Shown here: positions 1 through 60,019 of the stretch, piece by piece | Position numbering within the stretch: position 1 is the stretch's first letter | How the letters are laid out: each line of letters starts with the position of its first letter | Origin: Candidatus Methanoperedens sp. | GTDB taxonomy: Archaea > Halobacteriota > Methanosarcinia > Methanosarcinales > Methanoperedenaceae | Direction: 5' to 3' | Assembly: GCA_026552975.1 (NCBI GenBank) | Contig: JAPMTR010000073.1 | Coordinates: forward strand, 1 to 60,019 | DNA: 60,019 nucleotides | Translations under genes and position numbers: made by a program | The notes under the pieces: model-generated | What the model was told of the DNA's origin: nothing | Databases searched by the model: none | Seen by the model: only the letters and a program-made list of their open reading frames with translations

Positions 1-297
1 GATTTTAGAACCCACACTCTGTATTATACTAGGATCATTAATAGAATTATTAATACAGCCAATATTAGCCCACTTGTTTGTTCCAGATATATGAACTTGG
101 TCTCCAGAATAAGAAATAGTAGCATCACATGAAATTAACAAGGTGCCTGCCAAAACTGGCGTTGCCATTACTGTCGTGATTTGTTCGCCATCAGTGGTTA
201 TTAACTTGGTTTGTATATTTGGGTTATCAACACACCCGGATAAGAATGCGACTATAAAGATAGTAAATATGATAGCTATAAATGTTTTTCCTTTCAT
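1..297 (-). CDS. Lipoprotein, C-terminus outside the window
   Basis: The minus strand is open from an ATG at 297 to the window edge, giving 99 codons of the N-terminal part. The protein begins with a short basic stretch, a hydrophobic segment and a lipobox-like FLSGC, so it is probably an exported lipid-anchored protein. The visible remainder is polar, threonine/serine/asparagine-rich with two more cysteines, and resembles no family I can name. It lies just downstream of the flippase gene on the same strand, so it may be the last cotranscribed gene of the polysaccharide operon. The function is unknown. Confidence 0.6.
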   Translation of the reverse strand, partial: MKGKTFIAIIFTIFIVAFLSGCVDNPNIQTKLITTDGEQITTVMATPVLAGTLLISCDATISYSGDQVHISGTNKWANIGCINNSINDPSIIQSVGSKI

Positions 298-316
298 TAA
301 TTATACCTGGGATTTC

Positions 317-1780
317 TTATTTTTTAGAAATAATAGAAACACTGTTTATATCTTTATTCTTAAATTGCATCAAAATCCCCCTTACTTCTAAAATCAACTT
401 CCTATCCATAAGCAACAGAATAATTATATAAAATAATATAAATAATGATACGTTTAATATAAAATATATTTCATTAAAGACATAATATATTAGTACTCCA
501 CTTAAACAACCACTTAAAATGACTGGATATATAGATTTTAAATAATTAAAATTTCCAATAAATTTTTTAATAACAAATATTCTTATAATAATCGCTGTTA
601 TGAAAGTAGTGAACAAATTGTACACCGCACCACCCATCATTCCATAATCACGAATTAACCAATACCCTACAGAAATGAAACCTAATACAATAATAAGATT
701 ATTAAACACGAAGTATTTTGTTTTTCCTTTGATTACTGCCAATGTACCCCAATTGTATCCTGTTGAAGTACTAATCATAAAAGATAAAGCAAATATCTGC
801 AAAACTGGAATCGCTGGCGCCCATTTATCCGAGTAAAAATAATGTATGATCTGTGGCGCAAAAACAGCCATCCCGATACCAATTGGAACACAAATAATTG
901 CAAGATATTTATTTGATATTGCAAAAGCATACTCCAATTTCTCCTTAGAATCCTGTATTTTTGAAAATGCAGGTAATAATACAGCACTTATCATATTAAC
1001 AATTTGAATTAGGTACATAGGCATATAAAAAGCAATAGTGTAGTAACCTAACATCTCATCTCCCCAGAAATACCGTACTAACAGATCATCACCTTGCAAG
1101 ACAATATACGCTAAAATAGAATTAATTAAAAGTGGCCATCCAAACGAAAATAACTGCACTGCATCCGCTTTATCAAATCTCACCTTTGGCTTATAAGGAG
1201 CAAATACCCATATAGCAAACACATTTGCAATAAATCCAGCAAGCGCTCCGAGAAATAAGCTCCAGGTTCCCATATGATACAACTTGACAGCAATGATGGT
1301 AACAACAAAAGTCGCAACAAGTAAAAAAAACTGCGGGAGCTTGGATATTCCAAATCGCATTTCACGATCGAACATCACATTTGGAAGTTCTAGCGCTGCT
1401 CCAAACGCTGAATATGAGAGAAATAGGATATAAAGTGTGAGATCAGGATTTCCAAAAATATTTGCTGCGATAGGAGCACTTAGAAATATCATAATAAGAA
1501 ACAAGAAACCTACCAGGATATTCATTGTGAATGCAGTATCCATCAGCTTCCTTGCATCACCTTTTTCTTTGATGATACTTTGACTTATACCCAACTCACC
1601 AAATAATGTTATAAACGAAATAACGAGTACTGCTGTTGCAAATATGCCAAAATCTTCGGGGACAAAAATGCGAGCGAAAATAAAAGTTTTTATTACTGTC
1701 AGCCCTTTAAGGATGAAATTGACAAATATCTGGGTAATGATACCTTTTATTGTTCGTTGTTTTAGATTTTGGGATTCCAT
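317..1780 (-). CDS. Wzx/MATE-type polysaccharide flippase
   Basis: This is a 487-residue, highly hydrophobic protein with about 12-14 membrane segments and the layout of the lipopolysaccharide/O-antigen flippase family (Wzx/WzxC, MVF-MATE superfamily). The N-terminal helix pair, with motifs such as FVPEDFGIFATA and a GELGISQSIIKE stretch, is typical. Such proteins flip lipid-linked oligosaccharide across the cytoplasmic membrane. It sits downstream of sugar-nucleotide genes on the same strand, which suits export of the glycan they build. The length is normal for the family and I see no damage. The family call is firm; the substrate is unknown. Confidence 0.9.
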   Translation of the reverse strand: MESQNLKQRTIKGIITQIFVNFILKGLTVIKTFIFARIFVPEDFGIFATAVLVISFITLFGELGISQSIIKEKGDARKLMDTAFTMNILVGFLFLIMIFLSAPIAANIFGNPDLTLYILFLSYSAFGAALELPNVMFDREMRFGISKLPQFFLLVATFVVTIIAVKLYHMGTWSLFLGALAGFIANVFAIWVFAPYKPKVRFDKADAVQLFSFGWPLLINSILAYIVLQGDDLLVRYFWGDEMLGYYTIAFYMPMYLIQIVNMISAVLLPAFSKIQDSKEKLEYAFAISNKYLAIICVPIGIGMAVFAPQIIHYFYSDKWAPAIPVLQIFALSFMISTSTGYNWGTLAVIKGKTKYFVFNNLIIVLGFISVGYWLIRDYGMMGGAVYNLFTTFITAIIIRIFVIKKFIGNFNYLKSIYPVILSGCLSGVLIYYVFNEIYFILNVSLFILFYIIILLLMDRKLILEVRGILMQFKNKDINSVSIISKK

Positions 1781-1809
1781 TTCAATCGGTTAGAGTATGC
1801 TCCAATTTA

Positions 1810-1837
1810 TTATATCTAAATAATTATATCTAAATAA
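1810..1837. repeat. Perfect 14-bp tandem duplication
   Basis: The 14-base unit TTATATCTAAATAA occurs twice head to tail (1810-1823 and 1824-1837) in the gap upstream of the flippase gene, which starts at 1780 on the minus strand. Read on that strand the unit contains a TATA-like core, so it may be part of the promoter or a simple slippage product. Confidence 0.7.
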
Positions 1838-1903
1838 AATTCATAAACGCACATAAAATTTATATATTTAAATCGAGAGTAAAATGAATTTAGTCCTATA
1901 TAA

Positions 1904-2557
1904 TTAAATGACAATCTTTCGACAATAAAATGCCTCCGCATATTTTTCAAGAGAATTTGATTCAATCCCTCTCAGCCTTAATAAGCCTCGAAAGGTTTCT
2001 TCTGAAAACCATTGCCTGTCGGTCTGAGTCTTAAAATGAGAATGTAAATGTTTAATTTTCTTGCGACAGATAGGTCCATCAAGATTAACAAAAAAATTGG
2101 GAGAGCCCATATCACCATCGTATTTAGGAACCTCATATTCAAGTATTAGATGATTCCTGAATGTGTTCCAGGTTAAATCTGAAATCAGGCGATGATCCTG
2201 ATGTAAATCCTGACGGTAATGTGTAAAGATAATATCTGGATCTAAATCACGTTTTATTTGCTCAAAATATTCCTTAATATCTCCCCCAATATATGGGAAA
2301 AAGCTATCACGGAAACCTTTCACAAATATTTGTTTATCCTGTACATCATTTAGTAGATCATTTGCACTTTTGAGAGCTTCTTCAGTCCTTAATCCTTTGG
2401 AACCGAAAACCACCCAATAAAAACTAATATTTGGATATTGCTCAATAAGTTTTAAAATTGTACCACCACATCCGATTTCGATGTCGTCACTGTGCGCCCC
2501 GAGACATAAAACTCGGAGAGCTTTATCATGCATCTGATTCAAACTGATTACAAGCAT
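1904..2557 (-). CDS. PIG-L family (LmbE-like) deacetylase
   Basis: This 217-residue protein carries the PIG-L zinc-site signature AHSDDIEIGCGG near the N-terminus and a second metal/catalytic block, HYRQDLHQDHR, in the middle. The family removes N-acetyl groups from GlcNAc-containing lipids, mycothiol precursors or antibiotic sugars. Here it follows sugar-nucleotide genes, so a role in deacetylating a surface-glycan sugar is the likely job. The start is uncertain: a Met at residue 9 is also possible. It lies 12 bases after the SAF-domain oxidoreductase gene, which suggests cotranscription. Confidence 0.88.
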   Translation of the reverse strand: MLVISLNQMHDKALRVLCLGAHSDDIEIGCGGTILKLIEQYPNISFYWVVFGSKGLRTEEALKSANDLLNDVQDKQIFVKGFRDSFFPYIGGDIKEYFEQIKRDLDPDIIFTHYRQDLHQDHRLISDLTWNTFRNHLILEYEVPKYDGDMGSPNFFVNLDGPICRKKIKHLHSHFKTQTDRQWFSEETFRGLLRLRGIESNSLEKYAEAFYCRKIVI

Positions 2558-2569
2558 TTAACCTCTTGT

Positions 2570-3856
2570 TCAAGTTTTAAAAAAAAATGCATCTTGTTCA
2601 GCCCTTAGCCTATCTGAAATTCGACCCTCAGGTAGTTGAATGTCCATGTATGATATTGCCTGGTCTCTCTTTATATCCCTTATTATGCGGCAATCCTTGG
2701 AGAGACCCATGGGTAATAGATTCTCAGTTTGACAAACCTCGGCGTTATCGATCATTCCATAGCATGTATATCCCCCTATCCCATCCAATATTTCACCGAC
2801 TTTCAGGTCGCGTTTAGCTATAGCAATCACATCGCACATTGGAGCCCCCAGAGGTGCTACAGTTGCATCATGGAATAATACCGCTCTAGCCACTGTTAAG
2901 GGGATTTGTAAATGCGGCAAATGGTATGGGGTATAAAAAACATAGAATGGTCCGTCACCCATTTTAAAGTAACTCATGTATTGTTTTAAGATCGGGTGTT
3001 CGTTATAACCAACGACAAATGCCCCTGTACCGGGTTCAGCATCTAATGCATAGTCAATTAACCCTCCACCCATTAACTGATCGAAAGAAAACATAGCAGG
3101 AAGGTCTTTAACATGGCTACAACGGTGTCCATACATACCCCGCTTCCCAACCTTGAAGCCCGTGGCATTTGCCAGGATAGTCGTCTCCATTGAGAGCTTA
3201 GTTCCATCCGCGAAGGAAGTTATCATCCTGGGTTTTTGATTGTGTTTTGTCGCGAACTCTTGTTGGGTCTTGGGTGTGCGATAAGGATCTATGAAACCTT
3301 TCATATTACCAGCCAGTACCGGATGATATCCAATAGTTTTAACAAAACGGTAAAGATTCATTGCCACACCTGGCTCGTCTCCGTCTGTATTGGTAATCAC
3401 AACCCCAGCACGGTCCGCATATACTTTCAATATAGGTCCAATTGTAGCATCTAGCTCTGCATTCATCAAAATAACATGCTTACCATTCTCTATGGACTCT
3501 AATGCGACCTTAGCCCCAAAATCTATCTCTCCTGTAGCTTCGATAACTGCATCTATACCTTTTGCCTGGCATAACAACATCGGATCATCAGTTATGGAAA
3601 ATTGACCTTTAGCAACAGCATCCTCCAAACCTGCAACAGTATCAGCAATGACATATGAATTAACTCCAGCTTCCTGATAAGCTCGTCCAGCTTCCTCGAT
3701 GGTACGATTTGCGATTGCTACAAGACGCATACCAACAATCGCGTTAATGATTTCAATTGCTATACCACGACCCATATAACCCGCGCCAACCAATGCAACC
3801 CTGATGGGATTACCATCACGATGCCGTTTTTCTAACTCTTTATCAACGATAATCAT
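2570..3856 (-). CDS. NAD(P)-dependent oxidoreductase with C-terminal SAF domain
   Basis: The 428-residue protein has an N-terminal Rossmann fold (VGAGYMGRG near residue 24), a homoserine-dehydrogenase-like middle and a C-terminal SAF-like domain with the block AKRDLKVGEILDGIGG. Proteins of this build occur in LPS/O-antigen clusters, often between an RfbC-type epimerase and a PIG-L protein, exactly as here. The reaction is not established for this type; it is thought to act on a nucleotide sugar or an activated precursor. It lies 11 bases after the rfbC-like gene, in the same operon. Confidence 0.8.
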   Translation of the reverse strand: MIIVDKELEKRHRDGNPIRVALVGAGYMGRGIAIEIINAIVGMRLVAIANRTIEEAGRAYQEAGVNSYVIADTVAGLEDAVAKGQFSITDDPMLLCQAKGIDAVIEATGEIDFGAKVALESIENGKHVILMNAELDATIGPILKVYADRAGVVITNTDGDEPGVAMNLYRFVKTIGYHPVLAGNMKGFIDPYRTPKTQQEFATKHNQKPRMITSFADGTKLSMETTILANATGFKVGKRGMYGHRCSHVKDLPAMFSFDQLMGGGLIDYALDAEPGTGAFVVGYNEHPILKQYMSYFKMGDGPFYVFYTPYHLPHLQIPLTVARAVLFHDATVAPLGAPMCDVIAIAKRDLKVGEILDGIGGYTCYGMIDNAEVCQTENLLPMGLSKDCRIIRDIKRDQAISYMDIQLPEGRISDRLRAEQDAFFFKT

Positions 3857-3867
3857 TTTTTACTCCT

Positions 3868-4407
3868 TTATGATATGTATAATGGCCAATTCTTGTCATT
3901 CTCGGATATAACCTGAACCTCAATTGGCCAGTTAATCCTAAACGCAGGGTCATCATAACGGATACCACGCGCCCATTCTGGATAATAGAACTCAGATGAT
4001 TGATAAAATACTTCGGAATTGTTTTCAAGAGTTAAATACCCATGTGCAAATCTTTCAGGTATGTAAACCATTCTACGATTTTCACCTGTCAATTCCAGGG
4101 CGAACCATTGCTTATAAGTTTGGGACTCCTGCCGTAAGTCAACGATAACGTCATATATAGAGCCCATAGTACAACGAACAAGTTTTGCTTCCTCATAAGG
4201 TGTTAACTGGTAATGCAATCCCCGCATCGTCCCCTTTTTGGGACTAAAACCAATATTTGACTGGAAGTTTCGGGTATTCAATCCATGCTCATCAAATTCC
4301 TTCATACACCAGACACGGGAAAAAAATCCTCGATTATCCTCTCGTTTTTCAATATCTATTATGAATGCACCTTTTAGCTTTGTTTCTGTAAAAATCATTC
4401 TGTTCAC
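3868..4407 (-). CDS. dTDP-4-dehydrorhamnose 3,5-epimerase family protein
   Basis: This is a 179-residue cupin of the RfbC family. The RGFFSRVW block, the MRGLHYQ block with the catalytic histidine, and PERFAHGYLTL are all recognisable. RfbC converts dTDP-4-dehydro-6-deoxyglucose to the rhamnose precursor, but no rfbA, rfbB or rfbD is near, so it may act on another 4-keto sugar nucleotide. The reading frame begins with GTG at 4407, which overlaps the stop of the preceding dehydrogenase gene by 4 bases; an ATG at 4398 is an alternative start. Translational coupling with that gene is likely. Confidence 0.85.
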   Translation of the reverse strand: MNRMIFTETKLKGAFIIDIEKREDNRGFFSRVWCMKEFDEHGLNTRNFQSNIGFSPKKGTMRGLHYQLTPYEEAKLVRCTMGSIYDVIVDLRQESQTYKQWFALELTGENRRMVYIPERFAHGYLTLENNSEVFYQSSEFYYPEWARGIRYDDPAFRINWPIEVQVISENDKNWPLYIS

Positions 4408-5741
4408 ATTCCAATTCCCTGGTAATTTTCAATACTATGTTTATCCAACATACGCCTACCGTCAATAAACAGTGGCTGTGGTTGAATGTTTACTAACAAT
4501 TCAGGAATTTTATAAAATTCTTCCCATCTCGTAACTAATATAACCGCTTGACTGTTTTGCAGTGATTCAAATAAGTCATTAGATATCTCGATTGAATCTC
4601 CAAAAATTTTTTTAGCTTCGTGTTTTGAAATTGGATCATAAGCCTTGATCAATGCTCCCTGATCTAATAATTTCCTAATTATCGGTATAGCCGGGGATTC
4701 TCGCATGTCATCCGTACCTGGCTTAAATGCCAGACCCAGGATAGTAACATGAATTCCTTTTAGAGAGGGAAAATGCCTGTTCAGGAGAGAGAGCACCTGT
4801 TCATATTGGTGTTCATTTATCCGAATGACTGCTTCAAGCAATGGCATTTGTTTACCTGCTTTTTTCCCGTGGGAAATCAAAGCCTTTATATCTTTCGGAA
4901 GACAACTTCCTCCAAACCCACACCCGGCTATAAGGAAAGCTGTGATCGGTGCAACAACACGATCACCATCAGGTTGGATAGGGCTCAGGTAATTGCTCAT
5001 ATGAACTCCCTTCATTACATCGACGATATCAATATTGCCCATGGCAGAACACAAATTTCCGAGTTCATTTGAAAACGATATCATGGTTGCCAAAAGGGCA
5101 TTTGAAGCATATTTGATCATTTCAGCCGTCTTATTATTCGTCCTGATCAAATCCACCCCTTCAAAACAATGATATAGCTCTTCCATAGCATGGATAGTCC
5201 TATTATCAAGCCCCCCTAATACGATCCTGTCAGGATGCATAAAGTCATTGACAGCATCACCTTCGGTCAGGAATTCCGGATTCATGCCAACCCCGAAGTC
5301 GACACCTGCTTTCTTTTTAGATGCTTCTTCCAATATCGACAAAACCACTTCGTCTGTCGTTCCTGGAACAATCGTGCTTTTTACCACGACAACGTGGTAA
5401 TTAGCTTTATCCTTAAGCGCATTCCCTATTTGCCGTGATACTTCTTTTACATATGTAAGATCAATTTCTATTCCATTGTATGGTGTTCCCACAGCGATTA
5501 ACGTTATATCTGTTGAAAGTACAGAATTGTAAAGATCAGTCGTTACCTGCAGATTTTTTTGAATATTCTTTTGAAGTAGCTCTTCCAGACCTTTCTCAAA
5601 GATGGGGGCAATCCCCTTGTTAATCTTATTTACCTTTCCTTTATCCACATCTACACAAACCACCTGATGACCCTTTTCCGCAAAACAAACTCCTGTTACC
5701 AGCCCAACATAACCTGTACCGATAATTGAAACTTTCATCAT
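4404..5741 (-). CDS. UDP-glucose 6-dehydrogenase (UGD/WecC family)
   Basis: The 445-residue protein has the N-terminal NAD site GTGYVGLVTG, the UDP-glucose dehydrogenase hallmark APIFEKGLEELL near residue 46, and the catalytic-cysteine block GCGFGGSCLPKD. It ends with the UDP-binding C-terminal domain. It oxidises UDP-glucose to UDP-glucuronate; a UDP-ManNAc-type substrate cannot be excluded. Its ATG overlaps the stop of the upstream epimerase gene (5738-5741), so the two are coupled. That enzyme resembles UDP-glucuronate decarboxylase, which suggests a route UDP-glucose to UDP-glucuronate to UDP-xylose. Confidence 0.93.
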   Translation of the reverse strand: MMKVSIIGTGYVGLVTGVCFAEKGHQVVCVDVDKGKVNKINKGIAPIFEKGLEELLQKNIQKNLQVTTDLYNSVLSTDITLIAVGTPYNGIEIDLTYVKEVSRQIGNALKDKANYHVVVVKSTIVPGTTDEVVLSILEEASKKKAGVDFGVGMNPEFLTEGDAVNDFMHPDRIVLGGLDNRTIHAMEELYHCFEGVDLIRTNNKTAEMIKYASNALLATMISFSNELGNLCSAMGNIDIVDVMKGVHMSNYLSPIQPDGDRVVAPITAFLIAGCGFGGSCLPKDIKALISHGKKAGKQMPLLEAVIRINEHQYEQVLSLLNRHFPSLKGIHVTILGLAFKPGTDDMRESPAIPIIRKLLDQGALIKAYDPISKHEAKKIFGDSIEISNDLFESLQNSQAVILVTRWEEFYKIPELLVNIQPQPLFIDGRRMLDKHSIENYQGIGM

Positions 5742-6850
5742 GAATCCTCTGCTTCAAGATTATCAGAATACCATAGAAGTGAACGCTTTAATCCTTCTTT
5801 CAATGAAATCGTAGGGTTATATCCTAAATCCATCCTGGCTTTGGTTATTATAGGGCATCTCCGATTAGGATTATCCACCAGATAATCCTTATAACCACTT
5901 TTTTGATGGATAACCTTACCCTTATATCCAAAGTGATCTTTTGCAATATCTACTATGTATTCTGCCAACTCTTTTATCGAAATTTCAGGCTCTTCCACAC
6001 CTATATTATAGGCTTCACCATTTTTGCCTTTAACCAAAACCTTATAGTAGCCAATAATGGCATCGGCAACATAACAAAATGTCCTTTTTGGTGATCCATC
6101 AGAAAGCATAACAATATCCCTGTTTGCAAAGATATCACGGGCAAAATCAGGGATTACACGTTTATCCGATATTTTTAGACCCGGCCCATAATTGTTAAAC
6201 GGACGGGCAACTTTTATTGGAAGATCATATTCGTTGGTGAAATTTACACACATAGTTTCACCATATCGCTTTGATTCATCGTAACAGGCTCGTGGACCTG
6301 TACATGAGACATTGCCACGATAAGTCTCAGGAGTAGGGATATAAGCAGGATCTGGATCCCCATATATTTCACTACTGGAATAAAAGAGAAAACCCTCAAA
6401 TGTTTTCCCTTGTTCTTTTTGTACTTTGCAATAATCAAGAAGATGCCTGAGACCATTCACATTAGCATCCATCGTTTCGATCGGATGCGCCCGGTAATAT
6501 ATGGGTGAGGCAATTCCTGCGGCATGTATGATATATTGAAAATCACTAATATCCGACGGCAAGGAATCAATAATATTATGTTTCACTAATGTCAGGTTCT
6601 TTTGCGTCTTTAGTTTGAGCAACCATTGTGGAATACCACGGATATAGTTATCATATACTGTTACCTGGATATTATGAGTCTCATCCGTATGGTTATTCCA
6701 ATATAATACAGCATGGATCAGATAATAACCAAGGAATCCTGCGCCACCTGTGATCAAAAGATTTTTACCTGCTAATTGAGAAAACTCCGATTTCAGATTT
6801 TCATTGATATATTTCAAATCCTCATTCACAACGTCCTTTGCTTTTTTCAT
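5738..6850 (-). CDS. NAD-dependent epimerase/dehydratase, UDP-glucuronate decarboxylase-like
   Basis: This extended short-chain dehydrogenase of 370 residues has the NAD motif TGGAGFLG near residue 33 and the catalytic YxxxK as YDESK. The block GPRACYDESKRYGET, together with AGIASPIYYRAHP, resembles UDP-xylose synthase (UXS). The family call is certain; UXS is the best substrate guess, supported by the coupled UDP-glucose dehydrogenase. An internal GGAG lies a few bases before the ATG, supporting this start. It is the first gene of a minus-strand operon that runs to the left edge of the window. Confidence 0.85.
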   Translation of the reverse strand: MKKAKDVVNEDLKYINENLKSEFSQLAGKNLLITGGAGFLGYYLIHAVLYWNNHTDETHNIQVTVYDNYIRGIPQWLLKLKTQKNLTLVKHNIIDSLPSDISDFQYIIHAAGIASPIYYRAHPIETMDANVNGLRHLLDYCKVQKEQGKTFEGFLFYSSSEIYGDPDPAYIPTPETYRGNVSCTGPRACYDESKRYGETMCVNFTNEYDLPIKVARPFNNYGPGLKISDKRVIPDFARDIFANRDIVMLSDGSPKRTFCYVADAIIGYYKVLVKGKNGEAYNIGVEEPEISIKELAEYIVDIAKDHFGYKGKVIHQKSGYKDYLVDNPNRRCPIITKARMDLGYNPTISLKEGLKRSLLWYSDNLEAEDS

Positions 6851-6991
6851 TTCATTCTCCTATATTAATCGATAAAGTTCATTTTATGTGCGGTTAACAG
6901 TTATATTTTTTGGTAAACGCCAGTTTTGTTCGTATATACAACATCCATGCAAGAATAATTAAGCGTTCTTGTACCTGCATAAAAGTAGGTC

Positions 6992-7051
6992 GAGAGGGCA
7001 ACGAACATTTTGTTTGGGATCCGTTCCCGTAGAAAAACCTGTTGCCCTCTC
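6992..7051 (+). ncRNA. Candidate IS110 bridge-RNA segment (structured 5' region)
   Basis: An 11-bp perfect inverted repeat, GAGAGGGCAAC (6992-7002) and GTTGCCCTCTC (7041-7051), encloses a 38-base loop. A smaller ACCT/AGGT hairpin lies just before it (about 6973-6990). The whole lies upstream of the start of an IS110-type transposase remnant. IS110-group elements carry their bridge RNA between the left end and the transposase start, so this is a reasonable remnant of that RNA. The structure is seen; the identification is inference. Confidence 0.4.
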
Positions 7052-7193
7052 ATCCTTTTAATACACGAATAAGACGTTTTGGACATATATAAATGTACCA
7101 CATATAACTCGCGAACTTGTGTAGGAAAGGAGGAAGTGGGACCTGGCTCTCTCGATCTAACCTATATACCAAAATAAAGGAGGATGAAATAAA

Positions 7194-7349
7194 ATGAACG
7201 CAACAACAATATTATACGTCGGAATAGATGTTTCTAAAGACAAGTCCGACATCTGTATTAAAGATAAATTGGGGAACGATTTGATCCAGCGATTGATTAT
7301 CGCAAACAAAAAAGCAGATTTACAGGCTGTCCCAAAACCCTGTTTATGA
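7194..7349 (+). pseudogene. IS110 family transposase, N-terminal remnant
   Basis: The ATG at 7194 is preceded by AAAGGAGGATGA, a strong Shine-Dalgarno site. The 51-residue reading frame begins with the DEDD-domain start typical of IS110 transposases, YVGIDVSKDKSDI, with the first catalytic aspartate present. Homology stops at about residue 46, where the sequence runs into the end of a second, IS1182-like element and terminates. A full IS110 transposase has 300-450 residues, so this is a dead fragment. About 340 bases between 6850 and 7194 hold the presumed IS110 left region. Confidence 0.8.
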
Positions 7350-7446
7350 ATCCAAAAACGATCAAAATATCAACAAACAAATGACTTTATTTTCAATTCG
7401 AGTTGAAAAAACCAATCCCACCTTCATTTCCACTCAAAAATGATAT

Positions 7447-7902
7447 TTAATCCGCACAATTTGCCACGATTTCACCAATATTTTCAATATTACACCCTGG
7501 AATATCCTTTTGAAGTACTTCCTTCACGTCTTTAGCCTTTCTTTTCAGGAATCCAGCTATTTTTTCAATGTTATGAACAATACACATCATGATGAATTCC
7601 ACTTTTGCTTTATCTTCTCCTCTCAAAAGAAACTCTGTAAATCCCCTATTTTGTTTCATCTGGCCAAAAACAGGTTCAACAGTTGACATACGTTCCTGAT
7701 AAAGTTCCTTTCCTTCTTGCGTTCTTAGTTTTTTCCTCATATCTTCCATTAAATGTTCTCGGGGATCTCTTGAAATAATTCTTTTTTTTGCTTTAGTGCA
7801 TGCATTTTTCAATACACAAATGGAACAATGATCTCCAATGAAGATTCCCACCCAAAATTGACCCCCTTTTCCCATTGAAACCCTCATGAGTCTTCGACTC
7901 AT
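7447..7902 (-). pseudogene. IS1182-type DDE transposase, C-terminal remnant
   Basis: The 151-residue frame matches the C-terminal part of IS1182 (IS1182/ISNCY/DDE_Tnp_1-like) transposases. It has a cysteine-bearing segment (CSICVLKNACTK), the block ERMSTVEPVFGQMKQNRGF and a conserved tail around EFIMMCIVHNIEKI. A full transposase is roughly 450-550 residues; the DDE core's first two thirds are missing. The frame's first dozen residues come from a palindromic segment and are probably not native. It cannot be an active transposase. Confidence 0.8.
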
Positions 7903-7903
7903 G
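7885..7903. repeat. Short perfect hairpin in IS remnant
   Basis: CATGAGTC (7885-7892), a three-base loop TTC and GACTCATG (7896-7903) form a perfect 8-bp hairpin at the point where the transposase homology begins. It may mark the internal deletion joint of the IS1182-like element. Confidence 0.5.
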
Positions 7904-7986
7904 CATGAAGCATGAAAAACCTAATTATTGTTACTGTTTCTATTATTACTTGATATGGGCAGTGAAGGTTGTGTCAATTTTGGGAC

Positions 7987-8204
7987 TTTGATCCCGTCAT
8001 CGAAACTTTCCTAGACGAAATTTTATTGGTGTGTGGTAACAAAAATCCCGATATGAAAAAAAAGAGACTCAATCCAATAAATGCAAAAAAATTATCCCAA
8101 GTATCAAAAAAAATCACGGTAGTATAACTATCAATATGTGCAAAAATAATAAAAATAATTGCAAATGCTCTTAATGTATCTAATTCTTGAATACGTTTTT
8201 TCAT
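7987..8204 (-). pseudogene. Acyltransferase family 3, N-terminal fragment cut by the insertion element
   Basis: From an ATG at 8204 the frame reads 65 residues nearly parallel to the intact acyltransferase at 22285-23334: both start MKKRIxExDTLRAFAIIFII and both contain SLFFFISGFLL or a near variant, then ISSR. Homology ends at about 8010, then the frame runs into the IS end and stops. Acyltransferase-3 proteins have about 350 residues and 10 membrane helices; only the first two remain. It lies next to a glycosyltransferase gene and was presumably once part of that operon. Confidence 0.8.
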
Positions 8205-8224
8205 ATACCACATTCTATATTTTA

Positions 8225-9499
8225 TTAGATCAATAATTTATGATATTCATTCAATAGATTCTCAGATATTCGATCCCATGAAAAAAGTTCAAGAACCCTT
8301 TCTCGTCCCGCTATTCCCATATTTTTTCTGAGTTTATCATCTGATAATAATTGAATAATTGCTTCAGCAAGTGCATTTGAATCACCTCTTTCAACTATTA
8401 GACCGCACTTACAGCCTTCAACAATTTCTGTCGCTCCTCCGGATCGTGAAACAACTACTGAAACCTGGCAAGCCATTGCTTCAATAATAGTCATTCCAAA
8501 ACCCTCATGACATATAGATGGTAGAATAAAAACATCCGTATCAAGATAATGGTTAACAATTTGTGATTGTGGAAGCTGATCAGTAAAAATCACATTATTT
8601 TCAAGATTTTTGGGTATAAGGTCTTTAAGCTTTGTGAAGTAACTTAACTGAGAATTTTTATCGTAATAATGTGCTAACTCACGTACTTTATCATCATCAC
8701 TTATAGTGATATTAAAATCCATAGGTGCTAACCAGAGAGGACCAACGATTTCAAGCTTTACGTTGGGATATATTTTACTAATTTTACTAAATGACTCGAT
8801 TAATATATGAACACCTTTTTCCGGGGTCACCCTCCCGACAAACAGCAATCTTCTGGTATCATCTTTTTTATTAGCTGTTGGGTCATTCTTTCTGGAAAAT
8901 AGATTAATATCTACACCATTATAGACTGTTTGGCATCGATTAGCACACTTGGGGAAACGGCTGCGGAATTTTTCTGCAATATAATCACTCACGCAAACTA
9001 CCAGATCAGTATTGATAAGATGCCGTTCAATCGTTTCACTGTCAAGATCAGACATCCAATTATTATGTACGTGTAAAACAATTTTAATATCAGGATTTAA
9101 GGCTCGGATAATTGGGACAAACTGTGTAAAACTGTGAATGTGAACAATATCAAATTTTTGCATCCTGATATCAATTGAAATTTGTAGGATATATGAAATA
9201 TAATAAAACCATGATGTAAATTCCGGACGTTTTTTGTCAAAGAACATCGGAAATAACGTCGAAAATCCAGAAAGGATTTTCAGAAAAAATTTCTCATCGA
9301 AACCTACTGGTATAAATCGGTAATTGACGCCTTTGTCCCATATTTCTTTTTTTCGAATACCATGTCCTCTTATATATGCCACAACTTCATTGGATTTGGC
9401 CAGCCTGCGTGCGAGTTCAACAGTTACTATTCCAATCGAACCTCGACCTTCAGGTAAAAAAACTTCACTTATAGGTTGATTGACAATAGCTATTTTCAT
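8225..9499 (-). CDS. Family 4 glycosyltransferase (GT-B)
   Basis: This is a 424-residue GT-B glycosyltransferase. It has the N-terminal acceptor domain (EGRGSIGIVTVELARRL) and the GT4 C-terminal donor domain with LLFVGRVTPEKGVHIL near residue 218 and the EGFGMTIIEAMACQ block with the conserved nucleotide-sugar glutamates. Such enzymes add a sugar from a nucleotide donor with retention, at the inner face of the membrane. The particular sugar is unknown. It lies between the truncated acyltransferase and rfbF on the same strand. Confidence 0.92.
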   Translation of the reverse strand: MKIAIVNQPISEVFLPEGRGSIGIVTVELARRLAKSNEVVAYIRGHGIRKKEIWDKGVNYRFIPVGFDEKFFLKILSGFSTLFPMFFDKKRPEFTSWFYYISYILQISIDIRMQKFDIVHIHSFTQFVPIIRALNPDIKIVLHVHNNWMSDLDSETIERHLINTDLVVCVSDYIAEKFRSRFPKCANRCQTVYNGVDINLFSRKNDPTANKKDDTRRLLFVGRVTPEKGVHILIESFSKISKIYPNVKLEIVGPLWLAPMDFNITISDDDKVRELAHYYDKNSQLSYFTKLKDLIPKNLENNVIFTDQLPQSQIVNHYLDTDVFILPSICHEGFGMTIIEAMACQVSVVVSRSGGATEIVEGCKCGLIVERGDSNALAEAIIQLLSDDKLRKNMGIAGRERVLELFSWDRISENLLNEYHKLLI

Positions 9500-9544
9500 T
9501 TATATTTCACTTATTCCTCTAAATTACTTATGGATGTAATTTTT

Positions 9545-10312
9545 TCATTCCCAAATTTTCCATGGTGGATTGCCGCTTTGCCATAGTTTTTCAAGATAAT
9601 ATTTGTCAGGCAAAGTATCCATACAGTGCCAAAAAGAACTATGGCGATAGCCCATCAATTGTCCATCTTTAGTCAATTCCCCTAAAGCTTTTTGCCATAA
9701 TGTTTCATCGCCTTCGATATAATCAAAAATTTCTGGCTCAAATACAAAAAAACCTCCATTTATCCAATTTTCATCAGTTTGAGGCTTTTCATTGAATTCT
9801 TTTATTTCGTCACCTTCAATCTCGATGAGACCAAAACGTTCTGGAGGTTGAACGGCGGTCAAAGTAGCCAATTTTCCATGAGAATGATGAAAAGCTAATA
9901 AATCGTGGAGATTAACATCAGAAACACCATCTCCATACGTTAACATAAACGTCTCATTACCAATATATGGCGCCAATCGCTTAATTCGACCACCGATCTC
10001 AGTTTTCATTCCAGTGTCAACCAACTTAACTATCCAATCAAGTTTATGGCCGTCTTCAATATCAACCGTACCTGACTTAAGATTTATTGTGAGGTTGCTG
10101 TTAAGCGAATTAAAGTCCACCATATACTTCTTGATAACTTCTCCTTTATATCCCAGGGCAATATAAAAATCTTTACAACCGTAGTGAGCGTAATGCATCA
10201 TAATATGCCAGAGGATTGGCTTTCCTCCAATTTCAACCATCGGTTTTGGCTTTATATCGGTCTCTTCTGCTAAGCGGGTACCATATCCACCAGCAAGAAT
10301 TACTACTTTCAA
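9545..10312 (-). CDS. rfbF: Glucose-1-phosphate cytidylyltransferase
   Basis: This 255-residue nucleotidyltransferase begins with the signature LAGGYGTRLAEETDIKPKPM and ends with the tail block around FWHCMDTLPDKYYLE. The features distinguish RfbF (CTP plus glucose-1-phosphate to CDP-glucose) from RfbA-type thymidylyltransferases; the YGDGVSDVN metal-binding region is clear. CDP-glucose normally goes to the 4,6-dehydratase RfbG for 3,6-dideoxyhexoses. No rfbG or rfbH is visible in the window, although a DegT-type aminotransferase homologue lies about 9.5 kb away. The partner may be outside the window. Confidence 0.9.
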   Translation of the reverse strand: MKVVILAGGYGTRLAEETDIKPKPMVEIGGKPILWHIMMHYAHYGCKDFYIALGYKGEVIKKYMVDFNSLNSNLTINLKSGTVDIEDGHKLDWIVKLVDTGMKTEIGGRIKRLAPYIGNETFMLTYGDGVSDVNLHDLLAFHHSHGKLATLTAVQPPERFGLIEIEGDEIKEFNEKPQTDENWINGGFFVFEPEIFDYIEGDETLWQKALGELTKDGQLMGYRHSSFWHCMDTLPDKYYLEKLWQSGNPPWKIWE

Positions 10313-10334
10313 ATCTGGTTCCTCCTCTTTTCTT

Positions 10335-11258
10335 CTATATTTTTAAACTAAAGGCCTGTTTAGCCGCAATAATTATTTCATACATAAGATAGTATCTCCG
10401 TTTCATTGCCCATTTTATGAGAAATGGGAAACAAAATATTCGATCATAGAAATTTAATGGAACCTGCAATACGGCAATGCAATACTCGCTGAGCATTTTC
10501 CAATATGGAAGTATTATCTTTCCGGTTTTTGCCGGATCAAACCAAATCGCCTGTAAATAATAATTGGGCATATTATTCCTATCACAGCCAATTAAATTCA
10601 TCGATTGTTGTGGATGTTTTCGTTCAAAGAATAGGTATTCAGGAATTTTATAAAACCGACCTAAGAGAACAAGTTTAGCTAAAAGAATTCCGTCTGCATG
10701 TCCATAATTACCCATAAGCGATGTCTTTATAAGGGCACTTGCACGAATAAGCCCAAACTGCTCGAAGCATCTTTCTTGCTTTAGAAGAATGTCACGAAAT
10801 CGCTCATGTATTTTTGGCGAATCTGTATTTAAATTGAGGTCGTAGTTTTCTATTATTTTTCCATTTTCGTCAATTATTATGGTATCGGAGTAGCATAAGA
10901 TCACTGAAGGATCGTTGTCTAGAACTTCAACACACTTCAATAGAAAATCAGAAGATATTATGTCATCGTGTGCAGCCCATTTAAAATATTTTCCATCCGA
11001 TAATTCGAAAACACGATTAAAGTTCCAGGCACCTCCTAGATTCTTTTCGTTTCTAAAGTAACGAATTCGTGAATCTTTATTTGCATATTCTAGACATATA
11101 TCGGATGTTCGATCAGTAGAAGCATTATCTGAGAGAATTAATTCAAAGTTTACAAATGTTTGAGCCAGAATTGAATCTAATGCTTCTGTAAGGTATTTTT
11201 CACCGTTATATACGGGCATACCAATACTCACTTTTGTTTTATCTTTTTTCATATTCAA
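10335..11258 (-). CDS. Family 2 glycosyltransferase
   Basis: This 307-residue protein has a GT-A fold: the N-terminal VSIGMPVYNGEKYL and the acceptor-side block SDNASTDRTSDI are standard GT2 marks, and WAAHDD supplies the metal-binding acidic residues. It probably adds a sugar to a lipid-linked glycan at the cytoplasmic membrane. It is the first gene of the minus-strand run 11258-8225 and shares a 220-base divergent promoter region with another GT2 gene on the plus strand. Confidence 0.9.
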   Translation of the reverse strand: MNMKKDKTKVSIGMPVYNGEKYLTEALDSILAQTFVNFELILSDNASTDRTSDICLEYANKDSRIRYFRNEKNLGGAWNFNRVFELSDGKYFKWAAHDDIISSDFLLKCVEVLDNDPSVILCYSDTIIIDENGKIIENYDLNLNTDSPKIHERFRDILLKQERCFEQFGLIRASALIKTSLMGNYGHADGILLAKLVLLGRFYKIPEYLFFERKHPQQSMNLIGCDRNNMPNYYLQAIWFDPAKTGKIILPYWKMLSEYCIAVLQVPLNFYDRIFCFPFLIKWAMKRRYYLMYEIIIAAKQAFSLKI

Positions 11259-11449
11259 CTCAATGAACCATTGTCAATCTAAAATAAAATCCATTACCAG
11301 AATTTATTTTGTTTAATAAAGCAAAGAAACATATAAACATATCTGTGCCATATTATATACATAATCATTATAATTTTGATTAAAACCCCTAAAATGCTAA
11401 TCCACCCTATCTGAAATATTTGATAATGATTTTTTATGCAAAAACAAAA

Positions 11450-11457
11450 TTATAAAT
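11450..11457 (+). promoter_or_regulatory. TATA box of the plus-strand glycosyltransferase gene
   Basis: TTATAAAT at 11450-11457 lies about 25-30 bases before the ATG at 11481, the spacing at which transcription would begin at or just before the start codon. The transcript is therefore probably leaderless, which is common in archaea; no Shine-Dalgarno site is seen. The remaining gap 11259-11449 is AT-rich with no other feature. Confidence 0.5.
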
Positions 11458-11480
11458 AGGAATAAACAAAAATAAAGTCA

Positions 11481-12374
11481 ATGGAAAATATACCGTTTAT
11501 CTCTATTATAGTACCAGTATATAATGGTGAATCAATAATTGATGAATGTATTAATTCATTGTTAAATTTAAACTATCCTATAAATAAATATGAATTGATA
11601 ATTGTTGATAACAATTCAAAGGATAACACAAGTCATATTATTAGTAAATATCCTGTAAAATATGCACTGGAAACAAAAAAAGGATCGTATGCCGCACGAA
11701 ATAAAGGTATTAAATTGGCGGAAGGGGAAATTCTATTATTCACAGACTCGGATTGTATTGCAGATAAAGATTGGATAATAAATATTATAAAGCCGTTTAG
11801 GGATAGTAGAGTCGGTGCAGTAGGTGGTAAAACAATAACTTATAATCCCACCACAATTGTTGAGAAATATTTAGAATCAATTTCAGCATTGGACAACGAA
11901 TCTTCAATCAAATCTAAAAGACCATCAATTGCTACCGCCAATGCCGCATTTAGGAAAAATATTTTAGGCCAGGTTGGTTTTTTTGATGAAACCTTTACGT
12001 CTGGTGGTGATTATGATATTTCTTGGAGGATACATAACCTGGGGTATATTTTAGCGTACGAACATAATTCAATAATATTTCACAAACATGGTACTGATTT
12101 CAAAAGTTTATTCAATAAAGAATTTAGATATGGCTGTGGCAATGTGCAGTTATTCAAAAAACATTTTGATAAAAATAGATTCCGATTAGGGGGGTATGTC
12201 CAAATTTTATATACGCTACTCATACAAATTCCTTTTAGATTTCTGAGTGTTATCTTAAGAAAAAGAGATAAAATGATGCATATTGCAGTTCCATTTTGTA
12301 TATTGATCCGAAATATCGGATATAAATCTGGAATGATTTATGGTTGTATAAAATATAAAACAATATATCTATGA
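11481..12374 (+). CDS. Family 2 glycosyltransferase
   Basis: This is a 297-residue GT-A glycosyltransferase with SIIVPVYNGESIIDECI at the N-terminus, VDNNSKDNTS, a DSDC metal-binding motif near residue 93, and the block ATANAAFRKN followed by GGDYDISWRI. The C-terminal 60 residues are hydrophobic and probably associate with the membrane. It is the only plus-strand gene in the first 24 kb, read against the surrounding cluster, and ends 13 bases from the converging glycosyltransferase gene. The sugar specificity is unknown. Confidence 0.9.
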   Translation: MENIPFISIIVPVYNGESIIDECINSLLNLNYPINKYELIIVDNNSKDNTSHIISKYPVKYALETKKGSYAARNKGIKLAEGEILLFTDSDCIADKDWIINIIKPFRDSRVGAVGGKTITYNPTTIVEKYLESISALDNESSIKSKRPSIATANAAFRKNILGQVGFFDETFTSGGDYDISWRIHNLGYILAYEHNSIIFHKHGTDFKSLFNKEFRYGCGNVQLFKKHFDKNRFRLGGYVQILYTLLIQIPFRFLSVILRKRDKMMHIAVPFCILIRNIGYKSGMIYGCIKYKTIYL

Positions 12375-12387
12375 TATCTATGAAAAT

Positions 12388-13533
12388 TCAACAAACAAAA
12401 TCATCAAATTTTTTTGAAATACGTTGAACAACCGTATCCCAAGTGAAACATGTTTCGACTCTTTTTCGTCCAGCTTCTCCCATTTCGCTCATTAATTTTT
12501 CATTCCCCAATAACAAAATAAGTTTCTCCGCAAGCTGTTTATGGTTGTCTGGTTCCACTAGATAGCCTGTTATGCCATCTTCAATGATTTCAGGCATTGC
12601 ATCAACATTAGTACCGATACATGGTGTTTTATATGCCATTGCTTCCAGAAATGCAATTCCAAATGGCTCACACAAAGAAGGCAAAGAAAAAATTGACGCA
12701 TTTTTATACAATTGCAAAATAGTTTTATAATCTACATATCCTTTAACAGAAACACCCTCCATATTTACTTTCGGATTTGAACCAACAATAACTAATTGCG
12801 CATCTTTTATTTCTTTTTTAACTTCTCTGAATGCTTTTATTAGACAGGGGCCACCTTTCCTATTAAACTCGATACCGACAAAAAGAATGGTTTTATTACT
12901 ATAGTCTTTTTCGAAAATTGGTAATTCCTTTAGATTTACACCATTATATGTGGTTATAACCTTCGACTCATCAATGTTGTAATCATTAATTATCGAATTT
13001 CTCGTATGATCACTGACAGTAAAAATTGCGGTAGCTTTTTGATATGTCTCAGTTTCTAATTTTATCCATTTACTCTTGTCTGATATAAACTTAGTCCATT
13101 CAGGATATTCTCTATCCGCTTGTTTCACTGTAAAATCCTCAAAAATGAAATGAGGTTTTTGTGATTTTATCATAATAGGAGGTTGCCATGTAGTCTGAAA
13201 TATAATATCATATTTATCATTATATTCTTCTATATGGTGTCTGCTAATTTCTGATTTTTTTTGAGCACTATATATACTTGTATAATAATAATTACTAAAT
13301 TCTTCCTCTGATAATATACGCAACGGATGGAAATATTTGGATAAACCAGGAATATGCAAAAAACTGTAGATAGAATTATATAACTTCGGTAATCCTGAAA
13401 TCCTAGTATTAAAAACATCTATTATATCGTGTTTCTTTGCCAATTCTGGGAGTAGGTATTCATGAACATGTGAAAAACCTGTGTACCCTCCCGAAGCCAA
13501 AACCATAATTTTGTATTTCATGAAATCACTCAT
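12388..13533 (-). CDS. Family 4 glycosyltransferase (GT-B)
   Basis: This is a 381-residue GT4 protein. The donor-site domain contains TILFVGIEFNRKGGP and EPFGIAFLEAMAYKTPCI, ending with the standard CFTWDTVVQRI tail. The N-terminus is divergent, with the acceptor-side motif GGYTGFSHVHEY. It overlaps the upstream deacetylase-fold gene by 4 bases, so the two are probably translated together. The sugar transferred is not predictable. Confidence 0.9.
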   Translation of the reverse strand: MSDFMKYKIMVLASGGYTGFSHVHEYLLPELAKKHDIIDVFNTRISGLPKLYNSIYSFLHIPGLSKYFHPLRILSEEEFSNYYYTSIYSAQKKSEISRHHIEEYNDKYDIIFQTTWQPPIMIKSQKPHFIFEDFTVKQADREYPEWTKFISDKSKWIKLETETYQKATAIFTVSDHTRNSIINDYNIDESKVITTYNGVNLKELPIFEKDYSNKTILFVGIEFNRKGGPCLIKAFREVKKEIKDAQLVIVGSNPKVNMEGVSVKGYVDYKTILQLYKNASIFSLPSLCEPFGIAFLEAMAYKTPCIGTNVDAMPEIIEDGITGYLVEPDNHKQLAEKLILLLGNEKLMSEMGEAGRKRVETCFTWDTVVQRISKKFDDFVC

Positions 13534-14327
13534 AGTAAACTCTCAAATTTTATGAATTTAATATCTCTATTTATTAAAAATCTGATTAGTTGATCTAATT
13601 TTTCTAGGAATTTCGGAAACTTATTACCCCGTAGTTTTCCTTCGCCCCAACTATGGAATATAGGGGTAATTAAAGCTTTGGATTTTCCGTGCGATTTCAT
13701 CATCCACTCATACACTATGAACTTATAAAATGGATTATCCGGTGTAAGTGTATAGGGGAACCATGACCTGCCAGAAGGTATCATTCTCGTGACAGGGACC
13801 TCTAAGATACCTACTTTATCTTTTAATGAAACAGCTGGGATATTATATGATCTTTTTGAAGGATAATAATATCCCATATAGGGTACACTTCCATGTCCTT
13901 GGAACCACCCTTCTTTTTCATCCAATTTGGCTGCTACACTCGAGTCTATTTTAAATCCATACTCTTTAAGCAATCTTAATGAGGCGTCAGTGCAGCAAAG
14001 TCCACCGCCCCGGAAGGATATCGGTTTAAAACCAAGTTTATTTAGAAGTTCTAAGCTGATTTCGAGCTCAGTTTGCATTGTTTCTATTGATATTTTTTCT
14101 AAACCCTTTGCATACGATTCCATGCTACCCCAATGAATATGGAGTCCAACTTCATGTTTTTCAAAAAGGTTTGATATACCTTTATATAAATCGAAATTCT
14201 TCTGTGATATTTCAATAAAAAACATGCAAATGGCATCATAGCGATTTATTAATGATATAATGGCTTTTAACTCTTCAATATTTTTTGTAGACGCAACTTC
14301 TACATCACATGTTAGACAGGAAAACAT
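13530..14327 (-). CDS. Polysaccharide deacetylase-fold protein
   Basis: This is a 265-residue NodB-fold protein. It starts with the first conserved strand as SCLTCDVEVAS; the NodB histidine motif HxxxH appears as HEVGLHIHWG, and SFRGGGL gives the arginine strand. Family members remove N- or O-acetyl groups from glycans or act as related hydrolases. The first motif is CDVEV rather than the usual DDG/HDVD, so activity should not be assumed. It is coupled to the next glycosyltransferase gene by a 4-base overlap. Confidence 0.72.
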   Translation of the reverse strand: MFSCLTCDVEVASTKNIEELKAIISLINRYDAICMFFIEISQKNFDLYKGISNLFEKHEVGLHIHWGSMESYAKGLEKISIETMQTELEISLELLNKLGFKPISFRGGGLCCTDASLRLLKEYGFKIDSSVAAKLDEKEGWFQGHGSVPYMGYYYPSKRSYNIPAVSLKDKVGILEVPVTRMIPSGRSWFPYTLTPDNPFYKFIVYEWMMKSHGKSKALITPIFHSWGEGKLRGNKFPKFLEKLDQLIRFLINRDIKFIKFESLL

Positions 14328-14359
14328 TACTTATCACCTTATTATACGAATATTTTAGA

Positions 14360-15481
14360 TTATTTTATATTAGTATATAAATTATTATAAAAAGATATAT
14401 ATTGATTGATTATTTTATCCCATGTATATTTTTTAACAAAATCCCTCTGATTAGCTATGATATTTTCATTATTTTTCGTTGAGTGAGTTAATATTTCAAC
14501 AATTTTTTCAATATTAGGTTCAAAAAGGTTTATTTTAGATTTATTTTGAATGATAAAATCATATATACCAGCTTTTTCCGAAATATATACTGGACATTCA
14601 GCACTAGCTAACGCCTCCATAGCTGCCAAACAAAATGCATCAAACCTTGAAGGGTAAATTGCAGCATCAACATTTTTTAAAAAATATTTTATTGTTTCTT
14701 TGCCTATAAGTCCCAAAAATATGACATTTTTTTCCAGATTTAAATTTGAGCAAAGTTTACGTAAATCTTTTTCTTGAGAGCCTTCACCTGCAATAAAAAG
14801 TATTGTTTTTGGATTGATTTTTTTATACCTTTCAACTGCTTTTATTAACATATCCACACCTTTCTCAGGCGAGAGCCTTCCGTGATAGAATAAATTAAAA
14901 TTGATTTTATCAATAATATTACCCACATCATATAAATCATTATTCTTCAATGGATCAAACCAGTAGTCATCAATGCCGTTGGGTATCACATAACAATTTC
15001 GAATCCCATAATCAATTTTTAGAATATTCCCCAAAAGATAAGAATGTGTAATAACTCTAGTTGCTTTTTTCAATATAAATGGTATAAAAAGGGCAGTAGG
15101 TATGGACAAAACATCTATTTTCCTTTCATATTTAATTTGAGTAACAATATGGCTACGAATATCTCCATGATAGTGGAGAATTAATGGAATTTTTCTCATT
15201 AAGCACAATAGAACAATTAAAAATTTTTTGTTTGGAAAAAAACTTGGGCTTATAGGAATATGTACTATAAAATATTTTTTGTGATATATAAGATCGAAAA
15301 AACTAATATTTTCAAATTGCATAAAATTTTCATCATGAAAATCAACCTTTCTATCTTCGATGATGATTTTTATATTATTAAATGGAAGTTCAGTCCTATA
15401 CTTAGCCATTGTTTTTAAAATTGATTTTCCCACCCTTGCAGGTGCATCATCACGTTTAGGAAAAAGATAGATCAAATCCAT
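14360..15481 (-). CDS. Family 4 glycosyltransferase (GT-B)
   Basis: The protein has GT4 marks: FYHGRLSPEKGVDMLIKAV, the FIAGEGSQE strand and a C-terminal block AFCLAAMEALASAECPVYIS, in which the usual E-x7-E glutamates can be placed. I chose the Met at 15481 (MDLIYLFPKRDDAP) because it avoids most of the overlap with the preceding gene, which ends at 15484; an earlier start at 15496 is also in frame. The sequence is notably AT-rich and lysine/isoleucine-rich like its neighbours. The substrate is unknown. Confidence 0.88.
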   Translation of the reverse strand: MDLIYLFPKRDDAPARVGKSILKTMAKYRTELPFNNIKIIIEDRKVDFHDENFMQFENISFFDLIYHKKYFIVHIPISPSFFPNKKFLIVLLCLMRKIPLILHYHGDIRSHIVTQIKYERKIDVLSIPTALFIPFILKKATRVITHSYLLGNILKIDYGIRNCYVIPNGIDDYWFDPLKNNDLYDVGNIIDKINFNLFYHGRLSPEKGVDMLIKAVERYKKINPKTILFIAGEGSQEKDLRKLCSNLNLEKNVIFLGLIGKETIKYFLKNVDAAIYPSRFDAFCLAAMEALASAECPVYISEKAGIYDFIIQNKSKINLFEPNIEKIVEILTHSTKNNENIIANQRDFVKKYTWDKIINQYISFYNNLYTNIK

Positions 15482-15483
15482 GT

Positions 15484-17031
15484 TTAAAGCAACCAAATAT
15501 TAATTCTACCGTTAGTATAAATTATGTCTCTTTTCATTTGTATCGAATGTCCTATTTCGGAATAGAATAACTTATCATCAATAAAATATTTTATATTTAA
15601 ACCACGGATTATTCCTTTGGCATTATCAACATCATCCATTTCTATCAACCAACTTATTAAACCTTCTAAACTCGTTCCTGATTTCTCAATATAGGGTCCT
15701 TCAAAATAAAAATCTAATGAAAATGGACTGACTTTATTAAGTTGAACTTGGGATATGTTTATTTTAGGACCTGAAGGGTGTTCATCAGAAATTGCCATAA
15801 TTCTTGAAGCGTCTAATCCTTCTCCAACAGCCACTGAATTATCTGGAATATATTTCATTCCCCAAACTGCTACTTGATATGGATTTTCTGACAAGTACCA
15901 GTCGCTTTTCGAACGGCCTGTACGCTCATGATTATAAAATCCTGAAAAAGCAACAAAAAATAAGATATTACAAATAATGAATAAATTAAGAAATTTATTC
16001 GGTCTTGCGCTTGCAACTATTAATAAATTTCTGAATGCAATGGATATAAAAAATACTAAAAATAATATTAAAATAAAAGCGCCATAAGTGAGATTATAAC
16101 TAAATGGAAGGATTAAAAGTAACGCACCAAGAAAATACCACTCTTCAAATTTTTTATTCCTTTTTAATATATTATAAATCAATCCTCCAAATAAGAAAAT
16201 TATTATTGGACCAAGATATCTTGCATTTGAAATAAACATTTCTATGATCCAACTATATCTTGAACCTGATTCGATCAATTTTCTTAAGAAAAAGGGTAGC
16301 ATGAATATAGCTAATAAACCCATTAAATATAAATTGGATAGGGAAATTTTTCCTGTAAAATTTAAAAATTTAATTTTGAACAACACTTTAATAGTAAAAT
16401 ATAACACAGTCAATGGAATTAAAAAGAAATAATAATGATGTGTCGCTGCCAAAAACATTCCAATAATAAGCAGAAAGAATATAGCCTTCATATAATTCAT
16501 ATTTTTCAGCAAAATAAAAAGAAATAGAGGTAAGAATATTATAAAAGGTCCTCTTGTACTAATTTCCCAGGTACTGTATATCTGTATTCCTTGTGATACT
16601 GAGAAAAAAAGTGCCATTAAATACTTGAAAAGAAAATCTTCATATATTATGCCGGCAAGGATATATACCGTAAAAATACTTAATAGGCCAAGCATCACAG
16701 AATATAATAAAATGGTTTTTTCCATATCAATTCCAGTAAGCCCGATTAGTTGTGACATGCCGGATACTGAAAATGGGATTGCGCTCGCATACGAGTAAGG
16801 ATAAAATCCAAAAATTGAAAGCCAATTCCACCACCAATCAGCATATCCATATGTGGTGACCGAATTAGCAAGCGAATGAATATAGAACGAATCTCCCCCT
16901 TTTTCATGAGGAATCGAAGGTATTCTTATCACGAAGTTCAGTAATATTAGCAATATCAGCAATATGATTTTATTTTTTTCAGAGACTTTGCCGTATTGTA
17001 TATTATAAACGTGATTTAAATTTTTTTCCAT
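15484..17031 (-). CDS. Polytopic membrane protein, GT-C glycosyltransferase-like
   Basis: This is a 515-residue protein with about 11 hydrophobic segments and a soluble C-terminal part of roughly 130 residues. The first outside loop contains HEKGGDSFYIHS, an acidic motif placed as in GT-C enzymes (ArnT, Pmt, AglB), which use lipid-phosphate sugars outside the membrane. I cannot identify a specific family, so GT-C is an inference from topology and neighbours. It overlaps the preceding GT2 gene by 29 bases. A Wzy-type polymerase is the main alternative. Confidence 0.6.
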   Translation of the reverse strand: MEKNLNHVYNIQYGKVSEKNKIILLILLILLNFVIRIPSIPHEKGGDSFYIHSLANSVTTYGYADWWWNWLSIFGFYPYSYASAIPFSVSGMSQLIGLTGIDMEKTILLYSVMLGLLSIFTVYILAGIIYEDFLFKYLMALFFSVSQGIQIYSTWEISTRGPFIIFLPLFLFILLKNMNYMKAIFFLLIIGMFLAATHHYYFFLIPLTVLYFTIKVLFKIKFLNFTGKISLSNLYLMGLLAIFMLPFFLRKLIESGSRYSWIIEMFISNARYLGPIIIFLFGGLIYNILKRNKKFEEWYFLGALLLILPFSYNLTYGAFILILFLVFFISIAFRNLLIVASARPNKFLNLFIICNILFFVAFSGFYNHERTGRSKSDWYLSENPYQVAVWGMKYIPDNSVAVGEGLDASRIMAISDEHPSGPKINISQVQLNKVSPFSLDFYFEGPYIEKSGTSLEGLISWLIEMDDVDNAKGIIRGLNIKYFIDDKLFYSEIGHSIQMKRDIIYTNGRINIWLL

Positions 17032-17884
17032 AATACCTGATTATTTCTTTATGTTTCTTACGATAATACTTTCGAACTTCGATTAATTCAATCTTTTCCT
17101 TTGATTTTAGAACACAATAAATATACGAGTATATATATGCGATACCAGTATAATATGGGTGAGAAATAACATATTTTATGAACTTAAAAAACACATAGAA
17201 GGGATGATAATCCCTGTAATAATCCGATTCCCCTCTTGTCTTAAATCCTTTCCATAATCCTTCTGAGCTGCTCGTTTTTCGTGTTTGTATGCATATAATG
17301 TCAACAAATTTTCTAGTTTCCCACCCATGTAAAATAGCCAAAACATTTGAAACCGCATCAGCAGAATAACTCCTTGGAAACCCTCCAGTATCTTCATAAC
17401 ATTTTCTTCGCCAAACTCTCAATCCACCATTAGGAAGATTATCTCTATCTTTTTCAATGATTATTATATTACCTTTTCTAGTAGCATCAGATCCGCTTGC
17501 TACACCCAAATTAGGATTTTTCTCAAATTTGTATACAATTTTCTCGAAGAAATTTTGGCTTAAAATCATATCTGCATCGATCAATCCGATGTAATCAAAA
17601 ATGATATTTTGTTTATTACAAATTTGATAAGTTTCTTTTATGGCAATACTTACAATTTCGGCATAATGAAAACTAAGGTCTCGTTGGGATCTAATACCTG
17701 TAATTACACAAATCCAACCGTGGTTATTTATCAAATTATTTAGAATAATTGGGGTGTTATCTGTACTTCCATCATCTATAATGAGCCATAATTTTGGCTT
17801 TAATGTCTGATTAATAATTGAGTCTGCAAGACTTTGCAGATTCTTTTCTTCGTTTTTACATGGTGTAACTATTACGTAATTCAT
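17003..17884 (-). CDS. Family 2 glycosyltransferase
   Basis: This is a 293-residue GT-A protein with VIVTPCKNEEKNLQSLADSI, IDDGSTDNTP and the metal-binding GLIDADMIL, followed by a GGFPRSYSADA segment in the place of the usual acceptor loop. The C-terminal third has one or two membrane-associated stretches. It starts a short operon with the GT-C-like protein and the GT4 gene that follow. The 147 bases upstream (17885-18030) are AT-rich with no other feature visible. Confidence 0.9.
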   Translation of the reverse strand: MNYVIVTPCKNEEKNLQSLADSIINQTLKPKLWLIIDDGSTDNTPIILNNLINNHGWICVITGIRSQRDLSFHYAEIVSIAIKETYQICNKQNIIFDYIGLIDADMILSQNFFEKIVYKFEKNPNLGVASGSDATRKGNIIIIEKDRDNLPNGGLRVWRRKCYEDTGGFPRSYSADAVSNVLAILHGWETRKFVDIICIQTRKTSSSEGLWKGFKTRGESDYYRDYHPFYVFFKFIKYVISHPYYTGIAYIYSYIYCVLKSKEKIELIEVRKYYRKKHKEIIRYYGKKFKSRL

Positions 17885-18030
17885 AATTATTGTTAATAAT
17901 CTTTCAAGATGATTTCAAATTAGCACTAATATTTTCTATAGAATTATTAAGGTTATTACAAATAAGTATATTATTGTAATCAAATTATTATTCTACTATT
18001 TTTACAAATCCTATAATATCCATTTTCGTT

Positions 18031-18732
18031 TCATTCATTTTTTCTGATCACAAAGAGCATTACATTGCTAAACGGATTTTCACCAAATATCTTAAACACG
18101 GTTTCTATGAGGTTGTATAATCTTTTTCCTATTAGTCTGTCTAATGTATCTGGTAACCAAATTAATCCATCATCAATTTTATATTCTATCAATTCGAACC
18201 CAGATTCACTAAATAATTTCAACATTTCAATTTTAGAGGGGTCGTCCTGATTTGGTTTTTTTCCAAATATTTTACTCAACTTTCCAAATATCCTACATGC
18301 ACTATATTTATTTGGAACTGATAGGATACAAATTCCATTTTGTTTTAATATTCTTTTCATCTCCGTTATAACAACATCCCTTTGTATATATTCAAATAGG
18401 CCCATAGTAATAATAACATCAAAAGATCTAGTCCTTAAAGGAATCTTATGAGCATCTATTCTTATTAAATTTGAAAGACCTTTTTTATTTTTTGTATAAA
18501 TTAACATTTTTCCAGAAATATCTGTACCTAAAACTTTATTTGTGTATTTATTTATCATTTCAGTATATATACCAGTTCCACATCCTAATTCCAGAACATT
18601 TTTTTGAGCACAATAACTTTCGATTTTCTTTTCAATCAGAGGTCTCCAATGTTCTCTCATATAAATCTCTCGTGGAATTGTATAATACATCGTATCATAG
18701 CACTCTGGATCTACTTTATCATAATTAGCCAT
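18031..18732 (-). CDS. Class I SAM-dependent methyltransferase
   Basis: This 233-residue protein has the class I motif VLELGCGTGIYTEMI near residue 45, the acidic motif II as GTDIS, and the motif IV region VIITMGLFEY. It belongs to the Methyltransf_11/25 type found in polysaccharide clusters, probably adding a methyl group to a sugar or lipid precursor. The substrate cannot be read from the sequence. It starts 6 bases after the DUF354 gene ends, on the same strand. Confidence 0.85.
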   Translation of the reverse strand: MANYDKVDPECYDTMYYTIPREIYMREHWRPLIEKKIESYCAQKNVLELGCGTGIYTEMINKYTNKVLGTDISGKMLIYTKNKKGLSNLIRIDAHKIPLRTRSFDVIITMGLFEYIQRDVVITEMKRILKQNGICILSVPNKYSACRIFGKLSKIFGKKPNQDDPSKIEMLKLFSESGFELIEYKIDDGLIWLPDTLDRLIGKRLYNLIETVFKIFGENPFSNVMLFVIRKNE

Positions 18733-18738
18733 TTAAAC

Positions 18739-19809
18739 CTATTTTAAGCGATTATTCTCATTTCTCGGTCTTCCGTCTTTTAGAGGAGAGAGCGAATTTT
18801 CAATAATATCAACCATAAACGCTACTGTATCGATTTTCTCTTTCAACATTATATCCTTTTTTATGATCCATTTTTCTCTTAAATTTTTTCCCTGCAATAA
18901 AGATTTCGCTTTTTCTAATGCCTTTTCCCTGTCTGGTATCGTGTATGCTAAATCGTAATTTGTTTCAAGCTCATCTAAATAACCTCTTCTTGTGTTTGAT
19001 ACATATATTGCGGGTACTCCAAGTATAGCTGCTTCAGATGCGGTTTTTGCCCCTTCACCAATGTACATTGTCGCATAGTTTAGGAAATCATGCCATCTAT
19101 CTGAAGGAATTTTTATTTTATATTTTTCAAATTTGCTTCCCAAGCTTACTTCAGATGTTATTACCACTCTTGCAAAACCCTCGATTTGTTTTATGAAATC
19201 CATTATTTCCTTTTCAGTCTTAAAATCAAATCCTTTTGCAGTTAGGTCATGATGTGCATTCAATGCAGAAAATCGAAGCAAAACATATCTTTCTCCAGCT
19301 AGCCCAAGGTGGCTTATAATAGTCGAATCAGGCTTGAAATAATTATGGTGCAGATAATTAAGTTCATTGAATCCGTTAAATCTCAAATGTTTTTTACCAA
19401 AATCTCCTTTATAAAAATAGGGTGTACAGAATATATCAGTAAAAGGCTTGCTTAGATATAATGCAATTTTTGCATGTTCTGTGTTGGGAAAGGCAATGTG
19501 AGTTTTTCCGAATATCTTGCTTACATGGGCTGCATAAGGTGTTCCTGCGCTGACATAAACATCAGGGTGAAATGCTTTTGCTACTTTATAAACAAAATAA
19601 TCAATTCTCAGAAGACCTATGGCTTTATTTAGAATCCCATTATAATGCGGACTTACTTCATATCGTAATCCATATGTCTGAAGCAGCTGGACAGTATTTT
19701 CTTTATCTCTTGCAGTAACTAATGTCGAATGTCCTCTTTCTTCTAATTTATTTATAACGTTTCTGAATACATTAACATCAGTGGGGTGACCAAAATCAAA
19801 TAATATTTT
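18739..19809 (-). CDS. DUF354 protein (GT-B-like, UDP-GlcNAc 2-epimerase-like fold)
   Basis: The start MKILFDFGHPTDVNVFRNV is the hallmark of the DUF354 family (PF04007), archaeal and bacterial proteins with a GT-B/epimerase-like fold. A further block around GEGAKTASEAAILGVPAIY corresponds to the nucleotide-sugar site of that fold. I chose the ATG at 19809; an upstream TTG/ATG-type extension to 19839 adds ten unlikely residues. It overlaps the aminotransferase gene by about 14 bases. It is probably a glycosyltransferase or epimerase of the surface-glycan pathway; the reaction is unknown. Confidence 0.82.
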   Translation of the reverse strand, partial: KILFDFGHPTDVNVFRNVINKLEERGHSTLVTARDKENTVQLLQTYGLRYEVSPHYNGILNKAIGLLRIDYFVYKVAKAFHPDVYVSAGTPYAAHVSKIFGKTHIAFPNTEHAKIALYLSKPFTDIFCTPYFYKGDFGKKHLRFNGFNELNYLHHNYFKPDSTIISHLGLAGERYVLLRFSALNAHHDLTAKGFDFKTEKEIMDFIKQIEGFARVVITSEVSLGSKFEKYKIKIPSDRWHDFLNYATMYIGEGAKTASEAAILGVPAIYVSNTRRGYLDELETNYDLAYTIPDREKALEKAKSLLQGKNLREKWIIKKDIMLKEKIDTVAFMVDIIENSLSPLKDGRPRNENNRLK

Positions 19810-20995
19810 CATTCTGAAATACCTCCCTTGTAATATCAACTATCTTGTTCAATTCTTTATTAGATAATGTATAATGATTTGGCAAAGTTAATATTCTATC
19901 TGCAACTTGTTCTGTAAAGGGACAATCTTGATCATAACCATATTGTTTTGTTCCAATTTCTGGTGATTTGCTAAATAGTTTAGCATTATCGACTCCTCTT
20001 TTTCTTAATTCCATACTTGCTTTATCCCTTTCATCTTTGTTTTTGAATAAGATCGGAAATAAATAATAATTGCAATATGTGTTATTTTTCTCATATGGTA
20101 ATTTTATTGAATTCTCCTTTAATGCATCGATTAAAAAAAATGAGTTATTTCTTTGCAATTCTACTTGTTCTTTAAATGTAGATAATTTATGTAAAAATAG
20201 ACTTAAATCACTTTTATTAATTAAACTTACATTAAAATTTCGCTTATTCATCAAATCCACTTTATCCTCAATAGATAAACCAATAGGAAGTGAAATAAGA
20301 CCAAACCAAGGCTTATGATAGAAAAAGGAACGGGCATATGAAATAAATATATTTTTCAATTCTTCGTTGATTGATGATTTTTCCAAGGAAGAAATTTCTT
20401 GATGAATAATATTTGCAGAATCAATATAATTTGTAGTTATCATTCCCCCTCCACCGATCGAAATATACTTTGCCAGGCTAAAATATGAAAAATTGCCAAA
20501 AGTTCCAGTTTTTTTATCCTTATATTCACTAAATAAGGAATGTGCACAATCTTCGATGATTGGTATATCTCCTGCAATCTTCTTGATTCTACCCATATCG
20601 GCAGGTCGACCAAATGTATGTATTACAATAATTGCTTTTAAATCATCAATTTTTTTAAATAAATCATCTGGATCTATTGTGAAATTGTCATCAATATCAA
20701 TAAATTTTGGAATAAATCCAGCTTTTATTATTGCGTCAAATACGACATTACATGAATATAATGGTACTCCTATCTTCGATTTTAAAGGAAGATTTAATGA
20801 TTTTAATATCACATAAAGAGCACTTCTACCATAATTTGTGAAATAAAATTTTCTCTGGCCAAATATTGAATCTAAAACTGCCACATCAATATTTTTATTA
20901 AAAATTGACTTAATCGAATATAATAAATCACTGAAATCAAAATCCAGATTGAACCTTGGTATTAGATTTGGATTCGGTCTCATTTTTCTATCCAA
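19796..20995 (-). CDS. DegT/DnrJ/EryC1/StrS family aminotransferase-like protein
   Basis: This is a 399-residue fold-type I PLP protein. The HTFGRPADM and IIEDCAHSLFSEY blocks, followed by FSLAKYISIGGGGMITTN, are the family's PLP region, with the lysine of LAKY in place for the Schiff base. Such enzymes aminate keto-sugar nucleotides; related forms such as RfbH/ColD remove a hydroxyl group. With rfbF in the same island, a role in a CDP-deoxysugar route is possible but unproven. Its start overlaps the FemAB-like gene by 8 bases. Confidence 0.85.
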   Translation of the reverse strand: MDRKMRPNPNLIPRFNLDFDFSDLLYSIKSIFNKNIDVAVLDSIFGQRKFYFTNYGRSALYVILKSLNLPLKSKIGVPLYSCNVVFDAIIKAGFIPKFIDIDDNFTIDPDDLFKKIDDLKAIIVIHTFGRPADMGRIKKIAGDIPIIEDCAHSLFSEYKDKKTGTFGNFSYFSLAKYISIGGGGMITTNYIDSANIIHQEISSLEKSSINEELKNIFISYARSFFYHKPWFGLISLPIGLSIEDKVDLMNKRNFNVSLINKSDLSLFLHKLSTFKEQVELQRNNSFFLIDALKENSIKLPYEKNNTYCNYYLFPILFKNKDERDKASMELRKRGVDNAKLFSKSPEIGTKQYGYDQDCPFTEQVADRILTLPNHYTLSNKELNKIVDITREVFQNENII

Positions 20996-22055
20996 GATGT
21001 TTTATGAGTTTTGGACCTAATATTTTCAATATTGGAACTGGCAATTTTTTCCACACTCCTGTTATTATACCTGCTTTTGTGCTATCTCTATTTTTTGACA
21101 TTAGATTTGGAACAATAGGATAATAATAATACGGAATCTTATAATTATCGCATCCCCATTTGGTTTTAAATTTCAACAAATCTTCATTGTTTGGTTCAGT
21201 TCTTCCAAAATCAAAATATTTATATCCATTATTACATCCCCACTCTATTGCATTCCAGTACAAAAGGTTGCTTGGCATGAATGAATTATATTTTTCATCA
21301 GCTGCAATATAAGCCGGCATAACAGTATCTTTAAAGGTATAGAAAATCAATGCGGAAATAATTTGTTTATCGTGTACTGCTACCCACAACTTAACAAGAT
21401 CTTCTCTTTTAAATTTTTCCATAATGCTTTTGAAAAATTTTAATGAGTGGGTGGGTGACCCATGTTTTCTTCTTGTTTTTACTTTAAGGTTATAGAATAT
21501 TTTAAGATCATTAATATCTGTTTCAGTTTTAATTTCTACTCCTGACCTCTTAGCTTTGTTTATTGCCCATCTTGTCCTTCTTGTATCTAATTTTTTCCAG
21601 TTTTCATTTGAATCCTCATATAGTTTCAGGATACTGGTATAATAATAGGTTGTTTCTAATAAGCGGGTTTTAAGAATTACATCCTCTTGAAGTGGTTTTT
21701 GCATTTTCAACTCAAGATAATTACAATTTAATTTATTTGCTAATTCTTGAGCCTCATTTACTAACTTAATCTGGACATCCACCGAACTTGTAACAATACC
21801 ACAATAGTATGAAAAAGGAAGTGATACAAGCCTATTTCCTGTTACCATACTTTTTATTTGAAACAGAGGTAAAACACCACAGACTGTATCATTTTCCTTA
21901 GCTAATAAATAAAAAGGTTTATATGAGTATTCTTTTTCTAAAATCTGTTTCCATTCCAGACTATGCCATAAACAAGCCATATTTTCTGGATTTGTAACGA
22001 ATTCATTCAACTCATTTTCATTTTGATAATTTTGAACTTCTATTTTAATTGACAT
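20988..22055 (-). CDS. FemAB-like GNAT acyltransferase
   Basis: This is a 355-residue protein with two GNAT-like halves of the FemAB/BioF2 type, with LWHSLEWKQILE near the start and MPSNLLYWNAIEWGCNNGYKY with FDFGRTEP near the end. Proteins of this kind in bacteria are marked as exosortase/PEP-CTERM-associated and lie in exopolysaccharide loci. They transfer aminoacyl or acyl groups; the substrate here is unknown. It shares strand and an 8-base overlap with the DegT-type aminotransferase gene, and an archaeosortase lies about 4 kb away. Confidence 0.8.
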   Translation of the reverse strand: MSIKIEVQNYQNENELNEFVTNPENMACLWHSLEWKQILEKEYSYKPFYLLAKENDTVCGVLPLFQIKSMVTGNRLVSLPFSYYCGIVTSSVDVQIKLVNEAQELANKLNCNYLELKMQKPLQEDVILKTRLLETTYYYTSILKLYEDSNENWKKLDTRRTRWAINKAKRSGVEIKTETDINDLKIFYNLKVKTRRKHGSPTHSLKFFKSIMEKFKREDLVKLWVAVHDKQIISALIFYTFKDTVMPAYIAADEKYNSFMPSNLLYWNAIEWGCNNGYKYFDFGRTEPNNEDLLKFKTKWGCDNYKIPYYYYPIVPNLMSKNRDSTKAGIITGVWKKLPVPILKILGPKLIKHLG

Positions 22056-22164
22056 ATAATTATCCTTTTATCAGCATGTAACTATTTATCGAGATTTTTA
22101 ATATTTTCAAATATTCCAACTTTTTTGGATGTGCATATATCTTAGGAACTCATTTTTATATTAT

Positions 22165-22186
22165 TATATATATATATATATATATA
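22165..22186. repeat. (TA)11 microsatellite
   Basis: Eleven TA dinucleotides stand in the 229-base gap between the FemAB-like gene (start 22055) and the acyltransferase gene (end 22285). The rest of the gap is AT-rich with no gene. Such a run could be a promoter element or a slippage-prone spot. Confidence 0.8.
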
Positions 22187-22284
22187 TTATTGTTAATAAA
22201 TATTTAATTACTATTAGTAATATATTTTAAACTCTATTTTAATATAAGTTTCTCTTATTAATTATGATGCAATATTGATTAGAA

Positions 22285-23334
22285 TTATCTATATATTCGT
22301 CCTATAAAAAAGTATAATATTCTTTGAGTTTTTATGTTGTCTGCAATTTTTTGAATAAAATATCCAGTAATCAAGGCAATTGGAATTCCAATAAATAATA
22401 TCATATATTCCGCCTGAATAACGTTTAATATTTTTTTTCCTATTAAGAAATCCATATATATTTTGAACAATGTTAGAGTTTGTATATGAAACAAATAAAT
22501 TGAAAACGCACCATATGATATATAAGATAATATTTTATGTGATTTATACTTAGTGTTTGTGCTATTATTGATTTTATATAGAAGTATAATAATTATAGCA
22601 GGAGAAAATTTAATAATATGATTAAATATGTCATTCTCATTAGTAAGAAAATTCCAATGTCTAAAAACAATATATAAAAAGATGATTAGTATATTAAAAA
22701 ATATAATCCTTTTTACAGATTTAATATTTTTAACATTACCAATTACAATTCCAGCAATAAAAACAAAATAATACTTTATTGAATTAATATGTATAATCCC
22801 TAATTCATACTTTAATAGTAAAAGAAATACCATTATAATAACTGAATAGAATAATATATATTTGATATTTTCAGAGAAATAACATATTATTGCATATAAT
22901 ACATAATATAAAATAATTGTACCTATAAACCACCATTCGAATAAACTAAAATTTTCAGGCATTAATCCTTGCAAACCGAATATATTTAAAATCAATTTAA
23001 AAGTTGTAGTTTCTTCTTTTTGAAAAAACGGAAGATTTATATTAAGCATATATACAATGAAATATGAACAAATTATTGAGAACCAATATATTGGATAAAT
23101 TCTTAATATTCTTTTTTTAAAAAATTTAAGAAAATCTGTTCTTGAAGAAATCAGACTATTATTCACTAATAAAAATCCAGAAATAAAAAAAAAAATACTT
23201 AATCCAATAAATCCAAAATATGATTCTGATTTCTTTAAAAAGTCAAAACTAGTATAAGGGTTAATATGATTAAAAATAATGAAAATGATAGCAAATGCCC
23301 TCAAAGTATCAATTTCTTCAATTCGTTTTTTCAT
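22285..23334 (-). CDS. Acyltransferase family 3 membrane protein
   Basis: This 349-residue protein has about ten membrane segments and the acyltransferase-3 (OafA/YrhL-like) N-terminal block, EEIDTLRAFAIIFIIFNHI, followed by GFIGLSIFFFISGFLL and the RILRIYPIYW segment containing the conserved arginines. These enzymes O-acetylate sugars of surface glycans from the cytoplasmic side. It is the intact relative of the fragment at 7987-8204. It lies 31 bases after the polysaccharide deacetylase-like gene. Confidence 0.9.
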   Translation of the reverse strand: MKKRIEEIDTLRAFAIIFIIFNHINPYTSFDFLKKSESYFGFIGLSIFFFISGFLLVNNSLISSRTDFLKFFKKRILRIYPIYWFSIICSYFIVYMLNINLPFFQKEETTTFKLILNIFGLQGLMPENFSLFEWWFIGTIILYYVLYAIICYFSENIKYILFYSVIIMVFLLLLKYELGIIHINSIKYYFVFIAGIVIGNVKNIKSVKRIIFFNILIIFLYIVFRHWNFLTNENDIFNHIIKFSPAIIIILLYKINNSTNTKYKSHKILSYISYGAFSIYLFHIQTLTLFKIYMDFLIGKKILNVIQAEYMILFIGIPIALITGYFIQKIADNIKTQRILYFFIGRIYR

Positions 23335-23365
23335 TTTATTATTATATAATAAATTATATTTTTAA

Positions 23366-24121
23366 TTACTTGTAAGTATTTATTCCTATCTTTATAATGT
23401 TTTTTATGTTTTGGAAAATGAACTCTTTAATCCATTGAATTCTTGTTTCACTCCATCTATTTGGATGAGTTAATATACAAATCTCAGGATAGGTCTCATT
23501 TTTAATTAATTGAATAAGCTTGTCTGAATTTTCAAGTCTCAATTGATTAAAGTTTGTTTTATCCTTTACGCTATATTTTGTATTATTCCAACTCCTTCCA
23601 GTATCAGTAAAATATTTTACTTTATTATAGTCAATTGATATATAAGGTTCCCCTATAATATTATATTGAGTGAAATCATAATAATTCCAAATATCTTTAT
23701 TTGACCAAGATTTCAACGGATTTCCATGCATACATGCAGTTACTATCGGTGCAATTTCCCGTAATTTTTCAAGTTCTTTTTCAAATAACTTTATTGCAGC
23801 TTCATGGTTCCCGTTCATTTTATCTAGAACTTCATAATGATATCCGATTTCATGACCCAAATTCGCAATCTTTCGGATAATATCTGGTTTGAAGACTTCG
23901 TCTATCGTTCTAAAATAATATGTAGATAATAATCCATACTCATTTTCCATCCTTGCCATTTCAAGAGCTCTTCCTGGAATTCTATCAACATCATGACGCA
24001 AGATAATTACATGGTTGTGACTTTCAGAAAAGTAGCTTTTTACTGTACATTCTGAATATCCTGAATTGGCTATAGTCTGACATAATTTTCCATATTTATT
24101 AAATGTGAAATCCAAATCCAT
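23366..24121 (-). CDS. Polysaccharide deacetylase-like protein
   Basis: The 251-residue protein has NodB-fold motifs: LRHDVDRIPGRA (HDVD, the metal-binding Asp pair), GHEIGYHYE (HxxxH type) and a late ILTHPNRW histidine. It therefore keeps the metal ligands better than the protein at 13530-14327. A role in deacetylating a glycan of the neighbouring pathway is likely. Upstream, 24122-24174 is AT-rich; the composition changes noticeably just beyond. Confidence 0.78.
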   Translation of the reverse strand: MDLDFTFNKYGKLCQTIANSGYSECTVKSYFSESHNHVIILRHDVDRIPGRALEMARMENEYGLLSTYYFRTIDEVFKPDIIRKIANLGHEIGYHYEVLDKMNGNHEAAIKLFEKELEKLREIAPIVTACMHGNPLKSWSNKDIWNYYDFTQYNIIGEPYISIDYNKVKYFTDTGRSWNNTKYSVKDKTNFNQLRLENSDKLIQLIKNETYPEICILTHPNRWSETRIQWIKEFIFQNIKNIIKIGINTYK

Positions 24122-24174
24122 TTTATATTCATCCGTTATAATCTAAATAAATTTTATTATTTTATCGCTATCCC

Positions 24175-24351
24175 CTACAGGTCTGCTGCCGAGAGTTTCA
24201 CAAAAATTCTAAAATTAGACGGTTCTTCAACAGTAAACATCCGCCCGAGGTGAAATTCAGCTTTTATTATTCTCCGCGTTGACTCCATCGGCAGCGCATC
24301 CCCGGGGTCTGGTGTCGCAACCCCAGCGCAGTAATCGCTTAAGAAGATCAA
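24175..24351 (-). pseudogene. Possible small protein or gene remnant in the gap at 24.2 kb
   Basis: The gap 24122-24429 is more GC-rich than its surroundings. On the minus strand it contains a 58-codon frame from a TTG at 24349-24351 to a TAG at 24175-24177, with coding-like composition (a PDPGDALPMESTRRI segment and a tail ending VKLSAADL). The frame closes upstream with TGA at 24358-24360 and has no good ATG, so it may be the 3' part of a decayed gene. I do not recognise it. Confidence 0.35.
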
Positions 24352-24429
24352 AACATGTCAATTCCAAAAATGCCAGCAGTCCCACTATACCAGCTGCACC
24401 TCTTATCATCATTTCAATTCAGTAACAGC

Positions 24430-24792
24430 CTATACAAATTGCTGGATAGTCCGATCAGGGATATGATAATATTTCTTTATAACACTTATGAATACTTTTT
24501 CCTGCGCGAATCTGCTCATAGAATATTTATCTTCAAAGTCCTCCATCTTTTCAAGATCTTTGACCGCAAGGCGCATCCTGACGCTTGATCCAGGTATCTT
24601 GAGATGCTTATCAATTCTTGAAAGTACATTGATAAAATATCCAATGCCAATTGCCTTATCAGGACTTATGTTCCTTACCATTCCGCACTTAGTACAAAAT
24701 GGATGGGCAATTAAAGCATAAGAATGACCCTTTACCACATAAGGCAACCAGACTTTTTCCATATTCCCGCAGTCATTATGTTCGCATTTCAA
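24430..24792 (-). CDS. Zinc-ribbon protein of unknown function
   Basis: This 120-residue protein begins with CEHNDCG and has FCTKCGMVRNISPDKA about 30 residues later, a four-cysteine zinc-ribbon layout. The C-terminal two thirds are helical and basic, without cysteines. A TATA box is visible at 24831-24840. I recall proteins of this kind as conserved hypotheticals in methanogens, with no reaction known. It is the first gene after the polysaccharide island and may act in regulation or RNA binding. Confidence 0.7.
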   Translation of the reverse strand: MKCEHNDCGNMEKVWLPYVVKGHSYALIAHPFCTKCGMVRNISPDKAIGIGYFINVLSRIDKHLKIPGSSVRMRLAVKDLEKMEDFEDKYSMSRFAQEKVFISVIKKYYHIPDRTIQQFV

Positions 24793-24830
24793 AAAGATCC
24801 CTTTTTTTTATCATCATATACAGCGATAAC

Positions 24831-24840
24831 TTATATATTT
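24831..24840 (-). promoter_or_regulatory. TATA box of the zinc-ribbon gene
   Basis: On the minus strand AAATATATAA at 24831-24840 lies about 40 bases before the ATG at 24792. This would place the transcript start near 24810, leaving a leader of roughly 18 bases. Confidence 0.45.
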
Positions 24841-24869
24841 GTCTGGTCTTGAATATGATGATTTAATGC

Positions 24870-25127
24870 TCATTCTTCAATTTTGTCTTCAATCAATGCC
24901 TTGAATTTTTCTTCAAATCTCCTGTACATATGACGAAAGCTAAAAAATAATGCACCTAGATATATAACTGATATGATCGACACCAATTTAAAATTAAAAT
25001 CCTTCAACATAAATGTAATTATGGTAATAAATATAAACAATATTATCAAATAGAATAATAAGCTGAATAAAAGCGCTTTCTTCCACGGTTTCATCTGGAA
25101 TTTAAGGTCAAGGTGCAGTTCTATCAT
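24870..25127 (-). CDS. Small membrane protein next to the M48-like protein
   Basis: This is an 85-residue protein with two adjacent hydrophobic segments (about 17-40 and 46-65) and an acidic C-terminus. Its ATG overlaps the stop of the upstream M48-like gene by 4 bases, so the two are translated together and may form a complex. I see no known family. Confidence 0.7.
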   Translation of the reverse strand: MIELHLDLKFQMKPWKKALLFSLLFYLIILFIFITIITFMLKDFNFKLVSIISVIYLGALFFSFRHMYRRFEEKFKALIEDKIEE

Positions 25128-25948
25128 ATATGCCTCATTACTTCTGTCAATTTTCTTACACGTCTTTCCCTTGATTGGTGAGAATTAAAAAAATACTCAA
25201 AAAAAGTTTCTTTTTCAGGATCTACCAGACAGAGAAAACCAAGAGCTGAATAAGCTGTAACATTATTTTTCTCAAGTTGCTCTATTGCCATAATGAACGC
25301 AGCCGGGTTCCCGCAAAGCCTGGCAGCCTTCACATCAAGTTCCTTCTCGTCCACCGAATTCACAATAGCAGCAGCAGGGGGCGCCACAAGTCCCATTACG
25401 AACAGGCCAAATAATTTGGGTGCAGGTTCGTTATAATCCCCAAAACCCGTAAATACTGCCCCCCAGCGGATGGCTGATGCCGACATTGTCAAAACACTTG
25501 AGATCATTAATGCAAAAGTTCTCCTGCGGATGGAATTATTTATCTGGACAATATTATGTGCAAGAAGAGCATCAAGTTCTTCTTCATTCAAAATCCCTGA
25601 TAATCTTTCTGGAAAAATCAGCATTGTATTATTTATATTTTTTCCGATCACAAAACTCCCGGGAAGCGCCAAATCAGTAATGTAAAGGGAAGGTGCGTGC
25701 ACACCCTGGCGTTTAGATATGATGTAGATTTTTTCCCGAAGACTATTAAACTCAGAAGGGATAGTTCGACGCGTCCTGTAAATCAATAATATTATCCTGT
25801 CCACATTTTTTATTATTAACCTAATTGATAATATTATAGAGATCGAAATGCCAGCAAACACTCCGGTCAGGCCGAAAATATATCCCAGAGAAATGATTGG
25901 CAGGAATATTATTAACAAGATCATTATTATTTTCGAATTATTGACCAT
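25124..25948 (-). CDS. M48 peptidase-like membrane protein lacking HExxH
   Basis: This is a 274-residue HtpX-like protein with two N-terminal membrane helices (about 7-45). It follows the M48 layout: LNEEELDALLAH at 120-131, a helical segment, then DEKELDVKAARLCGNPAAF near 200, the region of the third zinc ligand. The catalytic HExxH is HNIVQ at 131-135, so the general-base Glu and the second zinc His are lost. It is therefore probably not a peptidase but may have become a regulator or a binding partner. A TATA box is present at 25971-25984, divergent from the archaeosortase gene. Confidence 0.75.
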   Translation of the reverse strand: MVNNSKIIMILLIIFLPIISLGYIFGLTGVFAGISISIILSIRLIIKNVDRIILLIYRTRRTIPSEFNSLREKIYIISKRQGVHAPSLYITDLALPGSFVIGKNINNTMLIFPERLSGILNEEELDALLAHNIVQINNSIRRRTFALMISSVLTMSASAIRWGAVFTGFGDYNEPAPKLFGLFVMGLVAPPAAAIVNSVDEKELDVKAARLCGNPAAFIMAIEQLEKNNVTAYSALGFLCLVDPEKETFFEYFFNSHQSRERRVRKLTEVMRHI

Positions 25949-25970
25949 ATTGAATGATGATATTTATCGG

Positions 25971-25984
25971 AAAAATATATATAG
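25971..25984 (-). promoter_or_regulatory. TATA region of the M48-like operon
   Basis: On the minus strand a CTATATATATTTTT stretch lies at 25971-25984, about 25-30 bases before the ATG at 25948, so the transcript is probably leaderless. It is back to back with the archaeosortase promoter. Confidence 0.45.
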
Positions 25985-25990
25985 TTTCCT

Positions 25991-26000
25991 CATATATTTA
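25991..26000 (+). promoter_or_regulatory. TATA region of the archaeosortase gene
   Basis: CATATATTTA at 25991-26000 stands about 35-40 bases before the ATG at 26033, so the leader would be around 10 bases. It lies within ten bases of the opposite promoter, so the two genes may be regulated together. Confidence 0.45.
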
Positions 26001-26032
26001 TCAAAACCCTTAAATCCTTTCGAGATCCAAAA

Positions 26033-26863
26033 ATGACTGAATACGTTAATAACAATATTCTTGTGGTTTTATTGATTATGGCCTTCTTTACAGGCGCAAC
26101 GATCCAGTTCAGCGAAGGCTCGGCTCTTATAGGCATAATTTTGTTCCTGGTTGCCCTGGGACTTACGACCAGAATAAAATTAAGTGGTGAATATATAACA
26201 AAAACCTCAAGATATTATGTCGTCATTGGAATATTGATACTTCTTGCTGATATAGCTTATAACATGAAAGCAATGAACCAGCTTGGAACGATTGATTCAA
26301 TGACCTTTTTTATGGGTATATCCCTTATCGCTTATGGAACGAGCCAGTACAGGAGAATGGGTGAATTTGGGATATACATGTCAGGCACTTTCATAGTCCT
26401 TTATTTGTTTTTTTATTCATTGCTCCCATCGCTTCATAATAATTTTATCCATGATTTTGATCATTATCTGGTCCTGATTCCATCCCTTTCCATCGTAAAT
26501 ACTCTGACAAATATGAATATTAGTATCATAGGAACAGAAACTGTTCATTTTGATGGATTTGAAGATGCCACGGTAGTAATTGGCGGTCCCTGCTCAGGTC
26601 TGTATTCGATGTTGCTTCTTATAGGTATCATTGTCGGATATGCAAAAATGGAAACCCTGAAAGACAGGAAAAAAGTCTTATTATTGGTAATTACCGCAAT
26701 AATTGTTGCATATTTTGCTAATTTGATACGGGTATCCATATTATATTATGTTGCATACTATTACGGAATTGAAAAAATGATGTTCGTCCATGTATATCTG
26801 GGCTGGATAATATTTGTCATAATTAGCTTTGGGATAATGACAGCTTTGAACAGGATAAAATAG
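26033..26863 (+). CDS. artC: Archaeosortase C (PEF-CTERM type)
   Basis: This 276-residue membrane protein has about eight helices and the exosortase/archaeosortase catalytic triad: Cys187 in GGPCSGLYSM, Arg233 in ANLIRVSILY and His253 in VHVYLGW. Archaeosortases cut C-terminal sorting signals of the PEF, PGF or VPXXXP type and are thought to join the protein to a membrane lipid. A PEF-CTERM protein is encoded at 30582-31136, matching the ArtC class. The reading frame ends 3 bases before the stop of the converging DUF1616 gene. Confidence 0.9.
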   Translation: MTEYVNNNILVVLLIMAFFTGATIQFSEGSALIGIILFLVALGLTTRIKLSGEYITKTSRYYVVIGILILLADIAYNMKAMNQLGTIDSMTFFMGISLIAYGTSQYRRMGEFGIYMSGTFIVLYLFFYSLLPSLHNNFIHDFDHYLVLIPSLSIVNTLTNMNISIIGTETVHFDGFEDATVVIGGPCSGLYSMLLLIGIIVGYAKMETLKDRKKVLLLVITAIIVAYFANLIRVSILYYVAYYYGIEKMMFVHVYLGWIIFVIISFGIMTALNRIK

Positions 26864-26866
26864 CGC

Positions 26867-29845
26867 TTATTTTACAGGATATGCCAGGAACTCATTTGCA
26901 GAGGTCTTTATTTTCATTACTCCCCCAAGAACAGGAACTTCTTTTCCCGGTTCAAATTGTAGAGGGATGTCATTTTTCAGAATAATGGAATTATTGGAAA
27001 TACTATAGACTTCAAAATCGCCATACATCTTTCCCGGTAATATCTCAAATGGGATTTCGTACAATCTTACGCTCAATTCTATGTTGATATTACTGGCATT
27101 GGTATTATTAATATACTCTAATCTGCCAGCTATTCTCTTATGATCTCTGTCCAATTTGAATTCTTCCCAGTATTCAAAAGAATCTCCCACACCAAGAACA
27201 TTTGATTTGGTCAGGTAATTGTCTTTCCCGGTCAGCATAAAATAATTAATGCCTGAAAATATTGATGTGTTTAGATCAAGCGCTCTTTCAATTAATATTT
27301 GCTGGTCACCATTACTTATTTTTCGGATCCATAATTGGAATACATTATTATTGATTTTCTTGATGTTAAAATTATATCCTTCAAATGACTTTTGCTCATT
27401 AACCTTCAATTTAAGCACATCTTCTGTTTTCAGATTACTTATATACCCTGGACGGTTTGGGTGGATCAATTCATATGAATTTCCCATGAAAGATATCCTC
27501 CCTGAATGTACTCGAGACTCATATGTTGCATCCCCTGGTCTAATAGATCCATTCCCGCTAAAATAAATGAGCAAATCTTCATAAGATGAGTCATTTTCAA
27601 AATAGAAACCTGGATAATTGGACCCTGTTATGTTCATCCAATTGCCATTATTAATATATTGAGGTGTCCCTCTTAATTTTGCATTTGAGCTATATGGATA
27701 TAAAATGTCCCCTGATATCCTGAATCCAACTGTTCCTTTCAGTATTGCAGTTTTATCTTTCAATTCGATCGGATAACTATTCTGAAATACGATCTCATCA
27801 GAACTGATATTTGCCACTTCGAAATCACCATAAGAATCGTTTAACTTCAATTCGGTGATCGCATCCGAATAGAGTTCCATATCGGTAAAAGTCACATAAT
27901 CGCCAATAATTGATTCTACTTTTGTCCTGAAGACGACATACTGGAATTTTTCTGTTTTCTTGCGATATTCGTAAATACCCTTTCCAACCAATCTTGACTC
28001 AAGTGTATTCCCACTTTTTTGAAGGGAGATCATAGCTGAATCACCCTTTGAACTTATCAGGCTTACAGAAAGAGAGTAGTCTCCTCCAAATTTCATTGAT
28101 TCACCAAGCTTTATGACCATGGTTGAAGGGATCTTAATAATCCCGGTGAGATTTGTTGGTAAGTCCTTTCCCAGTATCCTGAACTGTGAATCCATAAGCT
28201 TAACATTGTTTCCATTTACTCTTGTTATATATATTGCTTTTCCGGCATCTACAAGTGGAATATTTGTTTCACTCAATCCGGAAATATTAAGGGTCAATTC
28301 TTCATAAGATCTGTTTTCATCCAGATTATATTCAAATCCAGGGAAATTGAATCCGTCGATCTTCATATTTTTTTCCAATTTACGAGGTTCTCCCATGATA
28401 TTTGCATTGAAATCATATACTTTTCGGGTGGGCTTTATTTTGGTTTCCTCTTTTCCTGTTGGATTATATGGTTTCAAATACACATTATCGATCCAGACAG
28501 TAATATTATCAACACTTATGGATCTTCCAAAAATTCCCAGGGAAAAAGTACTGTTGTTAGATATATATACAGGTAATTCTACATGCTCCCAGCTATTGTT
28601 TTTGATCCCTGCCCTTGATTCCCAGATTATTGAATTATTTAATAATGCCTGTTTAAAAGTATAATTTGAAATATTTGATAGGGGGTCTTTGATGTCAAAA
28701 GCTATTATGGCGCGAGCGCTTCCATTGGTCGAAAAATTCTGGGAAATGTACCCATAAGATCCCGGGTATTTGGAAATGAAATTTATTTCATATACCATTG
28801 ATGAAAAATTTGCTGGTTTATTATAACCCCCTGTTATGTCTGGACTGCTTCCAGAAAACTCCCAGCTTTCATTGGATTCCATGTTCCCATTTTTGATCTC
28901 TGTCAAATCTGCAAATTTTACAGATTCAAGGCTGGTGTTTACAAGAAGATGAACTGACCTATAAGATGCATTGTTCTTAATCAGCTGAAACTCCAGTTTT
29001 GATTTATTTGCTCCTGCCAGAGCAATAGACCCTGTCAATTGGGGTATGAATGTTACATTACTGACCCATTTTTTTTCATGATCAAGATAAATATCTTTTT
29101 TGGTAAGGGTAATACCTCCCAGGTTTACAAGGAGAGTATAGTTGACAGCTGCATGTTCATAATTTTCCACACCTACAAGAGTGGTTGTTGGCTCACCTAT
29201 GCTGACCTGCGAAATATAATTCTCAGCTTTCCCATTCGCTCCAAGGATATAAAGAGCTGTAAATTTTTCAGGTTCATTTGACCATTTTGCATATATCAGC
29301 ATCGCACTGACGATAAGGATAGCAATTATCATTGTTCTTATTAACATTTTTTCAAGAGCAGGATCATATTCTGGCCCGGTCTCGGTTTCTTTCGATCGAA
29401 TAATATCATAAAAGGATCTTATATCGCCCAGGGAAAAACTATAACTTTCCTTTCCATATTTCCATCTCTGGATGATCGTGACCAGGAAGATAAGACCTAT
29501 AATGATCGATAGACTTATTGTTATCGAGTTGGGTCTGAATCCCCATCGAGTATAATTCAACCCGAATCCATCAAAAACCGTTATCGCTATGCTAAGGCCT
29601 ATGCTAAGGGTAAATCGTTCTATAGCACTGAGTTCACCGCGCTTCGGGAACATTGCAGCGATCAGCATATATCCTGGCAAGAAAAGTAATAACGGCAGGG
29701 CAAAGATTATTCGAAGAAATATCTGATTATATGGGGGAATTAGGATAAATATCACTGATAGGATTGTCAAAATTAAGACCATCGGTAAATCGATGTTAAT
29801 ATTTTGTCGATCTTTCAGGTAATTCACTATCCTGATATATTTCAT
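26867..29845 (-). CDS. DUF1616 membrane protein fused to S-layer domains
   Basis: This is a 992-residue protein. Residues 1-190 hold the DUF1616 membrane part: helices, a PGYMLIAAMFP motif and a last helix near 170-188, followed by the external DUF1616 piece with KFTALYILGANGKAENY and GVENYEHAAVNY. Residues of about 300-450 look like a jelly-roll domain. The remaining half holds two repeats resembling the Methanosarcinales S-layer domain (PF07752): NFPGFEYNLDENRSYEELTL with a GGDYSLSVSLISS region, and NYPGFYFENDSSYEDLLIYF with GYNFNIKKI. It is likely anchored in the membrane and reaches into the S-layer. Neighbours: archaeosortase and VanZ-like genes. Confidence 0.8.
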   Translation of the reverse strand: MKYIRIVNYLKDRQNINIDLPMVLILTILSVIFILIPPYNQIFLRIIFALPLLLFLPGYMLIAAMFPKRGELSAIERFTLSIGLSIAITVFDGFGLNYTRWGFRPNSITISLSIIIGLIFLVTIIQRWKYGKESYSFSLGDIRSFYDIIRSKETETGPEYDPALEKMLIRTMIIAILIVSAMLIYAKWSNEPEKFTALYILGANGKAENYISQVSIGEPTTTLVGVENYEHAAVNYTLLVNLGGITLTKKDIYLDHEKKWVSNVTFIPQLTGSIALAGANKSKLEFQLIKNNASYRSVHLLVNTSLESVKFADLTEIKNGNMESNESWEFSGSSPDITGGYNKPANFSSMVYEINFISKYPGSYGYISQNFSTNGSARAIIAFDIKDPLSNISNYTFKQALLNNSIIWESRAGIKNNSWEHVELPVYISNNSTFSLGIFGRSISVDNITVWIDNVYLKPYNPTGKEETKIKPTRKVYDFNANIMGEPRKLEKNMKIDGFNFPGFEYNLDENRSYEELTLNISGLSETNIPLVDAGKAIYITRVNGNNVKLMDSQFRILGKDLPTNLTGIIKIPSTMVIKLGESMKFGGDYSLSVSLISSKGDSAMISLQKSGNTLESRLVGKGIYEYRKKTEKFQYVVFRTKVESIIGDYVTFTDMELYSDAITELKLNDSYGDFEVANISSDEIVFQNSYPIELKDKTAILKGTVGFRISGDILYPYSSNAKLRGTPQYINNGNWMNITGSNYPGFYFENDSSYEDLLIYFSGNGSIRPGDATYESRVHSGRISFMGNSYELIHPNRPGYISNLKTEDVLKLKVNEQKSFEGYNFNIKKINNNVFQLWIRKISNGDQQILIERALDLNTSIFSGINYFMLTGKDNYLTKSNVLGVGDSFEYWEEFKLDRDHKRIAGRLEYINNTNASNINIELSVRLYEIPFEILPGKMYGDFEVYSISNNSIILKNDIPLQFEPGKEVPVLGGVMKIKTSANEFLAYPVK

Positions 29846-30348
29846 TTAAAATTATCCTGTCTTATGGATCTCTGAGAAGAGTTCTTATATCTATTACATA
29901 TCTTATCTTTTATAAAGATAATGGTCTGTGCAGTTGTCACCCCTAAAACATCAGCAGCAAGATCCCACATGCTTGCAGACCTGCCCGGCACAAATGACTG
30001 GTGAAATTCATCGCTTGCTCCATATATGAATCCAATGATTATGGCAAACAGGAAAGCCTGTTTCCTGAATACCGGGTTCAAAGAGTATTTAAGTGTATAA
30101 AAAAGCAGAACTCCAAAGCCTGCATAGAGTATCATATGCATTGTTTTATCCGGATACCGATAAAATATTGCAAAAGGAAATAGCACAAATTTAAGGTCAG
30201 AATCCTCAAAAAAATGAATTAAATTTCTCAGGATATCCATATCCAGTATAGTTCTTGGGTCTCCCAGACTTGATTTCGATGAGAGGTAAAAGATCAAGAT
30301 TGCATAAAGAATGGTAAGTGATAAAAAAAAATTGAATCGAGTTTTCAT
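29842..30348 (-). CDS. VanZ-like membrane protein
   Basis: This 168-residue protein has about four membrane helices and the VanZ block GFIYGASDEFHQSFVPGRSASMWD with the following DVLGV, which is the family hallmark. VanZ-like proteins appear in exosortase/EPS loci; the biochemical role is unknown. Its stop overlaps the start of the DUF1616/S-layer gene by 4 bases, so both are one transcription unit. A TATA box lies at 30363-30374. Confidence 0.88.
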   Translation of the reverse strand: MKTRFNFFLSLTILYAILIFYLSSKSSLGDPRTILDMDILRNLIHFFEDSDLKFVLFPFAIFYRYPDKTMHMILYAGFGVLLFYTLKYSLNPVFRKQAFLFAIIIGFIYGASDEFHQSFVPGRSASMWDLAADVLGVTTAQTIIFIKDKICNRYKNSSQRSIRQDNFK

Positions 30349-30362
30349 GATTTGAAGTTTAA

Positions 30363-30374
30363 TTTATATATATA
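30363..30374 (-). promoter_or_regulatory. TATA box of the VanZ-DUF1616 operon
   Basis: The run TTTATATATATA (30363-30374), read on the minus strand as TATATATATAAA, is 15-26 bases before the ATG at 30348. The transcript is probably leaderless. Confidence 0.5.
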
Positions 30375-30510
30375 TTTTCTAATATTGGAGGAAGCATATA
30401 TAGTTAATTACGGGGAAGAGTTATGTGGAAGATTTGAAGCCTTGAAAACCACATCAATATGTGATAATAATAACTATAACAATCATTTTTTAAATCTTTA
30501 AAAAGCAATA

Positions 30511-30521
30511 AAGATATATAA
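30511..30521 (+). promoter_or_regulatory. TATA box of the PEF-CTERM gene
   Basis: AAGATATATAA at 30511-30521 precedes the ATG at 30582 by about 60 bases, giving an expected leader of 35-40 bases. The leader carries AGGAGTGAT eight bases before the ATG. Confidence 0.45.
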
Positions 30522-30581
30522 CATGAAGGACGATAAGTAACTAACCACATTAGTGGAATAATCCTAGGAGTGATAAATAAA

Positions 30582-31136
30582 ATGAGAAATAGATTATTAA
30601 TGATCCCCGTGATGTTGACGGTGTTGGTAGCGATGACAGGGATAGGAGGCGCATATACTACTGCGACACCTTCGAATATTGAAATTGATATAAATCCGCC
30701 AAATCCGGAAACGATTGTGACAGTTACATATGATCCTGAGGGAGGAGCTCTTCCTACTGATGGATTGAAATTCACAATACGAGATGGAGAGTTTTCAGGG
30801 GTTGGTAACCTTGCTACTGAAATAACCGGCTCCCAAAATGGGGGGAGTTCTTATGTCGGAAATAATGGTATTCTGCCACCAGTTTCTGAAATAGGAGGAA
30901 AATATTCTTGGACTTTCTATGTAAAGGATGCAGTTGACTCAGATGATGCGACTCAATTAGGCAAAAAATATAATGTAGTATTTGAGGTGTTGGGAACAAC
31001 AGGAATTGCATCATATACAATAACAAGTTCACCTACAATTGCAACCGCGATTCCCGAATTCCCCACAGTCGCCCTGCCAATAGCAGCAGTAATTGGACTC
31101 GTATTCCTCTTCCAGAATAAGAAGAAAAAAGAATAA
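30582..31136 (+). CDS. PEF-CTERM secreted protein, probable archaeosortase target
   Basis: This is a 184-residue protein with a signal peptide (MRNRLLMIPVMLTVLVAMTG) and a C-terminal sorting signal: PEF in ATAIPEFPTVALP, a hydrophobic helix and a KKKKE tail. The body from about 25 to 150 is beta-rich, like a single immunoglobulin-like domain. I prefer the ATG at 30582 over an in-frame GTG at 30570, because the Shine-Dalgarno site AGGAGTGAT overlaps that GTG. It has its own promoter and a terminator, so it is probably made in quantity. It is the likely substrate of the archaeosortase at 26033-26863. Confidence 0.85.
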   Translation: MRNRLLMIPVMLTVLVAMTGIGGAYTTATPSNIEIDINPPNPETIVTVTYDPEGGALPTDGLKFTIRDGEFSGVGNLATEITGSQNGGSSYVGNNGILPPVSEIGGKYSWTFYVKDAVDSDDATQLGKKYNVVFEVLGTTGIASYTITSSPTIATAIPEFPTVALPIAAVIGLVFLFQNKKKKE

Positions 31137-31145
31137 ATTATTAAC

Positions 31146-31180
31146 AAGTAAGAGGAAAATACTCTTACTTCCTTTTTTTT
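31146..31180 (+). terminator. Hairpin terminator after the PEF-CTERM gene
   Basis: A perfect 9-bp stem, AAGTAAGAG (31146-31154) and CTCTTACTT (31162-31170), with a 7-base loop is followed by CCTTTTTTTT. It lies 9 bases after the stop and has the form of a rho-independent-like terminator; T-tracts also end transcripts in archaea. Confidence 0.75.
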
Positions 31181-31270
31181 ATATAAAATAAAATATTCAA
31201 TTTGAATCGTGGACAGACCAAACCGGTAGAAGACAATGAAAATAAGTGATCATTTATTTATCAAATAAAC

Positions 31271-31280
31271 ATATATATTA
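31271..31280 (+). promoter_or_regulatory. TATA region of the UDP-GlcNAc operon
   Basis: ATATATATTA (31271-31280) lies about 30 bases before the start codon at 31309. GGTGAT directly before that codon could serve as a short ribosome site. The gap 31181-31270 holds nothing else that I see. Confidence 0.4.
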
Positions 31281-31308
31281 TTAATTCATTAACACACCCG
31301 GTGATATT

Positions 31309-32265
31309 TTGAATTTTTGGCAGATACTGGAACTCAGTCTTATATTTTTTCTTCCATTTTTCATTATAGTGATCACCACACCCTACCTTATTCGAAAACT
31401 CACCACACGAGGACTTGTTGTAAGAGACTATTATAAAAAAGGAAATAAGTTAGTTCCCACAGGTGGCGGCATAGCCATACTGCTTGCAGTGCTTTTCTCG
31501 ATTTCCATCAATGAGATATTTTACAATTTTGATGCCACGAATTATGTTATGTTAAACGTAATTCTGCTTTTTGGATTGTTCGGCATCCTTGATGATATGA
31601 TCGATATCGGACGGCCAGCAAAGCTTGTCCTGATGTATTATTGCTCATATCCTTTGATGCAATATGCCACTCATACCCAGATGGCATTTCCTTTATTGGG
31701 TCAGATGGATCTTGGGATATTTTACAGCCAGCTGATCGTTCCGACATTCGTCCTTGTGGCATCCAACCTGGTGAACATGCATTCTGGTTTCAATGGCCTG
31801 TCATCCGGTCTTGCTGTCATTGTCCTTATTTCCTTGATAATTAAATCTGCGATGACAGGATCAATAGATAATATTATTGCGATCATTGCCGTGGCCGGGG
31901 CGACACTTGGTTTTCTATTTTTCGAACGATATCCGGCAAGGATATTCTGGGGAAATGTGGGCTCACTCACAGTGGGCGCTTCACTGGGCGTAATGATCGT
32001 CATGCAGGGATTCATCGTCAGTGGTTTCATTATGCTTATACCTCATACTATTAATTTCCTGATGTATGTGTACTGGCGGATCAAAAAATATCCACAGGTC
32101 AAATTCGGGAGGACCAGGAATGATGGGACACTTGAAGTCCCGAACAATCTCACCCTCAAATGGGTGCTTCCCTATTACTTCAGGGTCACAGAAAAGCAGT
32201 CTACTTATGCAATGTATTCATTAACAGCAATATTTTGTGTTATAGGGATATTGATCCCATATTAA
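31309..32265 (+). CDS. MraY/WecA-type phosphosugar transferase (AglH-like)
   Basis: This is a 318-residue membrane protein with about ten helices and motifs of the UDP-GlcNAc:polyprenyl/dolichyl phosphate GlcNAc-1-P transferase family: VPTGGGIAILLAVLF, GLFGILDDMIDIGRP with the conserved acidic residues, NLVNMHSGFNGLSSG, and YPARIFWGNVGSLTVGA. It probably starts lipid-linked oligosaccharides for N-glycosylation or a surface polymer. The usual GD(T/V)GS is GNVGS here, with Asn for Asp. It starts at TTG, with GGTGAT 3 bases before. The UDP-GlcNAc genes follow directly. Confidence 0.85.
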   Translation: MNFWQILELSLIFFLPFFIIVITTPYLIRKLTTRGLVVRDYYKKGNKLVPTGGGIAILLAVLFSISINEIFYNFDATNYVMLNVILLFGLFGILDDMIDIGRPAKLVLMYYCSYPLMQYATHTQMAFPLLGQMDLGIFYSQLIVPTFVLVASNLVNMHSGFNGLSSGLAVIVLISLIIKSAMTGSIDNIIAIIAVAGATLGFLFFERYPARIFWGNVGSLTVGASLGVMIVMQGFIVSGFIMLIPHTINFLMYVYWRIKKYPQVKFGRTRNDGTLEVPNNLTLKWVLPYYFRVTEKQSTYAMYSLTAIFCVIGILIPY

Positions 32266-32332
32266 TACCCGGGAATTTTTCTAACAGGAGTTAGTTATAA
32301 ATTGTAATGAATGGTTATTATACCGAAGGATT

Positions 32333-33541
32333 ATGAAAGCAGTTATTTTAGCCGCAGGTGAGGGATTAAGATGCCGTCCTCTCACATTAACACGTTCAAA
32401 GGTCATGCTTCCTGTTGCGAATAAACCCATTCTGGAATATGTTATCCAGGCACTCTCGAATAATGACATAAAAGATATAATAATCGTTGTGGGATACAAA
32501 AAGGAACGAGTGAAAGATCACTTTGGTAATGGCAAGAAATTTGGAGTAAATATCAGTTATATTGACCAGGATACCCAGCTTGGAACAGCACACGCGATCA
32601 AGCTGGCAAAACCGTATGTTGGTGAAAAATTCATAGTTCTAAACGGGGATAATCTCATAAATATGGAAACTATTTCTGAACTCATCCGGGATGAATCCGG
32701 GATTATTTCAATACTTTCTGTTTCCCGCGAACAAATAACCGGATATGGTGTAATAATACTTGAAAAAGGGAAAGTTTCCCGGATGGTAGAAAAACCAAGG
32801 GACAGGATCAGTCATCTAGTGAATACAGGAATATATATATTCTCATCATCAATTTTTAGTGAAATAGATAACACACCCATCTCAGATATTGGGGAATATG
32901 CAATAACAGACACCATCCAGAAAATGATAGAAAAAGGTACGACCGTTACAAATATTACCACACAAAGAACCTGGATCGACGCTGTATATTCATGGGATCT
33001 GCTAAAAGCAAACTCTATATTGCTTGGAGAAAGCGAAAAAATGGAAATTTCCGGACATGTTGAAAAAGGTGCGACCATAATTGGTGACGTAGCCATAGGA
33101 GTTAATTCAGTCATCAGGTCAGGATCATACATAGTCGGGCCTGTTATCATTGGAAAGAATTGTAACATTGGACCCAATACAACAATTTTGCCTTCTACAG
33201 CTATCGGGGATAATTGTTCTATAAGTTCCTTCACAGAAATTGAAAACAGTATTATCATGAATGACACGCGAATCGGGACAGGATCTTATGTGTCAAATTC
33301 CATTATCGGTAGCAATAACATAATTGGACCTCACTTTGTCACAGAAGTAGGAAAGAACTTAAATATTGAAATGAAAAGTGTATTGCACCATGCAGATGAA
33401 TTGGGTTCAGTTGTGGGGGATAGCAATAATATCGGATCGTCAGTCCTGATAAAGGCGGGAAAAATGATCTCAACAGGATGCTCCATTGATTCTGGTAAAA
33501 AGATAATGAAAGATATTCCTCAGGATTCAATGGTCGTATGA
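32333..33541 (+). CDS. GlmU-like sugar-1-phosphate nucleotidylyltransferase/acetyltransferase
   Basis: The 402-residue protein has a nucleotidyltransferase N-terminal domain (ILAAGEGLRCRPLTLTRSKVM) and a C-terminal left-handed beta-helix with GPVIIGKNCNIGPNTTI and further hexapeptide repeats. Archaeal homologues combine transfer of UTP to GlcNAc-1-P with acetylation of GlcN-1-P. It starts the group glmU-glmS-glmM-glmU. The second GlmU-like protein differs considerably in sequence, so the two may divide the two reactions or act on different sugars. Confidence 0.85.
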   Translation: MKAVILAAGEGLRCRPLTLTRSKVMLPVANKPILEYVIQALSNNDIKDIIIVVGYKKERVKDHFGNGKKFGVNISYIDQDTQLGTAHAIKLAKPYVGEKFIVLNGDNLINMETISELIRDESGIISILSVSREQITGYGVIILEKGKVSRMVEKPRDRISHLVNTGIYIFSSSIFSEIDNTPISDIGEYAITDTIQKMIEKGTTVTNITTQRTWIDAVYSWDLLKANSILLGESEKMEISGHVEKGATIIGDVAIGVNSVIRSGSYIVGPVIIGKNCNIGPNTTILPSTAIGDNCSISSFTEIENSIIMNDTRIGTGSYVSNSIIGSNNIIGPHFVTEVGKNLNIEMKSVLHHADELGSVVGDSNNIGSSVLIKAGKMISTGCSIDSGKKIMKDIPQDSMVV

Positions 33542-33551
33542 GGTAAGAAAA

Positions 33552-35366
33552 ATGTGCGGTATAGTAGGTTATGTTGGTAACCGGCAGGCAACTCCTATCC
33601 TTATTGATGGATTAAAAAGGCTTGAATATCGAGGGTACGATTCAGCTGGTCTTGCCATGTTGGTAGATAATGGTATTTCAGTGTATAAGACAGAGGGGAA
33701 AATATCAAACCTTGAGTCAATACTTCCTGATATTAAAAGCACATGCGGTATAGGTCATACACGCTGGGCTACGCAGGGCGCCCCTACCACGACCAATGCT
33801 CATCCGCATGTTTCGGGCAATATCTCAGTAGTTCACAATGGAATTATTGAAAATTATGAGGAATTATATGAATGGCTAATATCGAAAGGATATGAATTTG
33901 TCTCAGAGACAGATACGGAAGTCCTGGCACACCTGGTTCATATGTATTATAAGGGAGACCTTATCAGTGCGGTAATAGAAGGTCTTAAAAAAGTAAAAGG
34001 CTCATATGCAGCCGCATTTTTATGCGCAGAAACGAACAAGCTTGTCGCAGCGCGAAAGGAAAGTCCGCTTGTAGCAGGAGTTGGAAATGGTGAGAATTTC
34101 ATAGCCTCGGATGTTACTGCTTTATTGAAAAATACCAGTCAAGTGATATATATGAACGATCTTGAGCTAGTGCAGGTTACAGCCCAAGGCATGCAGTTCT
34201 TTGATTTTGATGGGAAACCTGTCGAAAAGAAAGTAGAAAAAATAGAATGGAGTTTAGAGGCTGCTGAGAAATCTGGTTATCCTCATTTCATGATAAAAGA
34301 GATACATGAGCAGGTTACATCGGTAAATGATACTTTAATGGGAAGGATATCTGAGATCAGCGGTGATGTGATCCTGCAGGATATCACGCTTACCCTGGAA
34401 GAGATCAAAAGCCTTGAAAGAATCGTGATCCTGGCATGCGGAACATCATATAATGCTGGGCTTCTGGGAAAATATCTTTTTGAATCACTTGCAGGAATTC
34501 ACACAGATGTAGATATAAGTTCAGAATTCCGGTATGCGAATCCTGTGCTATCAAAGTCTACTCTTGTTATTGCAATATCCCAATCAGGTGAAACAGCCGA
34601 TACGATCGCTGCATTAAAAGAGGCAAAGACATACGGATGCCATACTCTAGCTATAACGAATGTTGTCGGGACAACACTTTCCCGTGAAGTAGAGAATATA
34701 TTATACACAAGAGCGGGCCCTGAGATCGGGGTTGCCGCGACAAAAACATTTACTTCCCAGCTTATTGCCCTGTATCTGCTATCTATTTATTTTGCTCGAA
34801 AGAGAAGAAAAATGGATATCGATAAATCAAAAAGCCTCATAATTTCTATGAAACTGCTTCCTGGATTGATACAGCAGATCCTTAATAATAAGGAATTCAT
34901 CCAGAAACAGGCTCAGCGCTTTTCAAATGCAAAGGATTATTTCTTCCTTGGCAGGTCATTGAACTTTCCGATCGCCCTTGAAGGAGCGCTCAAATTGAAG
35001 GAAATTTCATATATTCATGCAGAAGGTTATGCGGCCGGTGAATTAAAACACGGCCCTCTTGCTCTAATTTCAAATGAAACCCCGATAGTGGCGCTGGCCA
35101 CCCGTTCGTCAACTTATGATAAAATGGTCAATAATATCAAAGAAGTAAAGGCTCGACGGGCTCAAGTTATCGCAATTGCAGGAATGGATGATACAGAGAT
35201 CGGCAAATATGTTGATGTCGTGATCAAAGTCCCGATAACTGATGAATTGCTTTATCCCATTTTATCGTCTGTCGTTGTGCAGCTTCTTGCTTATTACAGC
35301 GCGCAAGCGCTTGGATGTACCATAGATAAACCCAGGAATCTTGCAAAAAGCGTGACGGTGGAATGA
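33552..35366 (+). CDS. glmS: Glutamine-fructose-6-phosphate aminotransferase
   Basis: This is a complete 604-residue GlmS. The start [20 protein letters not shown] supplies the catalytic Cys2 of the glutaminase domain, [11 protein letters not shown] and the C-terminal pair of SIS domains ([29 protein letters not shown]) are all intact, and the terminal KSVTVE is typical. It makes glucosamine-6-phosphate from fructose-6-phosphate and glutamine. The start lies 10 bases after the preceding gene, and the stop overlaps glmM by 4 bases. Confidence 0.96.
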
Positions 35367-36661
35367 TCATGGCATTATTTGGCTCATCAGGGATAAGAGG
35401 ACTTGCGAATAAGGAAATAACACCCGAACTTGCCTTGAACGTGGGACTTGCTATTGGTTCACTGCATAAGTCCGCAGTCATCGGGCGCGACCCCAGGACA
35501 TCAGGTGAAATGATCGAGCATGGCATCATTTCAGGACTTTTATCAGCAGGATGTGATGTGACCCGTGTCGGAATGGTGCCTACGCCGACGCTTGCATATG
35601 CGGCAAGGAATTATGATTGCGGCGTAATGATAACCGCATCCCACAATCCTCCTGAATATGGGGGAATAAAGCTGTGGAACAAAAACGGCCTGGCTTTTAA
35701 TACGCAACAGCAGGATGGGATCGAATCGATCATCAGGGACAGGAAATGGAAGATCGCAAAATGGGACGGGATCGGAAGAGTAAACGAAACTGAGGTTATT
35801 GAAGACCATGCAAAAATGATCCTTGCAAAAGCAGGAAAAGCATCCCTGAAGGTCGTTGTAGACTGCGGATGCGGCGCAGCTTCTGTGATTACTCCTTATT
35901 TATTGAGGCGCATGGGCTGCAAGGTCGTGACCCTGAATTCACAGCCTGACGGCTTTTTCCCTGCAAGGGATCCTGAACCCATAGAAAAAAATCTTGAAAT
36001 GTTAAAGAAAACAACGATCGCAATGGGAGCAGATCTTGGTATAGCCCATGATGGCGATGCCGACCGTATGATGGCAGTCGATAATCGCGGGCGGTTCCTG
36101 GAAGGCGATAAACTGCTGGCCTTTTTCGGCCTGCGGGAAACCACAAAGAGCATTGTAGTACCTGTCGACACATCAATCATGGTGGATGACGTCCTGAATG
36201 GCCGCACGATCTACAAAACGCGAGTTGGCGATGTGTATGTAGCTGAAGAATTAATGAAAAGGAACGCCCAGTTCGGAGGCGAGCCTTCAGGAAGCTGGAT
36301 CTTCCCGGAAATTTCCCTTTGCCCTGATGGGATTCTGGCAGCAGCGAGGCTTGTTGCGATCGTTGAAAAAGAAGGACATCTGGATGCATTGATAGACGAG
36401 CTTCCGACATATCCGATGATCAGGGGAGCAATCCCATGCGCCAATGAAAAAAAAGCGAGCGCAATGAAAGCAATTGCAGGTTCTTTAAAGAAACTGGGTG
36501 AGGTCTGCGATATAGACGGGATAAGAGTGGATACCAATAACGGCTGGGTACTTGTGCGCCCAAGCGGGACTGAACCCAAGATAAGGATAACCGCAGAAGC
36601 GCGAACAGGCGTGGAAGAACTGTATGCAAAAGCTGAAACGCTTGTCAAGGGGTCGCTTTGA
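35363..36661 (+). CDS. glmM: Phosphoglucosamine mutase
   Basis: This 432-residue protein is of the phosphohexomutase family with the phosphoserine loop [15 protein letters not shown], the metal loop [11 protein letters not shown], the sugar-binding GGEPSGSW and the C-terminal phosphate loop [12 protein letters not shown]. It converts glucosamine-6-phosphate to glucosamine-1-phosphate; phosphomannomutase or phosphoglucomutase activity is a common addition in archaea. It overlaps glmS by 4 bases and the next GlmU-like gene by 4 bases, showing translational coupling. Confidence 0.93.
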
Positions 36662-37848
36662 AGGCTGTTGTGCTGGCTGCCGGACAGGGAACGAGGATGG
36701 GGCCGCTCACAAAGAACACGCCAAAAGTAATGCTGCCCATCGCGAATAAACCGCTGTTGTATCATGTTATAAGATCAGCGCTTGAGGCAGGAATAAAAGA
36801 TTTTTTCCTGGTTGTGGGTTATGGAGAACAAGTTATAAAGGATTATTTTAAAGACGGCTCACCTATGGGTGTGAAAATAGAATATATTCATCAGGAAAAA
36901 CAATTGGGAACCGCTAATGCCGTCGGCGCTGTTGAAGGTCTGGTCGATGAGAGTTTCCTGGTCCTAAATGGCGACATTATTGTAAGTTCTTCCCATATCA
37001 AGAAGTTGATCGGATGCAAATATGACGCTGTATTGACAGTGAGGCATGTTGAGAATCCATCCGAATATGGAGTTCTTGAAGTTCAGGATGATCGAGTTTT
37101 GAGGATCATTGAAAAACCAAAAGTTCCGCCAACGCATCTTGCAAATGCCGGATTATATGTTTTTCCAATTTCAATATTTGATGCCATTCACAGGACTCCT
37201 TTGTCGGTCAGGAAAGAATACGAGATAACTGATTCTCTCCAGATGCTCATCGACGAAGGAAAAGACGTGGGTTTTCTGGAACTTAGCGATAAATGGATGG
37301 ATATCGGAAAGCCCTGGGAGCTTCTTGAGGCCAATGAATATTTTTTGTCAAATATTCAACCCCTGATCAAAGCGGAGGTTGAGCCTTTTGCGACATTAAA
37401 GGGAAGCGTATCAGCAGGGGAAGGAACGATCATCAGGAATGGCGCATATATTGTCGGGCCTGTCATCATTGGCAATAATTGTGATATTGGACCCAATTGT
37501 TATATTCGGCCCGGAACGAGTATCGGTGACAAAGTCCGTATCGGAAATGCAGTTGAAATAAAGAACAGCATAATAATGAAAGGCACTCATATCGGACATT
37601 TGAGCTATGTAGGCGACAGTATAATCGGGGAAAGATGCAATTTCGGGGCTGGAACCAAGATCGCAAACTTAAGGCATGACGGAAGGACTATCCGGGTCAT
37701 GTTAAAAGGTAAACTCATTGATTCTGGAAGGAGAAAGCTTGGGGTAATAATGGGTGATGATGTTCATACCGGGATCAACAGCATGATAAACGTGGGGGCG
37801 GTCATTGAAAGTGAAGCGATGATAGCGCCCGGGGAACTTGTAAAATAG
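36658..37848 (+). CDS. Second GlmU-like nucleotidylyltransferase/acetyltransferase
   Basis: This 396-residue protein begins [22 protein letters not shown], with start codon TTG overlapping the glmM stop, and has a beta-helix C-terminal half ([20 protein letters not shown] and further repeats). It ends with a segment around [17 protein letters not shown], which is typical for the acetyltransferase part. The enzyme probably catalyses the last steps to UDP-GlcNAc. It and the protein at 32333-33541 are related but clearly diverged. Confidence 0.9.
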
Positions 37849-37878
37849 GGATGTAATAAAAAAGTTTGATGTAAAAAA

Positions 37879-37940
37879 AGCAACGAACTGGTACGAACTC
37901 CAGTGAGGTGAGCTCGTTCGTGTTTGTTGGGTTCGTTGCT
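37879..37940. terminator. Nested inverted repeat between two convergent genes
   Basis: A 10-bp perfect repeat, AGCAACGAAC (37879-37888) and GTTCGTTGCT (37931-37940), encloses a second 6-bp pair, ACGAAC (37893-37898) and GTTCGT (37916-37921). It lies between glmU (ends 37848) and the aIF-2 beta gene (ends 37958 on the minus strand). A-rich and T-rich tracts flank it on either side, so it could stop transcripts from both directions. An RNA or a small repeat element is the alternative. Confidence 0.55.
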
Positions 37941-37957
37941 AATTTTGTTTGATCTTC

Positions 37958-38581
37958 TTATACTGTTATCTTTTCTAGCATTTCTGCAAATGCAAGATTT
38001 CCTGTGATCTTCTTGATCTTGATCTTAACAGTATCCCCTTTAATGGTGTTTGGCACATAGATCGTATATTTATCTTTCTTGGCAATGCCGTCGCCTTTGC
38101 TTCCCACCGCGTCGATCCTGACATCATATGTTTCGCCTTCGACAAGAGCTTCCTCTTTGACGATCATAGTTGCACGGCGTTTTGTTACAGGCCTGTGAGC
38201 TCCGCATGCATCGCAGCGCAAAGTAAGGATCCTTTCACTTTTTATAAGATGCGTATCCGGACGTCCGCATTCAGAACAGGTCACATATTCCTTAACATAT
38301 GCTGTAATAAGTTCTGAGATCATGCTCAGGGTCAACCTTCTCATGAATACTGCTCTTGGGCCTTCGATCTTACCAGCTGTTCCCAGTTCCCGCAAAAGGA
38401 ATTTAAAAATGTGCTCTGGCTCTCGGTTCAACTTATTGACGATAACAGCAAAATTCTCAAGTACAGTGGTCTTTCCTTCCGTGAGAAGTTTAGGATCAGG
38501 GATAATAAAACGTTCTCCTGAACCTTTGATCTCAGGCAAATTCTTTATTGCCCTGTCAAGATTTGCCAGATAGTCACTCAT
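37958..38581 (-). CDS. Translation initiation factor aIF-2 beta with TRAM domain
   Basis: The 207-residue protein carries the aIF-2 beta core ([18 protein letters not shown] at the N-terminus and [11 protein letters not shown] with [11 protein letters not shown] as the zinc ribbon). From about residue 145 a TRAM domain follows ([17 protein letters not shown] to the C-terminus). aIF-2 beta binds the gamma subunit and helps carry initiator tRNA to the ribosome; the TRAM tail, known in Methanosarcinales, probably gives an extra RNA contact. The L10e gene lies directly upstream on the same strand. Confidence 0.93.
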
Positions 38582-38627
38582 GATATAATACCGATCTGAA
38601 TTTCAAACAGATAATTTGTCATTAAGT

Positions 38628-39149
38628 TCAAGTCAGGACCAGTTCCTGGCCCTTTTCAACTACAAGGCTGATCGGAGTCGGTAATTTGTAACCCGCTGAT
38701 ACCAAGGATTTCTTTGCGGCCTTAAAATTGGCAGGATTAACATAAACGCTCATGATCTCCTGTCCCTGTCTGACCCTGGCAGCTGTGCCAATGGCCTTTC
38801 CAAAAGCCAGCCTCATTCCCTGTGATACACGGTCTGCACCTGCCCCGGTCGCCTGTTTGTTCTCGCGCAACACCTCATGGGGGTAAACCCTTATTTTTAA
38901 ATGATAATTTGTTACCCCTGCAGCATCAAGCAAAGTCCTGTTCGCAGCTATACGGGCAGATTCAAGAGCACTGTGCCTGATCTGGCATTCTTCTTTTGCT
39001 ACAAGCGTTAACTGGATCGGGAATTCATCTTTGAGATTGCCCATATCAAAAGTAACTAATTTGCTTCCTGGAACACCGCCCATATATTCTCGTCTTGTGT
39101 ATGAGCGCTGTGTGATCTTCTTGTACATTCGTCCTGGTTTTCGTGCCAT
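38628..39149 (-). CDS. rpl10e: 50S ribosomal protein L10e (uL16)
   Basis: The protein begins [20 protein letters not shown], the standard L10e start, and has the central block [20 protein letters not shown]. It is about 173 residues, normal for the family. I chose the ATG at 39149 because GGAGGATT lies six to eight bases before it; an in-frame TTG at 39164 would lie inside that Shine-Dalgarno site. L10e is part of the peptidyl-transferase side of the large subunit. The initiation-factor gene lies 46 bases after it. Confidence 0.96.
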
Positions 39150-39248
39150 TAAATAATCCTCCAATAATCAGTATTTGCGTTCTAAAAGTATATCACGCGA
39201 TTTGAGTTCCAGACGACTTTTTAGTTAATAAACTTTGTTGAATCCCGA

Positions 39249-39938
39249 TTATGCTATTTCCCTTGATGTATCCATTATAATTCCGCCTTCGATCTTGAAT
39301 TTAAGGACATTTCCGCGTATGGGGCGGTCCCTGGCTTTAGGAATGGTTAATTCAGTTACACTTTTATCGGTTTTTTTCGTTAGCGATACATCAAAGACCG
39401 CATCGCAAATATTAAGGATCTCATTTTCGATCATCGTTCTTTTCTCTCCTTTGAGACCATACAGGAAACCGAGGCCTTCGGTTCTTTTAGTAGTATCATA
39501 GATCACATCGATCAATTCCCTCAATTTACTTCTTTTAACCTCAAGATACTGAAAAAACGTAATTGTATCAACGATCAGGTTAATATCTTTTTCATCGATC
39601 GATCTTAATTGTTTTATCAGGAAATCAATTATCATATAATCCTTGATCTCCCCACCAACAACGAATTTACCATTCATTTCATAATACTTTTCATGAACGT
39701 CTATGAATTTTTCTTTTGTTTCATCATAACCATACTTTTTTAAATTAGATATAATATATTCTTTTTTTCGTTCAGTATTAACATAATAACTATTTCTTTG
39801 CTGGATGAATTGATATAAAAATATCTCTGCCATGGTCATAGAATCAGCCATAAGATATACGAGTGAACCAGGATAGAGCCCGCCCTCAAGCTCACTATCA
39901 AGAGTTGGAAGTCCTGTATTTAATAATTTTACATTCAT
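39249..39938 (-). CDS. KaiC/RAD55-like protein without Walker A
   Basis: This 229-residue protein follows the pattern of the RAD55/KaiC ATPases (LLNTGLPTLDSELEGGLYPGS at the N-terminus, a long central helical part, and INLIVDTITFFQ as a Walker B-like strand). At the Walker A position it has MADSMTMAEIF, so ATP binding by the P-loop is lost. It follows the intact KaiC-like protein at 39948-40655 by nine bases and probably acts with it as an inactive partner. It is the last gene of the signalling cassette. Confidence 0.72.
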   Translation of the reverse strand: MNVKLLNTGLPTLDSELEGGLYPGSLVYLMADSMTMAEIFLYQFIQQRNSYYVNTERKKEYIISNLKKYGYDETKEKFIDVHEKYYEMNGKFVVGGEIKDYMIIDFLIKQLRSIDEKDINLIVDTITFFQYLEVKRSKLRELIDVIYDTTKRTEGLGFLYGLKGEKRTMIENEILNICDAVFDVSLTKKTDKSVTELTIPKARDRPIRGNVLKFKIEGGIIMDTSREIA

Positions 39939-39947
39939 TAAAATTAC

Positions 39948-40655
39948 CTATTTTTTCATAAGTTCTATACCTTTTGATGAAATATCGAACCTGATCGGAT
40001 CAAGCGATATCTTTGTATTCCTCATCTTTAAGATCTCGATCTGACGTTCTCTTTTTCCAGTAAATGGATTATCTTTAATTGCTGCCCTGATAACTCCATA
40101 GACCGAATAAGAAGCTATATTTTCAGTATGGTTGCCAGAAGACACGTCCATCACAATGACCGCAGTCAGATTTCTCTGTGTTAATCCCAGGATAAAAGAA
40201 TCAAATTGACCCCTGAATTCATTCGGGGACATATTAAGTGTAAAAACACCCAGATTATCGATCAGAACACATTCTGTTTCAGCAGGTATCTTGTCTAATA
40301 ATCCAAGAATATTTGTTTGAAGTTTATCTATATATTCTATTCCCAGATCTTTTAGATCTTTTGCATATATTGAGCGTTCCTCATAAACTTTATCGATAAG
40401 CAGCATGCCGTTCTTATAATATTCTTCAACCGGTTTTCCGACGGATGCGGACTGGATCAGGATATCCCCGGGCAATTCTTCGGTTGCTATTATCATGGAT
40501 TTCCTGCCATGGGAACATGCCTGCTGTATGAAACTTATACCCAGAATTGTCTTGCCTGAGCCTGAAGTGCCTAATATAAGCAAGGTTCTTCCCCTGGGAT
40601 ATCCGCCTTCAATAATTTCATCAAGACCTTCTATACCAGAACTTATTCGTTCCAT
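39948..40655 (-). CDS. KaiC-like RAD55 family ATPase
   Basis: This 235-residue single-domain KaiC relative has the typical N-terminus ISSGIEGLDEIIEGGYPRG, Walker A GTSGSGKT at 29-36, the catalytic glutamate pair in ATEELPGD near 58-60 and Walker B CVLID near 129-133. Such proteins in archaea act as ATP-driven switches connected with two-component systems. It lies between a MetOD1 response regulator and a Walker A-less relative, 7-9 bases from each, so a role as output or tuning module is likely. The circadian function of KaiC should not be assumed. Confidence 0.88.
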   Translation of the reverse strand: MERISSGIEGLDEIIEGGYPRGRTLLILGTSGSGKTILGISFIQQACSHGRKSMIIATEELPGDILIQSASVGKPVEEYYKNGMLLIDKVYEERSIYAKDLKDLGIEYIDKLQTNILGLLDKIPAETECVLIDNLGVFTLNMSPNEFRGQFDSFILGLTQRNLTAVIVMDVSSGNHTENIASYSVYGVIRAAIKDNPFTGKRERQIEILKMRNTKISLDPIRFDISSKGIELMKK

Positions 40656-40662
40656 GTATGTA

Positions 40663-41511
40663 TCATCCGCCCATATATAATTTTATCCGGCATAAGTTAT
40701 CCCCGCCAGCAATTGTTTCTATAATATCAACATTTACATTCTTATAAATACGGATGCCTATTCTGGCAAATATTGCCTTTGTGATCATACAAAGGGCAGG
40801 ATTTATTTTTCCCTTTTCTCCCCATGGGCATTTATTGTTTATAATAATATATCCTTTTTCAGTTGTCTCTTCAACAGAAAACCCACCGCCGATCTTGTTC
40901 ATTACATTGCACGACAAAGTTGCGGTCTGGAATATCTCTGCAGGGATGTCATGAATATATTTAGTCCATATTACTTTTTCAACCTCTTTGCTCATCTGGT
41001 TTAAGACTTCATTCCATTTTACCGGTTCAATACTCTGGAGAAGAATCGGGAGAATATTGATCATTATCGTCCTGAAGTCGTTTTGCGCCTCGATCTGTTC
41101 CTTGCTATCGATGAGCTGGTCATAGTAATACTTAATTCGCAATAATGATTTGACACGGGTGCGAAGTTCAAGGCTATTGATGGGCTTTGTAAGAAAATCA
41201 TCCGCTCCTGCCTCGATCCCTTTTATCTTATCTTCGATGTCTGATAATGCTGTTATCAAGACGACCGGTATGAATCGTGTCGATTCATCCTGTTTTATCT
41301 GTGCGCATACTTCATATCCGGTTATTTCCGGCATCATGATATCCAGCAGGACAACATCCGGCTTTACCTCCTGTATTTTTTGAAGAGCTTCTTGCCCATT
41401 TGAGGCCGGGATTATTTCATATTCACTTTCAAGATAACCCTCAATGAGTTCTATATTGAACAGTTCATCATCTACAACTATTATCCTGGGTTTTGCTTTA
41501 ATATCTTTCAT
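40663..41511 (-). CDS. Response regulator with methanogen output domain (MetOD1)
   Basis: This 282-residue protein starts with a receiver domain (acidic pair Asp14/Asp15, phosphoacceptor Asp57 in LLDIMMPEITG, Lys109 in LTKPI). After a helical linker, residues of about 135-280 carry a C-terminal domain with NNKCPWGEKGKINPALCMI, which fits the methanogen output domain MetOD1 (PF18546) with its conserved cysteines. The domain is assumed to bind a ligand or cofactor and is not a DNA-binding domain. It lies between a single-domain regulator and the KaiC-like pair. Confidence 0.85.
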   Translation of the reverse strand: MKDIKAKPRIIVVDDELFNIELIEGYLESEYEIIPASNGQEALQKIQEVKPDVVLLDIMMPEITGYEVCAQIKQDESTRFIPVVLITALSDIEDKIKGIEAGADDFLTKPINSLELRTRVKSLLRIKYYYDQLIDSKEQIEAQNDFRTIMINILPILLQSIEPVKWNEVLNQMSKEVEKVIWTKYIHDIPAEIFQTATLSCNVMNKIGGGFSVEETTEKGYIIINNKCPWGEKGKINPALCMITKAIFARIGIRIYKNVNVDIIETIAGGDNLCRIKLYMGG

Positions 41512-41520
41512 TTTAGTATG

Positions 41521-41883
41521 TTATTTTTTATATTTTTCCATATTTTTCATAAAGCTTAGGACATCTATAGGTTTTGAGATATAATCATCACAACCCTGTG
41601 AGAGGAACTTTTCCCTGTCTCCTTTCATTGCAAAAGCGGATAGTGCCACAATCGGGACGTTCGCGTATGCGGGATTGCTTTTAATGAGTTTTGTGGCTGT
41701 AATTCCGTCCATTATTGGCATCTCTATATCCATTATGATAAGGTCATATTGTTCTTCTCCGGTCATTTTCACGGCTTCCTCCCCATTTGATGCCTCATGA
41801 ACGATAAAATCCATAGCTTTAAAAATATCTATGATCAGTTCCATATTCAGGGGGGTATCTTCGGCTATTAATACTTTCGTCAA
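41521..41883 (-). CDS. Single-domain response regulator
   Basis: This 120-residue receiver domain has AEDTPLNMELI at the start, the phosphoacceptor Asp52 in IIMDIEMPIMDG and Lys104 in ISKPIDVLS. There is no output domain, so it acts through protein contacts, CheY- or Spo0F-like, presumably taking phosphate from the histidine kinase encoded just upstream. Its start overlaps that kinase's stop by 4 bases. Confidence 0.93.
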   Translation of the reverse strand: MTKVLIAEDTPLNMELIIDIFKAMDFIVHEASNGEEAVKMTGEEQYDLIIMDIEMPIMDGITATKLIKSNPAYANVPIVALSAFAMKGDREKFLSQGCDDYISKPIDVLSFMKNMEKYKK

Positions 41884-43283
41884 ACTTTAACAACTCCCTT
41901 TTTATTTTCTATGGGAATTTGAAATGTAAATGTGCTTCCTTCGCCAAAATTACTTTCTGCCCAGATCTTTCCTCCATGCAATTCCACCAGTTTCTTTGAA
42001 ATAGAAAGACCAAGACCTGTCCCACCATATTCTCTGGATGTCCCTGAATCGATCTGATTGAATACCTGGAATAATTTACCCATATTTTCTTTCTTAATTC
42101 CAATTCCGTTATCTGAAATAGAGAACTGGGCCATATTTCCTATTTTTTTGGCTATTATTTTTACAAATCCATCAGGTTTGCTGAATTTTATCGAGTTATT
42201 AAGGAGCTGTAGCAGGATAAGGGAAAATTTATCCTTTTCAGTATCAATATATTGTAATTGAGGATCGATCTCTTTGATGATCTGTATCCTGTTCTTGTTT
42301 GGTTTTTGTTTTGAACGCTCTATTATTTCATCAATGGTGTCATTTACAGGTATTTTATTTATATTTAATTCCATTTTGCCTGCATCCAGGATAATTACAT
42401 CCAGGATCTCATTTATAAGACCAAGAAGATGCTGGCTGCTTGATAAAATATTATCCAGGTATTTTTCCTGTATTTGATTGAGCTCGCCAGCCGTCTTTTG
42501 TCTGAGGATATCTGAAAATCCAATGATCGAATTAAGAGGTGTCCTGAGCTCATGGCTCATTGTATTTATGAAATGATTCTTCAAAATATCTATCGACTTT
42601 AAGTCTTCATATGCTTTAGACAGGGCTGCATTCTGATTTACTATGATAACGGCGGCATCCCTCACGATCCAGATCAGAGCAAAATATAATATGCTAAGCC
42701 CCAGGAATATTATGATGGCGACTGTAAATTGCAGATCAGTTATCGCATTATCAGTATTATCCAGTATCTGATAAAGTTCGATCACCCCGTCTATTTCACC
42801 AAGATCATTCTTTATGGGGACGTATATCTCCATCAAGCCAGAATAATCCTGACGTTCATAAACATTTTCTTCTTTATCAAGCTCCCTGTTTATCTCAACC
42901 TCAATTGAACCCTCAAGAGCCTCATTTAATTCATCATTGTCATTGAAAGTCTTACCGATGAGTTCATCTTCATCTGAATAGATGATCGTACCCATAGTAT
43001 TGAACATTTTTATTCTAATGATCTCGTCTGTTTTTAGCGAAGCATATAAATGATGAAATGATTTGCTATTATCTTGAGAAAAATTAGTTTTTATCAGTTC
43101 ATGAAAATCATTAGTCTGAGCAGTCACTTCTACCATTGATACTGTAGTTGCTTTTGTTCTTTCAATAACCATTTCTTCGATCTTTTGGGCAATGACAAAG
43201 TTCAATACCAATCCTAGAAGAAGTATAATGAGAATACTGTATATGGAAAATTTTTTTACCAGGTTATTTGATTGGTTTTTCAT
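41880..43283 (-). CDS. Membrane sensor histidine kinase with extracellular sensor
   Basis: This 467-residue kinase has two membrane helices (about 14-34 and 187-207) that enclose an extracellular sensor of some 150 residues, with the single-Cache-like segment EIYVPIKNDLGEIDGVIELY. The HisKA domain has the phosphoacceptor His244 in FINTMSHELRTPLNSII. The ATPase domain has the N-box (LLQLLNNSIKFS), SDNGIGIKKENMGKLF and GTGLGLSISKKLVELHGG. It probably passes phosphate to the two regulators encoded after it. The extracellular ligand is unknown. Confidence 0.92.
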   Translation of the reverse strand: MKNQSNNLVKKFSIYSILIILLLGLVLNFVIAQKIEEMVIERTKATTVSMVEVTAQTNDFHELIKTNFSQDNSKSFHHLYASLKTDEIIRIKMFNTMGTIIYSDEDELIGKTFNDNDELNEALEGSIEVEINRELDKEENVYERQDYSGLMEIYVPIKNDLGEIDGVIELYQILDNTDNAITDLQFTVAIIIFLGLSILYFALIWIVRDAAVIIVNQNAALSKAYEDLKSIDILKNHFINTMSHELRTPLNSIIGFSDILRQKTAGELNQIQEKYLDNILSSSQHLLGLINEILDVIILDAGKMELNINKIPVNDTIDEIIERSKQKPNKNRIQIIKEIDPQLQYIDTEKDKFSLILLQLLNNSIKFSKPDGFVKIIAKKIGNMAQFSISDNGIGIKKENMGKLFQVFNQIDSGTSREYGGTGLGLSISKKLVELHGGKIWAESNFGEGSTFTFQIPIENKKGVVKV

Positions 43284-43299
43284 TTTGTCCTCTGTTTAT

Positions 43300-44826
43300 T
43301 TATCCAGCCTTTAGTTTTGATTTCAATGGTAATTTTAAAATAAAAGTTGTCCCATCGCCATATTTGCTTTCTGCCATTATCTTTCCACCATGCAATTCCA
43401 CGAGTTCTTTTGAAATGGCAAGACCAAGACCGGTTCCACCGTACTTGTTATGTGTCGCTGATTCGATCTGCTGGAATTTATTGAACAGTTTTCCCATATC
43501 TTCCTTTTTAATACCAACGCCTGAGTCTGAAACAGATATCTGGACCATTTCATCCAATTTTTTAGTAATTATTGTTATTGATCCCCCGTTTTTTTTGCTG
43601 AATTTAACGGCATTGCTTAAAAGATTGAAGAATATCTGTTTTAATTTTTGCTTGTCAGCCTCAATGAATTCAAGGTCAGGATCAAATTCTTTTATTATTT
43701 TAATATTATGTTTCATCGCAGTGGTCTTCACCATTTCAAGCGTATCTTTTATTGCAGCCGGAAGCGATATTCTTTCAACGTTCATCTCTATTTTTCCTGA
43801 CTCTATCTTGCTCAGGTCAAGGATATCGTTTATAAGTGATAATAGATGTTTGCTGCTATTGAGAATGTTATCGATATAATGCTCCTGTTTTGGATTCAAC
43901 TCACCCATCATTTTTTGTTTAAGCAGGTCTGAAAAACCTATAATAGAATTTAAAGGTGTTCGAAGTTCATGGCTCATTGTCGATAAAAATTCAGATTTGA
44001 CCTTGTTAGCATTTTCAGCCCCGTCTCTTGCTTCTTTAAGTGATGCTTCAGCAATGAGCAATTTATCATAAGGCAATTCAATATATGAATTGTGAAGAGC
44101 AAGATACACAAAATATAAACCTGTACATTCCAGCAATATTCCGGGAATTTCAAAAATAAAAGCTATGATTCCCCCTAAACCTATCGATATAAAACCATAT
44201 ACGAATAAGATCAAACTCTCTTCTTCTGATTGCCTGAACCTATTGGAATAAATGTAGGCAGCATAAAATATCATTATAAGACTCAATAATAAGAAAGAGA
44301 GCCTCAAAATAGTTGCATCACCTTGAGGTGAATTCATTGCAGGATAATTGGTGACAATGTTCCCTATGTAATATACAGAAGTTAAAGGGATTATTGATAA
44401 TAATATAGCAGATATATATAACACATTTTTGTTGAGCAATTGAAGAGTATCTTTATAAAGATATGCACTGATGAGGAACAGGGGAGCAACAATGATCTGT
44501 ATCACATCTTTAAATATAGATGCCTTCTGTGGGGTGTTAATTGTAAAGAAATCTGGCATGAATGGATAAGAAAGGACATGGAATAATTCAAAAACCCCTA
44601 TAATGAGAAATGTTGTTCCCATAAAAAGGGTATGATCATCTTTGCACCTGCCATAAGCGAACCAGGTAAGTGTAAAAACAGAAAAAGATGCAAAAATAAT
44701 GAAAAACTCACTCAGAATAATGAATGAATTACCTAAAATATTCGATATTTCTATGAAATAACCTGTAATAAAAATAACGATCATTATTGATAGCAATTTT
44801 ATTACATGTTTTAAACTCGTACTCAT
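43300..44826 (-). CDS. MASE3-type membrane histidine kinase
   Basis: This is a histidine kinase of about 508 residues. The N-terminal 250 residues form seven or eight membrane helices with the MASE3 features (TLTWFAYGRCKD, FELFHVLSYPFMPDFF), a sensor found in methanogens and some bacteria. The kinase core has the acceptor His in FLSTMSHELRTPLNSII and an ATPase domain with SDSGVGIKKEDMG and GTGLGLAISKELVELHGG. I chose the ATG at 44826; an upstream TTG at 44838 is less likely. Its core is closely similar to the kinase at 41880-43283, so they are related by duplication. Confidence 0.9.
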   Translation of the reverse strand: MSTSLKHVIKLLSIMIVIFITGYFIEISNILGNSFIILSEFFIIFASFSVFTLTWFAYGRCKDDHTLFMGTTFLIIGVFELFHVLSYPFMPDFFTINTPQKASIFKDVIQIIVAPLFLISAYLYKDTLQLLNKNVLYISAILLSIIPLTSVYYIGNIVTNYPAMNSPQGDATILRLSFLLLSLIMIFYAAYIYSNRFRQSEEESLILFVYGFISIGLGGIIAFIFEIPGILLECTGLYFVYLALHNSYIELPYDKLLIAEASLKEARDGAENANKVKSEFLSTMSHELRTPLNSIIGFSDLLKQKMMGELNPKQEHYIDNILNSSKHLLSLINDILDLSKIESGKIEMNVERISLPAAIKDTLEMVKTTAMKHNIKIIKEFDPDLEFIEADKQKLKQIFFNLLSNAVKFSKKNGGSITIITKKLDEMVQISVSDSGVGIKKEDMGKLFNKFQQIESATHNKYGGTGLGLAISKELVELHGGKIMAESKYGDGTTFILKLPLKSKLKAG

Positions 44827-45049
44827 GTGATGTCTCAAATTTGTATACTGTCACCAGATCTTATGGATGGAATATTGCTCAAGATGATATTTGAATGCAC
44901 AATGCCATAAGAAGAAGTGTGAAAAAGGTGTCACAATAATCACGTTATTAATGTTATGCATTAAATAAATGTTAATGTTTATAATGTTTTGCGCAAATTG
45001 TGTTAATAAAAATATAAAGGGGATACTAAAACTGAAAAATCATAATGAA

Positions 45050-47710
45050 ATGTATTATCATGATCAAAAAATAGAGGATGTATTTGGATCGCTTGTCACA
45101 TCTTCGCAAGGCATCACGGAACAGGATGCAGCAAAGCGGTTAGTTACTTATGGTCCAAACGAACTTATTGAAGATAGACAAACATCACGCTTTGAGATGT
45201 TGATATCTCAATTTAAGGGATTTCTTATCATAATCCTTATTGCAGCGGCAGTAGTATCTGCTTTGCTCGGGGAGATCGCTGATTCGATCATAATTTTGCT
45301 GATAGTTATCCTGTCAGGTGTGCTGGGTTTTTTCCAGGATTACAGGGCACAAAAAGCAATCGAAGCGCTCAAAAAAATGGCAGCTCCAACGGCAACAGTC
45401 TTAAGAAGCGCAAATAAGTCAGTTATCCCTGCGTCAGGAGTTGTACCGGGCGATATTATTCTTCTCCAGACAGGTGATGGGATACCTGCTGATTCTCGAC
45501 TCATCGAATCCATCAACCTCCAGGTCGATGAGGCGTCACTTACTGGTGAATCCACACCTGTACCTAAGATAACTGACATTATTTCCAGGGAAGCATTGGT
45601 AGCTGACAGGAAAAACATGGTATATATGGGCACATCAGTTACATACGGCCGGGGAAAAGCCGTTGTCACTGCCACAGGAATGAAGACAGAACTTGGCAGC
45701 ATAGCTGGAATGCTAGAAAAGATCGAGAGAGAAAAAACCCCGTTGCAGTTTGATCTTGACAGGCTCGGTGTCTGGATAGGGATTATAACCATGATCGTTG
45801 TGGCATTTGTTTCGATCCTGGGGGTCATGAGCGGATTTGATATTATTGATATGTTCATATGGGGTGTTGCACTTGCAGTCGCAGCGATCCCTGAAGCTCT
45901 TCCGGCTGTCGTGACAGTGTGTCTTGCTCTTGGTGTAAGACGAATGGTCAAACGCCATGCACTTGTCAGAAAACTGCCTTCTGTAGAGACACTGGGAGCC
46001 ACAACGGTCATATGTTCCGACAAAACAGGAACTCTAACCCGCGATGAAATGACTGTCAGGAATATCTATATTGAGGGAAGAATGCTTGATGTCACAGGGT
46101 CAGGATATGAACCTGTCGGGGATTTTATGATCGGTGACATAAAGATCAATCCGGAAGAAGAGGATTTCAAAGCCCCGGGAAATATGCTCCTAATATGCGC
46201 ACTGTGCAATGATTCTGAGCTGGTGAATGAAAAATCAACATGGCATATAAAAGGGGATCCTACTGAAGGCGCGCTTGCCGTCCTTGCACAAAAGGGCGGA
46301 ATTCGAAAACATGAGGTCGAAAAAATGTATCGGCGCATAGATGAGATACCCTTTTCATCAGAGAGAAAAATGATGACTACGATCTATTCGATGCCTGGTG
46401 GAGTATTTGCATACTCCAAAGGTGCACCTGAAGTTATTCTGGATTCATGCAGTTCTATTTATCAAAATGGCTCTGTGGTTGAGCTAAAAGTCGATGAAAA
46501 AGTACAGATCATCGAAGTAGTAAAGACCATGGCGTCCAGGGCCCAGCGAGTCCTGGCTTTTTCCCAAAAACCACTAAAAGATTCTTACCCGGTCAATGAT
46601 GTCGAAAAGGAAATGGTCTTTATTGGACTTGCCGGGATGATCGATCCGCCAAGGGAAGAGGTAAAAACAGCGATAGCAACATGCAAAAGAGCCGGCATAA
46701 AGACAGTCATGATAACAGGTGATCACCAATTAACAGGATGCACTGTTGCAAAAGAATTGGGTTTGTTCGGTAAAGGGGAAATGACGCTCACAGGAGCGAA
46801 ACTTGATACAATGGATGATAATGACCTTGAGCGCATTGTTGAAAATGTTTCAGTGTATGCAAGAGTGACACCGGCCCATAAAATGCGAATAATCGATGCC
46901 CTTAAGAAGAAAGGACATGTGGTCGCCATGACCGGGGATGGCGTTAATGACGCACCTGCTTTAAAGTCGGCAGATATTGGAATAGCCATGGGCATTACAG
47001 GAACGGCTGTCAGCAAGGAAGCATCGGATATGATCCTGACCGATGATAATTTCACTTCAATAGTAGCTGCTATTGAAGAAGGAAGGAATATATTCAAGAA
47101 TATCAGGAATTTTGTCCAGTACGGGATTGGCTGCCATATCGGAGAAGTCCTTATCGTTCTTATTGCGATGCTCACCTGGCAGGAGATTCCACTTATTGCT
47201 ATCCAGATATTATGGATAAACCTGATAACCGATGGGCTTCCTCCTATAGCGCTATCTGTTGAACCTCCTGATAAGTCTTTGATGATGAAAGCACCAAGGA
47301 GACCGGATGAGGGTATAATCACTAAAAGAGTATTAGTATATGGCCTGGCAATTGGTATTTTAATTGCCCTGCAGGCATTGTTCTTATTCAGATGGTCACT
47401 TGATGGGTCGGGTCTTTTAAAAGCAAGAACGATGGTTTTTACCCTGATAGTTATATCTATGATGTTCAATGCCTTCAACTGGCGCTCTGAGAGGCTTTCG
47501 ATCTTTGAGATCGGGATCTTTTCGAACAGGACGCTTTTATATGCTGTTGGAAGTACTATATTGCTGCAGCTTCTTGTTATTTATGCACCGATCCTTAATG
47601 GTCCTTTTAATACTGTGCCTCTGGGTCTCATGGATTGGGTAATCATAATTCTTCTTGCATCTACGACGCTCATATTTGTTGAGGTTTCTAAGTTCTTTGA
47701 AGCGAAATGA
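45050..47710 (+). CDS. Type IIA cation (Ca2+-like) P-type ATPase
   Basis: This is an approximately 886-residue P-type ATPase with N-terminal cation ATPase domain, actuator TGES (SLTGESTPVPK), the phosphorylation motif CSDKTGTLTRDEM, the nucleotide-binding KGAPE segment, GDGVNDAPALK, and ten helices. The PEALP motif (AAIPEALPAVVT) and the C-terminal cation ATPase domain place it with type II SERCA/PMR1-like pumps, so Ca2+ or Na+/H+ are the candidates. The first 27 in-frame codons upstream (from 44969) lie in what looks like the promoter; ATG 45050 fits the family's N-terminus, although AAGGGGAT at 45016 is too far from it. Confidence 0.9.
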   Translation: MYYHDQKIEDVFGSLVTSSQGITEQDAAKRLVTYGPNELIEDRQTSRFEMLISQFKGFLIIILIAAAVVSALLGEIADSIIILLIVILSGVLGFFQDYRAQKAIEALKKMAAPTATVLRSANKSVIPASGVVPGDIILLQTGDGIPADSRLIESINLQVDEASLTGESTPVPKITDIISREALVADRKNMVYMGTSVTYGRGKAVVTATGMKTELGSIAGMLEKIEREKTPLQFDLDRLGVWIGIITMIVVAFVSILGVMSGFDIIDMFIWGVALAVAAIPEALPAVVTVCLALGVRRMVKRHALVRKLPSVETLGATTVICSDKTGTLTRDEMTVRNIYIEGRMLDVTGSGYEPVGDFMIGDIKINPEEEDFKAPGNMLLICALCNDSELVNEKSTWHIKGDPTEGALAVLAQKGGIRKHEVEKMYRRIDEIPFSSERKMMTTIYSMPGGVFAYSKGAPEVILDSCSSIYQNGSVVELKVDEKVQIIEVVKTMASRAQRVLAFSQKPLKDSYPVNDVEKEMVFIGLAGMIDPPREEVKTAIATCKRAGIKTVMITGDHQLTGCTVAKELGLFGKGEMTLTGAKLDTMDDNDLERIVENVSVYARVTPAHKMRIIDALKKKGHVVAMTGDGVNDAPALKSADIGIAMGITGTAVSKEASDMILTDDNFTSIVAAIEEGRNIFKNIRNFVQYGIGCHIGEVLIVLIAMLTWQEIPLIAIQILWINLITDGLPPIALSVEPPDKSLMMKAPRRPDEGIITKRVLVYGLAIGILIALQALFLFRWSLDGSGLLKARTMVFTLIVISMMFNAFNWRSERLSIFEIGIFSNRTLLYAVGSTILLQLLVIYAPILNGPFNTVPLGLMDWVIIILLASTTLIFVEVSKFFEAK

Positions 47711-47798
47711 AAAAAAATATCCATCTCAAATCCAGGTAATATTTTCAAAGTCTTGACAGAAAAACATTTATCTCTCTTTGCCCTGAAATCAGCATATA

Positions 47799-49058
47799 AT
47801 GCTATTCAAACCCATTGCCCAACTCTCGGTTATCGAACAAGAACGCCTGCTTATACGGGAAACTGCCCTTAAAGATGTTTTAGCGCCCGTTACTTCAATA
47901 CTCAATGATGTCAAAGAAAAAGGGGACTCTGCGATTCGAAAATATACTCTGCAGTTTGACAAGGCCAGTATTGATGAAATTGAGGTATCCCACCACGATA
48001 TACATGAAGCTGTTTTTTCACTCGATAAAAAACTTTTAACTTATCTAAAAAAAGCCTCTTTGAATATTAAAGCGTTCCACGAAGCACAGCTTCAAAAAGA
48101 CTGGATGAAAGAATTCTCACCCGGAATAAAGCTGGGGCAGCGTATCACACCTCTTGAGACGGCGGGAGCATATGTTCCCGGCGGAAGGGCGACGTATCCA
48201 AGTACAGCTCTTATGACCGTGATCCCTGCTAAAGTCGCAGGGGTGAAAAATGTGATTATTTGTACTCCGCCAAAACCGGACGGGACTGTTGATCCTCTTA
48301 CGCTTGCAGCTGCGCATATCGCGGGTGCGAACAGGGTTTTCAGGGTCGGAGGAGTGCAGGCAATAGCAGCAATGGCATATGGCACTGAAACTATCCCGAA
48401 AGTGGACAGGATCGTGGGGCCTGGCAATGTTTATGTAACTGCGGCAAAGATGTATTGCCAGGTATCCATTGATTTCCCTGCCGGGCCAAGCGAAGTCCTG
48501 ATCATTGCGGATGATTCGGCAAGAGCTGATTTTATCGCATCTGATATGGTCGCGCAGGCTGAACATGATCCAAATGCGGTTTCTATACTTGTTACGCCGT
48601 CTGTTGAACTGGCAAAAAAGGTAATTCATGAAATAACGGCACAGGCAAAAGAGGGGGATAGAACGCAAATTATTCAAAGATCACTTGAAAATGCCGCTAT
48701 CCTTACCGGTTCACTGGATGAATGCATTGAGTTTTCAAATAAATACGCACCTGAGCATCTTGAGATCATGACGTGCGAGGATATCCTGGACAAAATAAAG
48801 CACGCAGGGTCGATATTTATTGGCTCATATGCTCCTGTGTCAGCAGGAGATTATGCTTCCGGGACAAATCATGTGCTTCCTACAGCAGGATATGCAAGAG
48901 TATTATCAGGTTTGAATACGGATCATTTCATAAAAAGATCAAGCGTCCAGATCATTGAAAGGAATGGACTTGATGCCATAAGTGAGACAATAATCGGATT
49001 GGCAGAAGCTGAAGGACTCAAGGCACATGCAAATGCAGTCCGGATCAGAACGTTGTGA
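47799..49058 (+). CDS. hisD: Histidinol dehydrogenase
   Basis: This complete 419-residue HisD has the family blocks [58 protein letters not shown] and [17 protein letters not shown] with the zinc and catalytic His/Glu residues. It oxidises histidinol to histidine in the last two steps of histidine synthesis. It stands alone without other his genes. A TATA-like ACATTTATC lies at about 47764, roughly 35 bases before the ATG. The stop is 8 bases from the converging membrane protein gene. Confidence 0.96.
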
Positions 49059-49066
49059 TTGGACGA

Positions 49067-49447
49067 TCAATTTGAACTTTTGGCAGCCTTTTTCAATGAT
49101 TTCAATATTTTATACCACTCATTCAGGAACAGGATCAACCCTAAAAGAGCTATGAGTTCAAAGGATTCATATGTCGCAAAATCAGGTTCATTATTCCCCA
49201 GACTCTCAAGGAAGTTGTGGAAAAGCATAAAAAAACCTGCAATAAATATAAATACACAACTTCTTATAAAACTCGACCTATTTGATATGACTTTATCTGG
49301 ATTTGTTTCTGCATTATTCAAAGACCTCCACATCAAAATGATCTGGACTCCCAGATAAACTGCGACCAGAGTGAATATGGTAATTATTCCCTGGATAACT
49401 CTATAGATCGCAAAATCATTAATAAAATTTCCCAATAACTCGTCCAT
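49067..49447 (-). CDS. Small membrane protein of unknown function
   Basis: This 126-residue protein has three clear hydrophobic segments (about 15-40, 62-82 and 92-110) and a basic C-terminal end (LKSLKKAAKSSN). It matches no family I recognise. It converges on hisD, so the two are not cotranscribed. Confidence 0.7.
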   Translation of the reverse strand: MDELLGNFINDFAIYRVIQGIITIFTLVAVYLGVQIILMWRSLNNAETNPDKVISNRSSFIRSCVFIFIAGFFMLFHNFLESLGNNEPDFATYESFELIALLGLILFLNEWYKILKSLKKAAKSSN

Positions 49448-49534
49448 TCGATAAGACTTCGTTCTCTTCCTTTATAATGATTTGCATTACATTACCCAGC
49501 ATTTTATATACTTTCAACACTAAAACCAGATACC

Positions 49535-49672
49535 ATGGCAATGTCTAAAAAGATTATGGAGCGAAAAGAGAAGGATAGAAAAGAAAAAGTATCAGAACTT
49601 GAGAAATTGGCAGCAGCCGGAAGCGGTGATGCCAAGAAAAAACTTGCCAAAGAAAAAAGAAAGCTAAAATAA
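49535..49672 (+). CDS. Small lysine-rich helical protein
   Basis: This 45-residue frame (ATG at 49535, or 49541) is strongly charged: it starts MAMSKKIMERKEKDRKEK, then has a short AAAGSGDAKKK turn and ends EKRKLK. It has the look of a single long helix and could bind nucleic acid or the ribosome. The coding capacity is plausible by composition but unproven; no Shine-Dalgarno site is evident, and a TATA-like TTTTATATA at 49502-49510 suggests a leaderless transcript. Confidence 0.55.
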   Translation: MAMSKKIMERKEKDRKEKVSELEKLAAAGSGDAKKKLAKEKRKLK

Positions 49673-49682
49673 TCTCATAATT

Positions 49683-50471
49683 TTATTTTAATATTTCCGC
49701 GGGGGCACCGCATAATTTCACAAGCGCCTCAGCCTCGATAAAATGAAGGCTGGCGGGAATGATCAGGATATGAAGAGGCCCACCGAAATCATGATCCTTT
49801 AATTTTCCAAGATAATCAGAATGAACCTCAGGAGTTACTGACCCTGCCCTGGCAATTCCCACAGCAAGGGCGTTAACCAGTATCCCTTCACCCCTTCTTT
49901 CTTCCATTTCCAATAGCAGTGAAGCGGCATTTCTTACATCCATAAATCCTTTTTCCCTGTCGATATCAAGAAAAACAAGTGTATGCAGGTCGTTTTTCCT
50001 ATTCATTTTAATAGTATCATACGGAGCTTCGGAAATTATCGTTTTTTCTTTCCGCTTATAAGGAAATGGTATAGTCGTTGATTTTCCGAACCTGTAATTC
50101 TGAAGTCCACTTAATCCCGATGCTGCAGATGAAATAGATGGCGCGTGTATAATAGCGCACTCAATACCTGAATCCCTTGCTCGCAGACGCAGGTCAATAT
50201 GCGTTGTTGCAACCATGGCATCCCCGCCTGTTAAGAATACTACATTTTCATCTTTTGCGCGCAATAACCAGGCAGGGTCCTGTTCAACATCTTCTCTTGA
50301 CAATACTGTAAGCTTTTTTCCATACAATTTTTCCATTGATCCTATGGAAGTGCCAAAAAGGTGTGAAGTATAGAACTCCACATAGGCAACATCAGAATTC
50401 CTGATAGCTTCCAAACCTTTTACTGTAATATCTTTTTCATCATAGAGCCCCAGGCCAATAAATGTGAGCAT
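49683..50471 (-). CDS. dph5: Diphthine synthase
   Basis: This 262-residue SAM methyltransferase of the tetrapyrrole methylase fold begins MLTFIGLGLYDEKDITVKGL, the standard Dph5 start, and has the blocks AYVEFYTS, VVFLTGGDAMVATTHIDL and HAPSISSAASGLSGLQNYRFG. It methylates the modified histidine of elongation factor 2 on the way to diphthamide. The length and all blocks are normal. It lies among other housekeeping genes. Confidence 0.95.
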   Translation of the reverse strand: MLTFIGLGLYDEKDITVKGLEAIRNSDVAYVEFYTSHLFGTSIGSMEKLYGKKLTVLSREDVEQDPAWLLRAKDENVVFLTGGDAMVATTHIDLRLRARDSGIECAIIHAPSISSAASGLSGLQNYRFGKSTTIPFPYKRKEKTIISEAPYDTIKMNRKNDLHTLVFLDIDREKGFMDVRNAASLLLEMEERRGEGILVNALAVGIARAGSVTPEVHSDYLGKLKDHDFGGPLHILIIPASLHFIEAEALVKLCGAPAEILK

Positions 50472-50547
50472 AATTCTTTAATTGGGTTTATTATTTGTAA
50501 GTCTTACCATCGAAAACTATAAACTTTAAGTGAACTAAAATATAGTG

Positions 50548-50673
50548 ATGGAAACCAATCAAGAAATGAATAGGATAGGTCTCACGATAGGAAGCATTTT
50601 AGGATATATTACGATCCTTGCCGGAATAATAATGACTGTCTTTCTCCTTGAAACTGTTTTTCTGGGAAAATGA
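50548..50673 (+). CDS. Small single-helix membrane protein
   Basis: This 41-residue frame has a polar start (METNQEMNRIG) followed by one membrane helix (about residues 14-38) and ends LGK. It lies 28 bases before the trm5-like gene on the same strand. Its codon composition agrees with the neighbours, but I cannot name a family, and a chance frame cannot be excluded. Confidence 0.5.
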   Translation: METNQEMNRIGLTIGSILGYITILAGIIMTVFLLETVFLGK

Positions 50674-50701
50674 TATAATTATTGCCTTGTGAAATTCTAC
50701 C

Positions 50702-51679
50702 ATGAAGGAATCCCTATGTATAAGGGTTCATAGAAGTGAAGGAGAGTCAATACGCAAGAAACTGGTCGATTTGTGTGTTCTCAATATGGATTTGAAAATA
50801 CGATCAATTGGAGAATACTTATTAATTCCTGTCACAGCCCGACTTGAAGAAATTGGCGAACTGACTATAGATATTTTTGAGGTGCTCGAATACGAACGTC
50901 CTCTTGCACAGGCTCCGGGCGCTTATGAATTGATAGGAGATATTGCTATAATCGACCAGCATGAGGTGAATGTGGAAGATATTGCAAAGATCCTTTTGCA
51001 GCATAAGAATATAAAAACAGTATTACAGGCAAAGAGCGCTGTTTCAGGAGAGTACAGGACGCGTGAGCTTGAGTTTATTGCAGGAGAAAAAAAGAATGAG
51101 ACAGTTTACAGGGAAAACGGATGCAGGTACCTGCTTGATGTTTCTAAAGTATATTTTACACCACGATTATCAACCGAGAGGATGAGGATCGCAGAGCAGG
51201 TAAAAGATGGGGAAAAGATCGTGGATATGTTCGCCGGGATCGGACCATTCAGTATCCTTATTGCTAAGAGATCCCCGGGTGCGCAGGTCATTTCTATTGA
51301 TAAGAACCCGGTCGCGATCAAATATCTCCGGGAAAATGCAAAGCTAAATAAGCTCGGGAACATCGAAATAAAAGAAGGGGATGCGCATGAGGAAGTGTCC
51401 GGGATATCTGATGCTGACCACATTATAATGAATCTCCCTCATAGCGCAATTGAGTTCATTGATGCCGCTCTGGGGATAATCAATAATGGCGGGATCATTC
51501 ATTTTTATGCTATCTCTCATGAGGATGATCTATTTGAGGGGATTTTTAAAGTGATCGAAGAACACGCCGCAAGAACTGGGTTCCGGGTCATTTCTCTTGA
51601 TAAAAGGATCGTGAGGCCATACGCGCCATATCAGTATAATGTGTGTATAGAGTTCAGGGTAGTGTCCCGCCAGGGTTAA
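50702..51679 (+). CDS. tRNA (guanine-N1)-methyltransferase, Trm5 family
   Basis: This 325-residue protein has the Trm5 layout: an N-terminal D1-like part, a D2 domain with KIRSIGEYLLIPV, and the class I methyltransferase domain with IVDMFAGIGPFSILIAKRSP, the acidic VISIDKNPVAIK, and the NLPHSAIEF motif IV. Trm5 methylates G37 of tRNA; archaeal relatives also act in wyosine formation (Taw2). The motif NLPHSA fits Trm5 better than Taw2. Its stop overlaps that of cofE on the opposite strand (51676-51679). Confidence 0.88.
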   Translation: MKESLCIRVHRSEGESIRKKLVDLCVLNMDLKIRSIGEYLLIPVTARLEEIGELTIDIFEVLEYERPLAQAPGAYELIGDIAIIDQHEVNVEDIAKILLQHKNIKTVLQAKSAVSGEYRTRELEFIAGEKKNETVYRENGCRYLLDVSKVYFTPRLSTERMRIAEQVKDGEKIVDMFAGIGPFSILIAKRSPGAQVISIDKNPVAIKYLRENAKLNKLGNIEIKEGDAHEEVSGISDADHIIMNLPHSAIEFIDAALGIINNGGIIHFYAISHEDDLFEGIFKVIEEHAARTGFRVISLDKRIVRPYAPYQYNVCIEFRVVSRQG

Positions 51680-52437
51680 ATCGTCAAATTATCAAAACAC
51701 GCAAAATACAGGCACTCTTCCCTCGCTATCTGCTGGATCTCAATGCTTCCTTTAATAAATACCGCCGGAGCATCCCTGATAAGCACAGCGGGTGTGCTCT
51801 CGTCTGCCTCGCCCATCACGATTTGCGCTGCAGAAACAAGATTATCGGCTGTAGCTCGTCTTGTGATTAAGAGCAATTTTCCAAAAAGGTCTTTTTTCCC
51901 TCTGAAATCCTCCACAGGTTCGATCCCTGCGCAACCAAGAGCGATACCAACACAACCGAGGCGCAGGGGCTGTGTTCTGCTATCGCCAACAATGACTGCG
52001 ATATTGCATTGGTATTTTTTCATGAGCTTTTCCCTTATTTCAATTGCGCTTTTCCTGGGGTCGGCCGGAAGCAGCACAACGTACCCTTCAGGAGCATTCG
52101 AATTATCGATCCCGGCGCTTGGTGAAAGCACCCCTTTTGTGATCGTTACAACAACTCCCGGTATCCCGCCAAGTATCTCATCAGATTCCCTAATGATAAG
52201 CTCCATCTTCCTGGGGTCATTTTGATATACTTTTGAGAGCTCGATCGCTTTTTTTGAGGGCGTTACATCCTCTAAATTCACAATTCTGCCCTCTGCTGTT
52301 GCCACGGCGGATTCTGCCAGGACCAAAATATCGTTTTCTTGAAGCGCTAAGCCTGCTGTCTCCATTGATTTGCATAGCACGGCGGCCATATCATCCCCGG
52401 GTTTTATAAGAGGTGTTTTTATACCGATCAATTGCAT
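51676..52437 (-). CDS. cofE: Coenzyme F420-0:L-glutamate ligase
   Basis: The protein starts MQLIGIKTPLIKPGDDMA and has the CofE blocks DILVLAESAVATAEG, IDNSNAPEGYVVLLPADP and VGDSRTQPLRLGCVGIALG. It adds glutamates to F420-0 using GTP. At 253 residues from this start the length is normal; upstream residues to 52491 are in frame but not family-like. AAAGGAAT about eight bases before 52437 can serve as ribosome site. The presence of F420 synthesis fits a methanogen-type archaeon. Confidence 0.94.
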   Translation of the reverse strand: MQLIGIKTPLIKPGDDMAAVLCKSMETAGLALQENDILVLAESAVATAEGRIVNLEDVTPSKKAIELSKVYQNDPRKMELIIRESDEILGGIPGVVVTITKGVLSPSAGIDNSNAPEGYVVLLPADPRKSAIEIREKLMKKYQCNIAVIVGDSRTQPLRLGCVGIALGCAGIEPVEDFRGKKDLFGKLLLITRRATADNLVSAAQIVMGEADESTPAVLIRDAPAVFIKGSIEIQQIAREECLYFACFDNLTI

Positions 52438-52559
52438 TTTCTTAATTCCTTTTGATTCGATCTTCTTTTGGAAATATTTAAAATGTACCAATTTTTATTG
52501 TTATACTTGATCTTTTGTACATGAACAATTTATTATGTTGAAAAGTCATTATTTTAATA

Positions 52560-53642
52560 ATGCAAAGTCCAAGAATAATTATTCACATGGATATGGACTA
52601 CTTTTTTGCCCAGTGTGAGGAAAAAAAAGATCCTGCGATCAAGGGCAAACCGGTGGTCATATGCGTGTATTCAGGCAGAAGCAAGGATAGCGGCGCTGTA
52701 AGCACAAGCAATTATGAGGCCAGAAAATTCGGGATAAAGGCGGGCATACCTATAAGCATGGCAAAAAAACTGAACCCAGATGCCATTTTCTTGCCGGTCA
52801 ATATGGAACTTTATAGAAAAGTCTCTCTTGAGATCATGGGAATACTGAGGGGTTATTGCGGGGATATTGAACAAAAGAGCATAGACGAAGCATTCTGCGA
52901 CATAACGGGTAATGTTGATGATTTTGATGAGGCAAGGACTTACAGTTTAATGATCAAAAAGGAGATCAGGGAAAAAGTTGGATTGACATGCTCAATAGGT
53001 GTCGCACCCAACAAACTTGTTGCCAAGATAGCTTCCGATTTCCAGAAACCTGACGGCCTGACAGTAGTGAAGCCTGAAGAAGTCAGGGGTTTCCTGACGG
53101 CACTTGAAATAAAAGCTCTTCCAGGTGTGGGTAGTAAGACCGGTCAGAGACTGAATGAGATGAATATCAGGACAATAGGCGATCTGTCAACATTGCCCGG
53201 GGATGTTCTTATCAGGGAGTTTGGAAAAGCCAGAGGTGAATGGTTGAAACAGGCATCAAAGGGAATAGATGATTCCCCCCTGGAAGAACATGAAGGCTCA
53301 GGGCAGATCGGACGGATAGCAACCTTAAAAGAAGATACGGATGATCTTTCGATTATTAGTGAAGTGATCAACAGCCTTTCAGCCGATGTTTACCGGAAAC
53401 TGACAGATCGAAAAATAGGATTTAGATCGATCGCTTTTATTGCCATAGCTACTGATCTTAAGACACGGGCAAAAAGCCATACTCTGTCTGTGCCTGCAAA
53501 AGACCTGGATACAATAAAAAGCAATGCCCATGAGCTTGCAAAACAATTCCTTGTCGAAAATCCGGTCAGGCTTCGAAGAATAGGGGTGAGAGTGGGGAAT
53601 TTGGTCAAGGAAAAGGGGCAGATGACGCTGGGGGATTTTTAG
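52560..53642 (+). CDS. dinB: DNA polymerase IV (Y-family)
   Basis: This 360-residue Y-family polymerase has the palm residues in HMDMDYFFAQCEE (Asp11) and QKSIDEAFCDIT (Asp109/Glu110), the SIGVAPNKLVAKIAS block, the helix-hairpin-helix around LPGVGSKTGQRL, and a little-finger domain. The C-terminus QMTLGDF is a PIP box for binding the sliding clamp. It carries out translesion synthesis. Length and motifs are complete. The gene is divergent from cofE across about 120 bases. Confidence 0.95.
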   Translation: MQSPRIIIHMDMDYFFAQCEEKKDPAIKGKPVVICVYSGRSKDSGAVSTSNYEARKFGIKAGIPISMAKKLNPDAIFLPVNMELYRKVSLEIMGILRGYCGDIEQKSIDEAFCDITGNVDDFDEARTYSLMIKKEIREKVGLTCSIGVAPNKLVAKIASDFQKPDGLTVVKPEEVRGFLTALEIKALPGVGSKTGQRLNEMNIRTIGDLSTLPGDVLIREFGKARGEWLKQASKGIDDSPLEEHEGSGQIGRIATLKEDTDDLSIISEVINSLSADVYRKLTDRKIGFRSIAFIAIATDLKTRAKSHTLSVPAKDLDTIKSNAHELAKQFLVENPVRLRRIGVRVGNLVKEKGQMTLGDF

Positions 53643-53732
53643 AGAAATATCATTTTACTTATATCAAAAATCTCTTCTTGAAACCTCAGCGTTTCGATAT
53701 CTCTTTATACTTTTCAACAGTATAATTGAACC

Positions 53733-54182
53733 ATGAACCGGACTTTATTAATATTAGTTTTGTTTTTTATTCTTTCAGTGGCTTTATCGGGATGCATCGA
53801 TAATAGGAAATCTGAAGAAAACAAAATTGCAGACACCACGATATCCGAGAAAAACACATTTATGAACATCAATGTCACACAGGGAAAAGAAATGATCGAC
53901 AGGGGAGAAGTTTTCATTCTTGATGTCAGAAGACCGGATGAATACTCTAATGGGCACATCAGAAATTCAACACTACTGGCAGTCCAGGATATTCCGGCGC
54001 AGGACCTTGAGACAAAACTTAAAGAATTACCAAAGGACAGCAAGATCCTTGTATATTGCAGATCAGGAAGTCGAAGCGTTGCGGCCAGCAATATCCTGGT
54101 GAATAACGGTTTTTCGCAGGTTTATAATATGCAGGGTGGAATTAACGGATGGATAAGTGCCGGTTATGAAACCGTACAATGA
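53733..54182 (+). CDS. Rhodanese-like lipoprotein
   Basis: This 149-residue protein has a signal peptide with lipobox LSGC (Cys20), a short linker and a rhodanese domain: VFILDVRRPDEYSNGHI and the active-site loop CRSGSRSVAAS, with the persulfide-bearing Cys present, then QGGINGWISAGY. It is thus probably anchored at the outside of the membrane and can carry sulfane sulfur. It begins a plus-strand run with DsrE-, IscS- and IscU-like genes. Confidence 0.88.
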   Translation: MNRTLLILVLFFILSVALSGCIDNRKSEENKIADTTISEKNTFMNINVTQGKEMIDRGEVFILDVRRPDEYSNGHIRNSTLLAVQDIPAQDLETKLKELPKDSKILVYCRSGSRSVAASNILVNNGFSQVYNMQGGINGWISAGYETVQ

Positions 54183-54211
54183 GAAATCAAAAAAAATAAG
54201 AAGGATTCAAA

Positions 54212-55462
54212 TTGAAATGGATTAAGAAGATCTTCGCAAATAAGGAAAGCCGCCAGGACACTTTAAACCTTGATCAACTTCCTGGGTGGCTTGAATCAAA
54301 GTCCAGGAAAATTTCTGAGGAAACAGGCAGGAAAGTCTCTTCCATTTTCCCTGAAATAAAAAAGACCCTTGCCAGGATAAAAAACAGCACTGAAGAACTT
54401 GATAAATCAAAACCTGAAGGAAGATTTCATCTAAAGATGATAAAGGTTGCAACAAGCAACAGGGACAATATGTCAAAACAGGTCAAAATGCTTCTGGAGA
54501 ATATAGTTATACCGGAAGAAAAAGATGTCAAGACTATAATTACTTTTCATAAAAACGGTATGCATACCCTTGGAATTTGTCTTGAGAACATGATGAAGAG
54601 TTACCAGTATACAAAACTGGTGTATTTTGAGGAATCAAAGGATGTTATTGCTGATGTTAATTCCCTCGGACGGCTCCTTAACCATCTGGTAGAAGATATT
54701 GATCTTAAAAAACCCCTGCTAGATGCCCTTGATATGTCACAGGGACTTGTGATATATATCAAGAAGATCGCCGTGGATATTGATTCTATCGAAAGGTCAA
54801 TGAAAGAAACCGATGCAAGAATCGTCTTTTTGAAAAAAGAGATAGAAGAAGATCAAAATGATTTGAATATCCTGATACAGAGTCAAATCTGGAAACAATA
54901 TGTTTCAGCAAAAGAACAGTTGATATTACTTGAATCTAATGCGCAAAAGAAGTCATCTGAAATCAATGATATCATTTCTCCTCTATCCAAGGCCATAAAC
55001 AGGTTAAAGCAATTAAGTGAAAGTGGAAGATATACCCTGAAACCGGAAGATCGTGATGCATTGAATATATGCCTGTCGTGTCCAATCGATGTCCCCCCGG
55101 AATTTTTTATTACCTTCCAGAAAATCGTTGAAAGTGGTGAGCTTAACCTCCAAAAGACTGATAAACTCCTTCCCCAGATACAGCTTGCAGCATCGACCCT
55201 GGGTGAAAAGAGAAAAGAGTACAATTTGATCCTTGATGAAATAAGAACAAAAGAAGATGAAATATCAAAGATGAAGGTCATAGGGGAAGAAAAAGAGCTC
55301 AAAGACTCTATCACAGCTTTGGAGGATAAACTTATTCTTGCCGAAAAAGACATTGACGCATCCAGAAAAAAAATCGAGTTACTTAAAAAGGATCTTGAAT
55401 CTAAGAGACTTGAATTGCAGCAGAATATATCAATGATTGACAACAATGTAAGATTATCTTAA
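54212..55462 (+). CDS. Coiled-coil protein of unknown function
   Basis: The 416-residue protein starts at TTG (54212) after AAGGATT. It has a helical N-terminal part (about 1-190) and long coiled coils in the middle and at the end (roughly 195-260 and 330-405), with one CLSCPIDVPPEFF segment between. No membrane segment or signal peptide is visible. I recall such proteins as archaeal conserved hypotheticals. It lies between the rhodanese and DsrE-like genes, 29 and 17 bases away; the link to sulfur metabolism is only positional. Confidence 0.75.
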   Translation: MKWIKKIFANKESRQDTLNLDQLPGWLESKSRKISEETGRKVSSIFPEIKKTLARIKNSTEELDKSKPEGRFHLKMIKVATSNRDNMSKQVKMLLENIVIPEEKDVKTIITFHKNGMHTLGICLENMMKSYQYTKLVYFEESKDVIADVNSLGRLLNHLVEDIDLKKPLLDALDMSQGLVIYIKKIAVDIDSIERSMKETDARIVFLKKEIEEDQNDLNILIQSQIWKQYVSAKEQLILLESNAQKKSSEINDIISPLSKAINRLKQLSESGRYTLKPEDRDALNICLSCPIDVPPEFFITFQKIVESGELNLQKTDKLLPQIQLAASTLGEKRKEYNLILDEIRTKEDEISKMKVIGEEKELKDSITALEDKLILAEKDIDASRKKIELLKKDLESKRLELQQNISMIDNNVRLS

Positions 55463-55479
55463 CATAATCGGGAGATAAA

Positions 55480-55839
55480 ATGACAAACCTTCTATATGTA
55501 CAAACAAGCGGAATCGATACACCAGAACGCCTTTATTCTCCATTCATCCTTGCCCAGACAGCAAAAGCTATGGGGATCGATGCAATAATATATTTCCTGG
55601 GAATGGGAGTTACGGTAGTTAAAAAAGGAAATGCTGACAATATTAAAATGGGAGCTTTCCCTTCTCTTAAGGAAGTGATGGACCAGACCATTAAAGCAGG
55701 TGTCAAGCTCATGGTATGTGAACAGAGCTGCAAGCTCATCAATCTTAATACCGGGGATTTTATACCAAAAGCTGAGATCGTCGGAGCAGCTACTCTCAAT
55801 GACCTGGTGCTTGAAGCAGATGGGACCATGTGGTTTTAG
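55480..55839 (+). CDS. DsrE/DsrF-like sulfur-relay protein
   Basis: This 119-residue protein fits the DsrE fold: LLYVQTSGIDTPERLYSPF, AKAMGIDAIIYFLGMGVTVV and the conserved cysteine loop LMVCEQSCKL (Cys80 and Cys84). Members accept or hand on persulfide sulfur in relay systems (TusBCD, DsrEFH). It precedes a rubredoxin-like protein by 9 bases and a cysteine desulfurase-like gene, so a sulfur-relay role is likely. GGGAGAT lies 8-10 bases before the ATG. Confidence 0.85.
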   Translation: MTNLLYVQTSGIDTPERLYSPFILAQTAKAMGIDAIIYFLGMGVTVVKKGNADNIKMGAFPSLKEVMDQTIKAGVKLMVCEQSCKLINLNTGDFIPKAEIVGAATLNDLVLEADGTMWF

Positions 55840-55848
55840 GTGACAAAT

Positions 55849-56010
55849 ATGAAAGTACAATGGAAATGTTCTTTATGCGGTTACCACTTTGAAGGCACAG
55901 CGCAACCACCTGCAAAGTGTCCAAGTTGCAACGAAGCATGTGCTTTTATCGACGCGACATGCTATATACCGGAATGCCAGGGTCCTGAAGGCAGGGATAG
56001 GCGTATTTAA
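55849..56010 (+). CDS. Small rubredoxin-like protein with extra cysteines
   Basis: This 53-residue protein starts KVQWKCSLCGYHFEG and has PAKCPSCNEACAF, so it has two CxxC knuckles like rubredoxin or the rubrerythrin tail. Three further cysteines follow in NEACAF and ATCYIPECQ. AGGTGA five bases before ATG 55849 supports the start. It may carry iron for electron transfer or zinc. Its place between a DsrE-like and an IscS-like gene suggests a role in sulfur reduction or cluster assembly. Confidence 0.75.
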   Translation: MKVQWKCSLCGYHFEGTAQPPAKCPSCNEACAFIDATCYIPECQGPEGRDRRI

Positions 56011-56070
56011 TTTAAGAAAGTTAAGATCAGGAATGAATAAATTTCAATCGGAATATTACAAAGTGACAAT

Positions 56071-57234
56071 ATGAGACAGGTTTACATGGATTACGGGTCT
56101 GCTTCACCCGTGGAAAAACGCGTGCTTGAGGCTATGATGCCGTTTTTTGATACAGATGTGGGGAACGCTTCATCTCTTCACTCCTCAGGACGAAAAGCCA
56201 AACGAGAGCTTGAAAATGCGCGTGCAAGTGTGGCAAAGCTCATTGGCGCTCCAAATCCAAAAAGTATTATTTTCACATCCTGCGCGACCGAATCCAATAA
56301 TCTTGCGCTTCGCGGCGCAGCGATGCGATATAAGGATAAAGGGAATCACATCATCACAACGTCGATAGAACATATGTCAGTGATGAATACCTTAAAAGAC
56401 CTGGAAAGGAACGGATTTGAGGTAACGTACATTCCTGTGGATAAAGATGGGCTTGTTTCTCCCCAACAGGTTAAGAACGCAATAACCGAGAAGACCATCC
56501 TTATTTCAGTCATGTATGCCAATGGCGAGATAGGGACGATCCAGCCGATCAGTGAGATCGGGGAGGTCGCATCAGAGAAAAAAATTGTTTTCCATGTGGA
56601 TGGGACAGCAGCATGCGGTAAAATTCCCGTGGATGTTGAGAAAGATCATATTGACTTTTTGACCCTTTCATCTAATGACATAGGGGGTGCAAAAGGTACG
56701 GGCGCGCTCTATATAAAACAGGGCATCAGGGTAATTCCATTCATGTTAGGAGGAGGACAGGAGTTCGGGATGAGATCAGGGTCTGAGAACATTCCCGGAA
56801 TAGTAGCTATGGGAAAAGCTGCTGAAATCGCAATAAAAGAGATGACTGATGAAAGCTTAAGGCTTGTCAGGTTGCGGGACAGGATCATTGATAATTTGTT
56901 AAAGACAGAATACACATACCTTACCGGCCACAGGACAAAAAGACTTCCAAATAATGCAAGTTTCAGGTTCAGCTTTATCGAAGGTGAAAGCATCATACTC
57001 CAGCTCAATGACCTTGGAATAACAGCAAGCACAGGCTCAGCGTGTTCCACAAAAACGCTTCAACCTTCCCATGTCCTGATCGCAATGGGATTAAGGCATG
57101 AAGAGGCGCACGGTTCTCTCCTTCTGACGCTTGGGCGTGCCAGTACGCAGGAAGATGTTGATCATGTCATTGAATCCGTGCCTATGATAGTGTCAAAATT
57201 AAGAGAATTATCACCACTTTACTCGAGGAAATAA
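56071..57234 (+). CDS. IscS/NifS-like protein lacking the PLP lysine
   Basis: This 387-residue fold-type I protein is like cysteine desulfurases throughout: YMDYGSASPV at the start, TSCATESNNLAL, EHMSV with His101, FHVDGTAACGKIPVDV with Asp177, RSGSENIPG and the active-site loop TGSACSTKTLQPSH with Cys324. In the segment that is normally S-x-HK-xx-GPKG it reads SSNDIGGAKG, so the Schiff-base lysine is Asp203 and the preceding His is Asn. I recall an unusual IscS with the same change in Archaeoglobus fulgidus. Ordinary PLP desulfuration is therefore doubtful. The next gene begins one base later. Confidence 0.88.
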   Translation: MRQVYMDYGSASPVEKRVLEAMMPFFDTDVGNASSLHSSGRKAKRELENARASVAKLIGAPNPKSIIFTSCATESNNLALRGAAMRYKDKGNHIITTSIEHMSVMNTLKDLERNGFEVTYIPVDKDGLVSPQQVKNAITEKTILISVMYANGEIGTIQPISEIGEVASEKKIVFHVDGTAACGKIPVDVEKDHIDFLTLSSNDIGGAKGTGALYIKQGIRVIPFMLGGGQEFGMRSGSENIPGIVAMGKAAEIAIKEMTDESLRLVRLRDRIIDNLLKTEYTYLTGHRTKRLPNNASFRFSFIEGESIILQLNDLGITASTGSACSTKTLQPSHVLIAMGLRHEEAHGSLLLTLGRASTQEDVDHVIESVPMIVSKLRELSPLYSRK

Positions 57235-57235
57235 T

Positions 57236-58570
57236 ATGGAAGAACAATTAGAATATACAGAAAAGGTAATGGATCATTTCAGGAACCCGAGAAATGTCGG
57301 GCAGGTAAAAGATGCCGATGGAACAGGACGGGTGGGAAATCCTGTGTGTGGTGACTTGATGGAGATCCAGATCAAGGTCGAGAACAATATCTTAAAGGAT
57401 GTTAAATTCAAGACATTCGGATGTGGATCAGCTATTGCCACAAGCAGTATGATAACTGAAATGGCCATAGGAAAAACACTTGAAGAAGCCCTGAAGATCA
57501 CACGCGGAGAGGTAGCAGAAGAGCTTGGCGGTCTTCCTGCCATCAAGATGCACTGCTCAAACCTTGCAGCCGATGCCCTTCATGCAGCAATAAAGGATTA
57601 TATGTCACATAAAGAAGAGAAGGCAAAAACAGAAGGGGAAAATTATGACTTTGATGTGATCATCGTTGGCGGAGGCCCCGGCGGACTTAATGCAGGAATA
57701 TTATGCGCTTACCGCGGACTTAAGACTGCTGTTTTTGAAGGGTCGGCATGGGGTGGGATCTTATCATGGCTCTGTCCTGGAAAGATGATCGAGAATTTCC
57801 CGGGAATGTGCGATAAAACAACATGTTCTGACCTTGTTGGGACATGGGTGAGTGAAGCAAAGAAACTGAAAGTCGATCTTAAGAAAGAGCGCGTCAATGA
57901 GATCACCGCAGACCGGAAAGTCATTACGGATAGCGGTGAGTACAAAGGTAAGATAATCGTACTTGCAACAGGAAGCTCTCCTAAATCCGCAGGTTTAAAA
58001 GGCGAAGAAAAATTCGGCAAAGATGACCGCGGAGTCTCTTATTATGTACGAAATCCCCAGGATTTCCTGGGAAAACGTGTCCTGGTCGTTGGCTGCGGGA
58101 ATTCTGCAGTTGATTCAGCCCTGAGCCTTGCAGATACTGCTGATCTTATCACAATAGCATGCGGGAAAGAAGAATTAAGGACAGTTCCGCAAAAAATAGA
58201 GAGATTAAAAGCGATCGATAAGGTTAAGGTTCTTTATAATACTGAAATGGTCGAGATCACAGGTACGGACAAGGTCGAAAAAGTGATTATGAAAGACCTC
58301 AAGGAAGATGAGGACATCCAGCAGGTCGTGGATTCAGTTGTCCTGGCCGTGGGTCTTACACCGAATACTGAGATATTTAAGAAGCTTGGGCTTGAAATGG
58401 ATGAGAATGGATATATCGAGACAGATAAGACCCAGAAGACCAATATCGACGGGGTATATGCTGTCGGAGATATCGCTTCAGACCTTCAGCTCGTTGTGGT
58501 GGCTGTGGCAAATGCAGCAACGGTTGCGCATAATGCGTATATCGAATTGAGGAAACCGTACTGGAGATAG
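57236..58570 (+). CDS. IscU scaffold fused to a thioredoxin-reductase-like flavoprotein
   Basis: This 444-residue protein is a fusion. Residues 1-125 are IscU-like, with GNPVCGDLMEI (Cys38, Asp40), FGCGSAIATS (Cys63) and MHCSNLAADAL (Cys107), all three ligand cysteines and the Asp intact. After a charged linker, 139-444 form a two-dinucleotide flavoprotein: FAD motif VGGGPGG (144-150), NAD(P) motif VGCGNSAVD (285-293) and YAVGDIASD near 408-416. The redox CxxC of thioredoxin reductases is absent; VSYYVRNPQDFLGKR resembles TrxR-like ferredoxin-NAD(P) reductases. It probably brings electrons to the scaffold. A hairpin terminator follows. Confidence 0.88.
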   Translation: MEEQLEYTEKVMDHFRNPRNVGQVKDADGTGRVGNPVCGDLMEIQIKVENNILKDVKFKTFGCGSAIATSSMITEMAIGKTLEEALKITRGEVAEELGGLPAIKMHCSNLAADALHAAIKDYMSHKEEKAKTEGENYDFDVIIVGGGPGGLNAGILCAYRGLKTAVFEGSAWGGILSWLCPGKMIENFPGMCDKTTCSDLVGTWVSEAKKLKVDLKKERVNEITADRKVITDSGEYKGKIIVLATGSSPKSAGLKGEEKFGKDDRGVSYYVRNPQDFLGKRVLVVGCGNSAVDSALSLADTADLITIACGKEELRTVPQKIERLKAIDKVKVLYNTEMVEITGTDKVEKVIMKDLKEDEDIQQVVDSVVLAVGLTPNTEIFKKLGLEMDENGYIETDKTQKTNIDGVYAVGDIASDLQLVVVAVANAATVAHNAYIELRKPYWR

Positions 58571-58579
58571 GAAACTCCA

Positions 58580-58643
58580 GGGCACTTGATACTGCTTGAT
58601 CAGATGAATGAGTGCCCGTACTGAGGCCTCATAAATTTTTTTT
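58580..58643 (+). terminator. Terminator after the IscU fusion gene
   Basis: GGGCACT (58580-58586) and AGTGCCC (58611-58617) form a 7-bp stem with a 24-base loop, followed 18 bases later by a run of eight T (58636-58643). It lies directly after the stop at 58570 and closes the sulfur/Fe-S gene run. Confidence 0.55.
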
Positions 58644-58710
58644 ACGACTGATTATATATTCGGGGATTATATATCTTCTTTTTTTTCAATAAAACCGGGG
58701 CATGAAAAAG

Positions 58711-58720
58711 GTATTTATAT
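58711..58720 (+). promoter_or_regulatory. TATA region of the surface protein gene
   Basis: GTATTTATAT at 58711-58720, preceded by an A-rich BRE-like stretch, is about 75 bases before the presumed start codon at 58795, so the leader would be about 50 bases. A second AT-rich run at 58763-58780 is too close to the start codon to serve. Confidence 0.4.
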
Positions 58721-58794
58721 CATAATCACCATAGCTATTTGGATATAATTTTTATAGGCAGGATTATATAATATATAATTAAAGAGGGATTAAA

Positions 58795-60019
58795 TTGAAT
58801 GAGGATATGGGAATAATGGAACGAAAAGTGAATAGTTTACGAGATATTTTAAGAATTTTAATTCTGACACTGTTGTTTTCAGGATTTGCCGCAGGGATCG
58901 TCCAGGCTGCGAATCCCCAGGTTCTTGGAGTTGGTGGGAATTCCTGGGTTGGGAACAGTACGATGGACAATGCGACCGAGGATAATGGGGACCATAATAT
59001 CAAGATCGGGATTTTTGCAGACAACTTTGATGACGGTGATCTTTCAGGATGGACAATTGATAGTGGTATCTGGACAAATGAAAGTGGTAGAATAAAAGTT
59101 GCAGACGAAAATAGTAATACAATTCGTTCAATATATAGTAATTTAACAGTACCATCTTCGATAGTAATACACCTTGATGTCGAATATGAAAATGAATCAA
59201 ATGCAAGAAGGTTTCCACAGGTTAGATGGGGATTCCAAAATATCACGAATTATTCTGCTGCCTATCATGGTTTCAATGCTTCGAACATTGAAATAGGAAA
59301 GATAAATCTTAATTATATTTCAACAGATATTTGGACTGTGAATAATATGGGTTATACCACTCCATCGATGAATTATTTCATCCTGATCAATGAAAGTAAT
59401 TATGTTGACTATTATGTTAATGGAATTTTAAGGGCTGATGATATCGATTTAGGTACTGATTACTTGTCAGGCGGAAAAATTTCCTTGGCCGGCACTGTTG
59501 AATCCGATACTTATTTTGATAATCTAAGAGTAGCTTCTGTTATTAACGGACTGGAAAAAACGACTGGAAATATTACGGCCTGGTATGATGCAGGATCTGG
59601 AAATGAAACATATCAAATTGATGTGAACACAACTACTCCGGTAAATACTAACTATACTATATGGTACAGCGAGAATGGAACGGACAGCTTTACACAACTT
59701 GGTGGCGTCTCAATAGGTAACAACTCAGTAGTATTGAGTCCTGGATACCAGAACACTGATGTTCGGATCATTCTGAACGGTAACGAGACCGTAACTCCTG
59801 AACTTATTTCGATTGCGTTTTATACTCAATCTGTCAGTGGTGGGACAAATGGCACGAATCTCGCTTCTATATCGCCATTAACTTCAACTGTTTATGCGGG
59901 TGAGACTGCGACCTATATTATGAGCCTTCAGAATAATGGAACATTAACTGATAACTATACTATAATTGTTGACAATCCAAATAGTGCAACCACAGCAGAA
60001 ACAAATATCAGTAATGTGA
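58795..60019 (+). CDS. Large secreted surface protein, C-terminus outside the window
   Basis: The frame is open from TTG 58795 (or ATG 58807/58816) to the window edge, about 408 residues. GAGGGAT lies four bases before the TTG. A signal peptide is visible (a hydrophobic stretch ending FAAGIVQAANP). Residues of about 80-255 look like a concanavalin/LamG-like jelly roll, beginning near DDGDLSGWTID and ending VESDTYFDNLRVAS. The last part contains LTSTVYAGETATYIMSLQNNG, typical of domains in archaeal surface proteins. N-glycosylation sequons (NxS/T) are frequent. A sorting signal may follow outside the window. Confidence 0.8.
   Translation, partial: MNEDMGIMERKVNSLRDILRILILTLLFSGFAAGIVQAANPQVLGVGGNSWVGNSTMDNATEDNGDHNIKIGIFADNFDDGDLSGWTIDSGIWTNESGRIKVADENSNTIRSIYSNLTVPSSIVIHLDVEYENESNARRFPQVRWGFQNITNYSAAYHGFNASNIEIGKINLNYISTDIWTVNNMGYTTPSMNYFILINESNYVDYYVNGILRADDIDLGTDYLSGGKISLAGTVESDTYFDNLRVASVINGLEKTTGNITAWYDAGSGNETYQIDVNTTTPVNTNYTIWYSENGTDSFTQLGGVSIGNNSVVLSPGYQNTDVRIILNGNETVTPELISIAFYTQSVSGGTNGTNLASISPLTSTVYAGETATYIMSLQNNGTLTDNYTIIVDNPNSATTAETNISNV

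Follow-up and report, generated by a model that had tools for sequence, protein, structure and literature searches.

Fusion of the Fe-S scaffold IscU to a thioredoxin reductase-like flavoprotein in Candidatus Methanoperedens, next to a lysine-less IscS and a DsrE-family gene

Why would a protein on which iron-sulfur clusters are built carry a flavoprotein as part of the same chain? The question is raised by a gene in the window, by which I mean the entire 60,019-nucleotide stretch of Candidatus Methanoperedens DNA analysed here, which belongs to a genome assembled into 121 contigs (2.57 Mb in total). An earlier note, made from the sequence alone, saw in this gene a built-in reductase for cluster assembly. 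That remains the best reading and is partly supported by what follows; the note overlooked the main context of the gene, however, which is a lysine-less IscS with conserved sulfur-relay partners. Methane-oxidising archaea rely heavily on Fe-S enzymes, and the fusion would allow reduction of sulfur and assembly of the cluster to be followed on a single protein.

The fused gene and its two domains

The gene (57236..58570, + strand) starts with ATG one base past the stop codon of iscS and encodes 444 amino acids in an unbroken frame. Its description as IscU joined in a single frame to a thioredoxin reductase (TrxR)-like flavoprotein is confirmed by Pfam, which finds NifU_N at residues 6-127 (57251..57616, +; E = 1.2e-49; 168.1 bits against a cut-off of 22) and Pyr_redox_2 at residues 139-427 (57650..58516, +; E = 1e-42). 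The IscU part is complete, as the earlier note had it, with three ligand cysteines (C38, C63 and C107) and the conserved aspartate (D40); these and H106 are invariant in all 43 full-length fusions aligned. Its nearest NCBIfam model is TIGR03419, NifU_clost (202.4 bits, above the cut-off of 187.9), and it falls below the cut-off of TIGR01999, iscU (149.7 bits against 192.4). The closest solved relatives are 7c8m, titled 'Nitrogen-fixing NifU domain protein', with its kin, and NifU-1 of 4eb5. The latter, the IscU chain of Archaeoglobus fulgidus (4eb5_C), has 153 amino acids and, unlike the fusion, no reductase.

The same fused frame recurs across 43 genomes and is therefore not an artefact of assembly, whether frameshift or chimera. 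It is open in 28 of the 31 genomes of the genus Methanoperedens, the 27 relatives being 74-93% identical to the copy in the window, and it is found in 15 further genomes of the order. In one case (G042, locus L116) the match was reported with a single stop, yet an open frame covers the entire fusion. The alignment used throughout has 43 rows, 28 of them Methanoperedens copies and 15 copies of other lineages; three rows, of which one was partial, another truncated and the last standalone, were excluded. In the AF2 model of the fusion (39-row alignment; mean pLDDT 86.8, pTM 0.63), the last IscU helix reaches residue 134 and the flavin domain opens with a strand at 139, so that the predicted linker is about four residues long; the relative placement of the two domains is left unfixed by the model at that pTM.

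The flavin domain was said to have lost the redox CxxC of thioredoxin reductases and to resemble ferredoxin-NAD(P) reductases. The first statement holds for every copy: none of the 43 fusions has a cysteine at residues 262-276, where residues of the YVRN or LTAD type take the place of the CxxC that is retained in all 29 standalone TrxRs aligned with samples of the fusions. The second needs correcting: TrxR proper is nearest by both sequence and fold, and the ferredoxin-NADP reductases of TrxR fold rank lower. The domain has the TrxR fold, and its closest solved relatives are TrxRs; low-Mr TrxB (5mh4, 7jyp, 4zn0) shares the fold and provides the best sequence relatives, from which the fusion differs in lacking CxxC, in having an extra loop with Cys180 and in its place behind IscU. 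The nearest NCBIfam model is TIGR01292, TRX_reduct, with 218.2 bits against a cut-off of 343.45, and so the domain is not a thioredoxin reductase by the equivalog rule of NCBIfam.

Beyond the IscU part, Cys180 (codon at 57773..57775, +, computed from the frame) is the sole cysteine that all 43 fusions share, the full invariant set being C38, C63, C107 and C180; one additional cysteine is common to just the 15 fusions from outside Methanoperedens. It lies between WGG and the N and PG of a motif (I)EN(F/Y)PG, all of them invariant, in a loop that is three residues longer than in TrxRs by HMMER alignment and missing from all 29 standalone TrxRs. A thirtieth hit in the standalone set is a dihydrolipoamide dehydrogenase, whose redox cysteines follow the same GG at a similar distance, and this suggests that Cys180 may be near the flavin. 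The same placement after the GG of the FAD domain hints at an equivalence with the cysteine of Npsr and CoA-disulfide reductase, FAD enzymes of another branch of the superfamily that, according to parts of PMC7969121, reduce persulfides at a single cysteine adjoining the flavin. Together with Cys180, the glycines of the first glycine-rich motif (G145, G147, G150) and WGG at 172-174 are invariant across lineages that are only about 50% identical.

The earlier proposal that the scaffold takes electrons directly from NAD(P)H fares less evenly. It is plausible for the 19 of 28 Methanoperedens copies that have the HR pair of the nucleotide motif. The copy in the window is not among them (its motif reads ACGKEELR, with CG in place of HR), nor is any of the 15 others, all of which also have GN where the 28 Methanoperedens copies have GD near the C-terminus. 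With both motifs altered, the domain in these 15 may use a different donor or be inactive. Copies without HR might draw on ferredoxin, F420H2 or some other donor.

A lysine-less IscS and its sulfur-relay partners

The gene immediately before the fusion encodes an IscS homologue (56071..57234, +) in which Asp203 (codon 56677-56679, computed) stands where desulfurases carry the PLP lysine of HKxxGPKG; the cysteine of the active-site loop is retained as Cys325 in STGSACS. Of 44 fusion loci, 43 have such an ND-type, lysine-less IscS immediately before the fusion, and in the 44th (L019) the contig begins at the fusion. The genome of the window also has an unfused IscU, which adjoins an IscS of the HK type (AHKIYGPKG).

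The best PDB match of the window's IscS is that of A. fulgidus, 4EB5, with which it shares the motif SSND; the IscU chain of that entry, in turn, is one of the best matches to the scaffold domain of the fusion. Entry 4R5F, unlike 4EB5, has K instead of D at this site. Passages of PMC7585200 state that A. fulgidus IscS has no desulfurase activity, owing to the change from Lys to Asp, and that it gives a cysteine ligand to the cluster in the IscS-IscU structure. PLP may still bind a lysine-less IscS, as it is depicted in the A. fulgidus complex in a figure legend of PMC9769115. Without the PLP lysine in the neighbouring IscS, a persulfide derived from cysteine is unlikely. The role in cluster assembly of lysine-less IscS homologues, such as the one crystallised from Archaeoglobus, has so far been unclear, and the linkage described next offers a testable source of sulfur, a persulfide on DsrE or TusA.

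Upstream of iscS in the window is a conserved partner, a DsrE-family protein (55480..55839, +; Pfam E = 3.5e-18) with a conserved cysteine in a motif (V/I)C(E/D).S (alignment of 32 sequences). Of 56 loci with a lysine-less IscS, 52 have DsrE beside it (Fisher p = 1e-16) and 40 have TusA (p = 8e-10), as against none of 24 loci with a lysine-bearing IscS in either case; both p values overstate independence, because the loci are related. Neighbours were counted within 1.5 kb on the same strand, of which lysine-bearing L137 and L146 have only about 1 kb upstream. The main set consists of 49 lysine-less loci (48 with DsrE, 35 with TusA) and 20 lysine-bearing loci with neither. To the former were added L151, two Methanosarcina-like loci with Thr in place of the lysine and L171-L174; to the latter, the second copy in L124 and the copies in L194, L196 and L197, all without DsrE or TusA. 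Where locus names double (L004/L033; L167-L170 and L175-L178 among L179-L186; L193/L154; L195/L144), each place has one count. Left out of the counts were short fusion loci outside the named set, L019, L021 and L046, whose contigs start inside or after iscS, and a distant IscS-like frame without the motif in L139.

The four lysine-less loci in which an intact DsrE is missing are L037, L151, L171 and L173. Of the two from Methanoperedens, L037 (6789-9332) keeps the fusion with no DsrE nearby, and L151 (5316-6521) has neither DsrE nor TusA nearby and no fusion downstream. Before the lysine-less iscS of L171 there is TusA and only a piece of the C-terminal end of DsrE (1416-1493), and before that of L173 only a piece matching the same end (2668-2718); these pieces could reflect either decay of the gene or an error of assembly. 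Both TusA and DsrE are beside the lysine-less IscS of L172 and L174. TusA is found at none of the 15 Methanoperedenaceae loci counted and at 40 of the 41 remaining loci.

The association extends beyond the order. From the loci outside it that were matched by a profile of lysine-less IscS, 14 were taken (L179-L192), and in every one the genes of TusA, DsrE and an ND-type IscS follow one another, the IscS of L185 being split into two frames. A frame of the IscU type comes right after iscS in 12 of these and 1.1 to 1.7 kb further on in L182 and L186. The frames stop without a flavin domain in all but L179, where the frame reaches the end of the contig and could continue into a fusion. In samples run through Pfam, the assignments of TusA, DsrE and NifU_N were confirmed. 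The profile (A1), built from ten lysine-less IscS, gave, among the matches listed, at least 654 bits for 48 loci of the order and at most 563 bits for others, which include a lysine-less copy in G050 that is cut by its contig. The sulfur relay, consisting of DsrE and, outside Methanoperedenaceae, TusA, is the conserved partner set of lysine-less IscS.

A related arrangement is known from Methanosarcina acetivorans, where iscSU1 (MA0808/MA0807) encodes an IscS1 that lacks the catalytic lysine, like the IscS of the window, and has four neighbouring genes of unknown function (both according to parts of PMC7585200). Two genomes of one genus, G148 and G151, which I infer to be Methanosarcina, have a lysine-less IscS with the loop STGSACFS reported for IscS1, an IscU of similar size and TusA and DsrE upstream. 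At L198 (776-3516) and L199 (534-3455) the lysine is replaced by Thr (SAHTIHGPRG) rather than by Asp as in the window, TusA and DsrE are again upstream, and the IscU downstream is extended at its C-terminus. The extension in L198 is FeS_assembly_P (PF01883), so the domain fused to IscU in these Methanosarcina-like loci differs from the flavoprotein of the window.

Other neighbours in the window are less constant. DsrE is present in 12 of the 14 named Methanoperedens loci. A rubredoxin-like zinc-ribbon protein of 56 amino acids (RUBY_RBDX; 55840..56010, +; Pfam E = 3.2e-8), put forward earlier as a small partner of the fusion, is present in 10 of the 14, one of the other four having a contig that begins at the fusion, and is never found between dsrE and iscS in families f3, f5 and f4; it is thus not a general partner. 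Relatives of a protein that looks by eye like a coiled coil (54212..55462, +; no match in Pfam or NCBIfam) are upstream in 9 of the 14. A rhodanese-domain protein (53733..54182, +; Pfam), co-directional and with an N-terminus that by eye is lipoprotein-like, was considered as a conserved partner and rejected, since it occurs in only 1 of the 14.

Distribution and history of the fusion

Searches by similarity to the fusion found it in 43 of the 237 genomes that represent the class, none of them outside the order, and the 7 found in a sample of 392 genomes of the phylum were all already known from the order; the fusion was not seen to be general to archaea. The score thresholds were tuned to this fusion, and the contig scan used six peptides of one sequence and the best 80 of 116 relatives, so that distant fusions elsewhere may exist. 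The family is represented by 34 genomes, and the 28 that have the fusion are all Methanoperedens; among the best 80 of 116 relatives the closest named fusions are from Candidatus Methanoperedens. The 15 genomes of the order beyond the family comprise 9 in f3, 2 in genus g14 of f5 and 4 in genus g27 of f5, one g27 fusion ending at the edge of its contig. One f3 genome, G044, has two distinct fusion loci (L114 and L115), each with DsrE, TusA and a lysine-less IscS. In a sample of nine fusions, those of f3 and f5 are 64-68% identical to each other and 48-53% identical to those of Methanoperedens.

The lineages outside Methanoperedens that bear the fusion are probably anaerobic methanotrophs, and would then be ANME-2a/b and ANME-3. 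As expected for methanotrophy, the methanol methyltransferase MtaB is found within f5 in none of the 8 genomes examined from the two fusion-bearing genera (9 genomes), as against 7 of 7 from other genera. McrA is present in 28 of the 32 genomes examined, and the four misses include both g14 genomes and one fusion-bearing genome of f3. A cytochrome family, PF13435, was tried as a marker of methanotrophs and did not separate the groups.

In a tree of 45 IscS sequences, the 14 that adjoin a fusion fall within one supported group of 16 (100/98). The two members without a fusion are L150, whose contig ends just past iscS, and L129 of f3, where TusA, DsrE and IscS(ND) are kept and the IscU frame (1161-1586) goes only a few residues beyond the start of the flavin domain, as if the reductase had been lost. 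Because these two lie inside the clade, the label 'beside a fusion' needs three changes on the tree rather than one. With midpoint rooting, the lysine-less sequences do not form one clade, whereas the 14 lysine-bearing ones do. The pattern fits one fusion event followed by loss, and transfer of the fusion between lineages is possible.

Possible roles of the fused reductase

The earlier note knew of no described enzyme of this build, and none turned up in the open-access literature searched, which yielded no paper joining Methanoperedens and IscU and, among the papers listed that combine IscU with thioredoxin reductase or with a flavin and a fusion, nothing that looks like an account of this protein. 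The main text of PMC9012536, on ANME genomes, contains neither 'IscU' nor 'cysteine desulfurase'; that of PMC8351635 mentions none of TusA, DsrE and IscU, and that of PMC10500019 neither TusA nor DsrE.

The gene set suggests an assembly line that uses sulfur from a carrier instead of cysteine and has its own electron supply. I give an even chance to the proposal that the fusion serves as scaffold in a form of the ISC system that is independent of cysteine, fed by a DsrE (usually TusA-DsrE) relay, and that its flavin reductase reduces persulfide bound to the scaffold. Sulfur would arrive as a protein persulfide on DsrE in Methanoperedens, or on TusA and then DsrE in the other lineages, and would be handed to the lysine-less IscS, which would no longer desulfurate cysteine but would still dock IscU, its loop Cys325 serving as a relay or as a fourth cluster ligand. 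The persulfide would next move to the cysteines of IscU. The fused flavoprotein domain would load its FAD with electrons from NAD(P)H or a different donor and, probably via Cys180, reduce S0 to sulfide on the same polypeptide, so that a separate ferredoxin step would not be needed. The link between carrier-borne sulfur and a built-in reductase is favoured by the fact that the fusion is seen only with lysine-less IscS, the ordinary pair in the same genome being unfused. L129, which has TusA, DsrE, IscS(D) and IscU without a reductase, indicates that the reductase is dispensable there.

The nearest biochemical parallel is a system in vitro of NADPH, ferredoxin-NADP reductase (FNR) and ferredoxin acting with IscS and IscU, in which, unlike in the fusion, the proteins are separate and ferredoxin comes between them. 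The IscS of that system is reportedly an active desulfurase. Such a set is enough for assembly on IscS and IscU, with NADPH electrons passing through a flavoprotein as proposed here (according to parts of PMC4547094). Reducing the two S0 of one [2Fe-2S] cluster takes four electrons (PMC9769115). A wider form of the proposal, which I hold only tentatively, takes in many archaea of the phylum: desulfuration of cysteine would have been abandoned, TusA-DsrE would give S0 to a lysine-less IscS acting solely as platform and ligand donor, and in several lineages of methanotrophs the scaffold would have become fused to a flavoenzyme whose Cys180 takes the persulfide by the FAD, so that sulfur would be received, reduced and built into the cluster on one chain.

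The reductase might instead act after the [2Fe-2S] stage. Thioredoxin reductases are homodimers, and a dimer of this kind could pair two IscU domains, the two electrons of its FAD coupling two [2Fe-2S] clusters to [4Fe-4S], with sulfur supplied as sulfide or as persulfide. Reductive coupling on dimeric IscU, and formation of [4Fe-4S] on IscU2 of M. acetivorans, are described in parts of PMC7585200. I consider this role unlikely, as it leaves unexplained why the fusion occurs only with lysine-less IscS and why the lysine-bearing pair in the same genome is unfused.

It might also be that sulfide is the true source of sulfur, in which case there would be no persulfide to reduce, IscS(D) would be a partner that only donates a ligand, and DsrE and TusA would belong to a different pathway, for instance tRNA thiolation. 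The habitat of marine methanotrophs contains sulfide, which suits such a supply. Methanococcus maripaludis, moreover, uses sulfide and not cysteine, according to the portion of PMC7585200 drawn on here. I think this account improbable, however, because the presence of DsrE beside lysine-less IscS in nearly all loci, and in several families, points to a common function.

A third alternative, that the flavin domain protects or repairs the scaffold outside the assembly cycle, keeping its cysteines reduced or clearing polysulfide or oxidised sulfur under oxygen stress, takes its appeal from two loci outside Methanoperedens that were run through Pfam. The surroundings of L122 (f3) and L126 (f5) include a carboxymuconolactone decarboxylase-like protein, desulfoferrodoxin, a cytochrome c554-type protein and rubrerythrin, and nearby are flavodoxin or FMN reductase and other flavoproteins, one in L122 being of the flavodiiron type (ODP and flavodoxin). 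It seems to me quite unlikely nonetheless: the copy in the window has no such neighbours among the genes read, the named Methanoperedens loci gave no match to a desulfoferrodoxin query, and the domain lacks the CxxC normally used on disulfides. That the domain is a degenerating remnant, merely a structural or dimerising appendage, is very unlikely, for although the HR pair is gone from 24 of 43 copies, GD has become GN in 15, CxxC is absent from all and the reductase is lost outright in L129, 28 genomes of the genus keep an open frame and the glycine-rich motif, WGG and Cys180 have stayed invariant over the divergence between lineages.

A few side observations remain. A standalone TrxR with an intact CATC lies directly upstream of tusA in L181 (4104-5117), and there are TrxR-like frames at the edges of the loci L172 and L174 from the same genus. 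The TrxR-like frame, seen in three genomes of this genus (L169, L172, L174), was considered as a Rosetta-stone counterpart of the fused domain and supports that idea weakly, since L181, which is the same place as L169 and was read whole, has CATC and is no close relative of the fused domain. Elsewhere in the window are a long run of glycosyltransferase, sugar-nucleotide and polysaccharide-export-like genes (317-24121), which I take to be a surface polysaccharide cluster, an integral membrane protein that is presumably an archaeosortase look-alike (26033-26863) and, by the same kind of assumption, a small secreted protein with a PEF-CTERM-like tail (30570-31136).
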